Source: Balneolaceae bacterium (lineage in GTDB: Bacteria > Bacteroidota > Rhodothermia > Balneolales > Balneolaceae). Taken from it: a stretch of 64,000 nucleotides of DNA. The stretch lies in assembly GCA_034521495.1 (NCBI GenBank), contig JAXHMK010000009.1, positions 551,001 through 615,000 of the forward strand. Reading direction: 5' to 3'. A model generated the notes under the pieces. That model had not been told where the DNA came from. It was given only the letters and a program-made list of their open reading frames with translations, and did not search any database. Position numbers and translations under genes: made by a program. Shown piece after piece: positions 1-64,000 of this stretch (position 1 is the stretch's first letter; every line of letters begins with the position of its first letter).

Positions 1-971
1 GCAGGATATCCAATAACATCGCCTGCAGCATAAATGTTAGAGACATTTGTACGGTATTGACCATCTACTTTTATATATCCTTCTGCATCTCGTTCTACAC
101 CAAGTTTGTCGAGTCCAAGATTATCGGTGTTTGGAATTTTACCGCCAATATACATTACGTGGTCGGTTTCTACTACTTGTAACCGATTGTCATTAGCTGT
201 TTTGAACAGCACTTCATCGCAAGTTCTCAGGTCATTACTCGATATATTTTCGATCGAGATGTTGTTGAAGATCTGGATATTCTTTTTCCGAATGGATTTA
301 AATAATGCAGCTTTAAGCTCTTGATCCAGAAACGGTAAAATTTCATCAAGATCACTCAAAATAGAAACACGTGTTCCAAGAGCTGCAAAAATGGTTGCAT
401 ACTCAAATGCTATAATTCCGCTTCCAACAATCACCAACCGGCGGGGAATGTGTGTAATATCGAGAATAGAGCCGGAGTCAAGAACTTTAGCTTGATCTAT
501 ATTCACATTTTGCGGGGCAGATGGCCGGCTCCCGGTAGATATTAAAATATTTTTTCCCTTATAGGTCTCTTTATTTCCAGTCTCTTTAACTACTTCAACT
601 GTGTTAGAATCAATAATTTTACCCCATCCGGTGGCGGTGTCCACTTCGTTTTTTACAATATCTTCCCTCACCTTCTTGTTTTTACTTTCAAGAATGGGGC
701 GTTTGTAATCCATTATATCTTCCATTCTAAATCGCTCATAGGGTTTTCTGCCCCGTTCATCACCAAATTGCGAGTGGAAAGACTGGATTAGCTTGGCGGC
801 TGCGCGAAGTGCTTTACTGGGAACAGTTCCCTTATTAATCCAGGAACCCCCAAGATTGGATTCATTGGCCTCAACAATCAATACTTTTTTATCGAATTTT
901 GTGCTTTGCATTGCACAAGAGAAACCGGCAGGTCCGCTGCCAATAATGATTACATCGTAATCGTACTTCAT
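1..971 (-). CDS. sthA: Soluble pyridine nucleotide transhydrogenase-like flavoprotein (3' end beyond window)
   Basis: FAD/NAD(P)-dependent oxidoreductase of the dihydrolipoamide dehydrogenase superfamily. Translating the minus strand from the ATG at 971 gives an FAD-binding GSGPAG motif (residues 11-16), a GTVPSK segment at 48-53, a second nucleotide-binding motif (VGSGIIAFEYA) and, at the window edge, GDVIGYPA. GTxPSK in place of the redox-active CxxxxC is the hallmark of SthA, which moves hydride between NADH and NADPH in the cytoplasm without a disulfide. Even the first conserved Cys is absent here (GGSWINKGT). About 323 residues are visible of an expected ~460, so the interface domain lies outside the window. 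It is divergent from the superoxide dismutase gene. A different disulfide-free family member is possible, but the motif set favours SthA. Confidence 0.85.
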   Translation of the reverse strand, partial: MKYDYDVIIIGSGPAGFSCAMQSTKFDKKVLIVEANESNLGGSWINKGTVPSKALRAAAKLIQSFHSQFGDERGRKPYERFRMEDIMDYKRPILESKNKKVREDIVKNEVDTATGWGKIIDSNTVEVVKETGNKETYKGKNILISTGSRPSAPQNVNIDQAKVLDSGSILDITHIPRRLVIVGSGIIAFEYATIFAALGTRVSILSDLDEILPFLDQELKAALFKSIRKKNIQIFNNISIENISSNDLRTCDEVLFKTANDNRLQVVETDHVMYIGGKIPNTDNLGLDKLGVERDAEGYIKVDGQYRTNVSNIYAAGDVIGYP

Positions 972-1181
972 AAATTTATCTGTGTTAATATTCTAAAGCT
1001 AAAGATAGAAGAATTATGAGAGCATTTCTCCTGAAGTTTAAAGAATATCTGAAGCAGCTAAAAAAAATGGAACGTTTTTGACTGATATCTATATTATTGC
1101 TAATGTAACGAAGAACAGATAACGTATTGAAGTTAAATACGTTAGAGAAATAAATATTAATATAAAATCAAAGACAATATA

Positions 1182-1790
1182 ATGGCTTACGAACTTCCTG
1201 AATTACCATATGAACATGATGCTCTTGAACCCAGCATTGATAAAAGAACGATGGAGATTCATCACGGAAAGCATCATCAGGGATATACAAATAAAGTGAA
1301 TACTGCTCTTGAAGGGCATCCATTTGCTGACCTTCCAATAGAAGAAGTATTGACGAGAATAGAAGAAGTTCCTGAAAATATCCGCCAGGCAGTAATTAAT
1401 AATGGCGGCGGTTATGCAAACCATAAACTGTTTTGGACCGTGTTATCACCCAATGGAGGTGGAGAACCGTCCGGAGACCTTGCTGAAGCGATCAACAATA
1501 AGTACGACAGCTTCGATAAATTCAAGGAAAAATTTTCATCCACCGCAGCCGGACAGTTTGGATCCGGATGGGGATGGTTGTGTGTCGATGATTCCGGTGA
1601 CTTAAAAGTGATTTCAACTGCCAACCAGGATAGTCCATACATGCACGGATTAACTCCAATTTTTGGCGTTGATGTCTGGGAACACGCTTACTACCTGCAC
1701 TACCAAAACCGACGTCCCGACTATTTAAGCGCAATTTGGGATGTTGTAAATTGGGATCAGGTAGAAGAGAATTACAAGAATGCTAAGTAA
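1182..1790 (+). CDS. sodA: Superoxide dismutase, Mn/Fe family (Mn-type signature)
   Basis: Converts superoxide to oxygen and hydrogen peroxide; cytoplasmic. The 202-residue product covers the whole family length. Metal ligands are H27, H81, D164 and H168 (the DVWEHAYY motif). GGG at 75-77 and Q149 in the NQD motif match the Mn-type arrangement, where the outer-sphere Gln comes from the C-terminal domain; a cambialistic enzyme cannot be excluded. There is no signal peptide. The ATG at 1182 gives the canonical N-terminus ([10 protein letters not shown]). An intrinsic terminator follows 33 bases after the stop, so it is probably monocistronic. The upstream 210 bases separate it from the divergent transhydrogenase gene and show no clear operator. 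Confidence 0.97.
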
Positions 1791-1823
1791 CTAAAGAGTA
1801 CATTTAGCTAAAATACTTGTAAG

Positions 1824-1853
1824 GGTGCCTCAGATGATGGGGCACCTTTTTTT
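1824..1853 (+). terminator. Intrinsic terminator after sodA
   Basis: An 8-bp stem GGTGCCTC / GGGGCACC with a 7-base loop (one G-U pair) is followed by a run of seven T. It lies 33 bases after the sodA stop and right at the 3' end of the convergent lipoprotein gene. Confidence 0.85.
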
Positions 1854-2652
1854 ATTTCACATTAATGATAAACCAATCTTCTCCCTGCCCAAGGTTTCGG
1901 CTGATGGCATACCGCATGTTTGCCTCACGTCTGCTGCGGTTGCTAAAATTATCTCTTTGCCTGTTTGATACGGAAGAAGCTTCTTCTCTGAAATTGAAAT
2001 CAGGCGGTTCAATAGAAAATCCAAGCCAAATATCTTCTGCCGAGAGATCAAAAAGCGGAGTTTCGCCAAGTGGTACTTTCATTTCTATTGAGATGTAACG
2101 CCGGTCTTGGTTGGCGGCAATTTCAATTCCATCCACTTCTAATTGCGATTTGTCAATAAATCCGTATTCGGCATTGTTTGTACCTTGTGGTCGTTCAACA
2201 ATTAAAACAGATGAATACATGTCTTCCTGTAAATCTTCAAGAAGCTTCCGGTTTGCAGGTTTGTTAGACCACTCCATATCTGTTGTAAATGAATCAAACG
2301 AGTTCGGGTACTGTCTCAATAAGTTGTATGATCCGGGGGGATAAGCAACTCCTGTACGCTTCCTGTTTTCTTCTGATGAACCTAAGTAAACAATTATACC
2401 GGATTTTAAAATGCCGCTGTGTTTTACTATTCCTTTTACATCAACAAACAGATAGAGATTGTTATCGTGTGTGGTAGCATAGTAATCTACCTCTGATGTG
2501 GATTTTAGTAATGTTTCATTTGTATTCCAGTTTGTTAAGTTTCCGTCAACTTCAATAGTCTGATCTCCCTGGTAAACGGACAACTTTTCGGGGCCTGAAC
2601 AGCTGATGAAAACAATAAGGCAGAAGAATAAAAAATATAGATTGATTCGCAT
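1852..2652 (-). CDS. Lipoprotein with CBM9/DOMON-like domain, function unknown
   Basis: A 266-residue lipoprotein: hydrophobic signal with lipobox ending ISC (C18). Near residues 33-45 there is a VDGNLTNWN stretch, typical of the start of family-9 carbohydrate-binding/DOMON-like beta-sandwich domains, followed by alternating beta-rich sequence (YYATTHDNNLYLFVDVKG). The last ~40 residues are Arg/Ser/Asn rich. No catalytic motif is visible, so a ligand-binding or structural role at the envelope is only inference. It converges on sodA and shares its terminator region. The ATG at 2652 is the only start giving the signal peptide. Confidence 0.7.
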   Translation of the reverse strand: MRINLYFLFFCLIVFISCSGPEKLSVYQGDQTIEVDGNLTNWNTNETLLKSTSEVDYYATTHDNNLYLFVDVKGIVKHSGILKSGIIVYLGSSEENRKRTGVAYPPGSYNLLRQYPNSFDSFTTDMEWSNKPANRKLLEDLQEDMYSSVLIVERPQGTNNAEYGFIDKSQLEVDGIEIAANQDRRYISIEMKVPLGETPLFDLSAEDIWLGFSIEPPDFNFREEASSVSNRQRDNFSNRSRREANMRYAISRNLGQGEDWFIINVK

Positions 2653-2840
2653 GAATTGGCTGTGATTTTATATGATAGAAACTGATTGAAGGATAATGAG
2701 TCAAACCTTAAAATAGAAATTCTTTTGTTAATCGGTTTTATTGAAGTGATGTATAGAAAAAGTAGAAGACATGCAGGTAAGAAATGTGTTGAATTATCGT
2801 TATATTAGACATAGAAATTTTAACAACAAACAAAGTTACT

Positions 2841-3293
2841 ATGCAATTTGGATTTGGCGTTGGCCCTGATACTTCATGGATGAGGAAAGAGCTTACCGAC
2901 ATTGGAGTGGAAGAATTAAAAACTCCTGAAGATGTTGATCGAGCAATGAAAGAATACAATAAAGGAACCATGCTGATGGCTATCAATTCCGTATGTGGAT
3001 GCGCTGCCGGTAATGCACGTCCCGGACTTGGAATTGCCCTGGAAAATACGGAAGAAAAACCGGATCATCTTGTAACAGTCTTTGCCGGACAGGATAAAGA
3101 AGCTACTGCTCGTGCCCGCGAGTATTTTAGCGAATATCCGCCATCTTCACCTGCATTTGCATTTTTTGTTGATGGAGAAATTAAAGCAATGATTCCGCGA
3201 CACAGAATTGAAGGGCGAACCAAACAGGAAGTAGCCCAGGATTTAGAGATGGTATTTGAAGCTTTTATTAAAGAGAGACAAGAAAAAAGTTAA
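2841..3293 (+). CDS. BrxA/BrxB-family bacilliredoxin
   Basis: A 150-residue thioredoxin-fold protein of the YphP/YqiW (BrxA/B) family. The active-site motif is CGC (C52, C54) inside SVCGCAAGNARPG, which is diagnostic. In Firmicutes these proteins remove bacillithiol from mixed disulfides; in this lineage the low-molecular-weight thiol partner is not evident from the window, so the general role given is thiol-disulfide exchange. No signal peptide. Single gene between the divergent lipoprotein and a terminator 25 bases after the stop. Confidence 0.92.
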   Translation: MQFGFGVGPDTSWMRKELTDIGVEELKTPEDVDRAMKEYNKGTMLMAINSVCGCAAGNARPGLGIALENTEEKPDHLVTVFAGQDKEATARAREYFSEYPPSSPAFAFFVDGEIKAMIPRHRIEGRTKQEVAQDLEMVFEAFIKERQEKS

Positions 3294-3318
3294 ATTACAG
3301 ATCTTATAGATACAGAAG

Positions 3319-3350
3319 AGCCTGTCAAATATTTTTGGCGGGCTTTTTTT
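3319..3350 (+). terminator. Intrinsic terminator after bacilliredoxin gene
   Basis: An 11-bp stem AGCCTGTCAAA / TTTGGCGGGCT with two G-U pairs and a 4-base loop, then seven T. It ends the bacilliredoxin transcript. The 123 bases to the next convergent stop show nothing else. Confidence 0.8.
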
Positions 3351-3473
3351 GTTTTAAGAGAAATGGTATTGCGTAACAAGTATCTCAAAGTATGTAAGCA
3401 CCCAATCTGCTCCATTTTAGGTGTCGTCCAGGTTGTTTCAAAGAAAACCCTGCAGGATAAATTTAAGCGAGTG

Positions 3474-4907
3474 CTAAATACGTGTAGTTAAAATATTTCC
3501 CGATAGCCACAATTGAATCTGCCTGTACTGGATATTGAAGTATCCCTGGTTTCGCTGAAGCAGGTAGTTATCAAAAGGAAAATACTCGTTCTTCATTTGT
3601 GGCCTTTCAAAGGTATAATTATACCGGGGATCGGTCCTGTCGTACGAGTACGACCAAACCATGGTATTCAAATAACGATCCACATACCATGGAGGGCCGA
3701 ATAGAATATATATCATACCGAGGTCTGTCTTCCAGCCCTCTTTAAAATTGGTAAACTGCTTATTTGCTTGTTCAACCCGTTCATAATACAAGTTAATCAC
3801 AGATTTTGCCTTGTTCATGTTTCCAATGTTGGAAAGCCAAAAACGGTCAATAGCCTCTTTTAAAGAATCCGGGTCTTCAATTTCCATCATCTCCTCATGA
3901 TCATCTCTGTTCATCAAATATATCAGTGGATTTGCAAGTTCTCTTGGGCTTTGCAGGGTTGGGTAATTTTCACTTTTTATTGAGAAATCTCTCGCTTTAT
4001 AGATCTCCTCACCACTATCTTTGGTGGTTTCAACCTCAAAACGGTAGGTACCTTTTTCAAGCTGTTCATACTTAAATTCAATTAATACACTTCCGGGATC
4101 ATCCAATCGCCGTGTCGTGAAATCCACTTCCTCGGGATCTCTGATCTCTATTCCCTTGTAGGGAAGCGTGGAGGGGCTGTAATTATTGAAGTTCATAGGT
4201 CGTGCAGCAGTCGTATCTGTCTCGTATTTGAGCAGTCGCGACTGGATGGTAAGGGGGTCCTCTACGTTGTTATTTGTTACCTGGAACATAAACTTAAGGC
4301 TGTCTAATCCCGAAGAAGCCGTGTAAGTAGTAATAGGAAAAAAGTCGGGATTCTCAACTTCTTCAGGCGAGTGTTTTCCCATCAGGCGTATTGTGGTAAG
4401 GTTAATTTCGGGATTTTGAGGATCGGGTATATCTGCTTCGCTGGTTCTGCTGGAAGCTTTACCGGAGGATTGATCGAGAACAGTAACAGTTACTTCGAAA
4501 CTTCCGGGCACAACTTCTATACGTTCCCGATGGCTGAAAACATCCTGGCTTTGATAACTTCCGTTATAACTTGATTCTACAGCAAAATCCTTTCGTAGAT
4601 TTTTGGTAAAATCACCATCGTTTTGGAGAATTCTTATTTCGATTGAAACATTGGCAGATCGAACACCCTCTTCGTCCGTGGAATATATTAAACTGCCAAG
4701 TACTACATCCGTTGTTACATCGATGAGCGGTTCGTCGTCTTCACTCAGAATTCCAATAGACGACATGCGAACTTCGGGATATCCATCCTGGAAGCGAAAA
4801 GTAGATCCTCTTTCCACATCGGGATTTGTTGATCGTACACAACCTGACATGTAGAGTGCGAAGATCAGTATAGAAAGCAGGCTGTAGTTTTTTATAGTTG
4901 TGTTCAT
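3474..4907 (-). CDS. GWxTD domain-containing lipoprotein
   Basis: A 477-residue lipoprotein with lipobox YMSGC (C23). The C-terminal ~100 residues form the GWxTD domain: GWKTD begins at residue 391 and is followed by GMIYILFGPPWYVDR and an aromatic-rich tail, as in the family found in Bacteroidota, Balneolota and Rhodothermota. The central part is beta-rich and looks like repeated Ig-like or C2-like segments. The biochemical role of the family is not established; an envelope location follows from the lipobox. Transcribed alone and divergent from pyruvate kinase. Confidence 0.88.
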   Translation of the reverse strand: MNTTIKNYSLLSILIFALYMSGCVRSTNPDVERGSTFRFQDGYPEVRMSSIGILSEDDEPLIDVTTDVVLGSLIYSTDEEGVRSANVSIEIRILQNDGDFTKNLRKDFAVESSYNGSYQSQDVFSHRERIEVVPGSFEVTVTVLDQSSGKASSRTSEADIPDPQNPEINLTTIRLMGKHSPEEVENPDFFPITTYTASSGLDSLKFMFQVTNNNVEDPLTIQSRLLKYETDTTAARPMNFNNYSPSTLPYKGIEIRDPEEVDFTTRRLDDPGSVLIEFKYEQLEKGTYRFEVETTKDSGEEIYKARDFSIKSENYPTLQSPRELANPLIYLMNRDDHEEMMEIEDPDSLKEAIDRFWLSNIGNMNKAKSVINLYYERVEQANKQFTNFKEGWKTDLGMIYILFGPPWYVDRYLNTMVWSYSYDRTDPRYNYTFERPQMKNEYFPFDNYLLQRNQGYFNIQYRQIQLWLSGNILTTRI

Positions 4908-5055
4908 AAATGTGCGTTTATCTACAGTATTTTCGATCTTGTTTGCAAAAGGAGTATTTGCATTATTATAACAGTTTATCTGTGTGATAATTGCTTACCT
5001 TTCGTACTATTAATATTATCTATCCAAAAATTTTCTCAATAACAAACACATATTT

Positions 5056-6495
5056 ATGTTAGGAAGTGCCCGACGCACAAAAATAGTTTGCACATTAGGT
5101 CCAAGTAGTAACACGTTCGAGGATATTGAAAAGCTTTATTTTGCGGGAATGAATGTTGTGCGAATCAATTTTTCCCACGGCTCACACGAAGATCATAAAC
5201 GAACAATTGGGTATGTACGGGAAGTTGCACAAAAGCATGAGTATTCTATACCGGTTTTAATGGACCTGCAGGGGCCTAAAATTCGGGTGGGTACCATGAA
5301 AGACGGCGGACAGTTTGTGGAAAGTGGCTCACAGGTGAAGCTGACGACTGATGATATTGAGGGAACAAACGAAATTGTACCGATTGATTATCCAAATCTC
5401 GCAGAAGATGCCGTTGTTGGAAATCAGATTTTGATTGATGATGGACTTCTTGAACTTAAAATCGTTGAAAAAAAAGGGTCGGAGTTAGTAGCCGATGTTA
5501 TTGTAGGGGGTGTTTTAAAATCACGAAAGGGAGTGAACCTGCCGGATGTTGAGATCTCGATGGGCTCACTTACTGAAAAAGATATTGAAGACCTGGAATT
5601 TGGCTTGGATGTAGGAGTAGATTATGTGGCGATGTCGTTCGTACGATCTGCCCGGGATGTACAGGATGTAATTTCCAGAATTCGGGCAAAGGGAAGTAAC
5701 GCAGCAATTATTGCCAAAATTGAGAAGCCCGAGGCGGTAGAAGTGATTGATGAAATTATTGAAGAGTCTGATGGAATTATGGTGGCCCGCGGTGATTTGG
5801 GAATTGAAATTCCAAGTGAGCAGGTGCCTTTGGTTCAAAAGAAAATAATTGAAAGGTGCCGGATGGCCGGTAAACCGGTTATTACTGCTACTCAAATGCT
5901 CGATTCAATGATCAACAATCCACGTGCTACTCGTGCCGAAAGTTCGGATGTGGCAAATGCCGTGGTTGACGGTACAGACGCTGTGATGCTTTCGGGTGAA
6001 ACGGCAGCCGGCAAGTATCCTGAAGAATCTGTCAGAACTATGGCAAAAATTATTAAATCGGTTGAGCAAAATGCATCATCCATCTATTACAGTTTGAAGT
6101 ATCGCAAACCAGACTGGAAAGAGAAGCAGGTGATTGAATCGTTGGCGTTTTCATGCGTTACTATTGCCGATAATGTTGATGCCAAAGCTATCAGTACCAT
6201 CACTCACTCCGGGAATACTGCAAGGCGGATCGCCAAATTCAGGCCAAAAGTACCGGTTGTGGCGTTTACGGAAAGCCAAATTGTACGCAGGCAATTGAAT
6301 CTTGTATGGGGAGTAAGCTCTGTTCGGCTCGATGAAATTTTTGATACGGATATGAGTGTAAAAATGATGGAAGATTATCTGCTCGAAAATGGATTGGTGG
6401 AAAATAACGACCGTGTAATTATTGCTACAGGTATTCCGCTTGCCAAACGAGGGCGAACGAATATGATTAAAGTGAGCACCATTCAAGATCAATAA
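5056..6495 (+). CDS. pyk: Pyruvate kinase
   Basis: Final step of glycolysis: phosphoenolpyruvate plus ADP to pyruvate plus ATP, cytoplasmic. The 479 residues match the usual bacterial length. Visible family motifs are RTKIVCTLGPSS at the N-terminus, MDLQGPKIRVG, the catalytic-lysine region IIAKIEKPEA, MVARGDLGIEI and TATQMLDSM, followed by the C-terminal allosteric-type domain. ATG at 5056; no Shine-Dalgarno sequence is evident, as for most genes here. The following TPR lipoprotein starts 33 bases downstream, so the two may be cotranscribed. Confidence 0.98.
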   Translation: MLGSARRTKIVCTLGPSSNTFEDIEKLYFAGMNVVRINFSHGSHEDHKRTIGYVREVAQKHEYSIPVLMDLQGPKIRVGTMKDGGQFVESGSQVKLTTDDIEGTNEIVPIDYPNLAEDAVVGNQILIDDGLLELKIVEKKGSELVADVIVGGVLKSRKGVNLPDVEISMGSLTEKDIEDLEFGLDVGVDYVAMSFVRSARDVQDVISRIRAKGSNAAIIAKIEKPEAVEVIDEIIEESDGIMVARGDLGIEIPSEQVPLVQKKIIERCRMAGKPVITATQMLDSMINNPRATRAESSDVANAVVDGTDAVMLSGETAAGKYPEESVRTMAKIIKSVEQNASSIYYSLKYRKPDWKEKQVIESLAFSCVTIADNVDAKAISTITHSGNTARRIAKFRPKVPVVAFTESQIVRRQLNLVWGVSSVRLDEIFDTDMSVKMMEDYLLENGLVENNDRVIIATGIPLAKRGRTNMIKVSTIQDQ

Positions 6496-6528
6496 ATACG
6501 CATGACGAATGTCCGGCGTTGATATATT

Positions 6529-9249
6529 GTGAGAAAATTAGTTCAAATAACTGTTTTAGTTTTTCTGCTTGCCGGCTGTGGCAGTCTGAAACAGGGTTGG
6601 AATAATTTTACCGCGTACTACAACACATTTTATAATGCCAAAAAGTTTTACAACAGCGGTTTAGAGAAGAACCGTAATCAGCAACCAGAAATTAACCCAC
6701 TGGTACCAATCCGCATTCATCCATCACCCACCGACGCCGGATTGGAAGATTTTGAAAAAGCCATTGAAAAGGGAAGTGCAATTCTTCGCAATCACAGTAA
6801 TTCAGAATTTGTGGTCCCGGCTCTTTTCATTATTGGTAAATCTTACTATCACCGGTCTGATTTTTTTGCAGCACTTGAAAAATTTGAAGAGTTAGGCACT
6901 GTTGCTGATGGGGCAAGCCGGCAAGAGGCAGTGGTTTGGCAAGGGCTGACCTACCTGGAATTATCGAATTACGACCAGGGTATAGAGGTTTTAGAGTTTG
7001 AGCTTGATAATGAGACATGGCTCCCAGAGTGGAGAGCTGAAGCGCAGCTTGTATTGGGTGAATTGCATAGCGCACAGGATAATTGGGAATCTGCTGCGGA
7101 CTATTTACAACAGGCTTTATCAGGTATAGAAAAAGAGGAGAAGCTGGCAAAAACTCATTTTTTATTGGGGCAGGTTTTGGAAAATATGGGGGAGTTAAAC
7201 AGAGCTCTGTTCTCCTACTCGCAAATCAACAATTTGAGAATAGATTTCGATCTTGAGTTTAACGCTACCCGAAAACAGGCTGAGGTTTCCCGGGAGATCG
7301 GTAATTACGATTATGCCGTATCCATCTACCAGAGGATGAGGCGTGATGACAAATTTCTTGAGTACCGAAGTGATTTGCTGTATGAAATTGCAAGAACACT
7401 TCAGTTGAAAGGAGACTATTCCACAGCCGTTCAGAATTACAACAGCCTTCTTCGAAATCGTATACAGCCTCCAACAGATTTTACACTGGCAAAGACCTAT
7501 TATGGCCTCGGCGAAATATACCGCGATGAATACGAAGACCTGGAGATGGCTGCTGCTTACTTTGATTCATCTGCTTCGCAACGTGTGGATGAAACACTAC
7601 TGGATGATGATTTCAATGCACAGGAACTGGCAAAATCGTATGGGGAATATGTTACCATTAAAGATAATATTTCCCGGAGAGACAGTTTGCTAAATCTTGC
7701 AGAGATGGACCGGGAAGAACTCGAGATATTTTTGGATCAGCTTCGCCAAGAGGAGTTGGAAAGGATGGAAGAGGAGTTAGATGAGATACGCGACCAGCGG
7801 GATCAAATGCTGGTAGCTGACCAATCAGAAGAACCGGTTCAGGCTGCTACAACAACTGAGTATGGATTTCTGAATATTGAAAGTCCAACACGTCTTGCCG
7901 ATGCCAGTTTGCAATTTCAGGCTGTTTGGGGTGATCGGCCGCTGGACGATAATTGGCGAAGAAGGGCTGATGTAAGCGGAAGCCGGTTCGATCAGATCCG
8001 TGAAGCCGAAGGAGATTCAAGCGAAAATGGTTCTGCTAACTTAAGTGCCACCGGCATTCAACCCACAATCGATACGAGTGACATTCCATTTACCGACGAG
8101 GCAAAAAATGAGATTTACCGGGAAATCGAATCCTATAATTACCAGTTAGGAAATCTGTTTTTCCTCTCTCTGGACAGGCCCGATAGCGCTGCTGTGTATT
8201 ACCAAAAAGTAGCAGATTCAGGTTATAATGAAGATCTCTCTGTAAAATCACTCTATTCGATGGCGGAAGTTGCTTTGCTTCAAAATCGAGAAGAAGAGGC
8301 AGAAAAGTGGTACGAAGAGCTAAAAGGAAGAGCTCCAAATTCTATCTATACCCAACGATTGGCAGAACGGTTACAAATAGAACCACCGGGAGATCTGCAA
8401 GATGAAAGGGAGACGGGAGGTGTGATCTCTATTGCTGATGGTGAATCAACTGCTGCGAATGCAGGTCAATTGACTATGGTTGACAGCAGTGAAGCTGAAT
8501 CCGCTCGTCCGTTTCTGTTGTTGGATGAAGCTAAATCATACATAAGCCAGGGCAGAAATGAACCCGGATTTGATGAACAGATTCGTTTATGGTTTGATGA
8601 ACAGCGGGAAATAGAATTAAAAAGAGATCAGTTTAAAGAACTTAAAGACTCAGCCCGGGTAATGTTGTCTGATACAACTCTTGCAGAAGAGCAATTACAG
8701 TACTGGCAGCAAATTGCAGATTCCACATTTCAGGTACCAACAACTACAGAAGTATACCCGTTTGAGGGCGCTTATTGGGACAGTACACGATCTGTTTTAC
8801 AGCGAATCGAAAATGAATATTCTGCGAGTACGGTCATGTCGCAGGTTCAGGTATTACAGGAAACACTGGCCCGTCCAAAGAGAGATTCAATACAAGTGAA
8901 TGACTCCACATCAGTGCAGGAACAGAGTGTGACCGAAGATCAAACCGGGGGATATCCGCGTTGCGAGGATGCAGGAATTACAATAAACATGGAGGGTGGA
9001 ATGGAGTCTTTTATGAATTCGCTGACATACCCGGAGTGGACAAATGATGTTTCCATACGCGGAGAGCTGGAATACCTGTTTGTGATTGAACCGGACGGAA
9101 CCATGCAATCATTTGAGCAGCTTAGCCGAATGGATCGGTCGGGTATTCCACAGGCTGTAGAAAACGGAATTGAAACCCGCCTTAGATTCGATTCTCACTC
9201 ATCGGAAGAGCCTGTTGAGTGTACAGTAGTTTTTCCGTTTAATCTTTAA
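6529..9249 (+). CDS. SprE/PorW-like TPR lipoprotein with C-terminal TonB-like domain
   Basis: A 906-residue lipoprotein starting at GTG 6529; lipobox LLAGC (C17). Just after the signal comes FTAYYNTFYNAKKFYNSG, which resembles the start of SprE/PorW lipoproteins of the type IX secretion and gliding systems. Residues ~60-360 carry successive TPR motifs, a second TPR block lies near 535-620, and a charged coiled-coil-like segment lies around 385-430. The last ~75 residues (GELEYLFVIEPDGTM...) look like a TonB C-terminal fold. In Bacteroidota PorW links the outer-membrane Por complex to its motor. No other type IX genes are visible in the window, so this assignment is by similarity only; a generic TPR scaffold is the alternative. 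The 3' end overlaps the convergent pyrD gene by 11 bases. Confidence 0.65.
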   Translation: MRKLVQITVLVFLLAGCGSLKQGWNNFTAYYNTFYNAKKFYNSGLEKNRNQQPEINPLVPIRIHPSPTDAGLEDFEKAIEKGSAILRNHSNSEFVVPALFIIGKSYYHRSDFFAALEKFEELGTVADGASRQEAVVWQGLTYLELSNYDQGIEVLEFELDNETWLPEWRAEAQLVLGELHSAQDNWESAADYLQQALSGIEKEEKLAKTHFLLGQVLENMGELNRALFSYSQINNLRIDFDLEFNATRKQAEVSREIGNYDYAVSIYQRMRRDDKFLEYRSDLLYEIARTLQLKGDYSTAVQNYNSLLRNRIQPPTDFTLAKTYYGLGEIYRDEYEDLEMAAAYFDSSASQRVDETLLDDDFNAQELAKSYGEYVTIKDNISRRDSLLNLAEMDREELEIFLDQLRQEELERMEEELDEIRDQRDQMLVADQSEEPVQAATTTEYGFLNIESPTRLADASLQFQAVWGDRPLDDNWRRRADVSGSRFDQIREAEGDSSENGSANLSATGIQPTIDTSDIPFTDEAKNEIYREIESYNYQLGNLFFLSLDRPDSAAVYYQKVADSGYNEDLSVKSLYSMAEVALLQNREEEAEKWYEELKGRAPNSIYTQRLAERLQIEPPGDLQDERETGGVISIADGESTAANAGQLTMVDSSEAESARPFLLLDEAKSYISQGRNEPGFDEQIRLWFDEQREIELKRDQFKELKDSARVMLSDTTLAEEQLQYWQQIADSTFQVPTTTEVYPFEGAYWDSTRSVLQRIENEYSASTVMSQVQVLQETLARPKRDSIQVNDSTSVQEQSVTEDQTGGYPRCEDAGITINMEGGMESFMNSLTYPEWTNDVSIRGELEYLFVIEPDGTMQSFEQLSRMDRSGIPQAVENGIETRLRFDSHSSEEPVECTVVFPFNL

Positions 9250-10321
9250 TTTTGTGGATGTGGTATACATGTTCTATCTCATTTTCTTTAAGATATTGAG
9301 CAATTTCCCGGTTGATTTTTTTGACCACTCCGGGCCCTTCATAGACCAAAGCCGTGTAGATTTGCAACAGGTCTGCTCCCGCTTTTAATTTTTCAATGGC
9401 ATCCTGGCCGCTGCTAATTCCACCAACTCCAATAATCACTTTTTCACCTTTTGTGAGGGAGTGAATTTTCCGAATCATCGTTGTACTTCTTTCAGCTATC
9501 GCTTTACCGCTGAGCCCTCCACGGCCAATTTTTTCAATTTTTGACGTGGGGGTCTTTAAATTTTTTCTTTTTGAGGATGTGTTCGTTGCTACATACCCGT
9601 CAATGGCATGATCTTCGCAAATAGCAACCAACTCTTCAAGCTGACCATCGTCCAGATCAACTGAAAATTTTACGAGCACAGGGGGTAGACTTGAGTCTTT
9701 TCCAATTTCAAGATGTTCAAGTAAAGCATTTAGGGTTTCTGGCTCTTCAAACGTTTTGCCCTCTGTAGTATTCGGACATGAAATATTCAGTGTAATGTAA
9801 TCTGCAATCTCTTTGAGGATTACAAAACTGTACACATAATCCCGAATTGCATCTTCGCCGGTAATGGCCGGATCGTGCGTTTTTGCTATGTTTATTCCAA
9901 TTGGAATAGAGAGATCCAATTTTTTTAACCGGCGCGAGATGGTTTGAACGCCATCATTATTCAAGCCAAGCCGGTTAATCAAAGATCGATCTGCCGGAAG
10001 CCGAAAACTTCGGGGTTTTGGGTTTCCGGTAGATGGATTAGCCGTAATACTCCCGATCTCGAGGTAACCAAAACCCATTTTTGAGAGGACCGGGGCCATG
10101 GTGGCATTTTTATCAAATCCGGCAGCCAGACCGATGGGATTAGGAAATTTTAATCCGAAAATATTTTGCTCTAATCTCGGGTTAGAATAGGAGTAAATGG
10201 AGCCAACCGCATTGCTCATCCACTTTTTTTTACTGATCGAAGATGCCATTTTTACCGTTGCATCGTGTGTGGAATCAGGCGATAATCTGAATAACAGAGG
10301 CCGAGCTATATATTTATACAT
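9239..10321 (-). CDS. pyrD: Dihydroorotate dehydrogenase (quinone), class 2
   Basis: Oxidises dihydroorotate to orotate with FMN and passes electrons to membrane quinone; fourth step of pyrimidine synthesis. The N-terminal amphipathic extension (MYKYIARPLLFRLSPDSTHD) is the membrane-associating segment of class 2 enzymes. The catalytic base is Ser in NISCPNT (about residue 181); class 1 enzymes use Cys. FMN-binding motifs GLAAGFDKN and IIGVGGISSG are visible. An upstream in-frame ATG at 10339 would add six residues; the ATG at 10321 matches the usual family start better. Convergent with and overlapping the TPR lipoprotein gene by 11 bases. pyrE is ~36 kb away, so the pathway is scattered. Confidence 0.96.
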   Translation of the reverse strand: MYKYIARPLLFRLSPDSTHDATVKMASSISKKKWMSNAVGSIYSYSNPRLEQNIFGLKFPNPIGLAAGFDKNATMAPVLSKMGFGYLEIGSITANPSTGNPKPRSFRLPADRSLINRLGLNNDGVQTISRRLKKLDLSIPIGINIAKTHDPAITGEDAIRDYVYSFVILKEIADYITLNISCPNTTEGKTFEEPETLNALLEHLEIGKDSSLPPVLVKFSVDLDDGQLEELVAICEDHAIDGYVATNTSSKRKNLKTPTSKIEKIGRGGLSGKAIAERSTTMIRKIHSLTKGEKVIIGVGGISSGQDAIEKLKAGADLLQIYTALVYEGPGVVKKINREIAQYLKENEIEHVYHIHKIKD

Positions 10322-10418
10322 AATTTTTGATTCGAACACATTTGCTATAATGTAGTGAGTGAACGGTTAAGATCGAAACTTGTTCATAGGTTATAATATT
10401 TCTACTATCAATCCGTAC

Positions 10419-11699
10419 ATGAAATCAATGCAAAAAAACCTGACTATTGATGAGTTGCACGAGAAATTGAGCCAATTTCCGCTCATTCTTCTTGAATCGC
10501 AATTAGACAAGCATCCATCCTCCCGATGCTCATACATTGCGGCAAAACCCAAAAGCTCAATTACGGTGTACGGATCAACCATTGATATTGTAGAAAACGG
10601 GGAGAAACGAACTGTAAAAATGAATCCCTGGAAAGCTCTCAGGGAGTTTCGAAATGAGAAGAAAAGATGGTTGTTCGGATATTTAGGTTATGATTTAAAA
10701 AACCATGTAGAAGAGTTAGAATCAACGAATCTGCCTCTAACCGATACTCCGGATATGTATTTTATGGAACCGGAACTACTGTTAAAAATGGAGAGTGGAG
10801 AGATTGAGGTTTTACGTGGGGATTTTGATCTTCCAGAGAATTCGAAATCTGGATTACCCGGTTCTGTTGAGATGAAATTGAAACCGTTAATTGGAAAGGA
10901 AGAGTACATTGAAACGGTTCAAACTATTCAAAAGAAAATTCAACAGGGTGATTTTTACGAGATGAATTATACCATTCCGCTGTGTGGGGGTTATATGGGC
11001 AATCCCTACTGGTTGTATTCAAGAATGCGAGAGATCAGTCCGGTTCCGTTTGGGGCATTTATTTCTCATGAGGAATTTTCAGTCTGTTGTGCCTCCCCCG
11101 AAAGATTTTTGAAGAAAGAGGGGAACTCTATTCGCTCAGAACCGATCAAAGGAACAGCCGCTCGATCCATGGATTCAGAAATGGATAAGATTAACCGAGA
11201 GCAGTTAAAGAATGAAAAGAATCGTGCTGAAAACCTGATGATCGTAGATTTGGTTCGGCACGACCTTTCAAAGATATCAAAAACGGGATCGGTTAAAGTT
11301 TCAAAACTGTATGATGTTCAGACATTCGGTACCGTTCATCAGTTGATTTCTGTTGTTGAATCAAAGGCTAAAGAAGATCTTGATCCGGTGGATATTATTC
11401 AGAACTGTTTCCCGATGGGTTCGATGACCGGAGCACCAAAAATTGAAGTGATGAAAACAACAGACGAGCTGGAAATGTACAAGCGCGGAATCTACTCAGG
11501 CGCCATTGGATATTTTACCCCAGAAGATGATTTTGATTTTAATGTTGTAATACGAACTGCAATTTTGCAAGATGAATCACTTTTTTATCCCGTTGGCGGT
11601 GCCATAACAAGTGATTCTGATCCCGAATCGGAATGGGAAGAGTGCATGATTAAATCCCGCAATGTGACCGAAATTTTTGAAAAAGAATTGAATCTTTAG
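10419..11699 (+). CDS. pabB: Aminodeoxychorismate synthase component I
   Basis: Chorismate-binding enzyme making 4-amino-4-deoxychorismate for folate. The PIKGT motif carries the Lys that marks PabB, where TrpE enzymes have PIAGT. Other signatures are LMIVDLVRHDL, SMTGAPK and YSGAIGYF, and the length (~426 residues) fits. A longer frame opens at TTG 10380; ATG 10419 (MKSMQKNLTIDEL) or ATG 10428 is more credible. No glutaminase (PabA) or lyase (PabC) gene lies next to it. Divergent from pyrD. An isochorismate or anthranilate synthase is less likely because of the Lys. Confidence 0.92.
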   Translation: MKSMQKNLTIDELHEKLSQFPLILLESQLDKHPSSRCSYIAAKPKSSITVYGSTIDIVENGEKRTVKMNPWKALREFRNEKKRWLFGYLGYDLKNHVEELESTNLPLTDTPDMYFMEPELLLKMESGEIEVLRGDFDLPENSKSGLPGSVEMKLKPLIGKEEYIETVQTIQKKIQQGDFYEMNYTIPLCGGYMGNPYWLYSRMREISPVPFGAFISHEEFSVCCASPERFLKKEGNSIRSEPIKGTAARSMDSEMDKINREQLKNEKNRAENLMIVDLVRHDLSKISKTGSVKVSKLYDVQTFGTVHQLISVVESKAKEDLDPVDIIQNCFPMGSMTGAPKIEVMKTTDELEMYKRGIYSGAIGYFTPEDDFDFNVVIRTAILQDESLFYPVGGAITSDSDPESEWEECMIKSRNVTEIFEKELNL

Positions 11700-11760
11700 A
11701 AATGAAGTCAGCGGTTTTTAAGTTTAACCATTGTAACCAGAATTGAACGAATAAAGGCAG

Positions 11761-13251
11761 ATGACAAACAAAGCAACAACGGTTGGTCAGTTGAAAGAAA
11801 GCGGATGGAACTCCGTGTCTATCAAAGAAGAGATGCGGAAAAATCTCATCCAGAAAATTAAAAATAAGGAAACACTGTTTCCCGGTATTTTGGGATATGA
11901 AAAGACGGTAATTCCACAGATACAGAATGCTATTCTCGCCAGGCACGATCTGATTCTCCTTGGGCTTCGCGGTCAGGCAAAAACCAGAATTCTTCGGATG
12001 TTGGTTCAGTTTTTAGACGAATATATTCCGATTGTAAAAGGATCTGAGGTGAATGACGATCCGTTCAATCCTGTCTCTAAATATGCCAAGGATCTTTTGG
12101 AAGAAAAGGGGGACGACACACCGATTCAATGGCTGCACAGAGATCGCCGGTATGGTGAGAAATTGGCTACACCAGACACAACAGTTGCTGATTTGATCGG
12201 GGACCTTGACCCGATTAAAGCAGCATCAAAGAAAATTGCTCTGGCTAATGAAGAAGTAATCAATTTTGGATTGATTCCACGCACGAACCGCGGAATTTTT
12301 GTGATTAACGAGCTTCCGGATCTCCAGCCGAGGATACAGGTGGCGCTGTTGAACATCATGCAGGAGCGCGATATTCAGATTCGCGGGTTTAATATTCGAA
12401 TTCCACTGGATGTATCAATGGCGTTTTCAGCGAATCCCGAAGATTACACCAATCGCGGAAATATCATTACACCACTGAAAGATCGCATCGATTCGCAGAT
12501 TATCACTCACTATCCGCGCGAGATGGATGTGGCTATGGAGATCACCAAACAGGAATCGTGGGCGGAGAGAAATGGAGAGGTGAAAGTTAACATACCGGAT
12601 AGTTACAGATCTATCCTCGAAAATGTGGCTTTTGAGGCTCGTGACAGTGAATATATCGATCAGAAAAGTGGGGTTTCCACGCGTATGACCATCACGGCGA
12701 TGGAACAGGTGGTTTCCGCGGCAGAACGGCGTGCGGTTTCAAATGGCGAATCGGAGGTGACGCTGCGAATCACTGATCTCTATGCCATGATTCCCGCGCT
12801 AACAGGTAAACTGGAACTGGTGTACGAAGGGGAGCAGGAGGGAGCCGGAAATGTTGCAAAGCATATTATCGGCAAGGCGATCAATACAACCTTTAAGGGC
12901 TATTTCCCTGATCCTCAAAAACGATCTGATGCAGAAGAACAGGGCGAATACCAGGATATCCTGGATTGGTTTGCGAAAGGAAATTCGCTCGATATACCGG
13001 ATCTGCTCAGTACCGAAGAGTATAAAAATCGTTTGGATGATGTGACCGGTCTTCATAAAATCGTGAAAAAATTCACAAAGAGTTCTGACGATGATGAATA
13101 TGCACTAATGGATTTGGTAATTGAGGCTCTCCACCAAAATTCAAAACTGGGCAAAGAAGACGCAGACGTCACCCGCACCTACTCCGATATGCTGGGAAGC
13201 ATGCTCGGCGGCATGACCGGTTTTGATGATGAAGATTTTGGTGAGGGGTAG
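11761..13251 (+). CDS. Magnesium-chelatase-like (ChlI/MoxR-type) AAA+ ATPase
   Basis: A 496-residue AAA+ protein. Walker A is GLRGQAKT (68-75). The Walker B region is GIFVINELPDL, where the usual Asp-Glu is Asn183-Glu184; I recall NELPDL from homologues elsewhere, so this may be normal for the subfamily. Sensor 1 is around FSANPEDYTNRG, followed by LKDRIDSQI. Such ATPases normally remodel or insert metal into a target together with a von Willebrand factor A protein. No VWA gene follows here: the next 315 bases are palindromic spacer and then gene remnants. Cytoplasmic; exact target unknown. It starts 61 bases after pabB on the same strand. Confidence 0.85.
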   Translation: MTNKATTVGQLKESGWNSVSIKEEMRKNLIQKIKNKETLFPGILGYEKTVIPQIQNAILARHDLILLGLRGQAKTRILRMLVQFLDEYIPIVKGSEVNDDPFNPVSKYAKDLLEEKGDDTPIQWLHRDRRYGEKLATPDTTVADLIGDLDPIKAASKKIALANEEVINFGLIPRTNRGIFVINELPDLQPRIQVALLNIMQERDIQIRGFNIRIPLDVSMAFSANPEDYTNRGNIITPLKDRIDSQIITHYPREMDVAMEITKQESWAERNGEVKVNIPDSYRSILENVAFEARDSEYIDQKSGVSTRMTITAMEQVVSAAERRAVSNGESEVTLRITDLYAMIPALTGKLELVYEGEQEGAGNVAKHIIGKAINTTFKGYFPDPQKRSDAEEQGEYQDILDWFAKGNSLDIPDLLSTEEYKNRLDDVTGLHKIVKKFTKSSDDDEYALMDLVIEALHQNSKLGKEDADVTRTYSDMLGSMLGGMTGFDDEDFGEG

Positions 13252-13566
13252 AAAACTCTCCTCTCGAGAGGAGACAGAGAGAATTTCGTATAGAAATTAT
13301 CTCAGAGGTGTGTTCTCGATGGTATGAGTAAGACTATTGAAAGTGCCATTCAAACCTTCACTATTTCAATCGTTCCGAAGCTCTCGGAACGCAAATTAGG
13401 AAGCTCCGCTTCCAGTTGAAGCAGGAGCTTCGTGTGTGGGTTCCAAAGGAGACCTTTGGAACCAGTTATATCCCGGGCAGAACGTGAACACACCCCTGAT
13501 GCTTTCACTGAACGTTCCAGCATCGGTCCCCTCTCTTTTAGACTTCCTGTGAAAAGTTTCGTTGGT
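13252..13566. repeat. Palindrome-rich non-coding spacer, possibly MITE-like
   Basis: No ORF is supported. There is a cluster of hairpins: CTCCTCTCGAGAGGAG near 13259, CGTTCCGA / TCGGAACG near 13371, GGAAGC / GCTTCC near 13399 and GGTTCCAAAGG / CCTTTGGAACC near 13439. Outer inverted segments, AGAGGTGTGTTCTCG near 13304 and CGTGAACACACCCCTGA near 13484, bound a ~200-bp unit like a small non-autonomous element. Confidence 0.5.
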
Positions 13567-13836
13567 TTAGAACTTTAGTGTAAAAACAGTCTCCTTCCCC
13601 GGCTCAGATTTTACCTGGAGTGCCCCACCGTGAATGCGCATAATTTGGCGTGACAAACTCAGCCCAATTCCCGTTCCTTTGTCCGGATCGTTACCGGCGG
13701 TAGAATAGAATGGGATGAAAATCTTCTCCTGGTCTTCTTTTTTGATGCCTGGCCCATTGTCGATGATATCAATCGTTATCCGTCCATCCATGTTGATTCC
13801 TGATTTATATGTCAATTTTTGGATCGTTAATATTCC
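13567..13836 (-). pseudogene. Histidine kinase C-terminal remnant (HATPase_c)
   Basis: The last ~85 residues of a sensor histidine kinase remain: G1 box DNGPGI, F box region EDQEKIFIPFYSTAG and G2 box GTGIGLS, ending ...ETVFTLKF. The N box, dimerisation domain and sensor are missing. The open frame runs only to a stop at 13846-13848, with a possible TTG at 13813-13815 but no credible start. The homologous part breaks off around 13825-13836, exactly where the permease remnant on the other strand begins, which indicates a deletion junction. No function is expected. Confidence 0.8.
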
Positions 13837-14275
13837 AGAGAGTCCTCATGGAATTTTTTAGACAACGCCTATCAAATCCTTTATTTGTCAGAAGACGGGT
13901 TTGCTTCCATTTTTTTCTGTTTTAGCCATCGCTATCACAAGTTTTGGGTTGTTTGCTCTTACAATTTTTTCAGCTGAACGCCGCACAAAAGAGATCGGAA
14001 TCAGAAAAGTGTTAGGTGCCAGTGTAGCGAGTATTGTAACGTTGCTTTCTAAAGATTTTATCAAGTTGGTGAGTATTGGTTTTGTAATCGCCGTTCCCAT
14101 CACCTGGTACGCCATGAATCAATGGCTCACAGATTTTGCCTACAAAATTGAGATTGATGCCATGTTCTTTGTGACAGCTGGGCTTACAGCAATTCTTATT
14201 GCACTGCTCACGGTAAGCTGGCAATCCATTAAAGCTGCGACTGCAAATCCGGTGGATTCACTCAGATCAGAGTGA
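13834..14275 (+). pseudogene. MacB/FtsX-like ABC permease C-terminal remnant, truncated and frameshifted
   Basis: C-terminal portion of a MacB-type ABC permease: SAERRTKEIGIRKVLGAS, then a transmembrane segment, WYAMNQWLTDFAY, a final transmembrane segment and NPVDSLRSE at the end, a classic family C-terminus. The first recognisable residues (FLDNAYQILYLSE) are read in the frame starting at 13861; the rest (QKTGLLPFFSVLAIAI onwards) is one frame off, so a small indel sits near 13886-13893. Everything upstream (ECD and first membrane helix) is missing. The open reading frame from TTG 13901 is not likely to be expressed as a working permease. Confidence 0.8.
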
Positions 14276-14281
14276 TAATTA

Positions 14282-14677
14282 TTACTTATCCGGAGTATGT
14301 AATTTGAGATCTGGTATAAAATGAAAATCTTTTCTGTTTAGGGTATAAAGCTCAATATCGAAATGCATCGCAGTAGCTGCAATGAACATATCGCCGATGA
14401 ATGGTTTATGGCTTAGGCAATAGGCACGCATCAAGTCAGTAAAACGCTGGGAGATGGGTTCTGTTACGGGAAGATTTCCAAATTTTTTAAGATGATTTTC
14501 AATCAGTGGGATCTCTTCTTTGTTCAGTGCACCATAATAAAACTCGCCGATGGTAACAGTACTTATACAGAGATTTTCTATTCCAATATCGAGGCAACTT
14601 TTTTTAACATCCTCATTATCTTTAAAAAGTTCTATAATGATATTGGTATCGCATACTACAGGTTGATCTTCCGCCAT
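14282..14677 (-). CDS. vapC: VapC-family PIN-domain toxin
   Basis: A 131-residue PIN-domain ribonuclease, toxin of a type II module. The acidic residues expected for metal binding are D10 (CDTNIIIELF), E45 (GEFYYGAL), D96 (GDMFIAATA) and D117 after LNRK. Family toxins cut specific RNAs, often tRNA, when the antitoxin is degraded. The ATG lies inside the end of the upstream antitoxin gene (22-base overlap), the usual translational coupling. Part of the accessory stretch next to gene remnants. Confidence 0.9.
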   Translation of the reverse strand: MAEDQPVVCDTNIIIELFKDNEDVKKSCLDIGIENLCISTVTIGEFYYGALNKEEIPLIENHLKKFGNLPVTEPISQRFTDLMRAYCLSHKPFIGDMFIAATAMHFDIELYTLNRKDFHFIPDLKLHTPDK

Positions 14678-14895
14678 GCCTGCTCTCTGATTTTTTCAAT
14701 GGTAACATCCCGATCTTTCCATAAACCACAGAGAGACAGAAATTCTTCATCAGAAGAAAAATTTCCTTTGGGAATTACAGATTCCGAATCGTCTTTTAAA
14801 GACTCAACAGAAGTAACAAAATTTAACTCTCTGGCCAAATCTGCAAGCATCTGGGCATGCTTTTTATCTCGAACTGTGATCTTTATCGTTTCCAT
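14656..14895 (-). CDS. VapB-like antitoxin
   Basis: A 79-residue acidic/basic protein, first gene of the pair with the PIN toxin. The N-terminus (METIKITVRDKKHAQMLADLA) predicts a beta strand plus helix as in small antitoxins; the C-terminal half would wrap the toxin. There is no clear homology motif, so the call rests on size, order and the 22-base overlap with vapC. Such antitoxins usually repress their own operon. Confidence 0.7.
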   Translation of the reverse strand: METIKITVRDKKHAQMLADLARELNFVTSVESLKDDSESVIPKGNFSSDEEFLSLCGLWKDRDVTIEKIREQAWRKINL

Positions 14896-15048
14896 ATTTC
14901 AAATATAATTAAAAAAATGGTGTCTTCCCCATGTTAACCAACTACATCAAAATTGTTGTTTGCTATTAAAAATTCAAAAAGAACAACAATCAACATTCAA
15001 CAAACAAATCCACTATATTGAGATCAAATAGCAACTAATCATCAATAA

Positions 15049-16500
15049 ATGACAGCAAAAAATATTCTATTTCGATACAAATTATGGTTTCTCTTTCTGC
15101 TTTTTGTAGTATTTCAGTTCTCAGGTTGTAACGATAATAGTACATCATCGGGGCCAAATCCAGATCCGGAGCCTGAACCCGATCCTATCAACATGGAAAG
15201 TGCTCTTCCTCAGCTTTCCATCACCCTACAGGGAGAAGAGATTGTAGATGAACCGAAAGTGCCTGCAACCCTAAAAGTTTACGAGGAAGGTGGGGTAACT
15301 TACAACGGCCATATCGGCATTGAATACAGGGGAGCAACATCGCAGGCCTTGTTCGATAAGAAATCATTCGGAATTGAAACCTGGGATGAAAACGGGAACG
15401 ACATTGACGTGGATCTGCTTGGATTCCCGGAAGAGGAGGACTGGATTTTATATGGACCGTATAGCGATAAGACGTTGATCAGGAATAAGTTTGTCTATAC
15501 CCTTGCCAGGGATTTGGGCCACTATGCTTCCAGAACCCGGTTTGCAGAAGTTTACCTTGATGGTGAGTATTGGGGCATGTATCTGTTTATGGAAAAAATT
15601 AAGAGGGATGACGTTCGACTCGACCTTTCCGGGCTTGATCCGGATGAGAATGGTCCCGAGGAAATTACTGGTGGCTATATCCTTAAAATTGATAAAACGG
15701 CCGGTGATCCGGGTGGAGGTGACGCCACTTACACGGAACTGCTGGGATTTCGTTCAGAGTACAGCGTTAGCGGAGACGAGCTGAACTATGCACCCTATGG
15801 TGGTAAGCAGAGCGAAGAAACCTATTTTTTGTATGAAGATCCGGCATACGAAGATATCACAGATCAACAGAAAGAATACATCCAAAGTTATATTCATGAG
15901 TTTGAAACAGCGCTTTTGAATGATACGGACGGAGATTTTGATGGAGAATATACGTTTACCGACTATGTGGATCTGGACAGTTTTGTTGATTTCTTTCTGC
16001 TCAATGAGTTAGCCCACAATGCCGATGCGTACCGACTCAGTACGTTTATGTATAAAGACCGCGGCGGGAAATTAAACATGGGGCCGGTTTGGGATTTTAA
16101 CCTCTCGATGGGAAATGATGAACAGGAGTTTCGGCGATCACCGGAGACGTGGATCTATCAATACAATCAATTTATTCCTGATGATCTCTGGTTGGTCCCG
16201 TTCTGGTGGGAAAAATTGGCAGACGATCCTATGTTTCGCAGCAAGGTAAAACAGCGTTGGCAGGAACTCCGGACAAATGAATGGAGTGATCAATCATTAG
16301 ATCAGTTGATAACGAACCTGACACAGCCGCTGATTGATGACGGTGCAGTAGATCGAAATTTTAAACGATGGCCGGTTTTGGGAGAACATGTTTGGGGAAA
16401 CCATTTTGTTGGCGATACTTACGAAGAAGAGGTGCAATATCTACGGGGCTGGCTGGATCAGCGTCTTACCTGGATGGATGCGGAGTTGGCTTCCTGGTAA
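15049..16500 (+). CDS. CotH-family kinase-like lipoprotein
   Basis: A 483-residue protein with a lipobox FSGC (C27) followed by a linker rich in Pro, Asp and Glu (PNPDPEPEPDP). The rest is a CotH domain: YRGATSQALFDKKSFGIE, LRNK-like IRNKFVYTLARD, EVYLDGEYWGMYLFMEKIKRDD, GGYILKID, and GGKLNMGPVWDFNLSMGND near 335-355. CotH proteins are protein-kinase-like enzymes first known from Bacillus spore coats; secreted bacterial members have unclear substrates. It sits between toxin-antitoxin modules and is probably cell-surface attached. Start ATG 15049 gives the signal peptide. Confidence 0.9.
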   Translation: MTAKNILFRYKLWFLFLLFVVFQFSGCNDNSTSSGPNPDPEPEPDPINMESALPQLSITLQGEEIVDEPKVPATLKVYEEGGVTYNGHIGIEYRGATSQALFDKKSFGIETWDENGNDIDVDLLGFPEEEDWILYGPYSDKTLIRNKFVYTLARDLGHYASRTRFAEVYLDGEYWGMYLFMEKIKRDDVRLDLSGLDPDENGPEEITGGYILKIDKTAGDPGGGDATYTELLGFRSEYSVSGDELNYAPYGGKQSEETYFLYEDPAYEDITDQQKEYIQSYIHEFETALLNDTDGDFDGEYTFTDYVDLDSFVDFFLLNELAHNADAYRLSTFMYKDRGGKLNMGPVWDFNLSMGNDEQEFRRSPETWIYQYNQFIPDDLWLVPFWWEKLADDPMFRSKVKQRWQELRTNEWSDQSLDQLITNLTQPLIDDGAVDRNFKRWPVLGEHVWGNHFVGDTYEEEVQYLRGWLDQRLTWMDAELASW

Positions 16501-16589
16501 CGCTGTGAGTTGATTGTGGGCATTTGTGATTTGTCATTCCAACAGAGGACAACGAAAAACACTCTATTAACAATAAAGGGAATTTTTCT

Positions 16590-16883
16590 TTACCGCCTGC
16601 TTAATCCAACATCCGGATGACGGCGATGATGACGAATGACCAATATCCTGATAGTGTCTGAACCGACAACGCGAAATAGAATTGAGTAAGGAAATCTGCG
16701 AACCAGACATCGGCGAATATTTTTATCTACAACAAAATACCGATATGGATTTTCAATAATACGTTCTATCGTTTTGTAAATCTCGGTTCGTAATTCATTG
16801 CCAAGACCCGTTCGTTGCTTATTATAATATCTGACAGCCTTATTCAGATCAGAAACAGTTGCTGGATGATATTCAAGATTCAC
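16590..16883 (-). CDS. RelE/ParE-family toxin
   Basis: A 97-residue ParE-like toxin: LEYHPATVSDLNKAVRYYN at the N-terminus, GLGNELRTEIYKTIERI helix, NPYRYFVV, and the basic C-terminal strand RRFPYSILFRV...IRILVIRHHRRHP, all family-typical. Members poison gyrase or cut ribosome-bound mRNA; which one cannot be read from sequence. It starts with GTG at 16883 overlapping the antitoxin stop by 4 bases (GTGA), which indicates translational coupling. Confidence 0.92.
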   Translation of the reverse strand: MNLEYHPATVSDLNKAVRYYNKQRTGLGNELRTEIYKTIERIIENPYRYFVVDKNIRRCLVRRFPYSILFRVVGSDTIRILVIRHHRRHPDVGLSRR

Positions 16884-17116
16884 TCGTTGTTATTGTTGGT
16901 AGATTTCCGAAACTCTGAATGACTGATTGATTTTATACGGCCTGATTCAATTTCATTATCGCGGGCTAAAGCAAGATCAATACCCTCTGGGTCAAAGCTG
17001 CGATCTGCAACATACGAAGAATCCTTCTCAAGACTTTCCCAAGCGGTCAAAGCTACTCGTTCTCGTTCTTTTGGCGGTAGATCGAGAATTCCTTTTTCAA
17101 ATTTTGTTTTCTTCAT
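16880..17116 (-). CDS. Addiction-module antitoxin (TIGR02574-like)
   Basis: A 78-residue acidic antitoxin paired with the ParE-like toxin. The core GILDLPPKERERVALTAWESLE is the recognisable motif of the putative addiction module component family. An in-frame upstream start at 17161 exists, but ATG 17116 (MKKTKFEKG) agrees with the family. The Asn-rich tail (TNNNNE) ends at the toxin start. Confidence 0.88.
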   Translation of the reverse strand: MKKTKFEKGILDLPPKERERVALTAWESLEKDSSYVADRSFDPEGIDLALARDNEIESGRIKSISHSEFRKSTNNNNE

Positions 17117-17315
17117 TCTAATGTAAATTTGAGTTATGAACCAAATTAATAAACGGTTCAAATAGTGACAAATGATCCCATGTTTAAAAGATAAAGTTAA
17201 ACCACGCTCGAATGAATGTCGCGCGGATTGATATAGAATTAGCTTTTTAATGAAGAGGTTTGATAATTACTGAATTTCTATCATATTACTTTTATTCAAA
17301 TAATTGATAAATGCT

Positions 17316-17537
17316 ATGAAAGCACTCAAAGGAACATATGATGGAGAGCGAATTCAATTGGAGGGAAATCCCCAATTACCGAAGGATAGTAAGCTGATTG
17401 TAATTCTACTGGATGATGAAAGTGCTGATTGGAATGAAGTATCTTCTCAAAGTTTGAACAAGGCCTATGGAGAAGATGAACCGGAATATTCTTTATCTGA
17501 GGTAAAAGAACCAAACCCAGATTATGAAAGCCGGTGA
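17316..17537 (+). CDS. Antitoxin-like small protein upstream of PemK-type toxin
   Basis: A 73-residue protein beginning MKALKGTYDGERIQLEG, a beta-hairpin N-terminus seen in small antitoxins of PemK/MazF-like and PIN modules, with an acidic C-terminal half. TTG 17304 could add four residues, but ATG 17316 is the better start. It overlaps the toxin gene by 14 bases. Function is inferred from position and composition. Confidence 0.75.
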   Translation: MKALKGTYDGERIQLEGNPQLPKDSKLIVILLDDESADWNEVSSQSLNKAYGEDEPEYSLSEVKEPNPDYESR

Positions 17538-17865
17538 TATTGTATTGGCAGAATTACAGCAATCAGATTCTCAACGAAAATTGAGGCCTGTTTTATTATT
17601 AAAGCAGTTTCCGCCCTTTGATGATTGGCTTGTTTGTGGAATCAGTTCACAGATTAGGCATCAAGTAACTGATTTTGATGAGGTTATATTAGAATCAGAT
17701 GACGACTTTTCTGAGAGCGGACTTCATGTTGAATCTGTTATTCGATTAGGTTTTTTAGCTACACTTTCTTCGAAAGATCTTCCCGGAACGATAGGGAAAA
17801 TTCAGCCAGCGAGATATGAACGTCTATTATTCAGATTGGTCAATTTTTTGAATAATGAAGGTTAA
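17524..17865 (+). CDS. PemK/MazF-family toxin
   Basis: A 113-residue SH3-like-barrel endoribonuclease toxin: MKAGDIVLAELQQSDSQRKLRPVLLLK matches the GDIV...KxRPVLVL signature, followed by WLVCGISSQI and the VESVIRLGFLATL strand. Family members cleave mRNA at short motifs. It overlaps the antitoxin-like gene by 14 bases. Third type II module within 3.6 kb. Confidence 0.88.
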   Translation: MKAGDIVLAELQQSDSQRKLRPVLLLKQFPPFDDWLVCGISSQIRHQVTDFDEVILESDDDFSESGLHVESVIRLGFLATLSSKDLPGTIGKIQPARYERLLFRLVNFLNNEG

Positions 17866-17909
17866 AATTTTTAACAATTCTTTAACTACAAACCACTGAC
17901 AACGAACAA

Positions 17910-18593
17910 CTAACTTGCAGTTTGAACTGCCAACGCATCCTCCACAAGCTCATCTCCCAAAATTTCCCTCGCTCGCTGATAAGCTTCATCAACCCGTTTT
18001 TCGCGAAATAGAGTTAAGATCTCAGAATCAATCAGTTCATACCAATGTTTCTTACGGGTATCGAATTCATCAATATGCTTTTTCATCGGTTTTCTGAGGC
18101 TCTGCATAAACTCCAGGAATTCGCCATACTCTGTTCCAAACTCTTTTTCGAATCGCTGGCGAATCCGAACAGCTAAAGCAGGAGCTGCACCACCTGTTGA
18201 AATGGAAATGGTCAGCGGACCTTGTTTTACGATCGAACCAAAAGCAAAATTGGCATGTGGAAGGTCATCCATCACATTGATGAGAATATTTCGTTCTGTA
18301 GCTTCCTGATATGCTTTTTTATTGATATTACCTTCGAACTCTGCGACGATAGCAACCGAAGCTCCCTCAAAATCACCATATTCATATTGACGAGGAATCC
18401 ATTCAAAACGTTCTTCGTCTGCCCATTCTTGAAGCTGCTCATTCAATTTTGGACTAATGACCGTTAACCATGCATCTCGATCCAAAAAATCTTTCACTTT
18501 TCCCTCGGCTTCCCAATTTCCACCGACAATCACGGTTTTTCGTTCATTCAACCGGCGCAGGTAAATCGGATAGACGTCTAATGCTTTTGACAT
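17910..18593 (-). CDS. Precorrin-2 dehydrogenase / siroheme synthase N-terminal domain protein
   Basis: NAD-dependent oxidation of precorrin-2 to sirohydrochlorin and, in this family, ferrochelation to siroheme, the cofactor of the sulfite reductase encoded upstream. The 227 residues equal the stand-alone CysG-N/Met8-type unit. YPIYLRRLNERKTVIVGGNWEAEGKV is the Rossmann start (usual GGG/xVA slightly altered to GGN/xEA). NVMDDLPHANFAFGSIVKQGPLTISISTGGAAPALA is the family core. Last gene of the sulfur operon, separated from cysH by a REP/BIME-like element. Confidence 0.92.
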   Translation of the reverse strand: MSKALDVYPIYLRRLNERKTVIVGGNWEAEGKVKDFLDRDAWLTVISPKLNEQLQEWADEERFEWIPRQYEYGDFEGASVAIVAEFEGNINKKAYQEATERNILINVMDDLPHANFAFGSIVKQGPLTISISTGGAAPALAVRIRQRFEKEFGTEYGEFLEFMQSLRKPMKKHIDEFDTRKKHWYELIDSEILTLFREKRVDEAYQRAREILGDELVEDALAVQTAS

Positions 18594-18634
18594 TTTTATT
18601 TTTTTGATTGATAATTTCTAAAAAGGCTTAGAGT

Positions 18635-18776
18635 TAAGTTCCCCCTTTGAAGGGGGAAAGAATCAACAAAGTTGATTCAGGGGGATGAACTGATGAGATT
18701 GAATTCATGCTAAAGATCTTTTTTCGAACACAGTGTTTATCATCCCCCTGCGCCCCCTTCGAAGGGGGAGGTTTAA
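18635..18776. repeat. REP/BIME-like paired palindromes (copy 1)
   Basis: Two GC-rich palindromes in opposite orientation: TTCCCCCTTTGAAGGGGGAA at 18639-18658 and CCCCCTTCGAAGGGGG near 18754, with inner arms CAGGGGGATGA and TCATCCCCCTG. The unit spans ~140 bp and ends at the cysH stop codon. A similar paired unit lies at 39087-39212. It sits inside the sulfur operon, where it could stabilise or attenuate the mRNA. Confidence 0.75.
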
Positions 18777-19525
18777 TTCCCATTCTTATAATGATCAGGA
18801 AAATGAATTCCGCACTCTGTTTTATCCGTTCCGTTCCATCGGCCATTTCGGTCGTCGCTTTCTTTTGAGGCGTTGACCGGTTGGGTACAGGGAATACATC
18901 CGATGCTTGGAAATCCCTCATCGTGCATGGGGTTGTAGGGTAAATTCAGTCGGTGAATTTCATCCCAAATTGTTTCACCAGTCCAATGGGCTACCGGGTT
19001 GATTTTGAAGACTTCATTCTCTTCATTCCACTCCACAATTTTTACCTGGTGACGGGTTTCAGATTGACTCCGGCGAATTCCGGTTACCCACGCTTTTTTA
19101 TCAGAAAGATAGTTCCGAAGTGGAAGTACTTTCCTGTAAAAGCAGCATTGATTGGGATTTCTTTTCCACAGCTCATCACCAAATCGTTCAGCTTGTTCTT
19201 CCAGTGATAGTTCAGGGGTAACTCTCGTAATATCGATGTTGTATCGAGCTTCGAGTCTATCCTTTAATTCATATGTAGAATCAAACAAAAGATTTGTATC
19301 GAGATAAAAAATCGGGATGTCCAATCCATGGGTTTGTAACTGATGAATCAGAAAAACACCCGAAGAACCAAATCCTGTCCCGAGTACCATCTCTGTTCCA
19401 AATGTTTCATACCCCCAGGCAAGAATTTCGCTCGGATGAGAGTTTTCAAATCGTTGGTTTAATCGATCAAGGTCGTTGGGAGACAATTTTTCTGTTTTCA
19501 AAATCGGTTCGAGAACGTCCTGCAT
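18773..19525 (-). CDS. cysH: Phosphoadenylyl/adenylyl-sulfate reductase, [4Fe-4S] type
   Basis: Reduces adenylyl sulfate (or PAPS) to sulfite with thioredoxin. The paired cysteines C127-C128 and CxxC C210/C213 ligate a [4Fe-4S] cluster, which marks APS-preferring enzymes; the catalytic Cys is C238 in KTECGIH. The N-terminal PP-loop region is LGTGFGSSGVFLIHQL, and DTNLLF follows. With an APS-type enzyme no APS kinase is needed; no kinase or ATP sulfurylase gene is in the window. Fourth of five genes in the sulfur operon, with palindromic repeats on both sides. Confidence 0.95.
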   Translation of the reverse strand: MQDVLEPILKTEKLSPNDLDRLNQRFENSHPSEILAWGYETFGTEMVLGTGFGSSGVFLIHQLQTHGLDIPIFYLDTNLLFDSTYELKDRLEARYNIDITRVTPELSLEEQAERFGDELWKRNPNQCCFYRKVLPLRNYLSDKKAWVTGIRRSQSETRHQVKIVEWNEENEVFKINPVAHWTGETIWDEIHRLNLPYNPMHDEGFPSIGCIPCTQPVNASKESDDRNGRWNGTDKTECGIHFPDHYKNGN

Positions 19526-19862
19526 ATCTTTTCGATTATTTTGTTTTTAGTACTCAGTAGCTTGTTGTTCATTTAAATTTCGCTTCAAACAATTGACAAC
19601 ATTCTACTGTCGTATCAACAATAAAGTATCGGATGATTGGAAAAGTCCCCTCCTTTCCAAGGAGGGGATTTAGGGGTGGTTCAAAGTCCCCCTTTGAAGG
19701 GGGAAAGCGAACGGAGTGAGCAGGGGGATGTACACCCCTCCCGGCTTCGCCGTACTCCCCTCCAGGGGAGAATAACCAACCACGGCCCTCGGGAGAAACG
19801 TTAGCTCGATAAATCATCTGACAACTTAAATTGGAGTTAATACTACTCATAACTGACAAATC
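19526..19862. repeat. Intergenic palindromic repeat cluster between cysH and SUMT gene
   Basis: 337 bases with no supported gene. It contains TCCCCTCC / GGAGGGGA arms at 19646-19668, a REP-like palindrome at 19687-19706 followed by GCGAACGGAGTGAGC and GGGGGATG (the same tail as the copy at 39107), and CCCCTCCAGGGG near 19757. Transcription of the operon must read through it. Confidence 0.7.
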
Positions 19863-20666
19863 TTAAATAGCTAATAACTGATGTTGAATTTTCATCTCCG
19901 CTTCTGCCTCTTCGGTTTTAAACCAAGCCAAATCGTGGCTTAAAGCGGCAAGTTCGCCAATTACAATAGTAGCCGGAGGCGACAAGTGAGATGCTTTTTC
20001 AGCAATATTCGCCAAGGTTCCAACAGCCACTTTTTGTGAATCAAATGTTGCCCGTTCAACAACAGCTGCCGGGGTGTCGGGACTCTTGCCAAGTTCAATC
20101 AAAGTCTCAGAAATGTTTGACAGATTTCGAACGCCCATCAGCACAACCAGTGTATCTGCATGAATGAGATGGCACCAGTTTTCGAAATCGTCTGTGCCTT
20201 TAATGGTATGGCCGGTAACCACGGTAAAAGACCGAGCTGCTTTTCGATGCGTCACCGGAATACCCGCAAAAGCGGGAGCTGCCAATGCACTGCTGATACC
20301 CGGAATCACTTCATAGGGAACACCATTGGCTCGCAACTCTTCGCACTCTTCGCCGCCGCGCCCGAACACAAACGGATCACCTCCTTTAAGCCGGGCAACA
20401 TGCTTGCCGCTCAGCGCTTTGGATACCAATATCTGGTTGATCTGCTCCTGGGATACAGAAGGTTTATCCGGGCTTTTCCCCACATAAATGTGTTCCGAAT
20501 CAGGGCGGGTAAGCCCCAGAAGTTCCGGATTGGCAAGCCTGTCATACACGATGACATCTGCCAATTCCAGAACTTTCGATCCTTTTATTGTTATGAGGTC
20601 TGGATCGCCGGGGCCGGCACCAACCAGGTACACCTTTCCTTTTTCTAAATGTTTAAGTGTCTTCAT
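19863..20666 (-). CDS. cobA: Uroporphyrinogen-III C-methyltransferase
   Basis: SAM-dependent bis-methylation of uroporphyrinogen III to precorrin-2, first step towards siroheme. 267 residues. Motifs: VYLVGAGPGDPDL near the N-terminus, DVIVYDRLANPELL, ARLKGGDPFVFGRGGEE, PGISSALAAPAFAGIPVTHR. It is the single-domain SUMT form, with the dehydrogenase as a separate gene downstream. ATG 20666 lies 3 bases after the sulfite reductase stop codon, so the two are tightly coupled. Confidence 0.96.
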   Translation of the reverse strand: MKTLKHLEKGKVYLVGAGPGDPDLITIKGSKVLELADVIVYDRLANPELLGLTRPDSEHIYVGKSPDKPSVSQEQINQILVSKALSGKHVARLKGGDPFVFGRGGEECEELRANGVPYEVIPGISSALAAPAFAGIPVTHRKAARSFTVVTGHTIKGTDDFENWCHLIHADTLVVLMGVRNLSNISETLIELGKSPDTPAAVVERATFDSQKVAVGTLANIAEKASHLSPPATIVIGELAALSHDLAWFKTEEAEAEMKIQHQLLAI

Positions 20667-20669
20667 AAT

Positions 20670-22352
20670 CTAAGCCGGTATCTCTTCGGGTTCTTGAATT
20701 CCAACTCGGTTCCAAAAATCACTGAACGATTCGTTATCAGCACGTTCATTTTTGAAGTGTTCCAAAAGGGGACGCAATTCCTGCACCAGTTCTTCCCGCG
20801 GAACCATATCTTTGTATTCTTTATTAAGCCGCGTTCCGGACGGATCACCGCCGATAAAAATGCTGTACTTATCGAGAGATCGTCCAACAAAACCGATGTC
20901 CGCTACATAGGGACGCGAGCATCCGTTGGGGCAGCCGGTCATTCGTACGGAAAGTTTTTCATCCTGAAGATCGAGATCTACAAGCACATCATTCAGATCC
21001 CGAATGACAGCCGGCAATGCTCGTTCTGATTCGGTAATCGCAAGTCCGCAAGTTGGAAGGGCAGGGCAGGCCATCGAAAATTTGATGGCATTTGGAATTT
21101 CATCAGCTAAAGCCACTCCATGTTCGTGAAATACTTTTTCGATTGGTTCTTTTTGATTCTCGGGGATATCTGTGAGCAGCACATTGTGGTTAGGAGTCAT
21201 TCGAACTTCTGTTCTGAACTCCTTCACAACTTTTCGGAGAGCGGTTTTCAGTTTCAGATCTCCTTCATCTTTGATGCGGCCGTTTTCTACGGACACGCCA
21301 AGAAACCAATTTCCATCCGATTGCTGATGCCATCCCAAATAGAGTTCAAGTTCAAACTTTGGGATCTCCCGATATTCCTCAAGATCATAACCGATTCGGT
21401 CGATCAACTCATTTCTGAATTTGTCGAGTCCCCAATCGTGAATCAGGTATTTCATCCGGGCTTGTTTTCGATTTTTACGATTTCCGTGATCCCGTTGGAT
21501 TCCAATAATTCCTTTCACCACTTCCACCACTTTATCTTTGGTGATGTAACCGAGGTGATCTCCCAGACGAGGAAAGGTTTCCGGCTTGCGATGGTGCATT
21601 CCCATACCGCCGCCAACAACTACATTAAATCCTTCGATCTCATTCTCATCATCAAAAAGAGCCACGAGGCCGATATCCTGCGTGTACAAATCCACGCTGT
21701 TGTCGCCGGGAAGAGCAATACCCACTTTGAATTTTCGGGGGAGGTAACTTTTGCTGTAGAGTGGTTCGGCGGCACCGTTTGTAACTTCCTCTTTGCCGGA
21801 ATAGACTTTCTCGCCATCCAGCCAAATTTCGTGATAGGCTTTTGTGGCCGGGAGCAGAATATCAGACAGTTCATCTGCAAACTCTTGAACCCTGGCTTGC
21901 CGTCCGTCAATATCAGGAGCGGGTGTGGCCATCACATTTCGTACAATATCACCGCAGGCCCCGAGAGTGGTAATCAGGGAATCATTAATTTCTTTGATCG
22001 TTTTCTTGAGCTCTGATTTGATAACTCCATGGAGTTGAAAGGCTTGCCGGGTGGTTACACGAATCGTGCCGTCGGCGTACTCATTTGAGATATCATCCAC
22101 AGCCAGGTATTGATCCGGCGTCAGTTTTCCTGCCGGAGTTCTGCTGCGAATCATAAACATATAGTGGCGGTCGCGTCCCTTTCGTTTATCGCGGTCATCC
22201 TGCTGATAGGTGCCGTGAAATTTCAATACCTGGATGGCATCTTTGCTGAAATGATCTTCATCATTGGTGACCTCAACATCCAATGGGCCGCGAAGGTAAT
22301 CACTGCCTTCTTTAATTTTTTCGAGTTTACTTTTCTTTTTCTTCCTGCTCAT
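20670..22352 (-). CDS. cysI: Assimilatory sulfite reductase hemoprotein
   Basis: Six-electron reduction of sulfite to sulfide. 560 residues. The coupled siroheme/[4Fe-4S] centre is ligated by C429, C435 (CPALPTC) and C474, C478 (CPNGC). Other CysI-like motifs are FHGTYQQDDRD, RVTTRQAFQLHG and GACGDIVRNV. No flavoprotein (CysJ) is in the window, so the electron donor could be ferredoxin or a distant CysJ. A nitrite reductase is less likely given the cysH, SUMT and sulfurtransferase neighbours. Second gene of the operon. Confidence 0.93.
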   Translation of the reverse strand: MSRKKKKSKLEKIKEGSDYLRGPLDVEVTNDEDHFSKDAIQVLKFHGTYQQDDRDKRKGRDRHYMFMIRSRTPAGKLTPDQYLAVDDISNEYADGTIRVTTRQAFQLHGVIKSELKKTIKEINDSLITTLGACGDIVRNVMATPAPDIDGRQARVQEFADELSDILLPATKAYHEIWLDGEKVYSGKEEVTNGAAEPLYSKSYLPRKFKVGIALPGDNSVDLYTQDIGLVALFDDENEIEGFNVVVGGGMGMHHRKPETFPRLGDHLGYITKDKVVEVVKGIIGIQRDHGNRKNRKQARMKYLIHDWGLDKFRNELIDRIGYDLEEYREIPKFELELYLGWHQQSDGNWFLGVSVENGRIKDEGDLKLKTALRKVVKEFRTEVRMTPNHNVLLTDIPENQKEPIEKVFHEHGVALADEIPNAIKFSMACPALPTCGLAITESERALPAVIRDLNDVLVDLDLQDEKLSVRMTGCPNGCSRPYVADIGFVGRSLDKYSIFIGGDPSGTRLNKEYKDMVPREELVQELRPLLEHFKNERADNESFSDFWNRVGIQEPEEIPA

Positions 22353-22413
22353 GTGCGGGGTGATGCGTTAATTTGAATTCAGTACAATTGGTTGGTGTGA
22401 ATTTCGTAGAAGA

Positions 22414-22462
22414 AAGGAGTTGCTTCGTTACGAAGCCGAAGCCTCGTAACGAGCAATTCCTT
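22414..22462. repeat. Long hairpin between sulfurtransferase and sulfite reductase genes
   Basis: Near-perfect inverted repeat AAGGAGTTGCTTCGTTACGA (22414-22433) against TCGTAACGAGCAATTCCTT (22444-22462) with a 10-base loop. No T-run follows on either strand, so it resembles a REP-like or RNA-processing hairpin more than a terminator. It occupies the 126-base gap inside the sulfur operon. Confidence 0.7.
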
Positions 22463-22478
22463 GTGGTTATGCTTAAGG

Positions 22479-23321
22479 TTACCGTTCGATCGGAGCATCG
22501 ATCAGGTTGCCCCACTCCGTCCAGGAACCGTCGTAATTCCGCACAGTTGGGAAATCGAGCAGTTCATTCAGGACAAACCAGGAGTGAGCGGATCGCTCCC
22601 CGATTCGGCAGTAAGCAATAATTTCCTTATCGGGAGTGATTCCTTCATCCGCATAGATTTTGGTAAGCTCTTCTTTGCTTTTGAAGGTACCGTCTTCATT
22701 CACAGCTTTCGACCATGGAATGTTAGACGCTCCGGGAATATGACCGGCACGCTGAGACAGTTCATCCAATCCGGGAGGTGCCAGGATTTTTCCTGTGAAC
22801 TCATCCGGAGAGCGAACATCCACGAGGCCAAAGTCATCGGCGTTGAGTCGTTTTTTGATATCATCTCTGAAAGCACGGTATTCGCCTTTCACATCGCCAA
22901 CCGTGTAATCGGTTGAGTCATATTCGGGAACGTCGGTTGTGAGATCCCGGCCTTCAGCTTCCCACTTTTTGCGTCCGCCGTCGAGGATGCGAACATCATC
23001 GAACCCATAGTATTTGAGCAACCAGTACGCCCAAGCGGCAAACCAGTTGTTGTTGTCACCATACAAGACAACCGTGGTATCTTCATCAATTCCGGATTTT
23101 TGAAGCAGTTTTTCAAAATCCTCTTTTGATGCGATGGTTCTTCGAAGTTGATCCTGGAGTTCCTTTTTCCAGTTCCAGCCTACAGATCCCGGAATGTGTC
23201 CCGAGTCATAAGCTTCAGTGTCAACGTCGACCTCTACAAAACGGACATCTTCATCGGTAAGATGATCGGCTGCCCAATCGGTAGTTACGAGTACTTTTTT
23301 ATCTGTTAATGTATCTGGCAT
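22479..23321 (-). CDS. Sulfurtransferase with two rhodanese domains
   Basis: Thiosulfate or 3-mercaptopyruvate sulfurtransferase, 280 residues. The N-terminal rhodanese domain (~10-130) is the inactive type (VVLYGDNNNW, Asp where Cys would be). The C-terminal domain carries the persulfide Cys C238 in YCRIGERSAH. The active-loop sequence CRIGERS resembles thiosulfate-type (CRVGxRS-like) enzymes, but substrate choice is uncertain. First structural gene of the sulfur operon; its ATG lies 88 bases after the leader terminator. Confidence 0.93.
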   Translation of the reverse strand: MPDTLTDKKVLVTTDWAADHLTDEDVRFVEVDVDTEAYDSGHIPGSVGWNWKKELQDQLRRTIASKEDFEKLLQKSGIDEDTTVVLYGDNNNWFAAWAYWLLKYYGFDDVRILDGGRKKWEAEGRDLTTDVPEYDSTDYTVGDVKGEYRAFRDDIKKRLNADDFGLVDVRSPDEFTGKILAPPGLDELSQRAGHIPGASNIPWSKAVNEDGTFKSKEELTKIYADEGITPDKEIIAYCRIGERSAHSWFVLNELLDFPTVRNYDGSWTEWGNLIDAPIER

Positions 23322-23409
23322 TGTTTTAGCTTTGTGTTTTTGATTGGTGTTTTAACTCATTCTCACAAAGCCCAACTAACATTCAAACAGGCAGGCGGGT
23401 GTATATAAC

Positions 23410-23440
23410 AAAAAAGCCCGCCACCTGTTAGGTAGCGGGC
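23410..23440 (-). terminator. Leader terminator (attenuator) of the sulfur operon
   Basis: On the minus strand GCCCGCTACC, loop TAACA, GGTGGCGGGC, then TTTTTT: a 10-bp stem with one G-U pair. Read on the plus strand the same site has a C-A mismatch, so it is built for minus-strand RNA. It lies 25 bases after the leader ORF stop and 88 bases before the sulfurtransferase ATG, with no upstream gene for it to terminate. This placement indicates transcription attenuation. Confidence 0.8.
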
Positions 23441-23487
23441 TTTGTATGAAGATCGTTGTGTTAAATCAGCATATTTTTTCCACTACC
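23431..23487 (-). promoter_or_regulatory. Possible antiterminator helix
   Basis: Leader RNA segment GGUAGUGG (23487-23480, in codons 30-33 of the leader ORF) can pair over 8 bp (one G-U) with CCGCUACC (23438-23431), the 5' arm of the terminator. The two structures exclude each other. A ribosome stalled in the Cys block would leave the first segment free, whereas one reaching the stop codon would cover part of it. Read by eye, not folded computationally. Confidence 0.5.
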
Positions 23488-23576
23488 TTTCCCGGCATCA
23501 TCATACAACAGATCATACAGCACATATTTCGGTGCGCAGTCGCGGAAAAGTTTGTGGTTACCATTTGCTGATTCAT
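23466..23576 (-). CDS. Cys/Met-rich leader peptide (36 aa) of the sulfur operon
   Basis: A short ORF starting at ATG 23576 and ending at TGA 23466. Its 36 residues contain 5 Cys and 7 Met; residues 18-27 read MCCMICCMMM, nine of ten being sulfur amino acids. It lies just before an intrinsic terminator and the sulfate-assimilation operon, the arrangement of amino-acid attenuators such as trp or his leaders and of the polycysteine uORFs known from mycobacteria. Stalling at Cys codons (19, 20, 23, 24) when Cys-tRNA is scarce would favour the antiterminator. No other protein function is suggested. The start lacks a Shine-Dalgarno sequence, like most genes here. Confidence 0.75.
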   Translation of the reverse strand: MNQQMVTTNFSATAHRNMCCMICCMMMPGKVVEKIC

Positions 23577-23619
23577 TAAAAAATTGTGTTAGACATCAAG
23601 TCGTTTTCAACGTGCAATT

Positions 23620-23648
23620 AGGTTAAACACTAAATTGATTCATGTCAA
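23620..23648 (-). promoter_or_regulatory. Candidate promoter for the leader and sulfur operon
   Basis: A perfect TTGACA (23648-23643, minus strand) is followed after 17 bases by TAACCT (23625-23620). It lies ~45 bases upstream of the leader ATG. The -10 match is weak and Bacteroidota-type promoters differ from this consensus, so it is only a candidate. Confidence 0.3.
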
Positions 23649-24352
23649 GCCTCTTGTGTAAAAAAGAATATTTATCGGATGGAAACAGAAATTTCTAATT
23701 CGGACAACCTACACCTATTACCTCAAAAAAGCGCTTTTATTGATTGAATGTAACACCTGAAATAAAATTTTTATCAAGCAAAAAGTTTGTCCATTTTCGC
23801 GTTAAAGTCCCATCATCAAGCAGGTTGTATTTTCTGTTTTGTGCGTGAAACTTCTGATTGCCAAAAAAAATTAAGTGACTCTCGTTTGCGGTGCTCTGCT
23901 CCGCAACGCACAGATCGTGTGGACACATCTTCTATATTATTCAAGTATATACCAAGATCCTTGTGAAGCCGTGCAGGTATGATAGCCTATATCAATGAGA
24001 TCCCTCCATGCGTTCGCTCCGCTCTCTTAGTCGGGATGACACAAAAAGGGGTGAGGAAGCGGCGGGCATAAAGGGCCGTGTTTGGAAAAAACCTCATGTA
24101 CTGCCCGCCGCCGATACCCACCACGCCATTGTCATCCCGACCAAAACCCCGATTGCGATTTTTCTGTCGGGGTTGCAGTGGAGGGATCTCCTCCTGAAAA
24201 CTATTGATCATTCAGTTGAAGTACTATAGAGAAACTTGTGTCCACACGATAGGTAACGCATAGACCGGGCGCTCTGCTCCCGATAGGACTTATGGAGGAT
24301 TTTTTCGGCATGAGGGTAGGATTGGCAGCAGAGCAGCCATGACGAGAGAAAC
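23649..24352. repeat. Gene-free region with nested inverted repeats
   Basis: About 700 bases without a credible gene. An outer inverted repeat ATCGTGTGGACACA (23914-23927) / TGTGTCCACACGAT (24237-24250) encloses a unit bounded by GAGATCCCTCCA (23997-24008) and TGGAGGGATCTC (24179-24190), with inner GGGATGACA and TGTCATCCC arms. Downstream is a GCGCTCTGCTCC ... GGCAGCAGAGCAGCCA unit (24266-24350), repeated at 27311. These look like small non-autonomous elements inserted into one another. Confidence 0.65.
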
Positions 24353-26113
24353 TTAATCATACGTTAAGAGATTTGCGGCACTACCATTGATCTCTTGTTT
24401 TCTGAAACTCAGTGAAAAACTACTTTCAGTTTTCGTAATATTGCTGTTAAAACTGGCATTGAGTTGTTTTAAGAAAACATCGAAAAGTTTAGACTGCTTT
24501 CCGCTCTTACTGGGACTTATTATTTTATCAGAAAGCTTGAAACCTTCTATAAAAAAATTTACGGTAACATTATTATCTTTTTCAGATACATTTAGAAATA
24601 TTTTTCCTCTCTTCTTATTCGACTTTGCTTGGAATAAAGCATCAGTAAGAAATTCATTTATAACCAATGTACAGGGAATTGCTTGATTTGCATTTAATTT
24701 AATTTCTTCAACTTTGAATTTGAATTGAATATAATGAAGAGGTTTAAGCGTCTTGAATGTTTGATCTATTAGATGCTTGATTATTTTCTTTAAATCTACA
24801 TTGACTAAAGATTTAAAATCGTACATAATCTTATGAACAGCTGCAATAGATCTAATTCTTGATTGGAAATATTTTAGTTCATTCTTTAATTGTTTGTTAT
24901 TTACATCCTGGAACTGTAGATATATCAGGGCATTTATAATTTCAAGATTGTTGTTTACTCTGTGGTGGATCTCTTGCAATAAAATATTTCTTTCTTCAAG
25001 TGATTTTTTAAGGCTCTTTTGAGATTTCTTGTTTTTTGTAATGTTGGTTGCTAATCCTACAACCCAAAAATCTCGTCCGTTGGGAGCTAAAGTGGGAGTT
25101 TTTAACGTTTGGAAGTATCTTTTTTCTCCGGCAATTTCTACAACCTCTTCCTGAACAATGGGTTGCTTTGTTTCAAGAACTTTCAAATCACCATTTCGAA
25201 TAGGTGAAAGCTCTTCATCATAAAAAATATCCTGGTCTTTCAAATTAGAAGAGTCCAATTCTTTGTTACGAATCAGCTTTTTAAAAGCTTTGTTGATAAA
25301 TTTGTAGGATCCGGTTTTATCCTTTGCATAAATAATAATATCCGTACTATTAACAAGTTTTTTGTAAAACCTCTCCCTGAAATGATTTTCCATTGAAGCT
25401 TTCTTTTGTTCAGAAACATCAACAGCAAAGCCCATCAGATGAGGTTTTTTATCAATTTTCACTTTTCTTGCAAAAAAGTGATAGTCGATATCAGATTGAC
25501 TTTTTGACAAAAGAGGGGCTCTTAAATCTGCTTGACCATTCGATAGAACTTCTTCAATCTTTTGATGAACGACCGGGTGAATTTCCTTTCTAAAAAAATC
25601 AGCAGGTTTCATGGACGATATTTCTTGAGAACTGTAGCCGGTTACTTTCTCAAGTTCAGAATTCCAATCAAGAAATTGGCCATCCGCGGTTAGTAAGAAA
25701 AACAGTTGGGAAGAACCGTTAGAATGGTATTTTCGAGAGTACGATTCAGGAGTATTTGTACCTATGCCTGCTGGAGTATCATAAATTTTTTGAATGGTTA
25801 TGAGAAGTGCTTCTTTGCCACTAATATTAATTTTCAGCCCAGAAAGTTTTACAGGACGTACATTTGTGCGTCTCGTATTCATAAAAAATACTTTATCATC
25901 TTTTGGATAAAGTAGATGATCTGTAAAGGAGCGGTGGTTGTTGAACTCAGCATCATTCAACAGATCTGGAAAGTATAAACCCAATATTTCGGAATTGTTG
26001 AGCTTTGTAAACGTTAGAAAGGAAGGATTAAAATGGAGAATTTCTAATGTTTCCGCATCAATTACGATGGCAGGGTTTTGGCAGTTCTCAAAATATTCTG
26101 GATCAACTTTCAT
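24353..26113 (-). CDS. PAS-domain sensor histidine kinase, HisKA_2 type, with degenerate ATPase domain
   Basis: A 586-residue cytoplasmic protein with no membrane helix. Three PAS-like domains occupy roughly 1-110, 125-240 and 245-365. A HisKA_2 dimerisation motif EIHHRVNNNLEIINALIYLQ contains the putative phospho-acceptor H384. The following HATPase region keeps an N-box-like INEFLTDAL (Asp491 where Asn is usual) but has no DxGxG G1 box and no GxG G2 box; FFIEGFKLSDK stands in the G1 position. It may be a pseudokinase or have diverged nucleotide binding. It lies beside a PAS-AraC regulator on the same strand. A+T-rich with Lys/Asn/Ile-rich codons, unlike the neighbouring operons. Confidence 0.8.
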   Translation of the reverse strand: MKVDPEYFENCQNPAIVIDAETLEILHFNPSFLTFTKLNNSEILGLYFPDLLNDAEFNNHRSFTDHLLYPKDDKVFFMNTRRTNVRPVKLSGLKINISGKEALLITIQKIYDTPAGIGTNTPESYSRKYHSNGSSQLFFLLTADGQFLDWNSELEKVTGYSSQEISSMKPADFFRKEIHPVVHQKIEEVLSNGQADLRAPLLSKSQSDIDYHFFARKVKIDKKPHLMGFAVDVSEQKKASMENHFRERFYKKLVNSTDIIIYAKDKTGSYKFINKAFKKLIRNKELDSSNLKDQDIFYDEELSPIRNGDLKVLETKQPIVQEEVVEIAGEKRYFQTLKTPTLAPNGRDFWVVGLATNITKNKKSQKSLKKSLEERNILLQEIHHRVNNNLEIINALIYLQFQDVNNKQLKNELKYFQSRIRSIAAVHKIMYDFKSLVNVDLKKIIKHLIDQTFKTLKPLHYIQFKFKVEEIKLNANQAIPCTLVINEFLTDALFQAKSNKKRGKIFLNVSEKDNNVTVNFFIEGFKLSDKIISPSKSGKQSKLFDVFLKQLNASFNSNITKTESSFSLSFRKQEINGSAANLLTYD

Positions 26114-26224
26114 TGTACATCATCAAATTATCCTCGTGTTTTACCTGAATTAACAAAATGCAAATCAGAAAGTCATGCCAAAAAATGTCATAATGATCTG
26201 TGATACAATGAGTTATGAAGAATT

Positions 26225-26938
26225 CTAATTTAGATTATTCATTTTTTGAATCAGATAATAACTGTCTTTGTACCCAATTTTGTGGGCAAGCTTTTCCTTT
26301 TCATTTATAATTCCGCATTCCCAGAGTAATTTTGCCCTGGCAAATTTAATTTTTTGAATGAGCTGGTAAGGAGAAAGGCCTGTTATTGATTTACAATAAC
26401 GGTTTATGGTTCTTGTACTCTGCGCCAGGTGATAGCTCAAGTCTTCGATTTTTATATTTTCATCAATATGGTTTAATACATAGTTATAGATTTTTTTTAA
26501 CCATTTGAGCTCATCTGTTGTTATGGTTTCTTTCGTAATGAACTGAAAGATACCGGGCTTGGCCGCGCCATTTCCATTGGGAATAATAAATTTTGGCTCA
26601 TGCGGCAGGGTACTGATCAATACCTTGTTACCATCTCCATTTGATGAGTGAGAGGTAAAACAGTAGATCGAAACATTTATGATTATACCATTTGATTTTT
26701 TAAGCCTCCAGATGCCAAATTGTGTAGTTTCATTAATTTTTTGTCTAAAGAAATTATCAAATAATTTCTGATCCTCTTCCGGGAAAAGATCTGAGAATTT
26801 TCTGTTTAATAGTTCTTTTTTTGAGTAACCGTAGGTTTCAATAGCTGAGTTGTTAACGGATAAAATCTGTTCATCTGTTTTTCTGATGAACCACATGGGA
26901 AGAGGATTCTTTTTGAAACAAGTTTCATAGTTAAGCAT
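26225..26938 (-). CDS. PAS domain - AraC-type HTH transcription regulator
   Basis: A 237-residue protein. Residues ~1-110 are a PAS domain (NPLPMWFIRKTDEQILSVNNSA, YGYSKKELLNRKFSDLFPEED). Residues ~140-237 form an AraC-family DNA-binding domain, with LKWLKKIYNYVLNHIDENIKIEDLSYHLAQSTRTINRYCKS split over the first helix-turn-helix and LSPYQLIQKIKFARAKLLWECG leading into the second. It sits 111 bases upstream of the PAS kinase-like gene on the same strand, so the pair may form one sensing unit. Ligand unknown. Confidence 0.85.
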   Translation of the reverse strand: MLNYETCFKKNPLPMWFIRKTDEQILSVNNSAIETYGYSKKELLNRKFSDLFPEEDQKLFDNFFRQKINETTQFGIWRLKKSNGIIINVSIYCFTSHSSNGDGNKVLISTLPHEPKFIIPNGNGAAKPGIFQFITKETITTDELKWLKKIYNYVLNHIDENIKIEDLSYHLAQSTRTINRYCKSITGLSPYQLIQKIKFARAKLLWECGIINEKEKLAHKIGYKDSYYLIQKMNNLN

Positions 26939-27607
26939 TGTTTGTTATGGCTTACTTACTTCTTTGAGATTTATTCGAGTAGATTCTAAAATCTGAGATG
27001 ATTCAGATCGATAAATTTATTTATGTACCACCTGTCTTTTCTGTAAATAAATTTTAAAGATGACTTTTCTAAGGTGTTTAAAATGAGGAATGAAATGTGA
27101 AAGGAAGCATGATAATTTTAGTTAAAGTGTGTATTAGATTCATGCCAATAGTTGTCAGATCTCTCATTGTTATAACCTTAGAAATTTGCTTGTATTGCAA
27201 AGGGGAAAGTAGTTTTTTTGACTGAATAAGATCAAGGAAAAATTTTAGTTGTAAGTGAGTTGCCAAAGTTCCGTAGAATCTCTTCAGAGTGTTCTGATCT
27301 GAACGAATAGGCCGGGCGCTCTGCTCCCGAAGTAGGAATGAGTCAAGATATAAGATAATATCTCAAGGATGGCAGCAGAGCAGCCACTTACTCCTTCGCA
27401 GGGCAGAGCACCACGACGAGGAAAAACTGATAGGTGAAGATCAAGATTGATCGGCTCAGCGAACCGATCTACATATTTCCTGATCTTAGAAATAAAGATA
27501 TTTAGTTAAAACATCATTACTGAGTCATACCAGTAAAGAACATCTTTTCTTTAAAAAATTACCGGATTGGAAGATAGGTGTCGGGTCAGTCAAGCTGATT
27601 TATGCAA
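26939..27607. repeat. Spacer with repeat unit and gene remnant
   Basis: 669 bases. At 27311-27420 lies a second copy of the CCGGGCGCTCTGCTCCCGA ... GGCAGCAGAGCAGCCA unit seen at 24266. A hairpin GATCGG / CCGATC is at 27452-27472. A possible gene remnant is described separately. No regulatory site is clear. Confidence 0.5.
27078..27284 (-). pseudogene. Possible remnant of a four-helix-bundle (23S rRNA IVP-like) protein
   Basis: An open frame without a good start reads STELLATHLQLKFFLDLIQ, then a second helix and IGMNLIHTLTKI. The pattern (SxxELxTxLxLAxxL, loop, two helices ending in MxxxLIxxL) resembles the C-terminal half of four-helix-bundle proteins of the S23/IVP family. The N-terminal half is missing and a stop lies just upstream at 27285. 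Recognition is weak and by eye. Confidence 0.3.
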
Positions 27608-28066
27608 CTATTTTCTAAAAAATCTCAACGTTGCAATTCGTGCGTTCTCTTTGATTTTACATCCCGCAACCGGCACATGAAAGTTCATATATAAATCGTT
27701 TAGATTGTCTTTATGTGAAATGAAAAGTGTATTTATAATAATTCCTGATTTCTCTGCATGACTGTGTGGAGTAATGACCGCAATCGTATTTTTGGGAACC
27801 TCAACTGACTCATTAAAAACCGCTTTGTATGTGTCGATATTTAGATTCCACCACCCATACTTGTCATTCGGATTTAGTTTTTCCGCCAAAATTGGTTCTG
27901 TTGCTGATGGTGTAAATTCACTCCCGCCAAAGTCCATAGAACCAGCTTTTGTCAATCGATGAACTTCAGCAACCGTCAAATCAAGATGCTGCTCATGCAA
28001 TTGGGTGTCTTCATGAATAATGTTTCCGGTTAGATCTAAAATATCATTCGATGATAGTAACTTCAT
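27608..28066 (-). CDS. dUTPase/dCTP-deaminase-fold protein
   Basis: A 152-residue protein resembling the dCTP deaminase/dUTPase superfamily: QHLDLTVAEVHRL (compare QPxSVDLRL), AVFNESVEVPKNTIAVITPHSHAEKSGIIINTLFI (compare the VxLPxxIxAxVxxRSSxARxGL strand-helix) and a short C-terminal barrel end. The usual catalytic signature is altered (PHSHAEKSGI), so activity on nucleotides is uncertain. Single gene between repeat-rich spacers, A+T-rich like the adjacent PAS genes. Confidence 0.55.
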   Translation of the reverse strand: MKLLSSNDILDLTGNIIHEDTQLHEQHLDLTVAEVHRLTKAGSMDFGGSEFTPSATEPILAEKLNPNDKYGWWNLNIDTYKAVFNESVEVPKNTIAVITPHSHAEKSGIIINTLFISHKDNLNDLYMNFHVPVAGCKIKENARIATLRFFRK

Positions 28067-28498
28067 GGCTTGTAATTATTTATCGTTATGATTATCTCTG
28101 ATTATTACAACAAACATCATCTGTATTTTCATTCAATGCTGAAGGCCGGTTACATTTTAAATCTGTTTTCAAATATTTATTACCATAAAAAGGTTTTCGG
28201 GACTTGTTGACACCTCCAGGGCTTTGCTCCGAGGTAGTTCATTAAAAAAGTGATAGAAGATATGTTGTATTACGAGTAAGGGGGAAGTTAGATTTTTTTG
28301 GAAGGAGATAAAATCAAGAAAGAATGAAGGAAAAAGAATTACCGATATGGGGATTCAGATCGTATAATTTAAATTTTTATTTATATTTTCATGGATGTAA
28401 GCGGATTCAAAAATATATTTCTGATTGATATTCAACCGCTCATTAAATATTAAATTTTGACTTTTGAGATCAGAAAAATAGGTTTCAATCACTGAGAT
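28067..28498. other. 432-base spacer upstream of sulP
   Basis: A+T-rich, no supported gene. A small hairpin ACCTCCAGGGCTTTGCTCCGAGGT with tail AGTTCATTA near 28211 resembles ACCTCGTGAGCTCTGCCCCGAGGT with tail AGTTCATCA near 39265: a two-copy short repeat. No leader ORF or terminator like that of the sulfur operon was found here. Confidence 0.45.
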
Positions 28499-30289
28499 AT
28501 GGACCTTAAGGCTGCCCTTTCCTGGATCAGGAATAAATTTACCATTCTTACCTGGATTCACAGATACACCAAAGATGATTTTTGGGCCGATACCAAAGCA
28601 GGACTCACGATTGGTGTAATTGTAATCCCGCAAGTAATGGCTTATGCCGTAATTGCCGGATTATCGCCCATTTATGGTTTATACGGATCACTCGTTCCGC
28701 TGTTGATCTACCCGTTATTTGGAACATCACGACACTTATCACTTGGTATTGTAGCTACGGACATGATTATTATTGCGTCCGGTGCCGGGATGATAGCAGA
28801 ACCCGGTTCGGGAGAGTATGTTTCTGTGGTAATTTTGCTAACCATGTTTGTGGGCCTTGTTCATATTGGGCTATCTCTGCTTCGAATGGGATTTTTGGTG
28901 AACCTGCTTTCAAAACCTGTTATTTTTGGTTTTACAGCCGCTGCCCCTCTCATTATTGTATTCAGCCAGTTGGGGAATATTCTTGGCGTCGATCTCGAGC
29001 GATCTCAATACATAGGCATTATAGCTATGCAGATTTTTGAAAAAATTGAGATGGTAAATTTTATGGCGCTGGGAATTGGATTGATTGGTTTTGCTATGCT
29101 TTTCCTGTTAAAAAAATGGAATCCACTTTTCCCGAGAGCACTCGTTCTGTTAGTGGCAGGAGGATTTATGGTGTGGGGATTTAATTTGCAGGATTATGAA
29201 ATTGAAGTGATTGGTTCAATCCCGTCAGGCCTGCCATTTTTTGATTTTCCTGAATTAACTCTCAATAACCTTCGCCGGTTAATTCCCACCGTTACAACCT
29301 TAGCTTTGGTTCAGCTTATGACTGTAATTTCGCTTGGAAAGACGTATGCTAAAAAGTACAAATATCCCATTAACCCAAATCGCGAATTCTTTGCAATCGG
29401 AGCGGCAAATTTTATAGGAAGTTTTTTCCAGAGCCCGCCCATTTCAGGCAGCTTTTCAAGAACAGTTGTGAGTGAGCAGGCGGGGACCCGAACCACGCTT
29501 TCTAACGTTATCTGTGCCGTAGTGATCTGTTTAACACTGTTGTTTTTAACGCCCCTGTTTTACTACATACCGGTTGCCGGTCTCTCGGCTATTATCATTC
29601 TGGCTGCTTTATCATTGATAGATTTTGACGAACTGCGATATTTATTCCGTACGAAACCTGAAGATGGCTACATCGCATTATTTACATTTTTTAGTGTGCT
29701 TTTGATTGGAATTCAGGAGGGAATTCTGTTGGGAATTGGCGGATCGCTGCTTTTGGTATTATATCGTTCCAGCCGACCAAATCTTGCTGTTTTAGGCCAT
29801 ATTCCAGGCACTCGTACATACCGTGATATTTCCCGAAATCAACAAGCCGAACCAATAGAGGAGATCTTGATTTTACGGTTTGATGCCGCCATTAACTTCA
29901 ATAATGCGGAGTTCATCAAAGATTTTATCATCCAAAAAAGCGAGGACAGGAACAAGAAAATACGTGCGGTTATTGTAGACGCGATGAGCATTAATGATTT
30001 GGATACGACTGCCATCGAAGCGTTACACTCGGTTATGGAAACCCTGGAAACCTGGGATATCGAATTTCATTTTGCGGGAATGAAGACTCCGGTTCAAAAA
30101 TTATTAACACGTTCGGGACTTGCACGTAGTCTTGGCGGTACTCATTTTCATGAAAGCACGCATTTGGCTGTGAAATATCTGTTGGAGAAGTGGGATCAGA
30201 AAGAAAAAGAATCTCATAGCCCGGAGTTAGTGGATCTGTTTGAAGAACCTCATCGTTTGAAAGACTATATGAAAAACGTTGATGATTAA
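28499..30289 (+). CDS. SulP-family anion permease with STAS domain
   Basis: Inner-membrane sulfate (or bicarbonate/other anion) transporter, 596 residues. The N-terminal ~430 residues hold about a dozen membrane helices, starting with IGVIVIPQVMAYAVIAGLSPIYGLYGS, the sulfate-permease signature, and including FIGSFFQSPPISGSFSRTVVSEQAGTRT. A STAS domain follows (~450-570; VIVDAMSINDLDTTAIEAL). Given the sulfate-assimilation operon 5 kb away and a second anion permease immediately downstream, sulfate import is plausible but not proven. ATG 28499. Confidence 0.93.
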   Translation: MDLKAALSWIRNKFTILTWIHRYTKDDFWADTKAGLTIGVIVIPQVMAYAVIAGLSPIYGLYGSLVPLLIYPLFGTSRHLSLGIVATDMIIIASGAGMIAEPGSGEYVSVVILLTMFVGLVHIGLSLLRMGFLVNLLSKPVIFGFTAAAPLIIVFSQLGNILGVDLERSQYIGIIAMQIFEKIEMVNFMALGIGLIGFAMLFLLKKWNPLFPRALVLLVAGGFMVWGFNLQDYEIEVIGSIPSGLPFFDFPELTLNNLRRLIPTVTTLALVQLMTVISLGKTYAKKYKYPINPNREFFAIGAANFIGSFFQSPPISGSFSRTVVSEQAGTRTTLSNVICAVVICLTLLFLTPLFYYIPVAGLSAIIILAALSLIDFDELRYLFRTKPEDGYIALFTFFSVLLIGIQEGILLGIGGSLLLVLYRSSRPNLAVLGHIPGTRTYRDISRNQQAEPIEEILILRFDAAINFNNAEFIKDFIIQKSEDRNKKIRAVIVDAMSINDLDTTAIEALHSVMETLETWDIEFHFAGMKTPVQKLLTRSGLARSLGGTHFHESTHLAVKYLLEKWDQKEKESHSPELVDLFEEPHRLKDYMKNVDD

Positions 30290-30744
30290 TTTCTATCAGA
30301 ACGCATTTACCGGTTGAACTCTGAAAGCCTGATGGACCATTGAAAGGATTCCACGGTGAACTCGTGTCCGCCGCCAAGTATTCACAGTCTTTATTTTTTC
30401 GTTCTTTTGTATCAAGACAAAAGGACATACAACATGAAATATGTTTACACTTACAAAAATGGGATAAGTCCTCTTAAAAACATAGTAACTATATATAGAC
30501 ATTTATGTTATTTTAATCGGGTTGTTATTACAAATATCAGAAGGCTTTGCAAAACCGTGGTTATTGGTCAATCTGAACTCGATTCAGATTCTCCATTCGT
30601 CTTTATAGCCAGTATCAGGAGATCCTGAATCCCCCGGAGGGATCCCGATGGGAAAGTTCAGGATGACGTTCATAGTTTTGCAAAGCCTTCTATCAGATAA
30701 TAATTCATTGATATTTGTAAAATGAATAAAGATAATTTGCCAGT
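30290..30744. other. 455-base spacer with one MITE-like element
   Basis: No supported gene. 30539-30691 is the inverted-repeat element listed next. The upstream part has a CTTTTGT / ACAAAAG hairpin near 30410 without a T-run. The ATG of the SLC13 gene follows directly after an A+T-rich segment. Confidence 0.5.
30539..30691. mobile_element. MITE-like element, family A copy 1
   Basis: A 153-bp unit with perfect 17-base terminal inverted repeats AGAAGGCTTTGCAAAAC / GTTTTGCAAAGCCTTCT. Its reverse complement matches the copy at 51570-51699 almost throughout, except for ~27 extra bases (CCCATCGGGATCCCTCC region). No coding capacity. ATC on both sides may be a short target duplication. Confidence 0.8.
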
Positions 30745-32559
30745 ATGAGTCCAGATCAGATAATTGTCTTTGGAGTTTTACTTCTAACCATTATTGCACT
30801 TGCCTCCGATGTATGGAGTCCCGATGCCGTATTGTTAACAGCAGTTGCAGCTGTCACTGCATTGGGAGTCATGACCTTAGAGCAGGCTGCCATGGGATTT
30901 GGAAACACAACCCTGCTTGCCCTGGGAAGCCTTTACGTTATTGCAGCTGCATTGCGGGAAAGTGGTGCGTTAGACAGGGCAAGTGAGTTTATACTCGGCA
31001 GGAAAACAAAGAAAATTCGAAGGATTTTAATTAGGCTATGTCCGAGCGTTGCGGCTTATTCTGCATTTTTGAACAATACGCCCGTCGTAGCAATGGGTAT
31101 CCCCGCAATTCGGAGCTGGTCTCAAAAGAACCGTATTCCCGCTTCAAAATTATTGATTCCTCTCTCTTACGCGGCCATCCTTGGTGGTTTATGTACACTG
31201 ATTGGAACCAGCACAAATCTCATTGCTCATGGACTTTTACAGGATTATGGATATGAGGGTTATTCGTTTTTTGAATTGGCGTGGCTTGGAGTTCCGTGTG
31301 CTATTGTAGGATTGATATATCTTGTTTTAGTATCTCCGGGATTAACTCCGGCGCGGCGGGATATTCGATACGAGGAGGAGAGAAAACGAGAGCTATTGGT
31401 TGAAATTGAAATCACAGATGATGCTCAAATTATCGGTAAAACAATTCATGAAACTGGTTTGGACAAGCTGCCTGGCTTCTATCTTTCGAGGATTAACAGG
31501 AATGATCGTGAAATAGCTCCGGTACCACCAAACGAAAGGTTCAGAGTTGGAGATCATTTAATGTATGCCGCAAAGGGTGGAATTGCAGCAAAAGTGCCAT
31601 CTCTCAGCAATTATCCGGGTCTTCAGATACTATATCAACCACCGAGGACTATTAAAAGAGACAGAAAACAGGACCGGGAACTGCACCAGATTGTAGTAAA
31701 AGAAGGGTCGCGTTTAGTGGGCTCAACCCTGGAGAATGCACGATTATTGGAGCGATTTGGTGCGGCTGTAACCGGCATAAGGAGAAAGGGAAAACGAGTT
31801 GACAAAGCCCTTGGAGATTTTGTAATTCAAGCCGGTGATGTACTTCTCCTTGATACAGGACGAGGGTTTCGGGGCGCTTATGAAGATACTGAGGATTTTT
31901 TCCTCACAAGTGAGGCGGGTGGTGAAGAGATTGAAAGCAGGGAAGAAGTAAAGGAGGAACGTCCCGGAGGTAAATCGCTGTATGTTTCTGTGGCGGTACT
32001 TTTTGGAATCGTTGTAAGCGTAGCTTCCGGTATGCTGGATATTGCTTTAGCGGGTTTGATTGGTGTGGCAACTCTGTTTGCATTTAATGTGATCGAACCG
32101 GGAGAAGCCAGGAAATCAGTAGATTGGACCGTTCTGATTGTAATTGGTGCAGCGTTAGGCTTAGGAAAGGCGATGGAAGTAAGCGGTACGGCAGATTTGA
32201 TAGGTTTTTGGATGATTGATTTAACCAGCGAGTACGGAAATTGGGTATTGCTTGCCGGTATTGTTTTGGTAACAGCTTTGTTAACTGAAATTATCACAAA
32301 TAATGGGGCTGTGGCTATTATGTTTCCAATTGTATTGTCAGTGGCCGGCTCCATGGATATCGATCCACGGGCAATGTTTATTGCCGTAACTCTTGCGGCT
32401 TCTATGTCGCTTATCAGCCCGATTGGATATCAAACCAACCTGATGGTGTACGGTCCCGGGAATTACCGATTTACGGATTTTTTCAGAGTTGGTTTTCCTC
32501 TGCAAATTATCCTCTGGACCGTTGTCATTCTTCTCGCTCCGGTGATTTGGCCACTGTAA
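30745..32559 (+). CDS. SLC13/DASS-family anion permease with two TrkA-C domains
   Basis: Inner-membrane transporter of the Na+/sulfate-dicarboxylate type, 604 residues. Paired substrate/ion motifs are visible: NNTPVVAMGIPAI with GTSTNLIA in the first repeat and TNNGAVAIMFPI with SPIGYQTNLMVYGPGNY in the second. Between the halves (~205-385) sit two RCK_C/TrkA-C domains (EIEITDDAQIIGKTIHETGL; IVVKEGSRLVGSTLENARL), as in the YfbS-like subgroup. Substrate is probably sulfate or another divalent anion, given SulP upstream. Start ATG 30745 follows the MITE-like element by ~50 bases. Confidence 0.92.
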   Translation: MSPDQIIVFGVLLLTIIALASDVWSPDAVLLTAVAAVTALGVMTLEQAAMGFGNTTLLALGSLYVIAAALRESGALDRASEFILGRKTKKIRRILIRLCPSVAAYSAFLNNTPVVAMGIPAIRSWSQKNRIPASKLLIPLSYAAILGGLCTLIGTSTNLIAHGLLQDYGYEGYSFFELAWLGVPCAIVGLIYLVLVSPGLTPARRDIRYEEERKRELLVEIEITDDAQIIGKTIHETGLDKLPGFYLSRINRNDREIAPVPPNERFRVGDHLMYAAKGGIAAKVPSLSNYPGLQILYQPPRTIKRDRKQDRELHQIVVKEGSRLVGSTLENARLLERFGAAVTGIRRKGKRVDKALGDFVIQAGDVLLLDTGRGFRGAYEDTEDFFLTSEAGGEEIESREEVKEERPGGKSLYVSVAVLFGIVVSVASGMLDIALAGLIGVATLFAFNVIEPGEARKSVDWTVLIVIGAALGLGKAMEVSGTADLIGFWMIDLTSEYGNWVLLAGIVLVTALLTEIITNNGAVAIMFPIVLSVAGSMDIDPRAMFIAVTLAASMSLISPIGYQTNLMVYGPGNYRFTDFFRVGFPLQIILWTVVILLAPVIWPL

Positions 32560-32662
32560 ATGAAGTGAGTTGAGAACTTTATTTCACTCAATACAATTGC
32601 ATGAACAATCCGATATCCTTATCTTTCTTTTCTGAAAATATTTTGAACAACATCATAAGACC

Positions 32663-32875
32663 ATGAAGAAAGGAATTCATCCCGATTACAAAGAAATTAC
32701 AGTTGTAATGAGCGATGGTACTGAGTTTACAACCAGAAGTACCATGGATACTCAAGAGGGGGTTTACAAAAGCGAAGTAGATTCAAAAAACCACCCTTTC
32801 TACAACCAGAATAAGAAAATTCAGAAGAAAGCCGGACGAATTGATCGCTTTAATAAACGCTACAACAAGAAGTAG
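32663..32875 (+). CDS. rpmE: 50S ribosomal protein bL31, zinc-free form
   Basis: A 70-residue ribosomal protein L31: MKKGIHPDYKEITVVMSDGTEF, FYNQNKK, RIDRFNKRY. The CxxC zinc ligands of the zinc-binding form are absent (VMSDGTEFTTRS has no Cys), so this is the C-minus form. Followed by an intrinsic terminator 18 bases after the stop, hence monocistronic. Confidence 0.96.
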   Translation: MKKGIHPDYKEITVVMSDGTEFTTRSTMDTQEGVYKSEVDSKNHPFYNQNKKIQKKAGRIDRFNKRYNKK

Positions 32876-32892
32876 TTAAAACTATTTTGAAC

Positions 32893-32928
32893 AAAAGGAT
32901 GCAGTGCCAGTCATTGCATCCTTTTTTT
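32893..32928 (+). terminator. Intrinsic terminator after rpmE
   Basis: AAAAGGATGCA / TGCATCCTTTT, 11-bp perfect stem, 11-base loop, then a T-run. It overlaps the 5' extension of the next open frame, which supports the later start (32940) of the MBL gene. Confidence 0.88.
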
Positions 32929-32939
32929 ATATAGAACTG

Positions 32940-33584
32940 ATGGAGCTAAAGAGATTTGAAGTAGGGCCGTTTGCCGAGAATACCTACCTGCTTATTGAGA
33001 ATAATCAGGCACTATTGATTGATCCGGGGTTTTCTTCTCCGGATGAATACACGACGTTTAAAACTGAATTAAATGAGTCAGGTACAGAACTGCAAGCGGT
33101 CTGTCTTACACACGCTCATGTGGATCATATCCTGGGCCTTCATAAAGTCTTGAATGAATTTGAACTGCCTGTTTACCTGAATCATTCAGATCTTTTTTTA
33201 TGGAATAACTTTGAGCAGCAGTCACAGGCTTTCGGATTTCGATCTGTTGGATTTGATTTTACTCCCAATCCTCTTCCGGAACAGAAAAATTTTACAATCG
33301 GTAATTTTTCATTTGATGTGATCTTTACTCCGGGTCACGCACCTGATCATGTGTCACTTTACTTTGAAGAAGATGCACTTTTGATTGCAGGAGATGTCAT
33401 CTTTTTTGAAAGCGTAGGCCGGACCGATCTGTATAAAGGAGATTTTGATATACTTGCATCGTCCATCAGAGAAAAGCTTTACCATCTTCCGGATGATACT
33501 ACTGTTTATCCGGGCCATGGACCTGCAACAACCATTGGCAGAGAGAAGAAACACAACGCTTTTGTGAAAGTTACAAACACGTAA
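32940..33584 (+). CDS. MBL-fold metallo-hydrolase (glyoxalase II-like)
   Basis: A 214-residue metallo-beta-lactamase-fold hydrolase. The metal motif HAHVDH (CLTHAHVDHILG), the following TPGHAPDHVSLYF and the GDVIFF and YPGHGPAT motifs give a complete dinuclear site, as in small glyoxalase-II-like hydrolases (YcbL type). Substrate not determinable. The open frame extends to 32904, but that region is the rpmE terminator; ATG 32940 (MELKRFEVGPFAENTYLL) is the family-like start. Confidence 0.9.
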   Translation: MELKRFEVGPFAENTYLLIENNQALLIDPGFSSPDEYTTFKTELNESGTELQAVCLTHAHVDHILGLHKVLNEFELPVYLNHSDLFLWNNFEQQSQAFGFRSVGFDFTPNPLPEQKNFTIGNFSFDVIFTPGHAPDHVSLYFEEDALLIAGDVIFFESVGRTDLYKGDFDILASSIREKLYHLPDDTTVYPGHGPATTIGREKKHNAFVKVTNT

Positions 33585-33805
33585 CGTGGCTCGCCTGTGC
33601 CGCGAGGAAGAAACGTTTACTCATCCCGAAGTTTTTGCTTTGGAATAGCAGATTAAGCTCCATTGCTATACAATATGCAAGCAGGTCAGAAGCAGAGCAT
33701 CCAGGGTGGCCATTGCGAAGGAGGCCAACAGATCGAGAAACACTCCATCCGGCTAAAGGCGGACTCCCCTCCCCGAAAGTGTTCGGAACAGGCAAGGGGA
33801 GATTT
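33585..33805. other. 221-base spacer, repeat-like
   Basis: Open frames on both strands here look non-biological (rich in Arg/Pro/Ser, no family pattern). There is CCCTCCCCGAAAGTGTTCGGAACAGG near 33769 with a TTCGGAAC-type hairpin, followed by GGGGAG. I see no gene; it is probably a decayed repeat. Confidence 0.35.
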
Positions 33806-34438
33806 TTACTCATCTGATTTTTCCTCTTTCATTTTACTTTTCAGGCGGGAGATTTGCTCATCAAAATAGTCGGATTTCGACTCATTGATCTTTTTCAAGC
33901 GTTTATAGGTAGAAATTGCGGCGGTATAATTTTTCTGCTTTTCATGAATAACGGCCAGTGTCTCCGTTACGATATCATCTACATCGGTGCTTTTTTCGCT
34001 CAAATCTCGTTTGTCTTCCTCGGCTTCTATATTCGGTTTGATCCGTTTTGATTCGACAGATGAGAGTTTGGCAATCAACCCGTCCAAATCCTGGATGGGG
34101 TGGGAGTGGTCGTAGAGATGTTGATCTGGCTTAAATGGTTTTCGGTGCTTAGTTGGCTCCCAGGCTTTAAAGGAATGGGGATGAGATATATAATAGTGTA
34201 ACCGGCTCATCAGACGGCTTCCGGGAGCCATAATTTTTGCCTGGATAGAGGCTTCCAGTGCTTTTTCTTTATCCTCATTTTTCAGATAGAGCCAGGCTAA
34301 GAAAAAATAGCCCACAGCTCCGGCATTTCGTTTTTCAACCCGATTTTTAAGGCGATCTATCGCAGCTTCAGGATCGTCTTCAAATGTCTCCAGGTAGCTT
34401 TGATACGATTTTGGTATTTGATTCGGTTGTAACTCCAT
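33806..34438 (-). CDS. TPR-like hypothetical protein
   Basis: A 210-residue soluble protein with no signal peptide. TPR-like helix pairs lie at ~35-75 (GYFFLAWLYLKNEDKEKALEASIQAKIMAP) and ~155-190 (ETLAVIHEKQKNYTAAISTYKRLKKI), separated by a His/Pro-rich linker. It follows lptE by 27 bases on the same strand and is probably the last gene of that operon. A scaffold role is inferred only from the repeats. Confidence 0.7.
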   Translation of the reverse strand: MELQPNQIPKSYQSYLETFEDDPEAAIDRLKNRVEKRNAGAVGYFFLAWLYLKNEDKEKALEASIQAKIMAPGSRLMSRLHYYISHPHSFKAWEPTKHRKPFKPDQHLYDHSHPIQDLDGLIAKLSSVESKRIKPNIEAEEDKRDLSEKSTDVDDIVTETLAVIHEKQKNYTAAISTYKRLKKINESKSDYFDEQISRLKSKMKEEKSDE

Positions 34439-34465
34439 GCCAGATTTTAATGAAGGGATGCCACT

Positions 34466-34978
34466 TTACCAACTACTTACGGCATCATTAAACATATTGT
34501 CTGATATTTGCTGCAAAGCAGTTTCGGCAGCTTCCAGTTCACCTTCAACGGGATTCTGAACCACATCATAGGTAGAACTGCCTGAAAATGTTTTTGTATA
34601 TATCGGTTCTTCATCCGATGCGAATTGAAATGTTGCACGAACGGATATTTGAATTTCATTTCTGTTTGCCTGTTGATTTCCGCCAATACTGAACGGGCGA
34701 TTCACATAACTCTGTACAGCCCCTTCAACCCATGCATCCGATGATTCCTGGTCGTTTGCCAGAGACAAACGGCTTTGATTTATAAATCGATCAATCAACG
34801 CCCGGTTTAACCGGTCACTCAAATCTCCCAAGCCACTTTGCGACCTGTCCGGGAAAAAAGGAATATATACCGTTTGAACATCTGCCGGTATAGATGTACC
34901 TGTAAAACTATAGGTAACACATCCGCCGAGGATCATCAAACAAACCAGCAGAACACCGAATGACTTATTGAACTCCAT
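34466..34978 (-). CDS. lptE: LptE-family LPS assembly lipoprotein
   Basis: A 170-residue outer-membrane lipoprotein with lipobox LGGC (C20). Just after it is VTYSFTGTSIPADVQTVYIPFFPDRS, the Bacteroidota-type LptE start, then LSDRLNRALIDRFI and ...ALQQISDNMFNDAVSSW. LptE plugs LptD and helps insert lipopolysaccharide. Its start overlaps the 3' end of the sigma-54 activator gene by 14 bases, which implies co-translation. Confidence 0.88.
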   Translation of the reverse strand: MEFNKSFGVLLVCLMILGGCVTYSFTGTSIPADVQTVYIPFFPDRSQSGLGDLSDRLNRALIDRFINQSRLSLANDQESSDAWVEGAVQSYVNRPFSIGGNQQANRNEIQISVRATFQFASDEEPIYTKTFSGSSTYDVVQNPVEGELEAAETALQQISDNMFNDAVSSW

Positions 34979-36254
34979 ACTGATCTAATTTCCTGTAAAG
35001 TGTTCGTTCACTCACTCCAAGTGCTTCTGAAGCTTTCCGCCGATTCCCGTCAAATCTTTTGAGGGCCTGTTCAATCAGGAATTTTTCTGCTTCTTCAATA
35101 GATGGAATCTCTTTGTCAGTAAAAAATTGTTCGATTTCATCCACATCTTCCACATCCTCATCTTCCTCTACTGTTGTATCCACAGAACGAATACCGAGTG
35201 AGGAATCATCCATCTGATCGCGAATATGTCCGGAAATATCATTTGGATCGATATTTCTTGAAACGGCACTTGGGAGTGCTTTAATCTCTTTTTCGCTAAA
35301 TGTTGAATAGAGAAATTTTGCGAGCATCTTTTTAAGGTCCGCTATATCTGATCTCATCTCAACCAGTGCCCTGTAAATAATACCTGTATCTGTAGATGAC
35401 TTCTCTCCGTCAAAATCACTCTCCGGATCCTGCCGTGATAGTACCGGAAGGTTATCAGTTGAACCAAGATGCTGGCGGCCTTTCAGGTATTTTTGAAGGC
35501 GGTCTTTATCAATAAATTGAGATTTTTCCAGTACAACCAACTGTTCAGCCACATTCCGTAACTCGCGAACATTTCCCGGCCACCGATAAGAGATCAAGAG
35601 CTCTTTGGCTTCATCAGAAAATCCCTGGAAAACGGAATCGTATTTAGAGGAAAACTCAGTAACAAATTTCCTGAAAATTGGGATGACATCTTTTTTGCGA
35701 TCTCTCAGCGGAGGCAGCTTAATTTTCACTGTATCGAGCCGGTAGTAAAGATCTTCGCGGAAACTTCCCTGTTGTACCAGTTCCCATAAATCTTGATTGG
35801 TTGCTGCAATCACGCGGACATCAGCCGTGTACATTTTGCTCGATCCTACTCGGAAAAACTCACCACTTTCCAGTACCCGCAGTAATTTTACCTGGATATT
35901 CTTCGGGGTGTCACCAATTTCATCAAGAAAAATGGTTCCGCCGTCGGCTTTTTCAAAATATCCTTTTCGTGCTTCGTGAGCGCCGGTAAAAGATCCTTTT
36001 TCATGACCAAAAAGTTCACTTTCAATGATACCTTCGGGTATGGCTCCGCAATTAACAATTACAATATTTTTTCGATCTCTTTTACTCAAAGAATGAATAG
36101 CGCGTGCGGTAATATCTTTTCCCACACCGCTTTCTCCCTGGAGCAGTACAGTAATATCCGTACCGGCTACCTGCATAATTTTATCGACAACCTGCTTTAT
36201 CGCGTCAGATTCGCCGATAATTCCATAACGTTCCTGTAGTGCTTGCCTGTCCAT
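34965..36254 (-). CDS. Sigma-54-dependent transcriptional activator without receiver domain
   Basis: A 429-residue AAA+ enhancer-binding protein. The central domain begins at residue ~10: Walker A GESGVGKD (40-47), sigma-54 contact loop GSFTGA (87-92; usual GAFTGA), Walker B region GGTIFLDEIGD and RWPGNVREL. There is no N-terminal receiver or GAF domain, so activity may be controlled by a partner or by level. A long linker (~250-380) precedes the Fis-type helix-turn-helix (RRKASEALGVSERTLYRKL) at the C-terminus. It overlaps lptE, which suggests a tie to envelope assembly. Confidence 0.93.
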   Translation of the reverse strand: MDRQALQERYGIIGESDAIKQVVDKIMQVAGTDITVLLQGESGVGKDITARAIHSLSKRDRKNIVIVNCGAIPEGIIESELFGHEKGSFTGAHEARKGYFEKADGGTIFLDEIGDTPKNIQVKLLRVLESGEFFRVGSSKMYTADVRVIAATNQDLWELVQQGSFREDLYYRLDTVKIKLPPLRDRKKDVIPIFRKFVTEFSSKYDSVFQGFSDEAKELLISYRWPGNVRELRNVAEQLVVLEKSQFIDKDRLQKYLKGRQHLGSTDNLPVLSRQDPESDFDGEKSSTDTGIIYRALVEMRSDIADLKKMLAKFLYSTFSEKEIKALPSAVSRNIDPNDISGHIRDQMDDSSLGIRSVDTTVEEDEDVEDVDEIEQFFTDKEIPSIEEAEKFLIEQALKRFDGNRRKASEALGVSERTLYRKLDQYGVQ

Positions 36255-36426
36255 AGTGCTATTTTTTGTTGAACCCTAAATGTAAGAAAGATCTGATTCT
36301 TGCCATAAACTGCATTTGGATTTTTTATTACCAAAAACCAACCGTTATCAACCTTTACTTTTAAGAAAAAACATCGTTTGTTGTTTCTTTTAGTTTAACG
36401 TAAAGAAGTCTAATTCAAAGTTGTCA

Positions 36427-38175
36427 ATGGCAGAGGATATTTTTTGTAAAAATACGCTTGATAAGTTAATCGATCATTTTACTGTAATTTATGGAAAAGA
36501 GAGCGTTGATGAATGTATAGATCGAACGAAAAGTTTGATTCGAAAGTACAATCTTCAGCCGTCTGAAAAGGTCTCTTTTCATGATGTTTGGACTCATAAA
36601 GATCATATTCTTATAACGTATGGAGATATGGTTCAGCCAAGTCCCGGCGAACCTGTATCGAAACTCAGAAAACAACATCAATTCCTGAAAGAGAAAATGG
36701 ATGATGTGATAAGTACTGTGCATATACTCCCTTTTTTCCCAAGCTCTTCCGATGACGGTTTTTCAGTTGTGGAGTATCGCCGGGTTGATGAACGGCTTGG
36801 GGGTTGGGATGATATCGGAGAGATGAGTAAAGATTTTCGCCTGATGGGGGACCTGGTGATGAATCATGCATCAAGATACAGCGAGTGGTTTAAGAAATAC
36901 CTGAGAAAAGAGGAAAAGTACGAAGATTATTTTATTGAGATCGATCCATCTACAGATCTTTCGGATGTCACCCGGCCACGAAGTTCTCCTCTTCTAACAC
37001 CTGTTCATACTAAAAATGGCGAGAAATTTGTTTGGTCCACATTCAGCGATGATCAGATTGATGTCAATTTCAGAAATCTGGATGTCCTTTTTGAGTACCT
37101 GGATATCTTTTTCTTTTACCTGAGTAAAGGTCTCTCTGTCGTTCGCCTGGATGCCGTTGCTTTCATCTGGAAGGAGATCGGCACCTCTTGCATCCATCTT
37201 AAAGAAACCCATGAAATTGTAAAGCTGATGCGCACTCTGGTGAACTGTTTCTCACCGGAATCAACCATTATTACCGAAACCAATGTGCCTCATAAAGAGA
37301 ATATCAGTTATTTTGGTGAGGGTGACGAGACCCATATGGTCTATCAATTCAGTTTACCGCCTCTTCTTCTTCACGCAATTTTAACTGAGAATGCATCGTA
37401 CCTAACCAAATGGGTAAAAACACTCAAGGAGCTACCGGAGAATTGTACATATTTCAATTTTACCTCTTCGCATGATGGTATTGGCGTTCGTCCCCTGGAG
37501 GGATTAGTACCCGATGATGAGTTTAACAGACTGGTGAGTGACATCAAAACAAAAGGAGGATTTGTATCTGAGAAGAAAAACCCGGACGGAACGCTTTCGC
37601 CTTACGAATTGAATATCACTTATTTTGATGCCTTCAGTGGAATCAATGGATCACAATCGTTACAGGAGCGGCGTTACATCTGTTCGCAAATTATTTCACT
37701 GAGCCTGAAAGGTGTACCTGGAATCTATTTTCATAATCTGACAGCAACGCGAAATAACCTTCAGGGGGTTTCCATAACAGGTCGCTATCGAACCATCAAC
37801 CGGAAAAAATGGTATTACGATGAGTTGACAAGTGAGCTGAGTGATCCCGATACGAGTACATCACGAATATTCAGTAGTATGAAAGAGGTGATTTCAGTTC
37901 GGCAAAAACATCCGGCATTTCATCCCTTTGGAGGACAGGAAGCCTGTGATATTGATGATACAATTTTTTGCCTGGTACGCTGGGACCCTGAAGAGACAGA
38001 GAAAGTTCTTGTGCTGGCTAATTTAACGAATGAGTCGAAATCAGTGGATCTTTCCGAGCATTCATTGCCTATCCAAATGGATGCCAATTATAATGATATT
38101 ATTTCGGGAAAGCGGTGTATAAGTGATGGCATAGCAGAGCTTTCGCCATTTAGAGTGGTATGGGTTAAAGTTTAA
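36427..38175 (+). CDS. GH13 subfamily 18 glycoside phosphorylase (probable glucosylglycerate/sucrose phosphorylase)
   Basis: A 582-residue alpha-amylase-superfamily enzyme of the sucrose-phosphorylase group. Nucleophile D244 (VVRLDAVAF), acid/base E286 (IITETNVPHKENISYFG) and stabiliser D352 (NFTSSHDGIGVRP) are at GH13_18 positions (residue numbers count from an upstream TTG; subtract 2 for ATG 36427). N-terminal HILPFFPSSSDDGFSVVEY is also subgroup-typical. Such enzymes split sucrose, glucosylglycerol or glucosylglycerate with phosphate to glucose-1-phosphate. The neighbouring glucosyl-3-phosphoglycerate synthase favours glucosylglycerate as substrate. The 3' end overlaps the convergent HAD gene by 11 bases. 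Confidence 0.85.
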   Translation: MAEDIFCKNTLDKLIDHFTVIYGKESVDECIDRTKSLIRKYNLQPSEKVSFHDVWTHKDHILITYGDMVQPSPGEPVSKLRKQHQFLKEKMDDVISTVHILPFFPSSSDDGFSVVEYRRVDERLGGWDDIGEMSKDFRLMGDLVMNHASRYSEWFKKYLRKEEKYEDYFIEIDPSTDLSDVTRPRSSPLLTPVHTKNGEKFVWSTFSDDQIDVNFRNLDVLFEYLDIFFFYLSKGLSVVRLDAVAFIWKEIGTSCIHLKETHEIVKLMRTLVNCFSPESTIITETNVPHKENISYFGEGDETHMVYQFSLPPLLLHAILTENASYLTKWVKTLKELPENCTYFNFTSSHDGIGVRPLEGLVPDDEFNRLVSDIKTKGGFVSEKKNPDGTLSPYELNITYFDAFSGINGSQSLQERRYICSQIISLSLKGVPGIYFHNLTATRNNLQGVSITGRYRTINRKKWYYDELTSELSDPDTSTSRIFSSMKEVISVRQKHPAFHPFGGQEACDIDDTIFCLVRWDPEETEKVLVLANLTNESKSVDLSEHSLPIQMDANYNDIISGKRCISDGIAELSPFRVVWVKV

Positions 38176-39067
38176 TGCAATCTTTGAGCTGCGAAAGAGA
38201 TGTAATAATCAGATCGGGCAGAATATCTTTGCAGCGTTCGTCATCTTTCCGCCATTTAAGTGAGCGTTTGTCGCCTGCAAAGAGGGCCGTTTTCATACCA
38301 AAATGTTGGGCCGGATAAACATCTTTTAGCATATCATTTCCAACGTAAAGAACATTGCCGGGGGAGAGATCCGGATTGTAGGTATTCAGTTTATCCAAAA
38401 AATCCTGGTAAAATTGAAGACCGGGTTTTTTTAGATGTTGCTTGAATGACCAGTTAAGAATCTCATTTTCAAATCCAAGTTCATCAAGGGAATGATCTGT
38501 TAATGCTTCCAAAACGATTGGCGTGTAAAATTGAGAGTTCGAAATAATTCCCTGTGTCAGTCCTTTTTCATTGAAATAGGTGAGAGTATCAACAGCATCC
38601 GCCATTGGCCAAACAGGATTCATCCGGGCTTCAAACTCTACGGATACAATCTCCGCAATAGAATCTTCCTCTGAATATTTGATGAGCCCCTCACTGCGCA
38701 TCTCATCCAAAACATCTTGCCACACAGCTCTGATATCAGGTTCGGGATATTCAATTCCATCATTTTTCAGGGATTGAATATGCTCCTTAACAACCTGGTT
38801 ATAAACGTTAAACCCGGCTGAGCCAGCCGAGTCATCCAGGATTTCAATTCCTGAGTTCTTGAGGGTTTCTAATAAAAGGTCAGCATTCGCAAGCCCGTCA
38901 TCAATCCCGATATCTCCAACACCGGATATGAAAAGAGTACCATAAAAATCATACGCAATAACCCGAATATCTCGTAATTCGTGAAGAGTTGGGATTGTTT
39001 CGGTATCGATCGGTTCAAGCGGTTCGGAGAGTTTTTTAAACCGTTCGTGAAGGTCGGTTGAGGTCAT
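38165..39067 (-). CDS. HAD-superfamily hydrolase
   Basis: A 300-residue HAD phosphatase-like protein. The nucleophile D40 is in YDFYGTLF (DxYGT form), motif II is IISNSQF, the Lys is in FKQHLKKPGLQFY and motif III is VLYVGNDMLKDVYPA. Substrate unknown. In the same strand block as glucosyl-3-phosphoglycerate synthase, it is a candidate for the phosphatase that would release glucosylglycerate, but characterised phosphatases of that pathway belong to other subfamilies, so this is inference. A REP/BIME-like element separates it from the synthase gene. Confidence 0.85.
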   Translation of the reverse strand: MTSTDLHERFKKLSEPLEPIDTETIPTLHELRDIRVIAYDFYGTLFISGVGDIGIDDGLANADLLLETLKNSGIEILDDSAGSAGFNVYNQVVKEHIQSLKNDGIEYPEPDIRAVWQDVLDEMRSEGLIKYSEEDSIAEIVSVEFEARMNPVWPMADAVDTLTYFNEKGLTQGIISNSQFYTPIVLEALTDHSLDELGFENEILNWSFKQHLKKPGLQFYQDFLDKLNTYNPDLSPGNVLYVGNDMLKDVYPAQHFGMKTALFAGDKRSLKWRKDDERCKDILPDLIITSLSQLKDCIKL

Positions 39068-39086
39068 TTCAATCTAAAGTGGTTTA

Positions 39087-39212
39087 ATTTCCCCCTTTGA
39101 AGGGGGAAGCGAACGGAGAGAGCTGGGGGATGATTTTCGAAGTTCAGGAATGTCCAATTCTTGGTTTTGATGCATAATCGATCATCCCCCATTGCCCCCT
39201 TCGAAGGGGGAC
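39087..39212. repeat. REP/BIME-like paired palindromes (copy 2)
   Basis: TTCCCCCTTTGAAGGGGGAA at 39089-39108, followed by GCGAACGGAGAGAGC and GGGGGATGA, then an inverted partner ATCATCCCCC ... CCCCCTTCGAAGGGGG ending at 39212. Same architecture and ~125 bp, as at 18635-18776, and the same inner tail as at 19703. Located 20 bases upstream of the HAD start codon. Confidence 0.75.
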
Positions 39213-39309
39213 ACTCACCAATATCCGCATATTTAATCAAAAAAATTATGGATTTAAAGTCGATACCTCGTGAGCTCTGCCCCGAGGTAGTTCATCAGGA
39301 GCCGGAAAA

Positions 39310-40284
39310 TTATTTCTTAAACTTTTTGCGATACTCTTCGATTTCAATCATCGGCGGACGTTCCTCTTCAATTATTTCCATCAGGTTTTGCTCATACTGA
39401 TTTTCTTTTACCTGGAATTGTCGCAGAATGGTTTCGTGCTCAGCATTGTCAAATACTCCAAGTGCTTGTGCCCTTTTGATGAATGTTTGAAGGATGCCAA
39501 AAGCCATCTTTCCGAGTGCCTGTGTTGGTTTATTTTCATGAACACGTTTATCAAGGTCGGTTTGGGCGAACGCTTCCAGTCCGTATTTATGATATACATC
39601 GATCAGGTGAGAGGTCTCTACACCATATCCAATCGGGAAAGCAATGTTTTCCAGAACCTCGCGCCGGACTGCATATTCACCGGAAAGTGGCTGGATGATC
39701 CCGGTAAGTTCGGGAAAGAACAATGAGAAAAGAGGGCGTACCAAAATTTCGGTTACCCGTCCGCCACCCGAGGCGCGAACATTTCCTGAAAAGGCCAGCG
39801 GCCGATCGTAAAAAGCTTTTACGTATTGCACCTTATCCCTATGGATGAGCGGAGCCACTAACCCATATACAAATCGTGGGTGAATGTTGCTAATATCCGC
39901 ATCTACATACACGATAATATCTCCTTCAAGCTGGTAAATAGCTTTCCATAGATTTTCTCCTTTTCCTTTTTTGGACTCAAGGTCAGGCAGAATATCCGAT
40001 GCAAGATAGGTATCGGCACCGTAATTTTTTGCAACTTCAAGTGTATTGTCATCCGAACCGGAATCGATCACAGCGATCTCATCAATCAGCGGATATCGCT
40101 CCATCAGTTCAGATTTAAAGATGATAATCTCTTTCCCAATTGTTTTCTCCTCATTCAGAGTAGGTAGACACAGCGATATCTTTAGATTCTTCTTCTCTTT
40201 GGCCTCCACCAACTTCATGAGGTCCCAAAATTCGGAATGATGATAGGTATTCTTATCAATCCATTTTTGCAGCTTATTACTCAC
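39310..40284 (-). CDS. gpgS: Glucosyl-3-phosphoglycerate synthase
   Basis: GT81-type glycosyltransferase joining glucose from an NDP-sugar to 3-phosphoglycerate. Motifs: CLPTLNEEKTIG, IDSGSDDNT, GKGENLWKA, the metal-binding D-A-D in YVDADISNIHP, and GGGRVTEILVRPLFSLFFPEL ... GYGVETSHLID, all characteristic of GpgS. ~325 residues. The start is GTG 40284 (8-base overlap with the upstream gene) or TTG 40299 (23-base overlap). First step of glucosylglycerate synthesis, a compatible solute in salt- or nitrogen-stressed bacteria. Confidence 0.93.
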   Translation of the reverse strand: MSNKLQKWIDKNTYHHSEFWDLMKLVEAKEKKNLKISLCLPTLNEEKTIGKEIIIFKSELMERYPLIDEIAVIDSGSDDNTLEVAKNYGADTYLASDILPDLESKKGKGENLWKAIYQLEGDIIVYVDADISNIHPRFVYGLVAPLIHRDKVQYVKAFYDRPLAFSGNVRASGGGRVTEILVRPLFSLFFPELTGIIQPLSGEYAVRREVLENIAFPIGYGVETSHLIDVYHKYGLEAFAQTDLDKRVHENKPTQALGKMAFGILQTFIKRAQALGVFDNAEHETILRQFQVKENQYEQNLMEIIEEERPPMIEIEEYRKKFKK

Positions 40285-41437
40285 AATATCCTCCGTCAAC
40301 AGCTAAAATTATACCAATCAGTTGAGCCAGGCCTTTAAAGATCGGGTCAATCTGAATGGTTTCATTTGTTTTAAAAGTTCGTTCTCCAACCGTAATTCCA
40401 AGTGTCAGGGCAGGAATTTCTTCATCAATCAAAGCAGAAAGTTCCGACGTACTTGGCGCCAGCCGTGGTTCAATATTCAGCGACTCCATTACAGATCTGG
40501 CACAGTTGTTTAATGGATGAGCATAGGGGATGCCGCCGGGACTACGTTTGGCAAAAATATCTAATTCTATTTGATCACCGGTTTTTGATGAAACTTCGTG
40601 AACAATATCCTCAATGGTTGTTCCGGTCTCTTCCACCACTTCCTGCGATTCAGACCGAACTTCAAACCCAAGTGTGGCATCGCGTGCAATGGTATTGAAA
40701 GATGTTCCGCCAACTATCGATCCCATCACAATACTCGTTCGCGGGCGTTTCGGCAGCCGGATATCGTTAATCTTATTGATCACTTCGTTGAGAGTCAGAA
40801 TGGCACTTGCATCTCCAAAACGGGACCAATCGTAACTTTCAGGAACGGTACAGGTGATTTCTCCGCGAAGCATTCCGATAGATGAATAACTCAACCGACC
40901 CAGTTGAATGCCTTCAATACAGATCGCATCGCTGATTGTAAATGGATTATTCTCCAGGAAAAAGCGAATTCCTTCAAGATTACCGCGCCCAAGGCTTTTT
41001 ACACCGGCTAAAAGCAACAGGTCTTTTTTGAGTTCAATATCCAGATCTTCAAGAATGTAGGGAAGAGTTGCCAGCACGGCTAATCCGAGACTGTTGTCCG
41101 CCACGCCGGGTCCGGTGATTGAATCACTTGAAACCTGCATGGTATGATCTGTTTTTTTGGAAAAAATAGTGTCGGTATGGGCATTCAATAGAATTGCATC
41201 TTTTCCTTCCTGTCCGGATAAAACACCAATTCCATTTCCATGATCGTCAATCGAAGAGTCCGTCAGGCCGGCTTCATCAAACCGGTCGAGAATAAATTGC
41301 ACTCGCTCCTCCTCTTTAAATGTTGGAGCGGGAATTTCGCCGACCATCACCAGGTTTGCCAAAAGGAGTTCCCGGTATTTTTTAAGTTTTTCTTCTAACC
41401 CGTTTAACTTTTTTTCGAGTGGTTTAAAGTCAGTCAT
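40277..41437 (-). CDS. M20-family metallo-hydrolase-like protein lacking key catalytic residues
   Basis: A 386-residue protein with the M20 peptidase fold order: LLNAHTDTIF (H87, D89), GPGVADNSLG (D114), a lid/dimerisation domain around 185-305 and a C-terminal catalytic part. The catalytic Glu-Glu expected near residue 147 is AGVKSLG, and the final metal-binding His is replaced (GERTFKTNETIQI). E175 (CIEG) could still bind metal. It may be inactive or use altered chemistry. Its stop overlaps the start of gpgS, so it is cotranscribed with glucosylglycerate synthesis. Confidence 0.8.
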   Translation of the reverse strand: MTDFKPLEKKLNGLEEKLKKYRELLLANLVMVGEIPAPTFKEEERVQFILDRFDEAGLTDSSIDDHGNGIGVLSGQEGKDAILLNAHTDTIFSKKTDHTMQVSSDSITGPGVADNSLGLAVLATLPYILEDLDIELKKDLLLLAGVKSLGRGNLEGIRFFLENNPFTISDAICIEGIQLGRLSYSSIGMLRGEITCTVPESYDWSRFGDASAILTLNEVINKINDIRLPKRPRTSIVMGSIVGGTSFNTIARDATLGFEVRSESQEVVEETGTTIEDIVHEVSSKTGDQIELDIFAKRSPGGIPYAHPLNNCARSVMESLNIEPRLAPSTSELSALIDEEIPALTLGITVGERTFKTNETIQIDPIFKGLAQLIGIILAVDGGYCE

Positions 41438-42060
41438 GGTTAATTAGTGAAAATGATATTCTTGCTTTCGTTTAATATGCCAAAATTTACGAAACTTATC
41501 ACTCAAAACCCTGATAAACTCTGTTCGATGAATAAACTTAATATCCACTTAACAGTGGCATGCTTTTGGCGTGTGGAATGAGGATTGAGTGGTTTCGGGT
41601 TCAGACCATTGAAAAGCTTGAAGTTCGGCTGGCGATTGTATTTTTCGCCTGCCGAATGTCACAATTTCAGGTCATAAAATTCGGCAGTCGAAATGGATTC
41701 GATAGCCGATGGAGAGCGTTCGTCTGCACAGTGCCCCAAACTGGCGCAAGTGTTAAACCCGATATTTTAAAGCATAAATTGGAATAAAATTAGATAATCT
41801 CTTGCTGGGAAAAATCTTCCTACAAGCAGTAAGCCAAGGATGTCAGTTGTGCCAAGCTTTTTGTAAACGGAAAGGGGCACAAGTGATGCTTCGCTTAACA
41901 CTTGCGCCAGTATAAGTGAGATCTCTTGCGTGGAGCGGTTCCCGAAGGGAATTGCCTTATCCCACAACTTTGACAGGAACAGAAACTTGCAAGGCTCATG
42001 TCATTGAAGTTCGATCTAAACCGCTAATACAGGGTTCCAAACCCTGGAGGGTTAACTCGT
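41438..42060. other. 623-base spacer with hairpin and MITE-like element
   Basis: No supported gene. A strong hairpin TTCGGCTGGCGA / TCGCCTGCCGAA (one mismatch) lies at 41624-41656. The inverted-repeat element 41740-41911 is listed separately. A small palindrome AGGGTT / AACCCT lies near 42030. The miaB stop follows. Confidence 0.55.
41740..41911. mobile_element. MITE-like element, family B
   Basis: 172 bp bounded by perfect 17-base inverted repeats ACTGGCGCAAGTGTTAA (41740-41756) and TTAACACTTGCGCCAGT (41895-41911). No coding capacity. A single copy in this window, so mobility is inferred only from structure. Confidence 0.6.
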
Positions 42061-43419
42061 TTATACCAAAGCCGGCTCAGCGTAAAACTCTTGAATAGAG
42101 CTTTTCTTAATTGGAGTTGCCATCAATGTGGCGGAGGTGCAGTCGGTGATTTCAACTTCCACATAATCTCCTTTTTGGAAATCTTTTCGATCGAAAACTA
42201 CCATTTTGTTTGTATCGGTTCGGCCTGAAAGTTGCTCGCTGGATCGTTTGCTTTCGCCTTCAGCCAGTACAAGGTGTCGGTTACCGATCTCTTGCTCATT
42301 ATTCTCTTCCTGGATATCCATCTGTTGTTCAATGATCTCCGTCAGGCGACGTTTTTTCACCTCTTCCGGCACGTTATCTTCATATTTTCGATGGGCCAGG
42401 GTTCGTTCCCGTTCGGAGTAGGCAAACATGTACGCTAAATCGAATCGAACTTTCTTCATGAGAGACATCGTATCAGCGTGCTCCTCTTCAGTTTCATCAC
42501 AAAAACCGGTGATGATATCTGTTGAGAGCGATACGCCGGGAATAATTTCACGCATTTTCTCTGTCAGGTTGAGAAATTGCTCTCTTGTGTACGGCCGCCT
42601 CATCCGTTCAAGTGTTGTGTTTGAACCGGCTTGAGCGGGAATGTGAATGTAACTGCATAAATTTGGCCGTTCTGCAATTAAGTGAAGCAGCGGTTCAGGA
42701 AAATCTTTTGGATGAGGGGAGGAGAAGCGAAAACGCATTTCATTATCAACCTTGCTGGCTTCATCCATCAGTTGGGTAAAATCGATATCCTCGTATTGAT
42801 AAGAGTTTACGTTTTGTCCCAAGAGTGTAACCTCTTTATAACCCTGATCGCTGAGTTGCTGAATTTCATTGAGAATGCTTTTCAGCGGACGGCTTCGTTC
42901 CCGTCCCCGTGTGAAAGGCACCACGCAAAACGCACACATGTTGTCGCAGCCGCGCATGATGGAAACAAATGCACTTACGCCGTTATCGCTGGTTCGAACC
43001 GGGCTGATGTCTGCATATGTTTCTTCGAGAGATAAGAGAACATTTACGGCTTTCCGGCCGTCATCCACTTCTGCAAGAAGATTGGGGATATCGCGATACG
43101 CATCGGGTCCTACAACAATATCCACAAGTTGTTCCTGGTCGATAATCTGGTCGCGAACTCGTTCAGCCATACAACCAAGAACACCAACGGTGAGATCATC
43201 TTTCTCTTTTTTGAGCGATCGAAATTCCTTTAAACGGTTCCAAACCCGGGTCTCTGCATTTTCCCGGATGGAACAAGTGTTTACAAAAATAACATCGGCT
43301 TCTTCGGCAGATTGTACCGGTTGCATTCCATCTTCCATCAGGATGGAGTTTACGATTTCAGAATCGGCAAAATTCATCTGGCAACCGTAGGTTTCTATGT
43401 AGAATCGTTTATCACTCAT
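42061..43419 (-). CDS. miaB: tRNA-2-methylthio-N6-dimethylallyladenosine synthase
   Basis: Radical-SAM methylthiotransferase adding the 2-methylthio group to i6A37 of tRNAs reading UNN codons. 452 residues. The N-terminal domain holds cluster ligands C13 (YGCQMN), C49 (NTCS) and C83 (GCMAE); the radical-SAM cluster is CxxxCxxC at C158, C162, C165; a TRAM domain ends the protein (~375-440). The motif set ETYGCQMN and GRERSRP separates MiaB from RimO and MtaB. ATG 43419; single gene. Confidence 0.97.
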
Positions 43420-43500
43420 TGTATGGGTCTCTTTCTTATTTGAGCCTTCAAAAATAACGAAGATAAAAGAATGTTAACAGCTAAAATAAAATCAACTATT

Positions 43501-44283
43501 CTATTGAATTTCGAGCAGCTCTACTTCGAACAGCAATACTGCTCCGGGATATCCTGGAGAATCGTCACCATAACCGATATCCGCTGGAATTAGGAATTCG
43601 TATGTTGAGCCGGTATTCATTAATTGAAGGCCTTCTGCAAATCCATCAATAACTCCATCAACCGTAAACGTTGAAGATTCTCCTGAATCAAATTCTACGC
43701 CATTCATTAAGGTACCGGTGTAATTTACAACTATGGTAGAAGTTTCGTTGGGGCTTTCTCCCTCACCTTCTTCAATCACACGGTATCGAAGTCCGCTGTC
43801 GGTCGTTGTTACATCCTCTTGTTGTGTATACTCTTCAATAAATCCTGTTTGCGTGTTCAGAAGTTTTATTCTTTCAAAATGGATGACTCTGCCATCACCA
43901 AAAGCCAGATTTGTTGGAAAAACCATTTCATACAAGCTGCCAATATTCATCAATTGAAAACCTTCTTGATAACCAGGTAAGTTGTCTTTTAAAGCGAGTA
44001 TTGAAGGATGATCTCCATCAAATGTATTTATGGATTGTTCACCGTCGATAGAACTACCTTCCATGTCAGCTAAAACGATAGATGTGGCTGTAGGTTTTTC
44101 CCCTTCCCCCTCTTCAATTACACGATACATGAGTCCGCTGCTTGTTGTGGTTACATCATCCCGCTGGGAATATTCTTCGATAAAGGCCTGATCTTCAGAA
44201 TCATCGTAACTTGTGTTGGGATTATCTAAACATCCAGCGAATATCAGAAGCAGAGTAATTGGAAATAGTTTTAAAAATCTCAT
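43501..44283 (-). CDS. Lipoprotein with two FKBP-type PPIase domains (first degenerate)
   Basis: A 260-residue lipoprotein, lipobox FAGC (C18). Two FKBP-like halves each start with a copy of GLxYRVIEEGEGExP (residues ~50 and ~165). The second is complete (VVNYTGTLMNGVEFDSG, IDGFAEGLQLMNTGSTYEFLIPADIGYGDD). The first has lost the YxGxLxxGxxFD segment (VLADMEGSSIDGEQSIN) and is probably non-catalytic. Follows a single-domain paralogue by 22 bases, probably by tandem duplication. Envelope prolyl isomerase or chaperone. Confidence 0.88.
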   Translation of the reverse strand: MRFLKLFPITLLLIFAGCLDNPNTSYDDSEDQAFIEEYSQRDDVTTTSSGLMYRVIEEGEGEKPTATSIVLADMEGSSIDGEQSINTFDGDHPSILALKDNLPGYQEGFQLMNIGSLYEMVFPTNLAFGDGRVIHFERIKLLNTQTGFIEEYTQQEDVTTTDSGLRYRVIEEGEGESPNETSTIVVNYTGTLMNGVEFDSGESSTFTVDGVIDGFAEGLQLMNTGSTYEFLIPADIGYGDDSPGYPGAVLLFEVELLEIQ

Positions 44284-44305
44284 ATAAATTTTCTGTAAAT
44301 ATTAG

Positions 44306-44779
44306 TTATTCAACGATTTCAACGAGTGTTACCTCAAAAATAACGGTTGTTCCGGGGCAAAAATCTCCGCCTGCGGTTTCTCCGAATGCCAGGTAGGAGG
44401 GAAGTACAAATTCATACGTAGCACCTTCTTGCATCAATTGTAAACCTTCTTCTAAACCCTCGAGCAGTCCTTCAACACCTGTTTCCTGCGGCCCGACATT
44501 TTCAGTTGTATCAAATATAGAGCCGTTAATTCGTCTTCCCTCATATTCAATCAAAACGATGGAGTCTAACGTTGGGCTGGCACCATCGCCCTCTTCAATT
44601 ACACGATACTGCAGTCCGCTTTCTGTTTGAGTTACTCCTTCCTTATCCCGGTTTTGTTCCCAGTAGTCGGCTTGCTCCTGTCGGTCGTGATTTTCGCATG
44701 ATTCATTCGGCCCGGTAGATCCCAGGCAGCCGGATAAATAAACAGTGAAGAGCAATAAGAGAGTAGCAGATCGAATCAT
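44306..44779 (-). CDS. FKBP-type peptidyl-prolyl isomerase lipoprotein
   Basis: A 157-residue lipoprotein, lipobox LSGC (C18). One FKBP domain: ESGLQYRVIEEGDGASPTLDSIVLIEYEGRRINGSIFDTTEN, then EGLEEGLQLMQEGATYEFVLPSYLAFGE and TTVIFEVTLVEI. Located upstream of, and paralogous to, the two-domain protein. It likely assists folding of exported proteins. Several active-site aromatic positions appear altered, so isomerase activity is uncertain. Confidence 0.87.
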   Translation of the reverse strand: MIRSATLLLLFTVYLSGCLGSTGPNESCENHDRQEQADYWEQNRDKEGVTQTESGLQYRVIEEGDGASPTLDSIVLIEYEGRRINGSIFDTTENVGPQETGVEGLLEGLEEGLQLMQEGATYEFVLPSYLAFGETAGGDFCPGTTVIFEVTLVEIVE

Positions 44780-44818
44780 ATAACGTGCTTAAATTTTTGA
44801 AGTGAGTGATTTTGGTAA

Positions 44819-45292
44819 TTATACACTTGCAAACGGAGGAAGACCTATTAAATTTTTTTCAATTGTCAGTAGTTTTCCAGGTATGGAGTGATCTAACTTC
44901 CTGAGAAGTTGAGAATCATAAAATTCCGGCTCGGAAAAATCACTCCAGAATCTCCGCTGTTGATCAATCAACGGAATAATATCTACGATCAGATCGGCAT
45001 CATAAAAAAGAAGTTTCCTGTGAATCTCTTCGAGCATATCGTTGATAACTCCTGCGACGGATACAAAAAAGGGTGCTTCATCCGGGTTGTTCTTGGTCAT
45101 CAGATTCTCGAGAGTGAACGTGAGTTTTCGAACATTACGAACCTTTTGGATAAGCTGATGCCGCGATGCAGTGTCTTCGTCCAGATTGTTGTAGTACTTA
45201 TAGTTTCTTACAAGACGCAGGCTTTCGGTAAGGATGAGTGCAGAGGTTGCTGCGGTGAAATTTGCAAGCGCTTTACTGCTTAATTCGGCCAT
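44819..45292 (-). CDS. Hypothetical protein, helical
   Basis: A 157-residue protein with no signal peptide, predicted largely alpha-helical (SSKALANFTAATSALILTESLRLVRNYKYY; DADLIVDIIPLIDQQRRFWSDF). I do not recognise a family. It overlaps the 3' end of pyrE by 13 bases, so it is translated from the same mRNA. Confidence 0.65.
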   Translation of the reverse strand: MAELSSKALANFTAATSALILTESLRLVRNYKYYNNLDEDTASRHQLIQKVRNVRKLTFTLENLMTKNNPDEAPFFVSVAGVINDMLEEIHRKLLFYDADLIVDIIPLIDQQRRFWSDFSEPEFYDSQLLRKLDHSIPGKLLTIEKNLIGLPPFASV

Positions 45293-45921
45293 GTTTCGGG
45301 ACTTTTTCTCCAGTCGTTTAACAATTTGAGATCTTTATTTTTGATGGTTCCCGTTTCAAGGGCAACGTCAATGAGTGTAGGGTAGTCTGTTAAACTGTAG
45401 AAAGGAACGTCTTTTTTTTCGAATTTTTTGATTGATTTGTCGAAACCGTATGTAAATATGCTGAGCAGTGCCTGTACATCTGCACCGATAAATTGAAGAG
45501 CATCTATGACTGAGATGGCAGATCCGCCCGTAGAAACGAGATCCTCAATTACAATAGTTTTTTGTCCTTTATCTACACCTCCCTCAATTTGATTGCCCAT
45601 TCCGTATGATTTTGCTTTTGCACGAACATAAGCCAGGGGTTTGTCGAGATTTTGGGCAATCCATGCTGCATGTGGTATGCCTGCGGTAGCGGTGCCTGTA
45701 ATTACTTCAACATCCGAAAAATTTTCTTCAATAAACGATACAAAAGCCTGCGCAATTTTTTTCCGTGTTTCCGGGTAACGGAGAGTAAGTCTGTTATCGC
45801 AGTAGATGGGGGAGTTCCACCCGGATGACCAGGTAAAGGGATCATTTGGCTTGAGAATTACGGCATTAATTTCAAGTAATGATTTTGCGAGCTCCCTGGA
45901 AAATGTCTTATCAATAATCAT
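45280..45921 (-). CDS. pyrE: Orotate phosphoribosyltransferase
   Basis: Joins orotate and PRPP to orotidine 5'-phosphate; fifth step of pyrimidine synthesis. 213 residues. The PRPP-binding signature is VIEDLVSTGGSAI; YVRAKAKSYGMGNQIEG is the flexible-loop region; WSSGWNSPIYCDNR is the orotate-side N-terminal motif. First gene of a pair with an overlapping hypothetical gene. Confidence 0.96.
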   Translation of the reverse strand: MIIDKTFSRELAKSLLEINAVILKPNDPFTWSSGWNSPIYCDNRLTLRYPETRKKIAQAFVSFIEENFSDVEVITGTATAGIPHAAWIAQNLDKPLAYVRAKAKSYGMGNQIEGGVDKGQKTIVIEDLVSTGGSAISVIDALQFIGADVQALLSIFTYGFDKSIKKFEKKDVPFYSLTDYPTLIDVALETGTIKNKDLKLLNDWRKSPETWPN

Positions 45922-46027
45922 GCTTCAAAAAATATTCAGTCGAATTAAGATGTAACGTATAGAAAATGGAATTAATATAGTTTCAATAAAAAATTTACTG
46001 TCCGATAAACTTCTAAGCAGAATTATA

Positions 46028-46501
46028 TCAGAGCAAAGTATGATAAATATAGAAACAACCTTCGAGACAGATGAAGGCATAAACTCCGGCTAACAGATCA
46101 TCTGCTAATATACCAATTTCTCCGGGTAATTTTTGCAACTTATCTATACCCAACGGTTTAAGAACATCGAAAAACCGGAAAAGAAGAAAACCAAAGATCA
46201 ATGTAAAAAGATCACCAAAAAAGGTGTAGGAAAAGCCACCCAGAATAAAAACAAGACTTTGTCCAGCGCATTCATCCATAACAAATTGTGAGGGATCATG
46301 ACCATATTTTGCTTCCACAGCCGGCGCACAATAAAGAGATAACAGTATAGAGGCTACAAAGAAAGCTGGAATTCCCCAGGTTGGGAAAAGAAATGATGCA
46401 AGATAGATTAAAGGCAATGTAAATAAACTACCCCAGGTTCCCGGGGCTACGGGCAGATGACCGGCGCCGAACAGGGTGCCTAAAGCAACACGAATATTCA
46501 T
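46028..46501 (-). CDS. pgpA: Phosphatidylglycerophosphatase A
   Basis: Dephosphorylates phosphatidylglycerophosphate to phosphatidylglycerol in the inner membrane. 157 residues with several membrane helices; family motifs GHLPVAPGTWGSL, FVMDECAGQ and FRFFDVLKPLGIDKLQKLPGEIGILADDLLAG. Its ATG overlaps the pgsA stop by one base. pgsA and pgpA thus encode consecutive steps. Confidence 0.95.
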   Translation of the reverse strand: MNIRVALGTLFGAGHLPVAPGTWGSLFTLPLIYLASFLFPTWGIPAFFVASILLSLYCAPAVEAKYGHDPSQFVMDECAGQSLVFILGGFSYTFFGDLFTLIFGFLLFRFFDVLKPLGIDKLQKLPGEIGILADDLLAGVYAFICLEGCFYIYHTLL

Positions 46502-47097
46502 TATTTTTTGTATTTAAGCGAAAAGAGTGCGCGATTTACAACAAGATATTCAATGCCGGAATAGAGAGTAATGATGGTTACCAGCATCAATCCACCAAAG
46601 AATATATTCGAATCGAGAACGGTCTGGGTGATTTCACCAAAGCTGCCTTTAAGTAACATCAGAAATCCAAAGACGAGTGCAGCATAAAGATAGATCATTT
46701 GAATTGCGGTTTTTACTTTTGCCATGAAGCGGGTTTTCATGGTGACTCCTTTATAGTTGGCAAAAATTCGTAGAGATGTGATAGTAACATCGCGAAAAAC
46801 AATAAGCAGCACCGCCCAAATAGGAAATTGATTTGAATCGAGGAACGGCAAACAGATAAACCCTGCAAAAGTGAGAAATTTGTCTGCCAGTGGATCAAGA
46901 AATACTCCGAAATCACTCTCTGCGTTAAAACGGCGTGCAATGTAGCCGTCGATGAAGTCTGTAGCTGCTGCTATAAAGAAGATCAACAGACTTAAGGCCC
47001 GCCAGAATATCTGCTCCTGGATAAACAGATACAGGAAGACCGGGGCCAGAAATAACCGGAAGCCGCTCAATATGTTTGGTATTTTTTGCACACTCAA
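46501..47097 (-). CDS. pgsA: CDP-diacylglycerol-glycerol-3-phosphate 3-phosphatidyltransferase
   Basis: Commits CDP-diacylglycerol to phosphatidylglycerol. 198 residues, multi-pass membrane. The CDP-alcohol phosphotransferase motif is complete: DFIDGYIARR, then GVFLDPLADK. Start TTG 47097 or GTG 47091; the N-terminus QKIPNILSGFRL is typical. Immediately upstream of pgpA with a one-base overlap. Confidence 0.95.
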   Translation of the reverse strand: MSVQKIPNILSGFRLFLAPVFLYLFIQEQIFWRALSLLIFFIAAATDFIDGYIARRFNAESDFGVFLDPLADKFLTFAGFICLPFLDSNQFPIWAVLLIVFRDVTITSLRIFANYKGVTMKTRFMAKVKTAIQMIYLYAALVFGFLMLLKGSFGEITQTVLDSNIFFGGLMLVTIITLYSGIEYLVVNRALFSLKYKK

Positions 47098-47281
47098 AGT
47101 TATAATACTTGGCAGTTAATTGTTATCTGTGTGTATAATTTTTTAAGAATGGATAAACCCGTTAACAGCTATTTATAGTCTCCAAGCCTCATTCGTAATA
47201 AATTGGCAGAACTTTCAAGTACAAAAAAAGGAATTATATCTGTATTTCATACATGTTCAGCAAAATCCTATTTTCACATCT

Positions 47282-48550
47282 ATGAAAAAAGCACATATCA
47301 TTACAATCGGTAACGAGTTATTAATCGGCGATACCGTAAACACGAACGCTTCGTGGATTGGCAGTAAATTGACAGAATTGGGATTTTCGGTTCAAAAAAC
47401 GATCACTGTTCCGGATGATTACAATCCAATTAGCGAACATATTTTAGATTCACTGAAAGAAGCTGAACTGACAATTGTAACCGGCGGATTAGGCCCCACG
47501 CACGATGACATTACCAAAAAAGTGGTGGCCGATATTTTTGAAAGTGAATTAATAGAAAATCAAAATGTACTGAATCATGTAAAAGCTATTTTTGAAAAAA
47601 GAGGATTTAAATTTTCAAAATCGAATCGCGAACAGGCGTTGGTGCCGGCTTGTTGTGAAGTGCTTTTCAATAATCAGGGTACAGCACCCGGAATGTGGTT
47701 TGAAAGGGATGAGCATTATCTTGCTGTACTGCCGGGTGTGCCCCACGAAATGAAGCATTTGATGGAAGACCGGGTGGCCGTTAAGATAGAAGATTGTTTT
47801 TCTGAAAGAGATACAATTATTACTGAATATTTCAGAACTGCGGGAATCCCGGAGAGTACGCTCAGCGATACGATTGGAAACCTGGATCAATTCATATCGA
47901 ATGGAGTGGGAGTTGCCTATCTGCCGAATCCAAGTGGAGTGACGATTCGAATTAGTGCAAATTCTGAGGAAAAATTGGTTAAACTGCGTAAACACCTGCA
48001 GGAACGAGCCGGAACATTTATTTATGGAAATGGAAAAAACTTGAAACTGGCCGAGGTATTAGGTGAGTTGCTTGTTAATAAAAACCTGATGATTGCCACC
48101 GCTGAAAGCTGCACTGGTGGATTATTGTCGAATGAAATAACAGATATTGCCGGAAGCTCAAATTACATGCTGGGCGGTGTGGTAGCTTATTCAAATAGAG
48201 TAAAGAAACACCTGTTGGGAGTCTCGCAGGAATCACTGGATCAGTATGGAGCTGTAAGTAAAGCGGTAGCGCTCCAGATGGCAAAAGGAGTTGCTGAGCA
48301 TCTGGGAGCCGATATTGGGGTATCTACAACAGGAATTGCAGGACCGGGCGGCGGTACGGAAGATAAACCGGTTGGATTGGTTTGGATGGGATTTTGGATG
48401 GACGGTGACCACTTTGCACTCCGGTCTGTTTTTACGAACAATCGTTTAATCAACAAAAAACGCACCGTGATGGTAGTAATGGAATCTGTACGGAGAAGAT
48501 TGCTTGGAATTGACAGCCTGCCGTATGAACTCAAACCTCAACAGCCCTGA
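47282..48550 (+). CDS. cinA: CinA-family protein (nicotinamide-nucleotide amidohydrolase)
   Basis: A 422-residue two-domain protein. N-terminal MoCF/COG1058 domain (1-~170: ITIGNELLIGDTVNTNASWIG, VTGGLGPTHDD, PGVPHEM). C-terminal PncC domain (~255-415: ATAESCTGGLLSNEITDIAGSS, VSTTGIAGPGGGTEDKPVG), which deamidates NMN back to nicotinate mononucleotide. ATG 47282. Its stop overlaps the next ATG by one base (TGATG). Confidence 0.95.
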   Translation: MKKAHIITIGNELLIGDTVNTNASWIGSKLTELGFSVQKTITVPDDYNPISEHILDSLKEAELTIVTGGLGPTHDDITKKVVADIFESELIENQNVLNHVKAIFEKRGFKFSKSNREQALVPACCEVLFNNQGTAPGMWFERDEHYLAVLPGVPHEMKHLMEDRVAVKIEDCFSERDTIITEYFRTAGIPESTLSDTIGNLDQFISNGVGVAYLPNPSGVTIRISANSEEKLVKLRKHLQERAGTFIYGNGKNLKLAEVLGELLVNKNLMIATAESCTGGLLSNEITDIAGSSNYMLGGVVAYSNRVKKHLLGVSQESLDQYGAVSKAVALQMAKGVAEHLGADIGVSTTGIAGPGGGTEDKPVGLVWMGFWMDGDHFALRSVFTNNRLINKKRTVMVVMESVRRRLLGIDSLPYELKPQQP

Positions 48551-50586
48551 TGTTGATATCCGCGATTATTGCTCTTGTATTTAGCTTGTTGCAGGTGGTA
48601 CCGCCTCAATCTCCAGAAGATACGCTCTCTACAGCACCTCAAGACACATCTTTGACAGCACCCCGGGACAGCCTATCAACTACACCTCAAGATACTCTGT
48701 CGACAGGATTGGAAGACACTCTTTCAACGACTCAACAGGATTCGCTCTCGCAAGCTTTGCAAGAACAGGAGGCTGAGGAACAGATCCCTGATACGGTATA
48801 TGTTTGGAATCAGAAGTTTCCGGAATCATTTGATGTGAGCGAAACAGATAGTACTCTCCGCTGGGTAAGCTTGCTAAATCTATTCGACAAATTTCACAAA
48901 GAGAGAGGGGCCATTACCTACCGAATGGGTACGGTGGGAAGGATGGATGGCGCTCTTCTTCATGCATATTCTACCCGGCATATGAACCTGGAGATGGAGG
49001 GACTGAATTTTAATGATCCACTGACGGGACATGTGAACTGGAATCGGCTGCCGATCCATAAAATCGCGGGTTTTTATGAGACGGATTACGGAGCATCTTA
49101 CCGGTCGAGGGTGAGGTTGCGGGAGCACTATCTTATTCAACCACGAACGTATCTCAACTTTGATGAAAGTGATTTTAATTATCGAAGTCTGGAATTTTCT
49201 TATACACAAAATTTTTTAAAAACCACGAACCTGGAACTCTCCTTTTGGGACCGGAGGGATGGCGGTGGATATCGGGCGAACGAAGTTACAGGGCAACAAG
49301 TTACGGCAAGGGTATATCATCAGCTTAACCATCGATGGCTTCTTAAAGCGGGGTTTATAAATAATGGGATGGACCTGGGTGAACCGTTCGGATACCAGGT
49401 GAACGATCCGGAGTTTTTCGCATTTAATACCTTTGTGGCTTCACCGGTTGAATCGAATGCAAGTTCAGATTATTCCCTGAAGGATCTTTACGTTCAAGTT
49501 CATCACCGTACGGATACTATAAGTCCTGTTTCGACCAAAATGGGAATTCATTACCAAGTAGATAAGCGCTCAATGAGTTACAGTGCTGATACTCTTTCCA
49601 CTAATTTTAGAAGACTTGAGATGTTTGCACGTCACCGGGTCTCGCTTTCTTCAACAGAGGTAACCGGAACCGGCCGGCTTACTCTCATGTCGGAGTTGGA
49701 AAAATTAAACCTGACGGAAAGCAGTTGGCTGGGGGGAGAGCTGAGTGTGGATGCATCACAAAAAATTGGAAGCCTGTTTGAGTTGAACGGACATGCATCC
49801 ATCAAAACGTGGAATGACGGCCGTTCTACATCTGAACTTTCGGGACGATTGATATTTCGCCCGTTTAAACGATTGCGATTGTCTGGTTTTGGTGGTGTGT
49901 TATCCAGGGCACCGGACATCCAGGCGGCATACTGGCAGTCGGATGAATTTGCGGGCTCGCCCGGTTTGAGTAATGAGAATTCGCAGTTTGTGGGATTCCA
50001 GGCCGAGATCGATTTTTGGAGGGATCTGACCTTTGGTCTGCGCGGGGATATTCGAAATACAACAGATGCAGTTTTCCTCCGGGACGGACAGTTTCTAAAT
50101 ATTGACCCATACACGCTAACCAGTGGTACAGCATGGCTGTCGCTGGATTCGGATCTATTTGAGGGAGGCATATCGGGCACTTACAAAACCTATTCGTCTG
50201 ACAGCTCTCAGCCTGTGAATTCATTGCTGGCCCAGTCTGGGGAGAGAATTTGGCTCAAGAGTCATTTTTACTGGAAAAATTATCTTTTTGACAGAGCTAC
50301 GTTTGTAAAAGCCGGTTTTTCAGGAATTTTTTCTCCAAATCCTTTTCGAACAGCAGAGTTTATAACGCCGCTAAACCGATGGCAGCATGGAACAAACGAG
50401 TTCATTAATCCCTCATACTATCGGTTAGATCTGGATGTTTCAGCCAGGGTGCGTTGGTTCATGGTGCTACTGAAATGGGAAAACATACTTGATCAGGTTG
50501 GGCAACCGGGGTACTTTGAATCGGTGGGGTATCCCATGCCGGGCCGCCGGTTTCGGTTTGGAATCAGAGTTCTTTTTACGAATTAG
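48550..50586 (+). CDS. Putative porin/TonB-receptor-like outer-membrane beta-barrel protein
   Basis: A 678-residue exported protein. After a short signal sequence comes a low-complexity segment (~20-80) of degenerate repeats around DTLSTxPQ. Then IPDTVYVWNQ and a plug-like region (GRMDGALLHAYSTRHMNLEMEGLNFNDPLTGHVNWNRLP, split by Gly/Asp turns), followed by ~450 residues of alternating amphipathic strands ending in RRFRFGIRVLFTN, an outer-membrane C-terminal signature. It resembles TonB-dependent receptor barrels but no TonB box is clear. Coupled to cinA by a one-base overlap, and 13 bases before ftsX. Confidence 0.75.
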   Translation: MLISAIIALVFSLLQVVPPQSPEDTLSTAPQDTSLTAPRDSLSTTPQDTLSTGLEDTLSTTQQDSLSQALQEQEAEEQIPDTVYVWNQKFPESFDVSETDSTLRWVSLLNLFDKFHKERGAITYRMGTVGRMDGALLHAYSTRHMNLEMEGLNFNDPLTGHVNWNRLPIHKIAGFYETDYGASYRSRVRLREHYLIQPRTYLNFDESDFNYRSLEFSYTQNFLKTTNLELSFWDRRDGGGYRANEVTGQQVTARVYHQLNHRWLLKAGFINNGMDLGEPFGYQVNDPEFFAFNTFVASPVESNASSDYSLKDLYVQVHHRTDTISPVSTKMGIHYQVDKRSMSYSADTLSTNFRRLEMFARHRVSLSSTEVTGTGRLTLMSELEKLNLTESSWLGGELSVDASQKIGSLFELNGHASIKTWNDGRSTSELSGRLIFRPFKRLRLSGFGGVLSRAPDIQAAYWQSDEFAGSPGLSNENSQFVGFQAEIDFWRDLTFGLRGDIRNTTDAVFLRDGQFLNIDPYTLTSGTAWLSLDSDLFEGGISGTYKTYSSDSSQPVNSLLAQSGERIWLKSHFYWKNYLFDRATFVKAGFSGIFSPNPFRTAEFITPLNRWQHGTNEFINPSYYRLDLDVSARVRWFMVLLKWENILDQVGQPGYFESVGYPMPGRRFRFGIRVLFTN

Positions 50587-50599
50587 ACGGATGATATAG

Positions 50600-51484
50600 A
50601 TGAGTGTAGGATATGTTTTGAAAGAAGGTTTTGCAGGTTTGGGCCGGGCACGGCTTGCAGCTCTTACATCAATGTTTTCTCTCTTTATTGCTGTGCTCCT
50701 CATCGGGGTTCTTTTTCGCCTGGGATATAATGCCTACGAACTCACTCAGCTTTTGAATAAACAGGTAGAGGTGGAAGTCTTTCTCGAAAATTTGAACAGT
50801 ACAGATACTCAACTGATGGAAGGGCGCTTGATGGAGAATCCGGGCGTAACCGGCCTATCCTATATCTCCAAAGACAGTGCAGCCCAGGTATTTCAGCAGG
50901 AGTTTGGAACCGGTGGAGAAGCGATTGCTGAGCTTGATTTTCTGCCGGCATCATTTCGTTTGGAAATTTCTGATGAATACACAGTTGCCCAGGTCGATTC
51001 GCTCGTCCACGATATTGAAAGATACGAGGGTGTTGATGAAGTGAGGTTTAACATGGCCCTGTTGCAGATGATTGAGTCGCGTACAGAAACTATGCTTATT
51101 GCAGGTGGTGCCATCGGCATTTTTATCCTGCTGGTAGCGATGATTCTTGTTTTCAACACGATACGGTTAACCATTTACGCCAAACGGGATCTTATTAAGG
51201 CGATGAAATTAGTGGGAGCTACCAACGCATTTATACGCAGGCCTTTTTTGGTTGAAGGCGTTTTGCAGGGAATGTTTGCCGGTGGGCTGGCTGCCGGCGT
51301 GATCTATTCGCTTTTCCACTGGGCTATTCCATATTTTATGCCTCAAATTGGTGTGCTTTCCTGGCCATTTGGGCGATGGTACTATTTGATATCCGGGGTA
51401 ATTATTCTGGCAATTATTCTCGGCTGGTGGGGAAGCCGCTGGGCAGCCCGGAAGTTTATTAAAGATATGGGCGTTTCTTCGTAA
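50600..51484 (+). CDS. ftsX: Cell division protein FtsX
   Basis: A 294-residue inner-membrane protein of the FtsEX complex, which couples division to peptidoglycan hydrolase activation. One helix after a cytoplasmic tail (TSMFSLFIAVLLIGVLF), an extracytoplasmic loop (VEVEVFLENLNSTDTQ ... GLSYISKDSAAQVFQ), and three C-terminal helices with IYAKRDLIKAMKLVGATNAFIRRPFLVEG. ftsE is not in the window. The M23 peptidase ~2.4 kb downstream is a conceivable target. Confidence 0.93.
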   Translation: MSVGYVLKEGFAGLGRARLAALTSMFSLFIAVLLIGVLFRLGYNAYELTQLLNKQVEVEVFLENLNSTDTQLMEGRLMENPGVTGLSYISKDSAAQVFQQEFGTGGEAIAELDFLPASFRLEISDEYTVAQVDSLVHDIERYEGVDEVRFNMALLQMIESRTETMLIAGGAIGIFILLVAMILVFNTIRLTIYAKRDLIKAMKLVGATNAFIRRPFLVEGVLQGMFAGGLAAGVIYSLFHWAIPYFMPQIGVLSWPFGRWYYLISGVIILAIILGWWGSRWAARKFIKDMGVSS

Positions 51485-51545
51485 TTTAGAACGATCATTC
51501 AAGGGGCGATACTGATCGAAGAATCTCAAAATTCCTTCTGAACAA

Positions 51546-51761
51546 AAATCCGCGAAGTTTTCTCTAACAAGAAGGCTTTGCAAAACTCTGACCGTCATCC
51601 TGAACTTGATTCAGGATCTCCAGATACTGGCTATAAAGACGAATGGAGAATCTGAATCGAGTTCAGATTGACCAATAACCACGGTTTTGCAAAGCTCTCA
51701 ACGAGTGTTTTAGAATTTTATGAAGAGCATTACCCGTAGAACAGAAAAACTTCGCGGATTT
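51546..51761. mobile_element. Inverted-repeat element interrupted by MITE family A
   Basis: Perfect 16-base inverted repeats AAATCCGCGAAGTTTT (51546-51561) and AAAACTTCGCGGATTT (51746-51761). Without the 130-bp family-A insert, ~85 bp of host element remain. No coding capacity. Confidence 0.65.
51570..51699. mobile_element. MITE-like element, family A copy 2
   Basis: Begins with AGAAGGCTTTGCAAAAC and ends near GTTTTGCAAAGC, where the last bases of the right repeat have decayed. It matches the reverse complement of 30539-30691 (shared segments GATACTGGCTATAAAGACGA and GACCAATAACCACGG), lacking ~27 internal bases. Confidence 0.8.
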
Positions 51762-51856
51762 CCTCGATCCGAAATTTATTTTAAGACAGGGTGACAAATA
51801 GTTGTCACCGCACCGGTTTACATTGTGGTATAACATCAAACAAACCACATATCACA

Positions 51857-52180
51857 ATGACAAATGCAGCAAAAAAATTAAGCCAATTACAAAAAAGTGA
51901 ACCTATTCTCATCTCCATTTTTAATAAAGCGGAGAAAGAGTACAAGGAGTTGGAAGAGATGTTCAACCTGATCGGATGGGGAGAACTGCCGGACAAGTTG
52001 AAATTTGCAATCGAATCGGATGTTCGAGGTTATATTGACGAACTGAATGGCCGGTATTCAACAACCTGTGCAGGCGTACAACGCAGGCGGGAAAGCGTTG
52101 ATTTTTGGGTGAACAGCTACCTCGATGGAATCTGCTCGCTGGAAACTGCTATGGACGCATTAAAGGTTACAAAATTATGA
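51857..52180 (+). CDS. Hypothetical small protein
   Basis: A 107-residue protein starting at ATG 51857 (MTNAAKKLSQLQKSEP); an earlier frame start at 51791 falls in repeat-flanking sequence. Predicted helical with an acidic N-terminal half (NKAEKEYKELEEMFNLIGWGELPD). No family recognised and no signal peptide. Stands alone between repeats and guaB; codon use looks native. Confidence 0.55.
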   Translation: MTNAAKKLSQLQKSEPILISIFNKAEKEYKELEEMFNLIGWGELPDKLKFAIESDVRGYIDELNGRYSTTCAGVQRRRESVDFWVNSYLDGICSLETAMDALKVTKL

Positions 52181-52301
52181 ATAACGTGATTTCGAAATAT
52201 AGATGCCTCAAACTGACGATAAATATTAATTCCGATTTGGGGTAAGGAAGTTCACATGGATTTTTTATCTTTACAAAACTGTAAAAAAAGTAAATTTTCT
52301 C

Positions 52302-53777
52302 ATGACGAACTCCTCATCCTTCGCCAATATTACCCGCCAGGGACTCACATACGATGATGTTTTATTAGTTCCCTCATATTCGCAGGTTTTACCACGCGAA
52401 GTTGAAACAAAAGTAGATCTCACACCAAGCATAACTCTCAATACGCCTATTTTCAGTGCGGCAATGGATACCGTTTCTGAATATCGTCTTGCCATTGCTC
52501 TTGCGCGTGAAGGCGGCATTGCCATGCTTCACAAAAATATGTCGATTGAAGACCAGGCAGAACATGTGCGGTTGGTAAAACGAAGTGAAAGCGGAATGAT
52601 CGTAGATCCCGTAACACTGCCACCGGATGCCACCGTGAAAGATGCCCGTGCGTTAATGAAAAAGCATAAAATTGGCGGAATACCAATTGTAGAGAGCGGC
52701 AACAGATTGATTGGAATTGTAACAAACCGCGATTTACGGTTTGAGCACTACGTTGATAAAAGGCTGGATACAATCATGACCAGTGAGAATCTTATAACAG
52801 CCAAAGAGAAAACAAGTCTTGAAGAGGCAGAAGAGATTCTTCAAGAGTATAAAGTAGAAAAACTGCCAATCGTTAATAAAGACGATATACTGGTTGGATT
52901 GATTACGTTTAAGGATATCGAGAAAAAAATGAACTTCCCCAACGCCTGTAAAGACAGCATGGGCCGGTTGAGGGTGGGTGCTGCAGTTGGCGTGACTCCG
53001 GACACAATGGATCGCGTGGATGCACTTGTGGACTCCGGCGTGGATATTGTAACCGTAGATACCGCACACGGACATTCAAAGGGTGTGCTTGAAACGATTA
53101 AGAAAATTAAATCTGCTCATAAAAATCTGAATATTATAGGTGGAAACATTGCAACGCGAGATGCGGCTGAGGCACTGGTAGAAGCCGGCGCAGATGTTGT
53201 AAAAGTGGGCGTTGGCCCGGGTTCAATCTGTACAACACGGGTGGTTACAGGTGTGGGTGTTCCACAGTTATCTGCAATTATGGAGATTGCTGAATTCACA
53301 AAACAAAAGAATGTAGGTTTAATAGCAGATGGCGGAATTAAACAAACCGGCGATATCCCAAAAGCTATTGCCGGTGGGGCCGATGCTGTAATGATGGGCT
53401 CTATGTTTGCGGGTGTGGACGAAAGCCCCGGCGAAACGATTATTTATGAATCAAGGAAATATAAATCCTACCGGGGTATGGGCAGTCTTGGAGCGATGGC
53501 CAAAGGATCCAAGGATCGCTACTTTCAGGATGTTGAAGACGATCTGAAATTAGTACCCGAAGGCATTGAAGGACGTGTTCCATATAAAGGATATCTGAGT
53601 GAAGTGGTCCACCAGATGAGCGGCGGATTACGAGCTGCTATGGGCTATGTGGGCGCCTCAACAATAGAAGAACTGAAAAAAGCTGAATTTGTACAGGTTT
53701 CTGCAGCAAGTTATAAGGAAAGCCACCCGCATTCCGTGCAAATAACCAAAGAAGCACCCAACTATTCCGTTTCCTGA
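52302..53777 (+). CDS. guaB: IMP dehydrogenase
   Basis: NAD-dependent oxidation of IMP to XMP, the committing step to guanine nucleotides. 491 residues. The catalytic Cys is C310 in [11 protein letters not shown]. The two CBS domains occupy ~98-210. Flap-region motif YRGMGS and the VDTAHGHS motif are present. ATG 52302, no Shine-Dalgarno sequence. Confidence 0.98.
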
Positions 53778-53856
53778 TTTTTGGTTATCCGGACCAGTTT
53801 ATATCTATAAATAGTACACGAGGGAAGAGTAGTTCAACCTGACACTATCATTTGAT

Positions 53857-54705
53857 ATGTGGAATTTTCTTAGAAAAATTTTTTCGGAGAAAGAAGGAGG
53901 GGTCACAGTAGTGGTGCTGGATGAAAGTGATCCAAATAGCTCAAGCACATACAAGCTCAATTCTTTTGATGTTATAAAAATCGGAGCTGCTGTGGTTGTG
54001 GTATCCATAGGTCTTACCATCGGGATTTTTTTTGTAACCCCACTCAGTTCAATCTATCAAAAACAGATTGATGAACGGTTTCGAGACCAGGTGATCTCCA
54101 TTAACCAAAGAGTTGAGGCACTGCAGGACTCTCTTTATGCCAGGGAGGTACAACTCAATGATCTGAAACAGTTTATCCGAACGGTGCCTGATACAAATTT
54201 TACTGTAAACAGAAGTTTTGTAGGAGAAGGTCAAACCACCCGGGAAAATAGTTGGAACGAACCGCTAAGGATACCTACATATGATATGATTAACCAGGAT
54301 GAGATTATCTCTTCATCCAGACTCGCCCGTATTCCTGATTTTCCAAGTCACTATCCAATTGAAGGTACGCTAACACAGGAATTTTCATCCGAAGAGAAGC
54401 ACTATGGTATTGATCTGGCTGCAAACAGCAACACAGAATTTCGCTCAATTGCAGACGGAACAGTTGTGAATACAAGTTGGACAATTAACTATGGATATGT
54501 AATATACGTACAGCATTCAAATGGTATCATGAGTATTTACAAGCATGGTGCCAGACTTCTCAAGGAACAGGGAGATGTTGTTATGAAAGGCGATCTTCTT
54601 GGATTGATAGGCAATAGTGGTGTACTAAGCTCAGGGTCGCACCTGCATCTTGAGATTTGGAAAAACGGAGTTCCACAAAATCCACTCATGTATTTGATGG
54701 AGTAA
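53857..54705 (+). CDS. M23-family peptidase, membrane-anchored
   Basis: A 282-residue bitopic protein: cytoplasmic start, one helix (~45-67, GAAVVVVSIGLTIGIFFVTPL), a coiled-coil-like stretch (~70-110) and a C-terminal LytM/M23 domain (~170-282). Zinc ligands are visible as H-x3-D in KHYGIDL and HLH in GSHLHLEIW. This organisation is common for peptidoglycan endopeptidases or for division-linked activators. The next gene, a bactofilin, is 7 bases downstream; bactofilin-M23 pairs are widely found and shape the cell wall. Confidence 0.92.
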   Translation: MWNFLRKIFSEKEGGVTVVVLDESDPNSSSTYKLNSFDVIKIGAAVVVVSIGLTIGIFFVTPLSSIYQKQIDERFRDQVISINQRVEALQDSLYAREVQLNDLKQFIRTVPDTNFTVNRSFVGEGQTTRENSWNEPLRIPTYDMINQDEIISSSRLARIPDFPSHYPIEGTLTQEFSSEEKHYGIDLAANSNTEFRSIADGTVVNTSWTINYGYVIYVQHSNGIMSIYKHGARLLKEQGDVVMKGDLLGLIGNSGVLSSGSHLHLEIWKNGVPQNPLMYLME

Positions 54706-54712
54706 TTCTAAA

Positions 54713-55147
54713 ATGTTTAAAAATAAACCTGGTAATAAAGTGAACGGAACATCTCAAAAATCACCTTCTCTGAATATGATTAGCGAAGGCACAACCATAA
54801 AAGGAACTATAAAATCGAATAACGATATTCGCATTGCCGGGAGGTTGGAAGGGGAAGCGATCTGTAAAGGAAAAGTTATTATCAGTTCCTCGGCACATGT
54901 TGATGGTAATATTGCATCAACCGAGGCCGATATTGCCGGAAAGATTGAAGGTACAATTAAAGTATCTGAAAAACTCTCTCTCAGGCAAACTGCCATCGTT
55001 GGCGGTGATATCTTCACAAAAGTTTTAGTTGTTGAGGAGGGAGCACAACTAAATGGAAATTGCAGGATGGGCGAACAGGATACCAACCTCGATGGCGAAA
55101 CCGATGCTCAATACGCAGAATCAACAGTCGTTAAAGAGAAAGATTAA
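54713..55147 (+). CDS. Bactofilin (polymer-forming cytoskeletal protein)
   Basis: A 144-residue bactofilin: central beta-helix repeats (SEGTTIKGTIKSNNDIRIAGRLEGE, then VDGNIASTEADIAGKIEGTI and LSLRQTAIVGGDIFTKVLVVEEGA). Forms filaments at the membrane, probably scaffolding the M23 peptidase encoded 7 bases upstream. The 3' end overlaps the atpZ frame. Confidence 0.95.
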   Translation: MFKNKPGNKVNGTSQKSPSLNMISEGTTIKGTIKSNNDIRIAGRLEGEAICKGKVIISSSAHVDGNIASTEADIAGKIEGTIKVSEKLSLRQTAIVGGDIFTKVLVVEEGAQLNGNCRMGEQDTNLDGETDAQYAESTVVKEKD

Positions 55148-55373
55148 CCTTATTCATTTGATTAAGGATTCTAAAAATAGAAAGTACCTGGAATATGCGG
55201 GTCTTGGTGTTGAAATTGCAGCTTCATTCTTTGTGCCAATTCTTATTGGATACTGGCTTGACGAACGGTATCAAACATCTCCATGGTGGTTACTTGCAGG
55301 GATCTTTACAGGAGTTCTATTGATGCTCTCTATCTTTATTAAAATTGCAAAAGATACAAACAGCCGGAATTGA
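55104..55373 (+). CDS. atpZ: AtpZ/AtpI-family ATP synthase assembly protein
   Basis: A small membrane protein with two helices (YLEYAGLGVEIAASFFVPILIGYWLDERYQTSPWW across the first helix and loop; WLLAGIFTGVLLMLSIFI second). The GYWLDxxxxTSPW motif identifies the AtpZ family, which helps c-ring assembly or Mg2+ handling. The frame is open from ATG 55053; ATG 55104 (MLNTQNQQSLKRK) is more family-like but still overlaps the bactofilin gene by 44 bases. Confidence 0.8.
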   Translation: MLNTQNQQSLKRKINLIHLIKDSKNRKYLEYAGLGVEIAASFFVPILIGYWLDERYQTSPWWLLAGIFTGVLLMLSIFIKIAKDTNSRN

Positions 55374-55381
55374 CAAACAGT

Positions 55382-55747
55382 ATGCTGAAAGATGTACCGA
55401 AAAATATACAGCTCAGCATTTTTATTTTTGCACTTCTCGCATTTATCTTGATTCTTCTTTTACCTATTCATGAACGAATTGGTTTTAGTACCGGATATTT
55501 TTTGGGGCTCTTTGCTGTAATCATACATCTTGTTTTTTCGGCTATAAATAAAAATGCCGATCAAAACTTTCTGCAGATCTATTTTCTCTCTTTGTTTGTA
55601 CGATTTTTGATAGTCTGCCTGCTCTTTATTTTGATTCTTACAATGACAAAAATTCACGAATTTAGTTTTACTGTTAGTTTTATAATTTCGTATATTTTCC
55701 ATTCTGTAAATGAAGTGATTTTTTTGAATCATAAACTCACAAATTAA
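55382..55747 (+). CDS. atpI: AtpI-like ATP synthase subunit I
   Basis: A 121-residue protein with four membrane helices (FIFALLAFILILLLPI, GYFLGLFAVIIHLVFSA, FVRFLIVCLLFILILTM, SFIISYIFHSVNEVIFL). Located between atpZ and atpB, the usual site of subunit I, an assembly factor. Start ATG 55382 rather than TTG 55370. Sequence alone would not identify it; the position does. Confidence 0.7.
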   Translation: MLKDVPKNIQLSIFIFALLAFILILLLPIHERIGFSTGYFLGLFAVIIHLVFSAINKNADQNFLQIYFLSLFVRFLIVCLLFILILTMTKIHEFSFTVSFIISYIFHSVNEVIFLNHKLTN

Positions 55748-55768
55748 TAGAGAATACTACTGCCGAAG

Positions 55769-57081
<1,313 letters not shown>

Positions 57082-57099
57082 TCTTAAATCATCTTTATT

Positions 57100-57633
57100 A
57101 TGACGCTGATTTTTGCAGAAGCGGCGAGTGGCGGCGGAGGTGCAATCCTCAACTTTAACAGTGGTTTTGCCATATGGGTAGCTATCACACTGATAATATT
57201 TTTAGCTGTGATGGGCAAATATGCAGTTCCGCTAATTATGTCAGCTCTTACTGAGCGTGAAGAACGCATTAAAGATTCTTTAGAATCAGCAGAGAAAGCC
57301 CTCGCCAAAGCTGAACAAATTTCGAAAGATAACGATAAGGCTTTACAGCAAGCTGAAGTGAAAGCCCAAAAAATTCGGAAAGAAGCTTTGGAAGATGCCG
57401 AAGTATTGCGCAGTGAAAAAATTGAGCAAGCAAAGAAAGATGCCGCTAATATTCTTGAAGATGCTCGAAATACTATTGAGCAGGAGAAGAAGCGGGCACT
57501 CAACGAACTCAGAGATGAGGTGGCAGATCTTGCTGTAAAATCTGCCTCCATGATTATTCATGCTGAACTCGATGAGAAGAAAAACAGGAAACTCGTTGAT
57601 TCATTTATCAACGATCTACCAAAAATGAATTAA
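57100..57633 (+). CDS. atpF: ATP synthase F0 subunit b
   Basis: The peripheral stalk: one N-terminal helix (FAIWVAITLIIFLAVM) then a long charged coiled coil (~55-160). 177 residues. Lies 18 bases after atpE. Confidence 0.95.
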   Translation: MTLIFAEAASGGGGAILNFNSGFAIWVAITLIIFLAVMGKYAVPLIMSALTEREERIKDSLESAEKALAKAEQISKDNDKALQQAEVKAQKIRKEALEDAEVLRSEKIEQAKKDAANILEDARNTIEQEKKRALNELRDEVADLAVKSASMIIHAELDEKKNRKLVDSFINDLPKMN

Positions 57634-57636
57634 TCA

Positions 57637-58182
57637 ATGAGTACCAAGGCAGCAAAGCGATATGCAAATGCTTTTCTGGAGGTAGCAATTGAGAATGATA
57701 TTCTCGAGGAAGCCAGGGAAGATATGCTCTTGATTAAAAATACTATTGATGCATCCTCTGATCTGCGAGTATTTCTCAAAAATCCGATTATCAAAAAAGA
57801 TCAAAAAAAAGAAGTTGTACAAAAGATCTTTAAGGGTAAATTGCAGGATTTAACTTTCGAGCTAAATAACCTGTTAACACGAAAAGACAGGGAATCTCTT
57901 TTAGAGGAGATATCAAACAAGTTTATTGAATTATACAACCAACACCAGGGTATCATTAAAGTAGGAGTAACCTCAGCCAGGAAATTGGAAGAAGCTCAGT
58001 TAAAAGCATTGAAAAAGAATATTGAGCAAACAACCGGCAAAAAGGTTGAGTTTTCAACCGAGGTTGAAGAAGAGTTAATGGGCGGTTTGAAAATCCGAAT
58101 TGACGACACTGTGGTGGATGGATCTGTTAAATTTAAATTAAGCCAGTTGAAAGATCGTTTGACCTCAACTGTAATTGAATAA
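57637..58182 (+). CDS. atpH: ATP synthase F1 subunit delta
   Basis: Links stalk to the F1 head. 181 residues; the N-terminus KAAKRYANAFLEVAIE and the C-terminal GGLKIRIDDTVVDGSVKFKLSQL are the family motifs. Starts 3 bases after atpF. Confidence 0.96.
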   Translation: MSTKAAKRYANAFLEVAIENDILEEAREDMLLIKNTIDASSDLRVFLKNPIIKKDQKKEVVQKIFKGKLQDLTFELNNLLTRKDRESLLEEISNKFIELYNQHQGIIKVGVTSARKLEEAQLKALKKNIEQTTGKKVEFSTEVEEELMGGLKIRIDDTVVDGSVKFKLSQLKDRLTSTVIE

Positions 58183-58199
58183 AAAATTTAGGATAAGTA

Positions 58200-59819
58200 A
58201 TGAGTCAAGTCAGACCTGACGAAGTATCGGCTATTTTAAGAAAACAACTGACCGGATTTGACGGCGAAGCTGACGTATATGACGTAGGTACCGTTCTCGA
58301 AGTTGGTGACGGTATTGCGCGCGTATATGGACTTTCTAAAGTTCAGGCCGGTGAACTGGTTGAACTTCCCGATTCTATAGATGATGCCGGAAATCCGGTT
58401 CGGGGAATGGTATTAAACCTTGAGGAGGACAATGTAGGTATTGTACTTTTTGGTTCCTCCAGGGTTGTGGAAGAGGGACATACGGTTAAACGAACAAAAA
58501 GTATTGCATCTCTGAATGTGGGTGACGGTCTGCTCGGAAGAGTGATTGATCCTCTTGGAAAGCCTCTTGATGGAAAAGGAGCAATTTCCGGCGATACGAT
58601 GCGTCTTCCGCTGGAACGTAAAGCACCCGGTGTGATTTATCGGGAGCCTGTAAGTGAGCCGCTTCAAACCGGTATTAAGGCAATTGACTCATTGATTCCA
58701 ATTGGACGAGGACAGCGTGAGTTGATTATTGGCGACCGCCAGACGGGTAAAACGGCTGTATCCATTGATACAATTATCAATCAAAAAAATACACAGGAAA
58801 CAGACAAACCGGTCTATTGTATTTATGTAGCTGTCGGTCAAAAGGGATCAACAGTAGCGAGTATTGTAAGTACTCTGAAGGAGCATGACGCACTTGATTA
58901 TACAGTTGTTGTTTCTGCACCTGCAAGTGTATCTGCACCATTGCGTTACATTGCACCATTTGCAGGTGCTGCAATTGGAGAATACTTCCGGGATACAGGA
59001 CGACATGCTCTTGTTATTTATGACGACTTGTCGAAACAGGCGGTTGCTTATCGTGAGCTTTCACTCCTGTTGAGACGACCTCCGGGACGGGAAGCATATC
59101 CCGGTGATGTATTTTATCTGCACAGCCGATTGTTGGAGCGTGCAGCAAAAATCATTGATAGTGATAAAATTGCCAGGCAAATGAACAATGTGCCGGAAGA
59201 GCTTGCGCCGAAAGTAAAAGGAGGAGGGTCATTAACTGCACTGCCGGTTATTGAGACTCAGGCAGGAGATGTTTCCGCATATATTCCAACGAACGTAATT
59301 TCTATTACAGACGGACAGATCTTCCTGGATACCGATCTGTTTAACTCCGGCATCCGCCCTGCAATTGATGTAGGAATCTCAGTATCTCGTGTGGGTGGAG
59401 CGGCTCAGGTTAAGTCAATGAAGAAACTGTCCGGTACGTTGAAGCTTGATCTTGCTCAGTATCGTGAATTAGAGGCATTTTCCAAGTTCGGTTCAGATCT
59501 TGATGCCGCTACACAACGTCAGTTAAAACGGGGTGAACGAACCGTTGAACTGATGAAACAGGGTGAATACAAACCCTTGCCTGTAGAGCAGCAAATAGCC
59601 CTTCTGAAAGTAAATAACGAAGGTTTACTTGATAAACTTTCTATTGATCAGATTGGTGAATTTGAAAAAATGTTTCTTGAAACTATTCAGGCTAAGTATT
59701 CCAAGAGAATGGATGTTTTGGCTGAAACCGGAACGTTGGATGATGCATTCAGTGAAGAATTGATTAAAACGGCCGAAAGTACAATCGATCAACTGTTAGC
59801 TGTAACTGAAGAGAAGTAA
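58200..59819 (+). CDS. atpA: ATP synthase F1 subunit alpha
   Basis: 539 residues; nucleotide-binding P-loop [21 protein letters not shown], the Arg-finger region and SRVGGAAQ at the C-terminal side. Subunits beta and epsilon are not encoded here and must lie elsewhere, the split seen in Bacteroidota relatives. Confidence 0.98.
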
Positions 59820-59823
59820 TTAA

Positions 59824-60717
59824 ATGGCAAACCTCCGGGACATACGAAATCGGATTTCATCCATAAAGAATACCCAGCAGATCACAAAAGCCATGAAAAT
59901 GGTTGCAGCTGCTAAGCTGCGAAAAGCTCAGCAGCGCATGAATGAAACTCGGCCGTATTCCAAGAAAATGGGTGAGGTTGTTGCAAAACTCGTTTCTTCA
60001 CAGCAAAATATTCAGAACAAACTTTTGCGCAAACCCGAAGAAATTAACCGGATTCTGCTGATTGTTGTGGGTTCTGATCGTGGACTTTGTGGCGGCTTTA
60101 ATAACAATCTTTTCAGAAAAGTAGAGTCTGTAATTGAAGAACAGTACAGTTCGTTTAACAGTGAAGGTAACCTGGAAATTATTACCATTGGTAAAAAGGC
60201 ATCAGGTTATTTTAAGAAAAGAGATTATAATGTAGTGAGTGCATATCCCGGTTTCTTTGATGAGCTAAGTTATGAGGAAACATCAGCCATTATGGGTTAT
60301 GCTACAGAAAATTTTGTGAAGAAAAATTACGACAAAGTCTTAATTGCGTTCAATGAGTTCAAAACGGTAATCACACAGAACAGGTTGATTGAGGAAGCCC
60401 TGCCGTTGAAAACCGAATTAATGGATGAAGGCGAAGAAGAATCGTCAAAGGAAAAAGATTATATTTTTGAGCCTGATCCGGTATCAATCCTGGAAAAGCT
60501 TTTGCCTGTTCATTTAAATATGCATCTTTGGAGAGCTGTTTTGGAATCGAATGCAGCAGAACAGGGTGCACGAATGGCTGCAATGGATAATGCTACTGAA
60601 AATGCGAAAGAGCTGGAACAAGATCTCAGACTTGAGTACAATCAGGCACGACAAAGTGCGATTACAACAGAAATTTCAGAAATTGTTTCTGGTGCGGCAG
60701 CACTGGAGGATCATTAG
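59824..60717 (+). CDS. atpG: ATP synthase F1 subunit gamma
   Basis: Central rotor shaft, 297 residues. N-terminal helix RIRNRISSIKNTQQITKAMKMVAAAKLRKAQ-like pattern, SDRGLCGGFN, and the C-terminal RQSAITTEISEIVSGAAAL. Last gene of the operon, 89 bases before tRNA-Ser. Confidence 0.97.
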   Translation: MANLRDIRNRISSIKNTQQITKAMKMVAAAKLRKAQQRMNETRPYSKKMGEVVAKLVSSQQNIQNKLLRKPEEINRILLIVVGSDRGLCGGFNNNLFRKVESVIEEQYSSFNSEGNLEIITIGKKASGYFKKRDYNVVSAYPGFFDELSYEETSAIMGYATENFVKKNYDKVLIAFNEFKTVITQNRLIEEALPLKTELMDEGEEESSKEKDYIFEPDPVSILEKLLPVHLNMHLWRAVLESNAAEQGARMAAMDNATENAKELEQDLRLEYNQARQSAITTEISEIVSGAAALEDH

Positions 60718-60805
60718 AATTGTTAATTTATGATTTAAGATTTTTGATTGGTGATTTTTTGATTGAACTTATTCAACAATAAAAAATTATCAATCAGCAT
60801 TTTTT

Positions 60806-60892
60806 GGAGGGATGGCAGAGTGGTCGAATGCGGCGGTCTTGAAAACCGTTGAGGCTTCGCGGTCTCCGGGGGTTCGAATCCCTCTCCCTCCG
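60806..60892 (+). tRNA. tRNA-Ser (anticodon TGA)
   Basis: An 87-nt class II tRNA: acceptor GGAGGGA / TCCCTCC, D arm with GTGGTCGAATG, anticodon stem-loop GGTCTTGAAAACC with TGA anticodon, long variable arm (GAGGCTTCGCGGTCTC), T arm GGGGGTTCGAATCCC (T loop TTCGAAT), G discriminator. No encoded CCA. A terminator follows. Confidence 0.96.
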
Positions 60893-60901
60893 CTTTAAAT
60901 T

Positions 60902-60933
60902 AGAAAGCCTCAACATTTTGTTGGGGCTTTTCT
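60902..60933 (+). terminator. Intrinsic terminator after tRNA-Ser
   Basis: AGCCTCAAC / GTTGGGGCT stem (one G-U), then TTTTCT. Ends the tRNA, and possibly the ATP synthase, transcript. Confidence 0.75.
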
Positions 60934-60993
60934 GTTAAATAAACATACTATTTATACGTTGATGGCTAAACTCTCTCAATCTAAAATGCCATA

Positions 60994-62391
60994 ATGCTAA
61001 ACATTAAAGATTTATCCCGAACCGGGACGATAATATTTCTATTCTTTATTGTCTGTAAACCTGCTATCTCTCAAGATACACTGTTTGTAACATTACCTGA
61101 ATTTTTAGAGAGAGGACTTAGTAATTCGGGCCAGGTTGCGTACGAGAGTGGTAAAGTAGATCTGGCAAGAAACCGAGTTCGTACAGTAAAATCTCAACGG
61201 ATTTTCCCTCGCCTGGAACTGAATACACAACATGGTGTAGTACCGGGTGTAGAAAGTAAACGGCAGGATTTAGGGGAAGGAGAGTATTATCTCGATCCTG
61301 ATCTTGAAAATGATTGGAACAACTGGGCTGTTTTTACACGCGCGGAACTTTCAGCCACTCAGCCTATCTACACATGGGGTGCTGTTTCAAGTGCTGTAAA
61401 AGCAGCAGAAGCAGGTGCAAAATCGGCTCAATACGAATTTAGTGCAGTAAAAGCTGAAGCAAGAATACAGCTCTTTGATCTTTATTACAGCTATCTGCTG
61501 GCCATAGAAATTTCAAGAATACTTGAAGATGCCAATGAACAGTTAAATCGGGTTGAGAAAAACATAAATGAGATGAGAGAGGAGGGAAACCCCGATCTGA
61601 AAGAATCGGATGTTTTTAAATTTGAAATTTTTAAATCAGAATTTGTCACACGCAGGGTAGAGGTTCAACAAAGTCTCGATTATATAAAGAGGGTATGGGA
61701 TTATGCCCTGCAGGCTGAGCCGGGAGTTGTATATATGCCAGCATCAAACTTTTTAGACCCCGTACCTTACGAACTCCAGGATTACGATTATTACCGGGCA
61801 AACGCAGTACAGGAACGGCCTGAGTTACGAGGAGTTGAGTTTGGGATAACCGCACTGGAAAAGAGGCTTGAAGCCGAAAAAGCCCGGCAATACCCATTGT
61901 TCTTTTTTGGCATAACTGGCAGTTTTGCCAATACTCCAAACCGTCCGCGTCAAACGAATCCTTTTATCAGGAATAATACTAATTATGGTTCTGTTGGTGT
62001 AGGGTTCGGTATCCGGCAAAATCTGAATATTTTATCGATGCGTGCTTCTGTTGATAAAGCCCGTATTGAATATAAACGAGTGAATGACCTTGAAAAAGCT
62101 GTATCAGACCAAATCATATTGGATCTCAATGAGCGTTATCGTGAGGCGGCTGTTGCCGAAACAAGAATGAAACAGACCGAAGAGGCACTTGTAACAGCTC
62201 GTAATTGGGTTCGGAATGAGCAACTAAATTATGATATAGGTTTTGGTGATGTAGAAGATTTTCTGGATGCTGTTCAAAAAGAGTTGGAACTTCGCGTGAA
62301 ATTGAAACAAAATGTATATGATTTGAATAAGAAAGTAGCAGCACTATACAAAGCAGGTGGCTTGCCTATTTCGCAACTGAATTTAAAATAA
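60994..62391 (+). CDS. TolC-family outer-membrane channel protein
   Basis: A 465-residue OMF protein with a signal peptide (cleavage probably near AISQD). Two repeats of the long-helix/strand pattern: SQPIYTWGAVSSAVKAAEAG-like (ATQPIYTWG) and LRGVEFGITALEKRLEAEKARQYP...; GFGIRQNLNIL before the last barrel strands. Channels export via an inner-membrane pump, not encoded nearby. Six bases before the MlaC-like gene, so probably an operon. Confidence 0.9.
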   Translation: MLNIKDLSRTGTIIFLFFIVCKPAISQDTLFVTLPEFLERGLSNSGQVAYESGKVDLARNRVRTVKSQRIFPRLELNTQHGVVPGVESKRQDLGEGEYYLDPDLENDWNNWAVFTRAELSATQPIYTWGAVSSAVKAAEAGAKSAQYEFSAVKAEARIQLFDLYYSYLLAIEISRILEDANEQLNRVEKNINEMREEGNPDLKESDVFKFEIFKSEFVTRRVEVQQSLDYIKRVWDYALQAEPGVVYMPASNFLDPVPYELQDYDYYRANAVQERPELRGVEFGITALEKRLEAEKARQYPLFFFGITGSFANTPNRPRQTNPFIRNNTNYGSVGVGFGIRQNLNILSMRASVDKARIEYKRVNDLEKAVSDQIILDLNERYREAAVAETRMKQTEEALVTARNWVRNEQLNYDIGFGDVEDFLDAVQKELELRVKLKQNVYDLNKKVAALYKAGGLPISQLNLK

Positions 62392-62397
62392 ACTGAT

Positions 62398-62985
62398 ATG
62401 TTCAAGAAAATATATACTCTTTTAATTGTAATACTTTGTTTTGCTCCTTTGGTAACAGCCCAGGCAGAAGCCGATTCAATCCGAATGATGCTCGAAGAGC
62501 GCGATGATGAGATTAAAGATTTACTGGGACCCAAAGGAACTGAGTATACCCAAGAACAAAGAGACCGGTTGAAAGATATTATAAATGATGTTATTAATTA
62601 CCGTTCTATGGCACAACACGCTCTTGGTGATACATACAATGAAATTAGCGAGGAAGAACGAGAAGAATTTGTATCTTTGTTTTCAACAATTATCCGTGAT
62701 AATTCTCTGAACCGGTTAGATATTTATCGTGCGGAAGTTACGTACAACAATATTGAAGTAAATGAAGATTCGGCATTTGTGGCTACAACGGCTCAATTAG
62801 AAGATGTACGGACTTCGGTTGATTATAATCTTGAACGGTTCGATAATACCTGGATGATCACTGATATGACAATAGACCAGGTATCAACAGCTGACTCTTA
62901 TAATCGTCAGTTTCAAAGCATTATCAGGCAACGGGGGTTTGATGCACTTATGGAAAGTTTAAGACGTCGTGCTGCCCGGTCATAA
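62398..62985 (+). CDS. MlaC/Ttg2D-like ABC transporter auxiliary protein
   Basis: A 195-residue protein with a signal peptide (VTAQA). MlaC-type fold: INDVINYRSMAQHALGDTYNEISEEEREEFVSLFSTI-like pattern across the helical start, then beta region VDYNLERFDNTWMITDMTIDQVSTADSYNRQF typical for this family. Carries phospholipid between membranes in the Mla system. No permease or ATPase of the system is in the window; a TolC-like gene precedes it. Confidence 0.9.
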   Translation: MFKKIYTLLIVILCFAPLVTAQAEADSIRMMLEERDDEIKDLLGPKGTEYTQEQRDRLKDIINDVINYRSMAQHALGDTYNEISEEEREEFVSLFSTIIRDNSLNRLDIYRAEVTYNNIEVNEDSAFVATTAQLEDVRTSVDYNLERFDNTWMITDMTIDQVSTADSYNRQFQSIIRQRGFDALMESLRRRAARS

Positions 62986-63000
62986 ACATAATTTAAATGC

Positions 63001-63978
63001 ATGGAAACAACTTTTTCCGGCAAGCCACTTGCAGATGAAGGCTATGTATATTCTACTTATGGGAAGCTGAAATATCTGAAGCATGCCGTATCAAGTGTGC
63101 AAACGCTGAGAAGATATGACCAAGATCGGCCGGTTGCCCTTTTTTGCTCAAAAGAGCATAAAGAGATACTCTCTAACTACAGTCTCAGTTCTCTTTTTAC
63201 GCATATTTTTCATCTACCTGAAGAGTACCAGTCTATTACCGGTTTTAAGCATAATGTATATCGGTTTCTGGCTTTCAAAAAGAATCTGTTTCTCGACAGT
63301 GATATTCTATGGTGTAAAAACCCAGATAATCTTTGGAAACAGTTAAGTGCGTATAAGTTTACAATAACGGGTAACCAAACCTCCGATCTTTTTTTTGGAG
63401 CTCCCAAAGGGTTTCGGGTACTGATCGATGTTTTATTTCGCAGAAGGAAACGTACGCTTAGAAGATTCGATATCACTTATCTCAGCAGGGTGCAGTCCGG
63501 TTTGATTTATGCTGATGATTACGATGTAACAGAACAAGTTTGTGAGCTTGCTAAAGAGATGCTAAGCAGGCAAGACGAAACCCATTTTCGAAGTCGTAAA
63601 GAGGAGAAGGGTCGCAGTGAGGAATCATGTGAATGGAGCTACGCAATTGCGATGGCAAAATTAAAGCTGCAGGTTTTCCCGTGGTTAAATGGGTACGAGA
63701 GTTCACAGCTTGATTTTATTGAAAGTTATACGAACTACGATAAAGATTTTAAAAACGTTAAATGTCTGTTTTTTGGTGACCGATTTATCTATGATTTAAA
63801 AGGATTGAAAAAACTTTGGATCCAAAAATTGTTGATTCGGATGTTGACCTCCATCCCCGGAAAAGGAGACTATCTTTATGTAACTCCTTACTGTCTTCAT
63901 TTTGGGTGGTATCACCAAAAAGAACCCCTCAATGAATTTTCAGAGCGATGCTGGCAAAAACTGATCAACTCGCAATAA
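63001..63978 (+). CDS. Glycosyltransferase-like protein
   Basis: A 325-residue protein. N-terminal YSTYGKLKYLKHAVSSVQTLRRYDQDRPVALFC followed by FLDSDILW (D99-x-D101), resembling GT-A fold (GT8-like) nucleotide-sugar enzymes with a DxD motif. The C-terminal half is basic and unrecognised. Separate start (ATG 63001) 15 bases after the MlaC-like gene; substrate unknown. Confidence 0.65.
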   Translation: METTFSGKPLADEGYVYSTYGKLKYLKHAVSSVQTLRRYDQDRPVALFCSKEHKEILSNYSLSSLFTHIFHLPEEYQSITGFKHNVYRFLAFKKNLFLDSDILWCKNPDNLWKQLSAYKFTITGNQTSDLFFGAPKGFRVLIDVLFRRRKRTLRRFDITYLSRVQSGLIYADDYDVTEQVCELAKEMLSRQDETHFRSRKEEKGRSEESCEWSYAIAMAKLKLQVFPWLNGYESSQLDFIESYTNYDKDFKNVKCLFFGDRFIYDLKGLKKLWIQKLLIRMLTSIPGKGDYLYVTPYCLHFGWYHQKEPLNEFSERCWQKLINSQ

Positions 63979-64000
63979 CTGAAATTCGGATCTTCAATCC

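Follow-up and report, generated by a model that had tools for sequence, protein, structure and literature searches.

Leader-peptide attenuators of the Escherichia coli type, such as those of the trp and his operons, are built on a short ORF rich in codons for the end product of the pathway, and we know of no strand behind the terminator in the standard attenuation model. The SAM-I riboswitch (RF00162) binds S-adenosylmethionine directly. Cys leader peptides were known before in mycobacteria and had been proposed for one alphaproteobacterial gene. Seliverstov 2005 (PMC1262725) describes such peptides in mycobacteria, Propionibacterium acnes, and Bifidobacterium longum, with attenuation proposed and, in Mycobacterium, without conserved terminator hairpins; the first-pass annotation of the present DNA had also pointed to polycysteine upstream ORFs in mycobacteria. 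Judging by the title of Canestrari 2020, as cited in PMC13236596, the mycobacterial Cys leader peptides are cysteine responsive. In the Rhodobacterales, according to PMC8632094, uORFC-8-2 combines two tandem Cys codons with an intrinsic terminator and is found exclusively upstream of cysS. Leader-like short ORFs have also been reported in Bacteroides thetaiotaomicron, sulfur genes not being named in the available part of PMC7366714, and in that of PMC2965389 no word starting with "bacteroid" occurs. Among openly licensed papers, we found no report of a mixed Cys/Met leader peptide or of any sulfur leader peptide in the clade of the present DNA; the first-pass annotation likewise knew of none described in the Balneolota.

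The locus described here lies in a 64,000-nt stretch of Balneolaceae DNA (the window). From its sequence and that of its relatives, we consider it very probable (roughly 0.87) that it carries a transcription attenuator of the ribosome-mediated, leader-peptide type, responding to sulfur amino acids via tRNA charging; the sensed species would be charged tRNA-Cys and probably also tRNA-Met. An attenuator of the sulfate assimilation operon had been proposed by the first-pass annotation, and the proposal is supported by a conserved ORF and terminator and by a covarying antiterminator. At the sequence level, most features of a trp-type attenuator appear to be present, namely, an ORF with a cluster of pathway codons, a terminator before the first gene, and an antiterminator strand close behind the stall codons (Table 1). 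The 36-codon ORF was found as described, with nine Cys or Met residues in the ten positions 18 to 27, and so was the gene content of the operon, i.e., sulfurtransferase, sulfite reductase, SUMT, cysH, and siroheme gene. The distances also hold, with 22 to 25 nt (given as 25 bases) from the leader stop codon to the terminator stem, depending on the chosen stem start, and 88 nt from the terminator to the sulfurtransferase ATG (position 23321). The scan counted 14 pairs in the terminator, which had been said to be needed by no upstream gene; its nearest same-strand neighbor upstream stops at position 24353, 0.9 kb away, so that the terminator is not that gene's. The claimed pairing of codons 30 to 33 with the terminator 5′ arm is likewise recovered as the helix of strands 2 and 3 (2:3; positions 23487 to 23480 with 23438 to 23431), 8 bp with one G-U.

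Table 1 Features of the leader region and of the operon behind it (positions are those of the window)
Feature	Position	Strand	Remarks
Putative promoter −35 element TTGACA	23643..23648	minus	Sequence; absent from the sigma-70 scan list
Putative promoter −10 element TAACCT	23620..23625	minus	Sequence; putative start site ~23613
Leader ORF	23466..23576	minus	36 codons, MNQQMVTTNFSATAHRNMCCMICCMMMPGKVVEKIC + stop
Sensor codons 18-27, MCCMICCMMM	23496..23525	minus	9/10 Cys/Met
Strand 2, antiterminator strand GGTAGTGG, inside the ORF (codons 30-33)	23480..23487	minus	
Intrinsic terminator (strands 3:4 + T-tract)	23410..23443	minus	Terminator scan, covariation
Strand 3, terminator 5′ arm CCGCTACC, common to both hairpins	23431..23438	minus	
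Strand 4, terminator loop end + 3′ arm AACAGGTGGCGGGC	23416..23429	minus	
Strand 5, CCCGCCTGCCTGTT, complementary to strand 4	23386..23399	minus	
Strand 6, GCTTTGTG, 5′ arm of the hairpin preceding the start codon	23364..23371	minus	
Strand 7, CACAAAGC, 3′ arm of the strand 6:7 hairpin	23329..23336	minus	
Rhodanese-type sulfurtransferase, first gene of the operon	22479..23321	minus	
Assimilatory sulfite reductase hemoprotein	20670..22352	minus	
Uroporphyrinogen-III C-methyltransferase (SUMT)	19863..20666	minus	
cysH, (P)APS reductase	18773..19525	minus	
Siroheme-synthase (precorrin-2 dehydrogenase) type protein	17910..18593	minus	

Among the 696 short ATG ORFs on both strands of the window, the leader alone combines at least four Cys plus Met per eight residues with a terminator-like hairpin behind it. 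Rfam gave nothing above the gathering score at this leader (the Thr and Trp leader matches scored 22 and 20.9 bits, where 55 and 41 are required) and no match in L001, which is the window leader, or in L012; no SAM-I riboswitch was detected at the window leader either. A promoter-like TTGAC(A/T) with a 17-nt spacer stands upstream of 11 of the 24 leaders compared below. By eye, the strand 6:7 hairpin recurs in roughly 15 of the 20 aligned rows (L037 lying outside these rows). Near the operon, a SulP-type permease (positions 28499 to 30289, plus strand) and a CitMHS/TrkA-C transporter (positions 30745 to 32559, plus strand) may serve sulfate; the ORF scan of the window found no Cys/Met leader before either of them.

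In the mechanism that we propose, transcription would start near position 23613 and a ribosome would translate the leader ORF. With ample Cys-tRNA, and presumably Met-tRNA, the ribosome would pass codons 18 to 27 and strand 2 (GGUAGUGG); with strand 2 traversed, strands 3 and 4 would pair, the terminator would form, and transcription would end before the sulfurtransferase. Under a shortage of Cys (or Met), the ribosome would stall in the Cys/Met cluster, leaving strand 2 to pair with strand 3, and with this pairing in place the terminator would not form in time and the operon would be transcribed. In the read-through RNA, strands 4 and 5 could then pair (4:5), which would fix the antiterminated form.

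The first-pass annotation had suggested looking in relatives for the Cys/Met codons and the terminator, and the comparison leaves its proposal unrefuted. Orthologues were located through the sulfurtransferase, some relative of which occurs in 142 of the 395 genomes of the phylum sample; a close orthologue is present in 20 of 92 Balneolaceae genomes, at 21 loci. An in-frame Cys/Met-rich ORF stands at 20 of these loci and a terminator starting AAGCCC, GAGCCC, or AAACCC at all 21, including two missed by the terminator heuristic and plain in the sequences. Cys/Met positions were better kept than other positions in four of five equal-length leader pairs (e.g., 11/13 versus 11/21), the two kinds of position being equally high in the pair L012-L036 (12/13 versus 22/24). 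The one locus without the ORF, L038, is the second tandem copy in a genome (G286, contig C43) where the sulfurtransferase is duplicated within 5 kb (L054 and L038); this copy retains the terminator and an antiterminator-like strand.

None of the 16 distant orthologous loci (L016 to L031) has this Cys/Met ORF with this terminator. In one genome of a distant family, G078 (L030/L055), the sulfurtransferase is preceded by a Cys-rich ORF (CACPCQKVCC) and a terminator, perhaps of independent origin. At three Salinibacter-type loci (L022, L024, and L025), Cys-run ORFs (VCLCSCLCG-like) lie about 290 nt upstream of the sulfurtransferase, with GGCTCCCGGAGCC or a looser copy of it (a small GC hairpin) and a T-run within about 10 nt behind the ORF, by eye, and L026 has an upstream CCCLMACCRC ORF. 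On their sequence, the Cys-run ORFs of these four loci are perhaps separate Cys leaders.

The RNA elements were compared across 24 leaders, i.e., those of the sulfurtransferase loci plus L051, L052, L056, and L059. The terminator helix is paired in 94.2% of 360 alignment cells, and in 6 of its 15 pairs both sides have changed. For the 2:3 helix, 95.8% of 192 cells are paired and three of eight pairs are changed on both sides, a count reached by 72 of 500 shuffles; its covariation score is 0.221 versus 0.168 in shuffled alignments and was reached by none of 500. Window GGTAGTGG x CCGCTACC has counterparts elsewhere, such as GGTAGTGG x CCACTACC, GATAGCGGG x CCCGCTATC, and GGCAGTGG x CCACTGCC. 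The duplex between ORF end and terminator arm has a mean z of −3.6 versus dinucleotide shuffles, and own pairs beat swapped ones, with 0 of 2,000 permutations as good and P = 0.0002 on 13 nonredundant loci. The proposed pairing of the leader segment with the terminator arm, to the exclusion of the terminator, is borne out by this comparison.

With strand 2 anchored on the terminator arm, the geometry suits a stalling ribosome in all 24 leaders, the last Cys codon before strand 2 ending 9 to 18 nt upstream of it. Strand 2 itself ends 5 to 21 nt before the stop codon, also in all 24, so that a ribosome resting there would, in many leaders, leave part of strand 2 exposed, and the masking must come from a moving ribosome. 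The 2:3 pairing varies in strength: in 4 of the 24 leaders just 6 or 7 of 9 pairs are formed, and it is weak in the SusC-type leaders described below (mean z of −0.7, n = 4), where a 2-nt bulge is seen by eye, and in the Cys-only leaders (mean z of −1.5, n = 3). A protector pairing of strands 1 and 2 is clear in no more than about half of the leaders (z below −1.5 in 11 of 24; own versus swapped, P = 0.008).

Alternative folds, whose computation the first-pass annotation had suggested, were obtained for eight leaders. When leaders were folded up to the T-tract, the terminator was the minimum-energy state in eight of eight, even with strand 2 free, and antitermination must therefore be kinetic. 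Folding of eight read-through RNAs placed 2:3 beside 4:5 at minimum energy in three (L037, L014, and L008) and gave 4:5 without 2:3 in L006; in L001 (window), L032, L012, and L010, the terminator hairpin was still the minimum-energy form.

Strand 5, which like the wider set of operons was not included in the first-pass annotation, is a pyrimidine-rich segment between terminator and start codon that pairs with the terminator loop and 3′ arm. Across the 21 loci, the 4:5 duplex reaches −21.9 kcal/mol for own versus −17.3 kcal/mol for swapped partners (0 of 5,000 permutations), with the same outcome on 13 nonredundant loci. Across 23 sequences, pairing holds in 83.3% of 365 cells, and 9 of 17 pairs show changes on both sides (reached by 3 of 500 shuffles), with a covariation score reached by 0 of 500; the structure was drawn from one of these 23 sequences, which puts the slid control at a disadvantage, and the terminator is close to palindromic in its own right. 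Strand 5 is absent where the leader directly precedes cysH (L052 and L059). As strand 5 is transcribed only after the termination decision, it would either fix the antiterminated form or affect translation. Its pairing with the start codon is better for own than for swapped partners (−10.1 versus −7.9, 21 loci; P = 0.015 on 13 nonredundant loci) and good in about 10 of the 21 loci, and strand 5 could conceivably cover the start codon. A pairing of strand 5 with strand 2 was considered and rejected (own, −7.7; swapped, −8.3; P = 0.97).

Leaders of this kind are also found before other genes. Where the sulfurtransferase is absent or broken, the leader stands directly before cysH (L052 and L059) or SUMT (L056), and in L051 it is followed by a sulfurtransferase remnant and then by sulfite reductase. 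In the latter genome (G407, positions ~5250 to 5420), only the C-terminal end of the sulfurtransferase is left between leader and sulfite reductase, either a true deletion or an assembly fault. A covariance model built from the 24 leaders and run on 390 genomes gave a match at an E value of up to 1 in 283, mostly plain terminators among those read (12 fetched matches plus 27 loci). That such terminators are common is what one would expect if the window held an ordinary constitutive terminator behind a chance short ORF, yet conservation, covariation, and gene context all speak against that explanation, which is hardly credible. The 12 fetched matches comprised four Cys/Met leaders before SusC-like genes (L182, L183, L185, and L186), six Trp leaders, and two spurious hits (L184 and L191) set aside by eye as having no leader ORF of this kind. 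The SusC-like identity rests on a Pfam assignment of L182 as a TonB-dependent receptor and on like N termini in the other three; leaders at this position suggest the uptake of a sulfur-containing nutrient. The six Trp leaders, which served as a positive control, precede Balneolaceae trp operons (L187 to L190, L192, and L193) and have Trp-Trp or Trp-Trp-Trp runs with the same terminator/antiterminator layout.

The genome of the window itself has a second cysH with a Cys-only leader (CCCC), as do two relatives, and a metY whose Cys-rich leader has a SAM-I riboswitch behind it. A scan of the regions upstream of cysH (90 loci) and metY (50 loci) returned 23 Cys/Met matches; run with eight other residue pairs, it gave 0, 0, 0, 0, 0, 0, 1, and 2, one of these few matches being itself a Cys/Met leader. 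For metY of Balneolaceae (L314 to L333), the SAM-I riboswitch is present in 20 of 20 stretches and the scan found a leader in 16; three weaker leaders below its threshold (L318, L320, and L323) were read by eye, and in L319 none was seen within the 171 nt examined above the riboswitch. The leader lies upstream of the riboswitch in 19 of 19 cases, with 73 to 114 nt from leader stop to riboswitch, an arrangement that would place Balneolaceae metY under two RNA sensors in series. A Cys/Met leader with terminator, a SAM-I riboswitch, and metY follow one another in L175 as well.

Outside the Balneolaceae, the scan passed 2 of 72 cysH stretches (L215 and L221, each with a small gene between leader and cysH) and 2 of 30 metY stretches (L246 and L248), plus one doubtful case for each gene; behind these two, L245 and L260, stand genes that by eye seem unrelated to sulfur. 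The covariance-model search contributed further cases at cysH (L156) and metY (L157). The remaining one of the 23 scan matches, L206, is the sulfurtransferase leader itself, viewed from the neighboring cysH. Before the Balneolaceae cysH of a second, 220-residue kind (L307 to L313), the scan found a leader in none of seven.

The first-pass annotation had treated Met as secondary, a view that needs revision. The 24 leaders contain 137 Cys and 134 internal Met among 839 residues, Met being as frequent as Cys. Internal Met makes up 16.0% of residues in these leaders, 13.1% (60/458) in 20 metY leaders, and 21.3% (33/155) in 4 SusC-type leaders, versus 2.2% (3/139) in the 6 Trp leaders and 1.9% (1/52) in the 3 Cys-only leaders, which have 18 Cys among their 52 residues. 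This enrichment over the background level of the Trp and Cys-only leaders can be read as selection for Met codons wherever Met is relevant, the simplest case being that Met is sensed as a second amino acid.

The main rival, that the attenuator senses cysteine alone and the Met codons are spacers without regulatory meaning, is the less likely reading, to which we give about a third of the weight. Cysteine is in the direct product line of sulfate assimilation, and the Cys-only leaders on the second cysH of the window's genome and of two relatives fit this explanation. So does the position of the Met codons, which are often nearer to strand 2 than the Cys codons, such that a ribosome stalled there would cover strand 2. 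Spacers would, however, hardly account for the Met frequencies above, and ATG has no base in common with TGT or TGC at any codon position, which means that Met is no mutational by-product of Cys codons. Most leaders, moreover, have Met codons among and before the Cys codons, and the SusC-type leader L185 has nine internal Met with only two Cys.

Two further explanations concern what else the Cys/Met stretch might do. CxC and MxxM spacings are reminiscent of metal-binding peptides, and stalling from any cause would work the same RNA switch; a nascent peptide that binds copper, zinc, or an oxidant and thereby arrests the ribosome is nevertheless improbable, as no Cys or Met spacing is fixed across leaders, the leaders read stand mostly before sulfur genes and otherwise before SusC-like receptors, and Trp leaders on trp operons share the RNA layout. 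It is still less probable that the UGUAUG-rich RNA itself is the target of a protein or metabolite, with an incidental ORF. A UGU- and AUG-rich stretch does run through the 24 aligned leaders, and with no known RNA family above threshold a new one is formally open; against this, the frame stays open from ATG to stop despite length changes, Cys is encoded by both TGT (104 codons) and TGC (33 codons), and any shared RNA word is lost in the Cys-only and Met-rich versions.

Attenuation by a leader peptide sensing charged tRNA remains the preferred reading, and for its fullest form the odds seem to us even. In this form, the interleaved Cys and Met codons would act as an OR gate that opens the operon when either charged tRNA-Cys or charged tRNA-Met runs short. 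The same code would run a sulfur regulon in Balneolaceae (sulfite reduction, cysH, metY, and SusC-like uptake), with Cys-only versions at genes for which cysteine alone should count, and would act in series with SAM-I on metY; strand 5 would capture the terminator 3′ arm in the read-through RNA and might add a translational tier. If right, sulfur control by tRNA charging would extend over several operons, with two serial RNA sensors on metY. It would also provide a case in which the sensing of two amino acids by a single peptide could be tested, although Met starvation should also hurt initiation, a point in favor of sensing of Cys alone.

Set against the systems described to date, the new elements suggested by these sequences are the mixed Cys/Met code, its placement on several sulfur operons, the series arrangement with SAM-I, and strand 5; Cys leader peptides themselves were already known. 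With the polycysteine leaderless uORFs of mycobacteria (PMC1262725 and PMC13236596), the window leader shares Cys-codon runs upstream of sulfur genes, and it differs in having a terminator and antiterminator, a predicted 5′ untranslated region of about 37 nt, and Met mixed in. Between the end of the promoter-like −10 element and the leader ATG there are 43 nt, which makes a leaderless start unlikely, and with a terminator present the locus falls outside that class. It falls outside the uORFC-8-2 class of alphaproteobacteria as well: both join a uORF containing Cys codons to an intrinsic terminator, but uORFC-8-2 is confined to cysS and has two tandem Cys codons, with no Met cluster described in the available part of PMC8632094, so that gene and codon cluster are different. 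Like SAM-I (RF00162), the leader would control sulfur genes, and in Balneolaceae the riboswitch sits between the Cys/Met leader and metY. The likeness to the trp and his attenuators lies in the ORF of end-product codons and in the single strand shared by antiterminator and terminator; the differences are that Cys and Met would be sensed here and that an extra strand 5 stands behind the terminator. Finally, both here and in the Trp leaders of Balneolaceae, the ORF contains the antiterminator strand ahead of its stop codon, unlike the arrangement known from E. coli.
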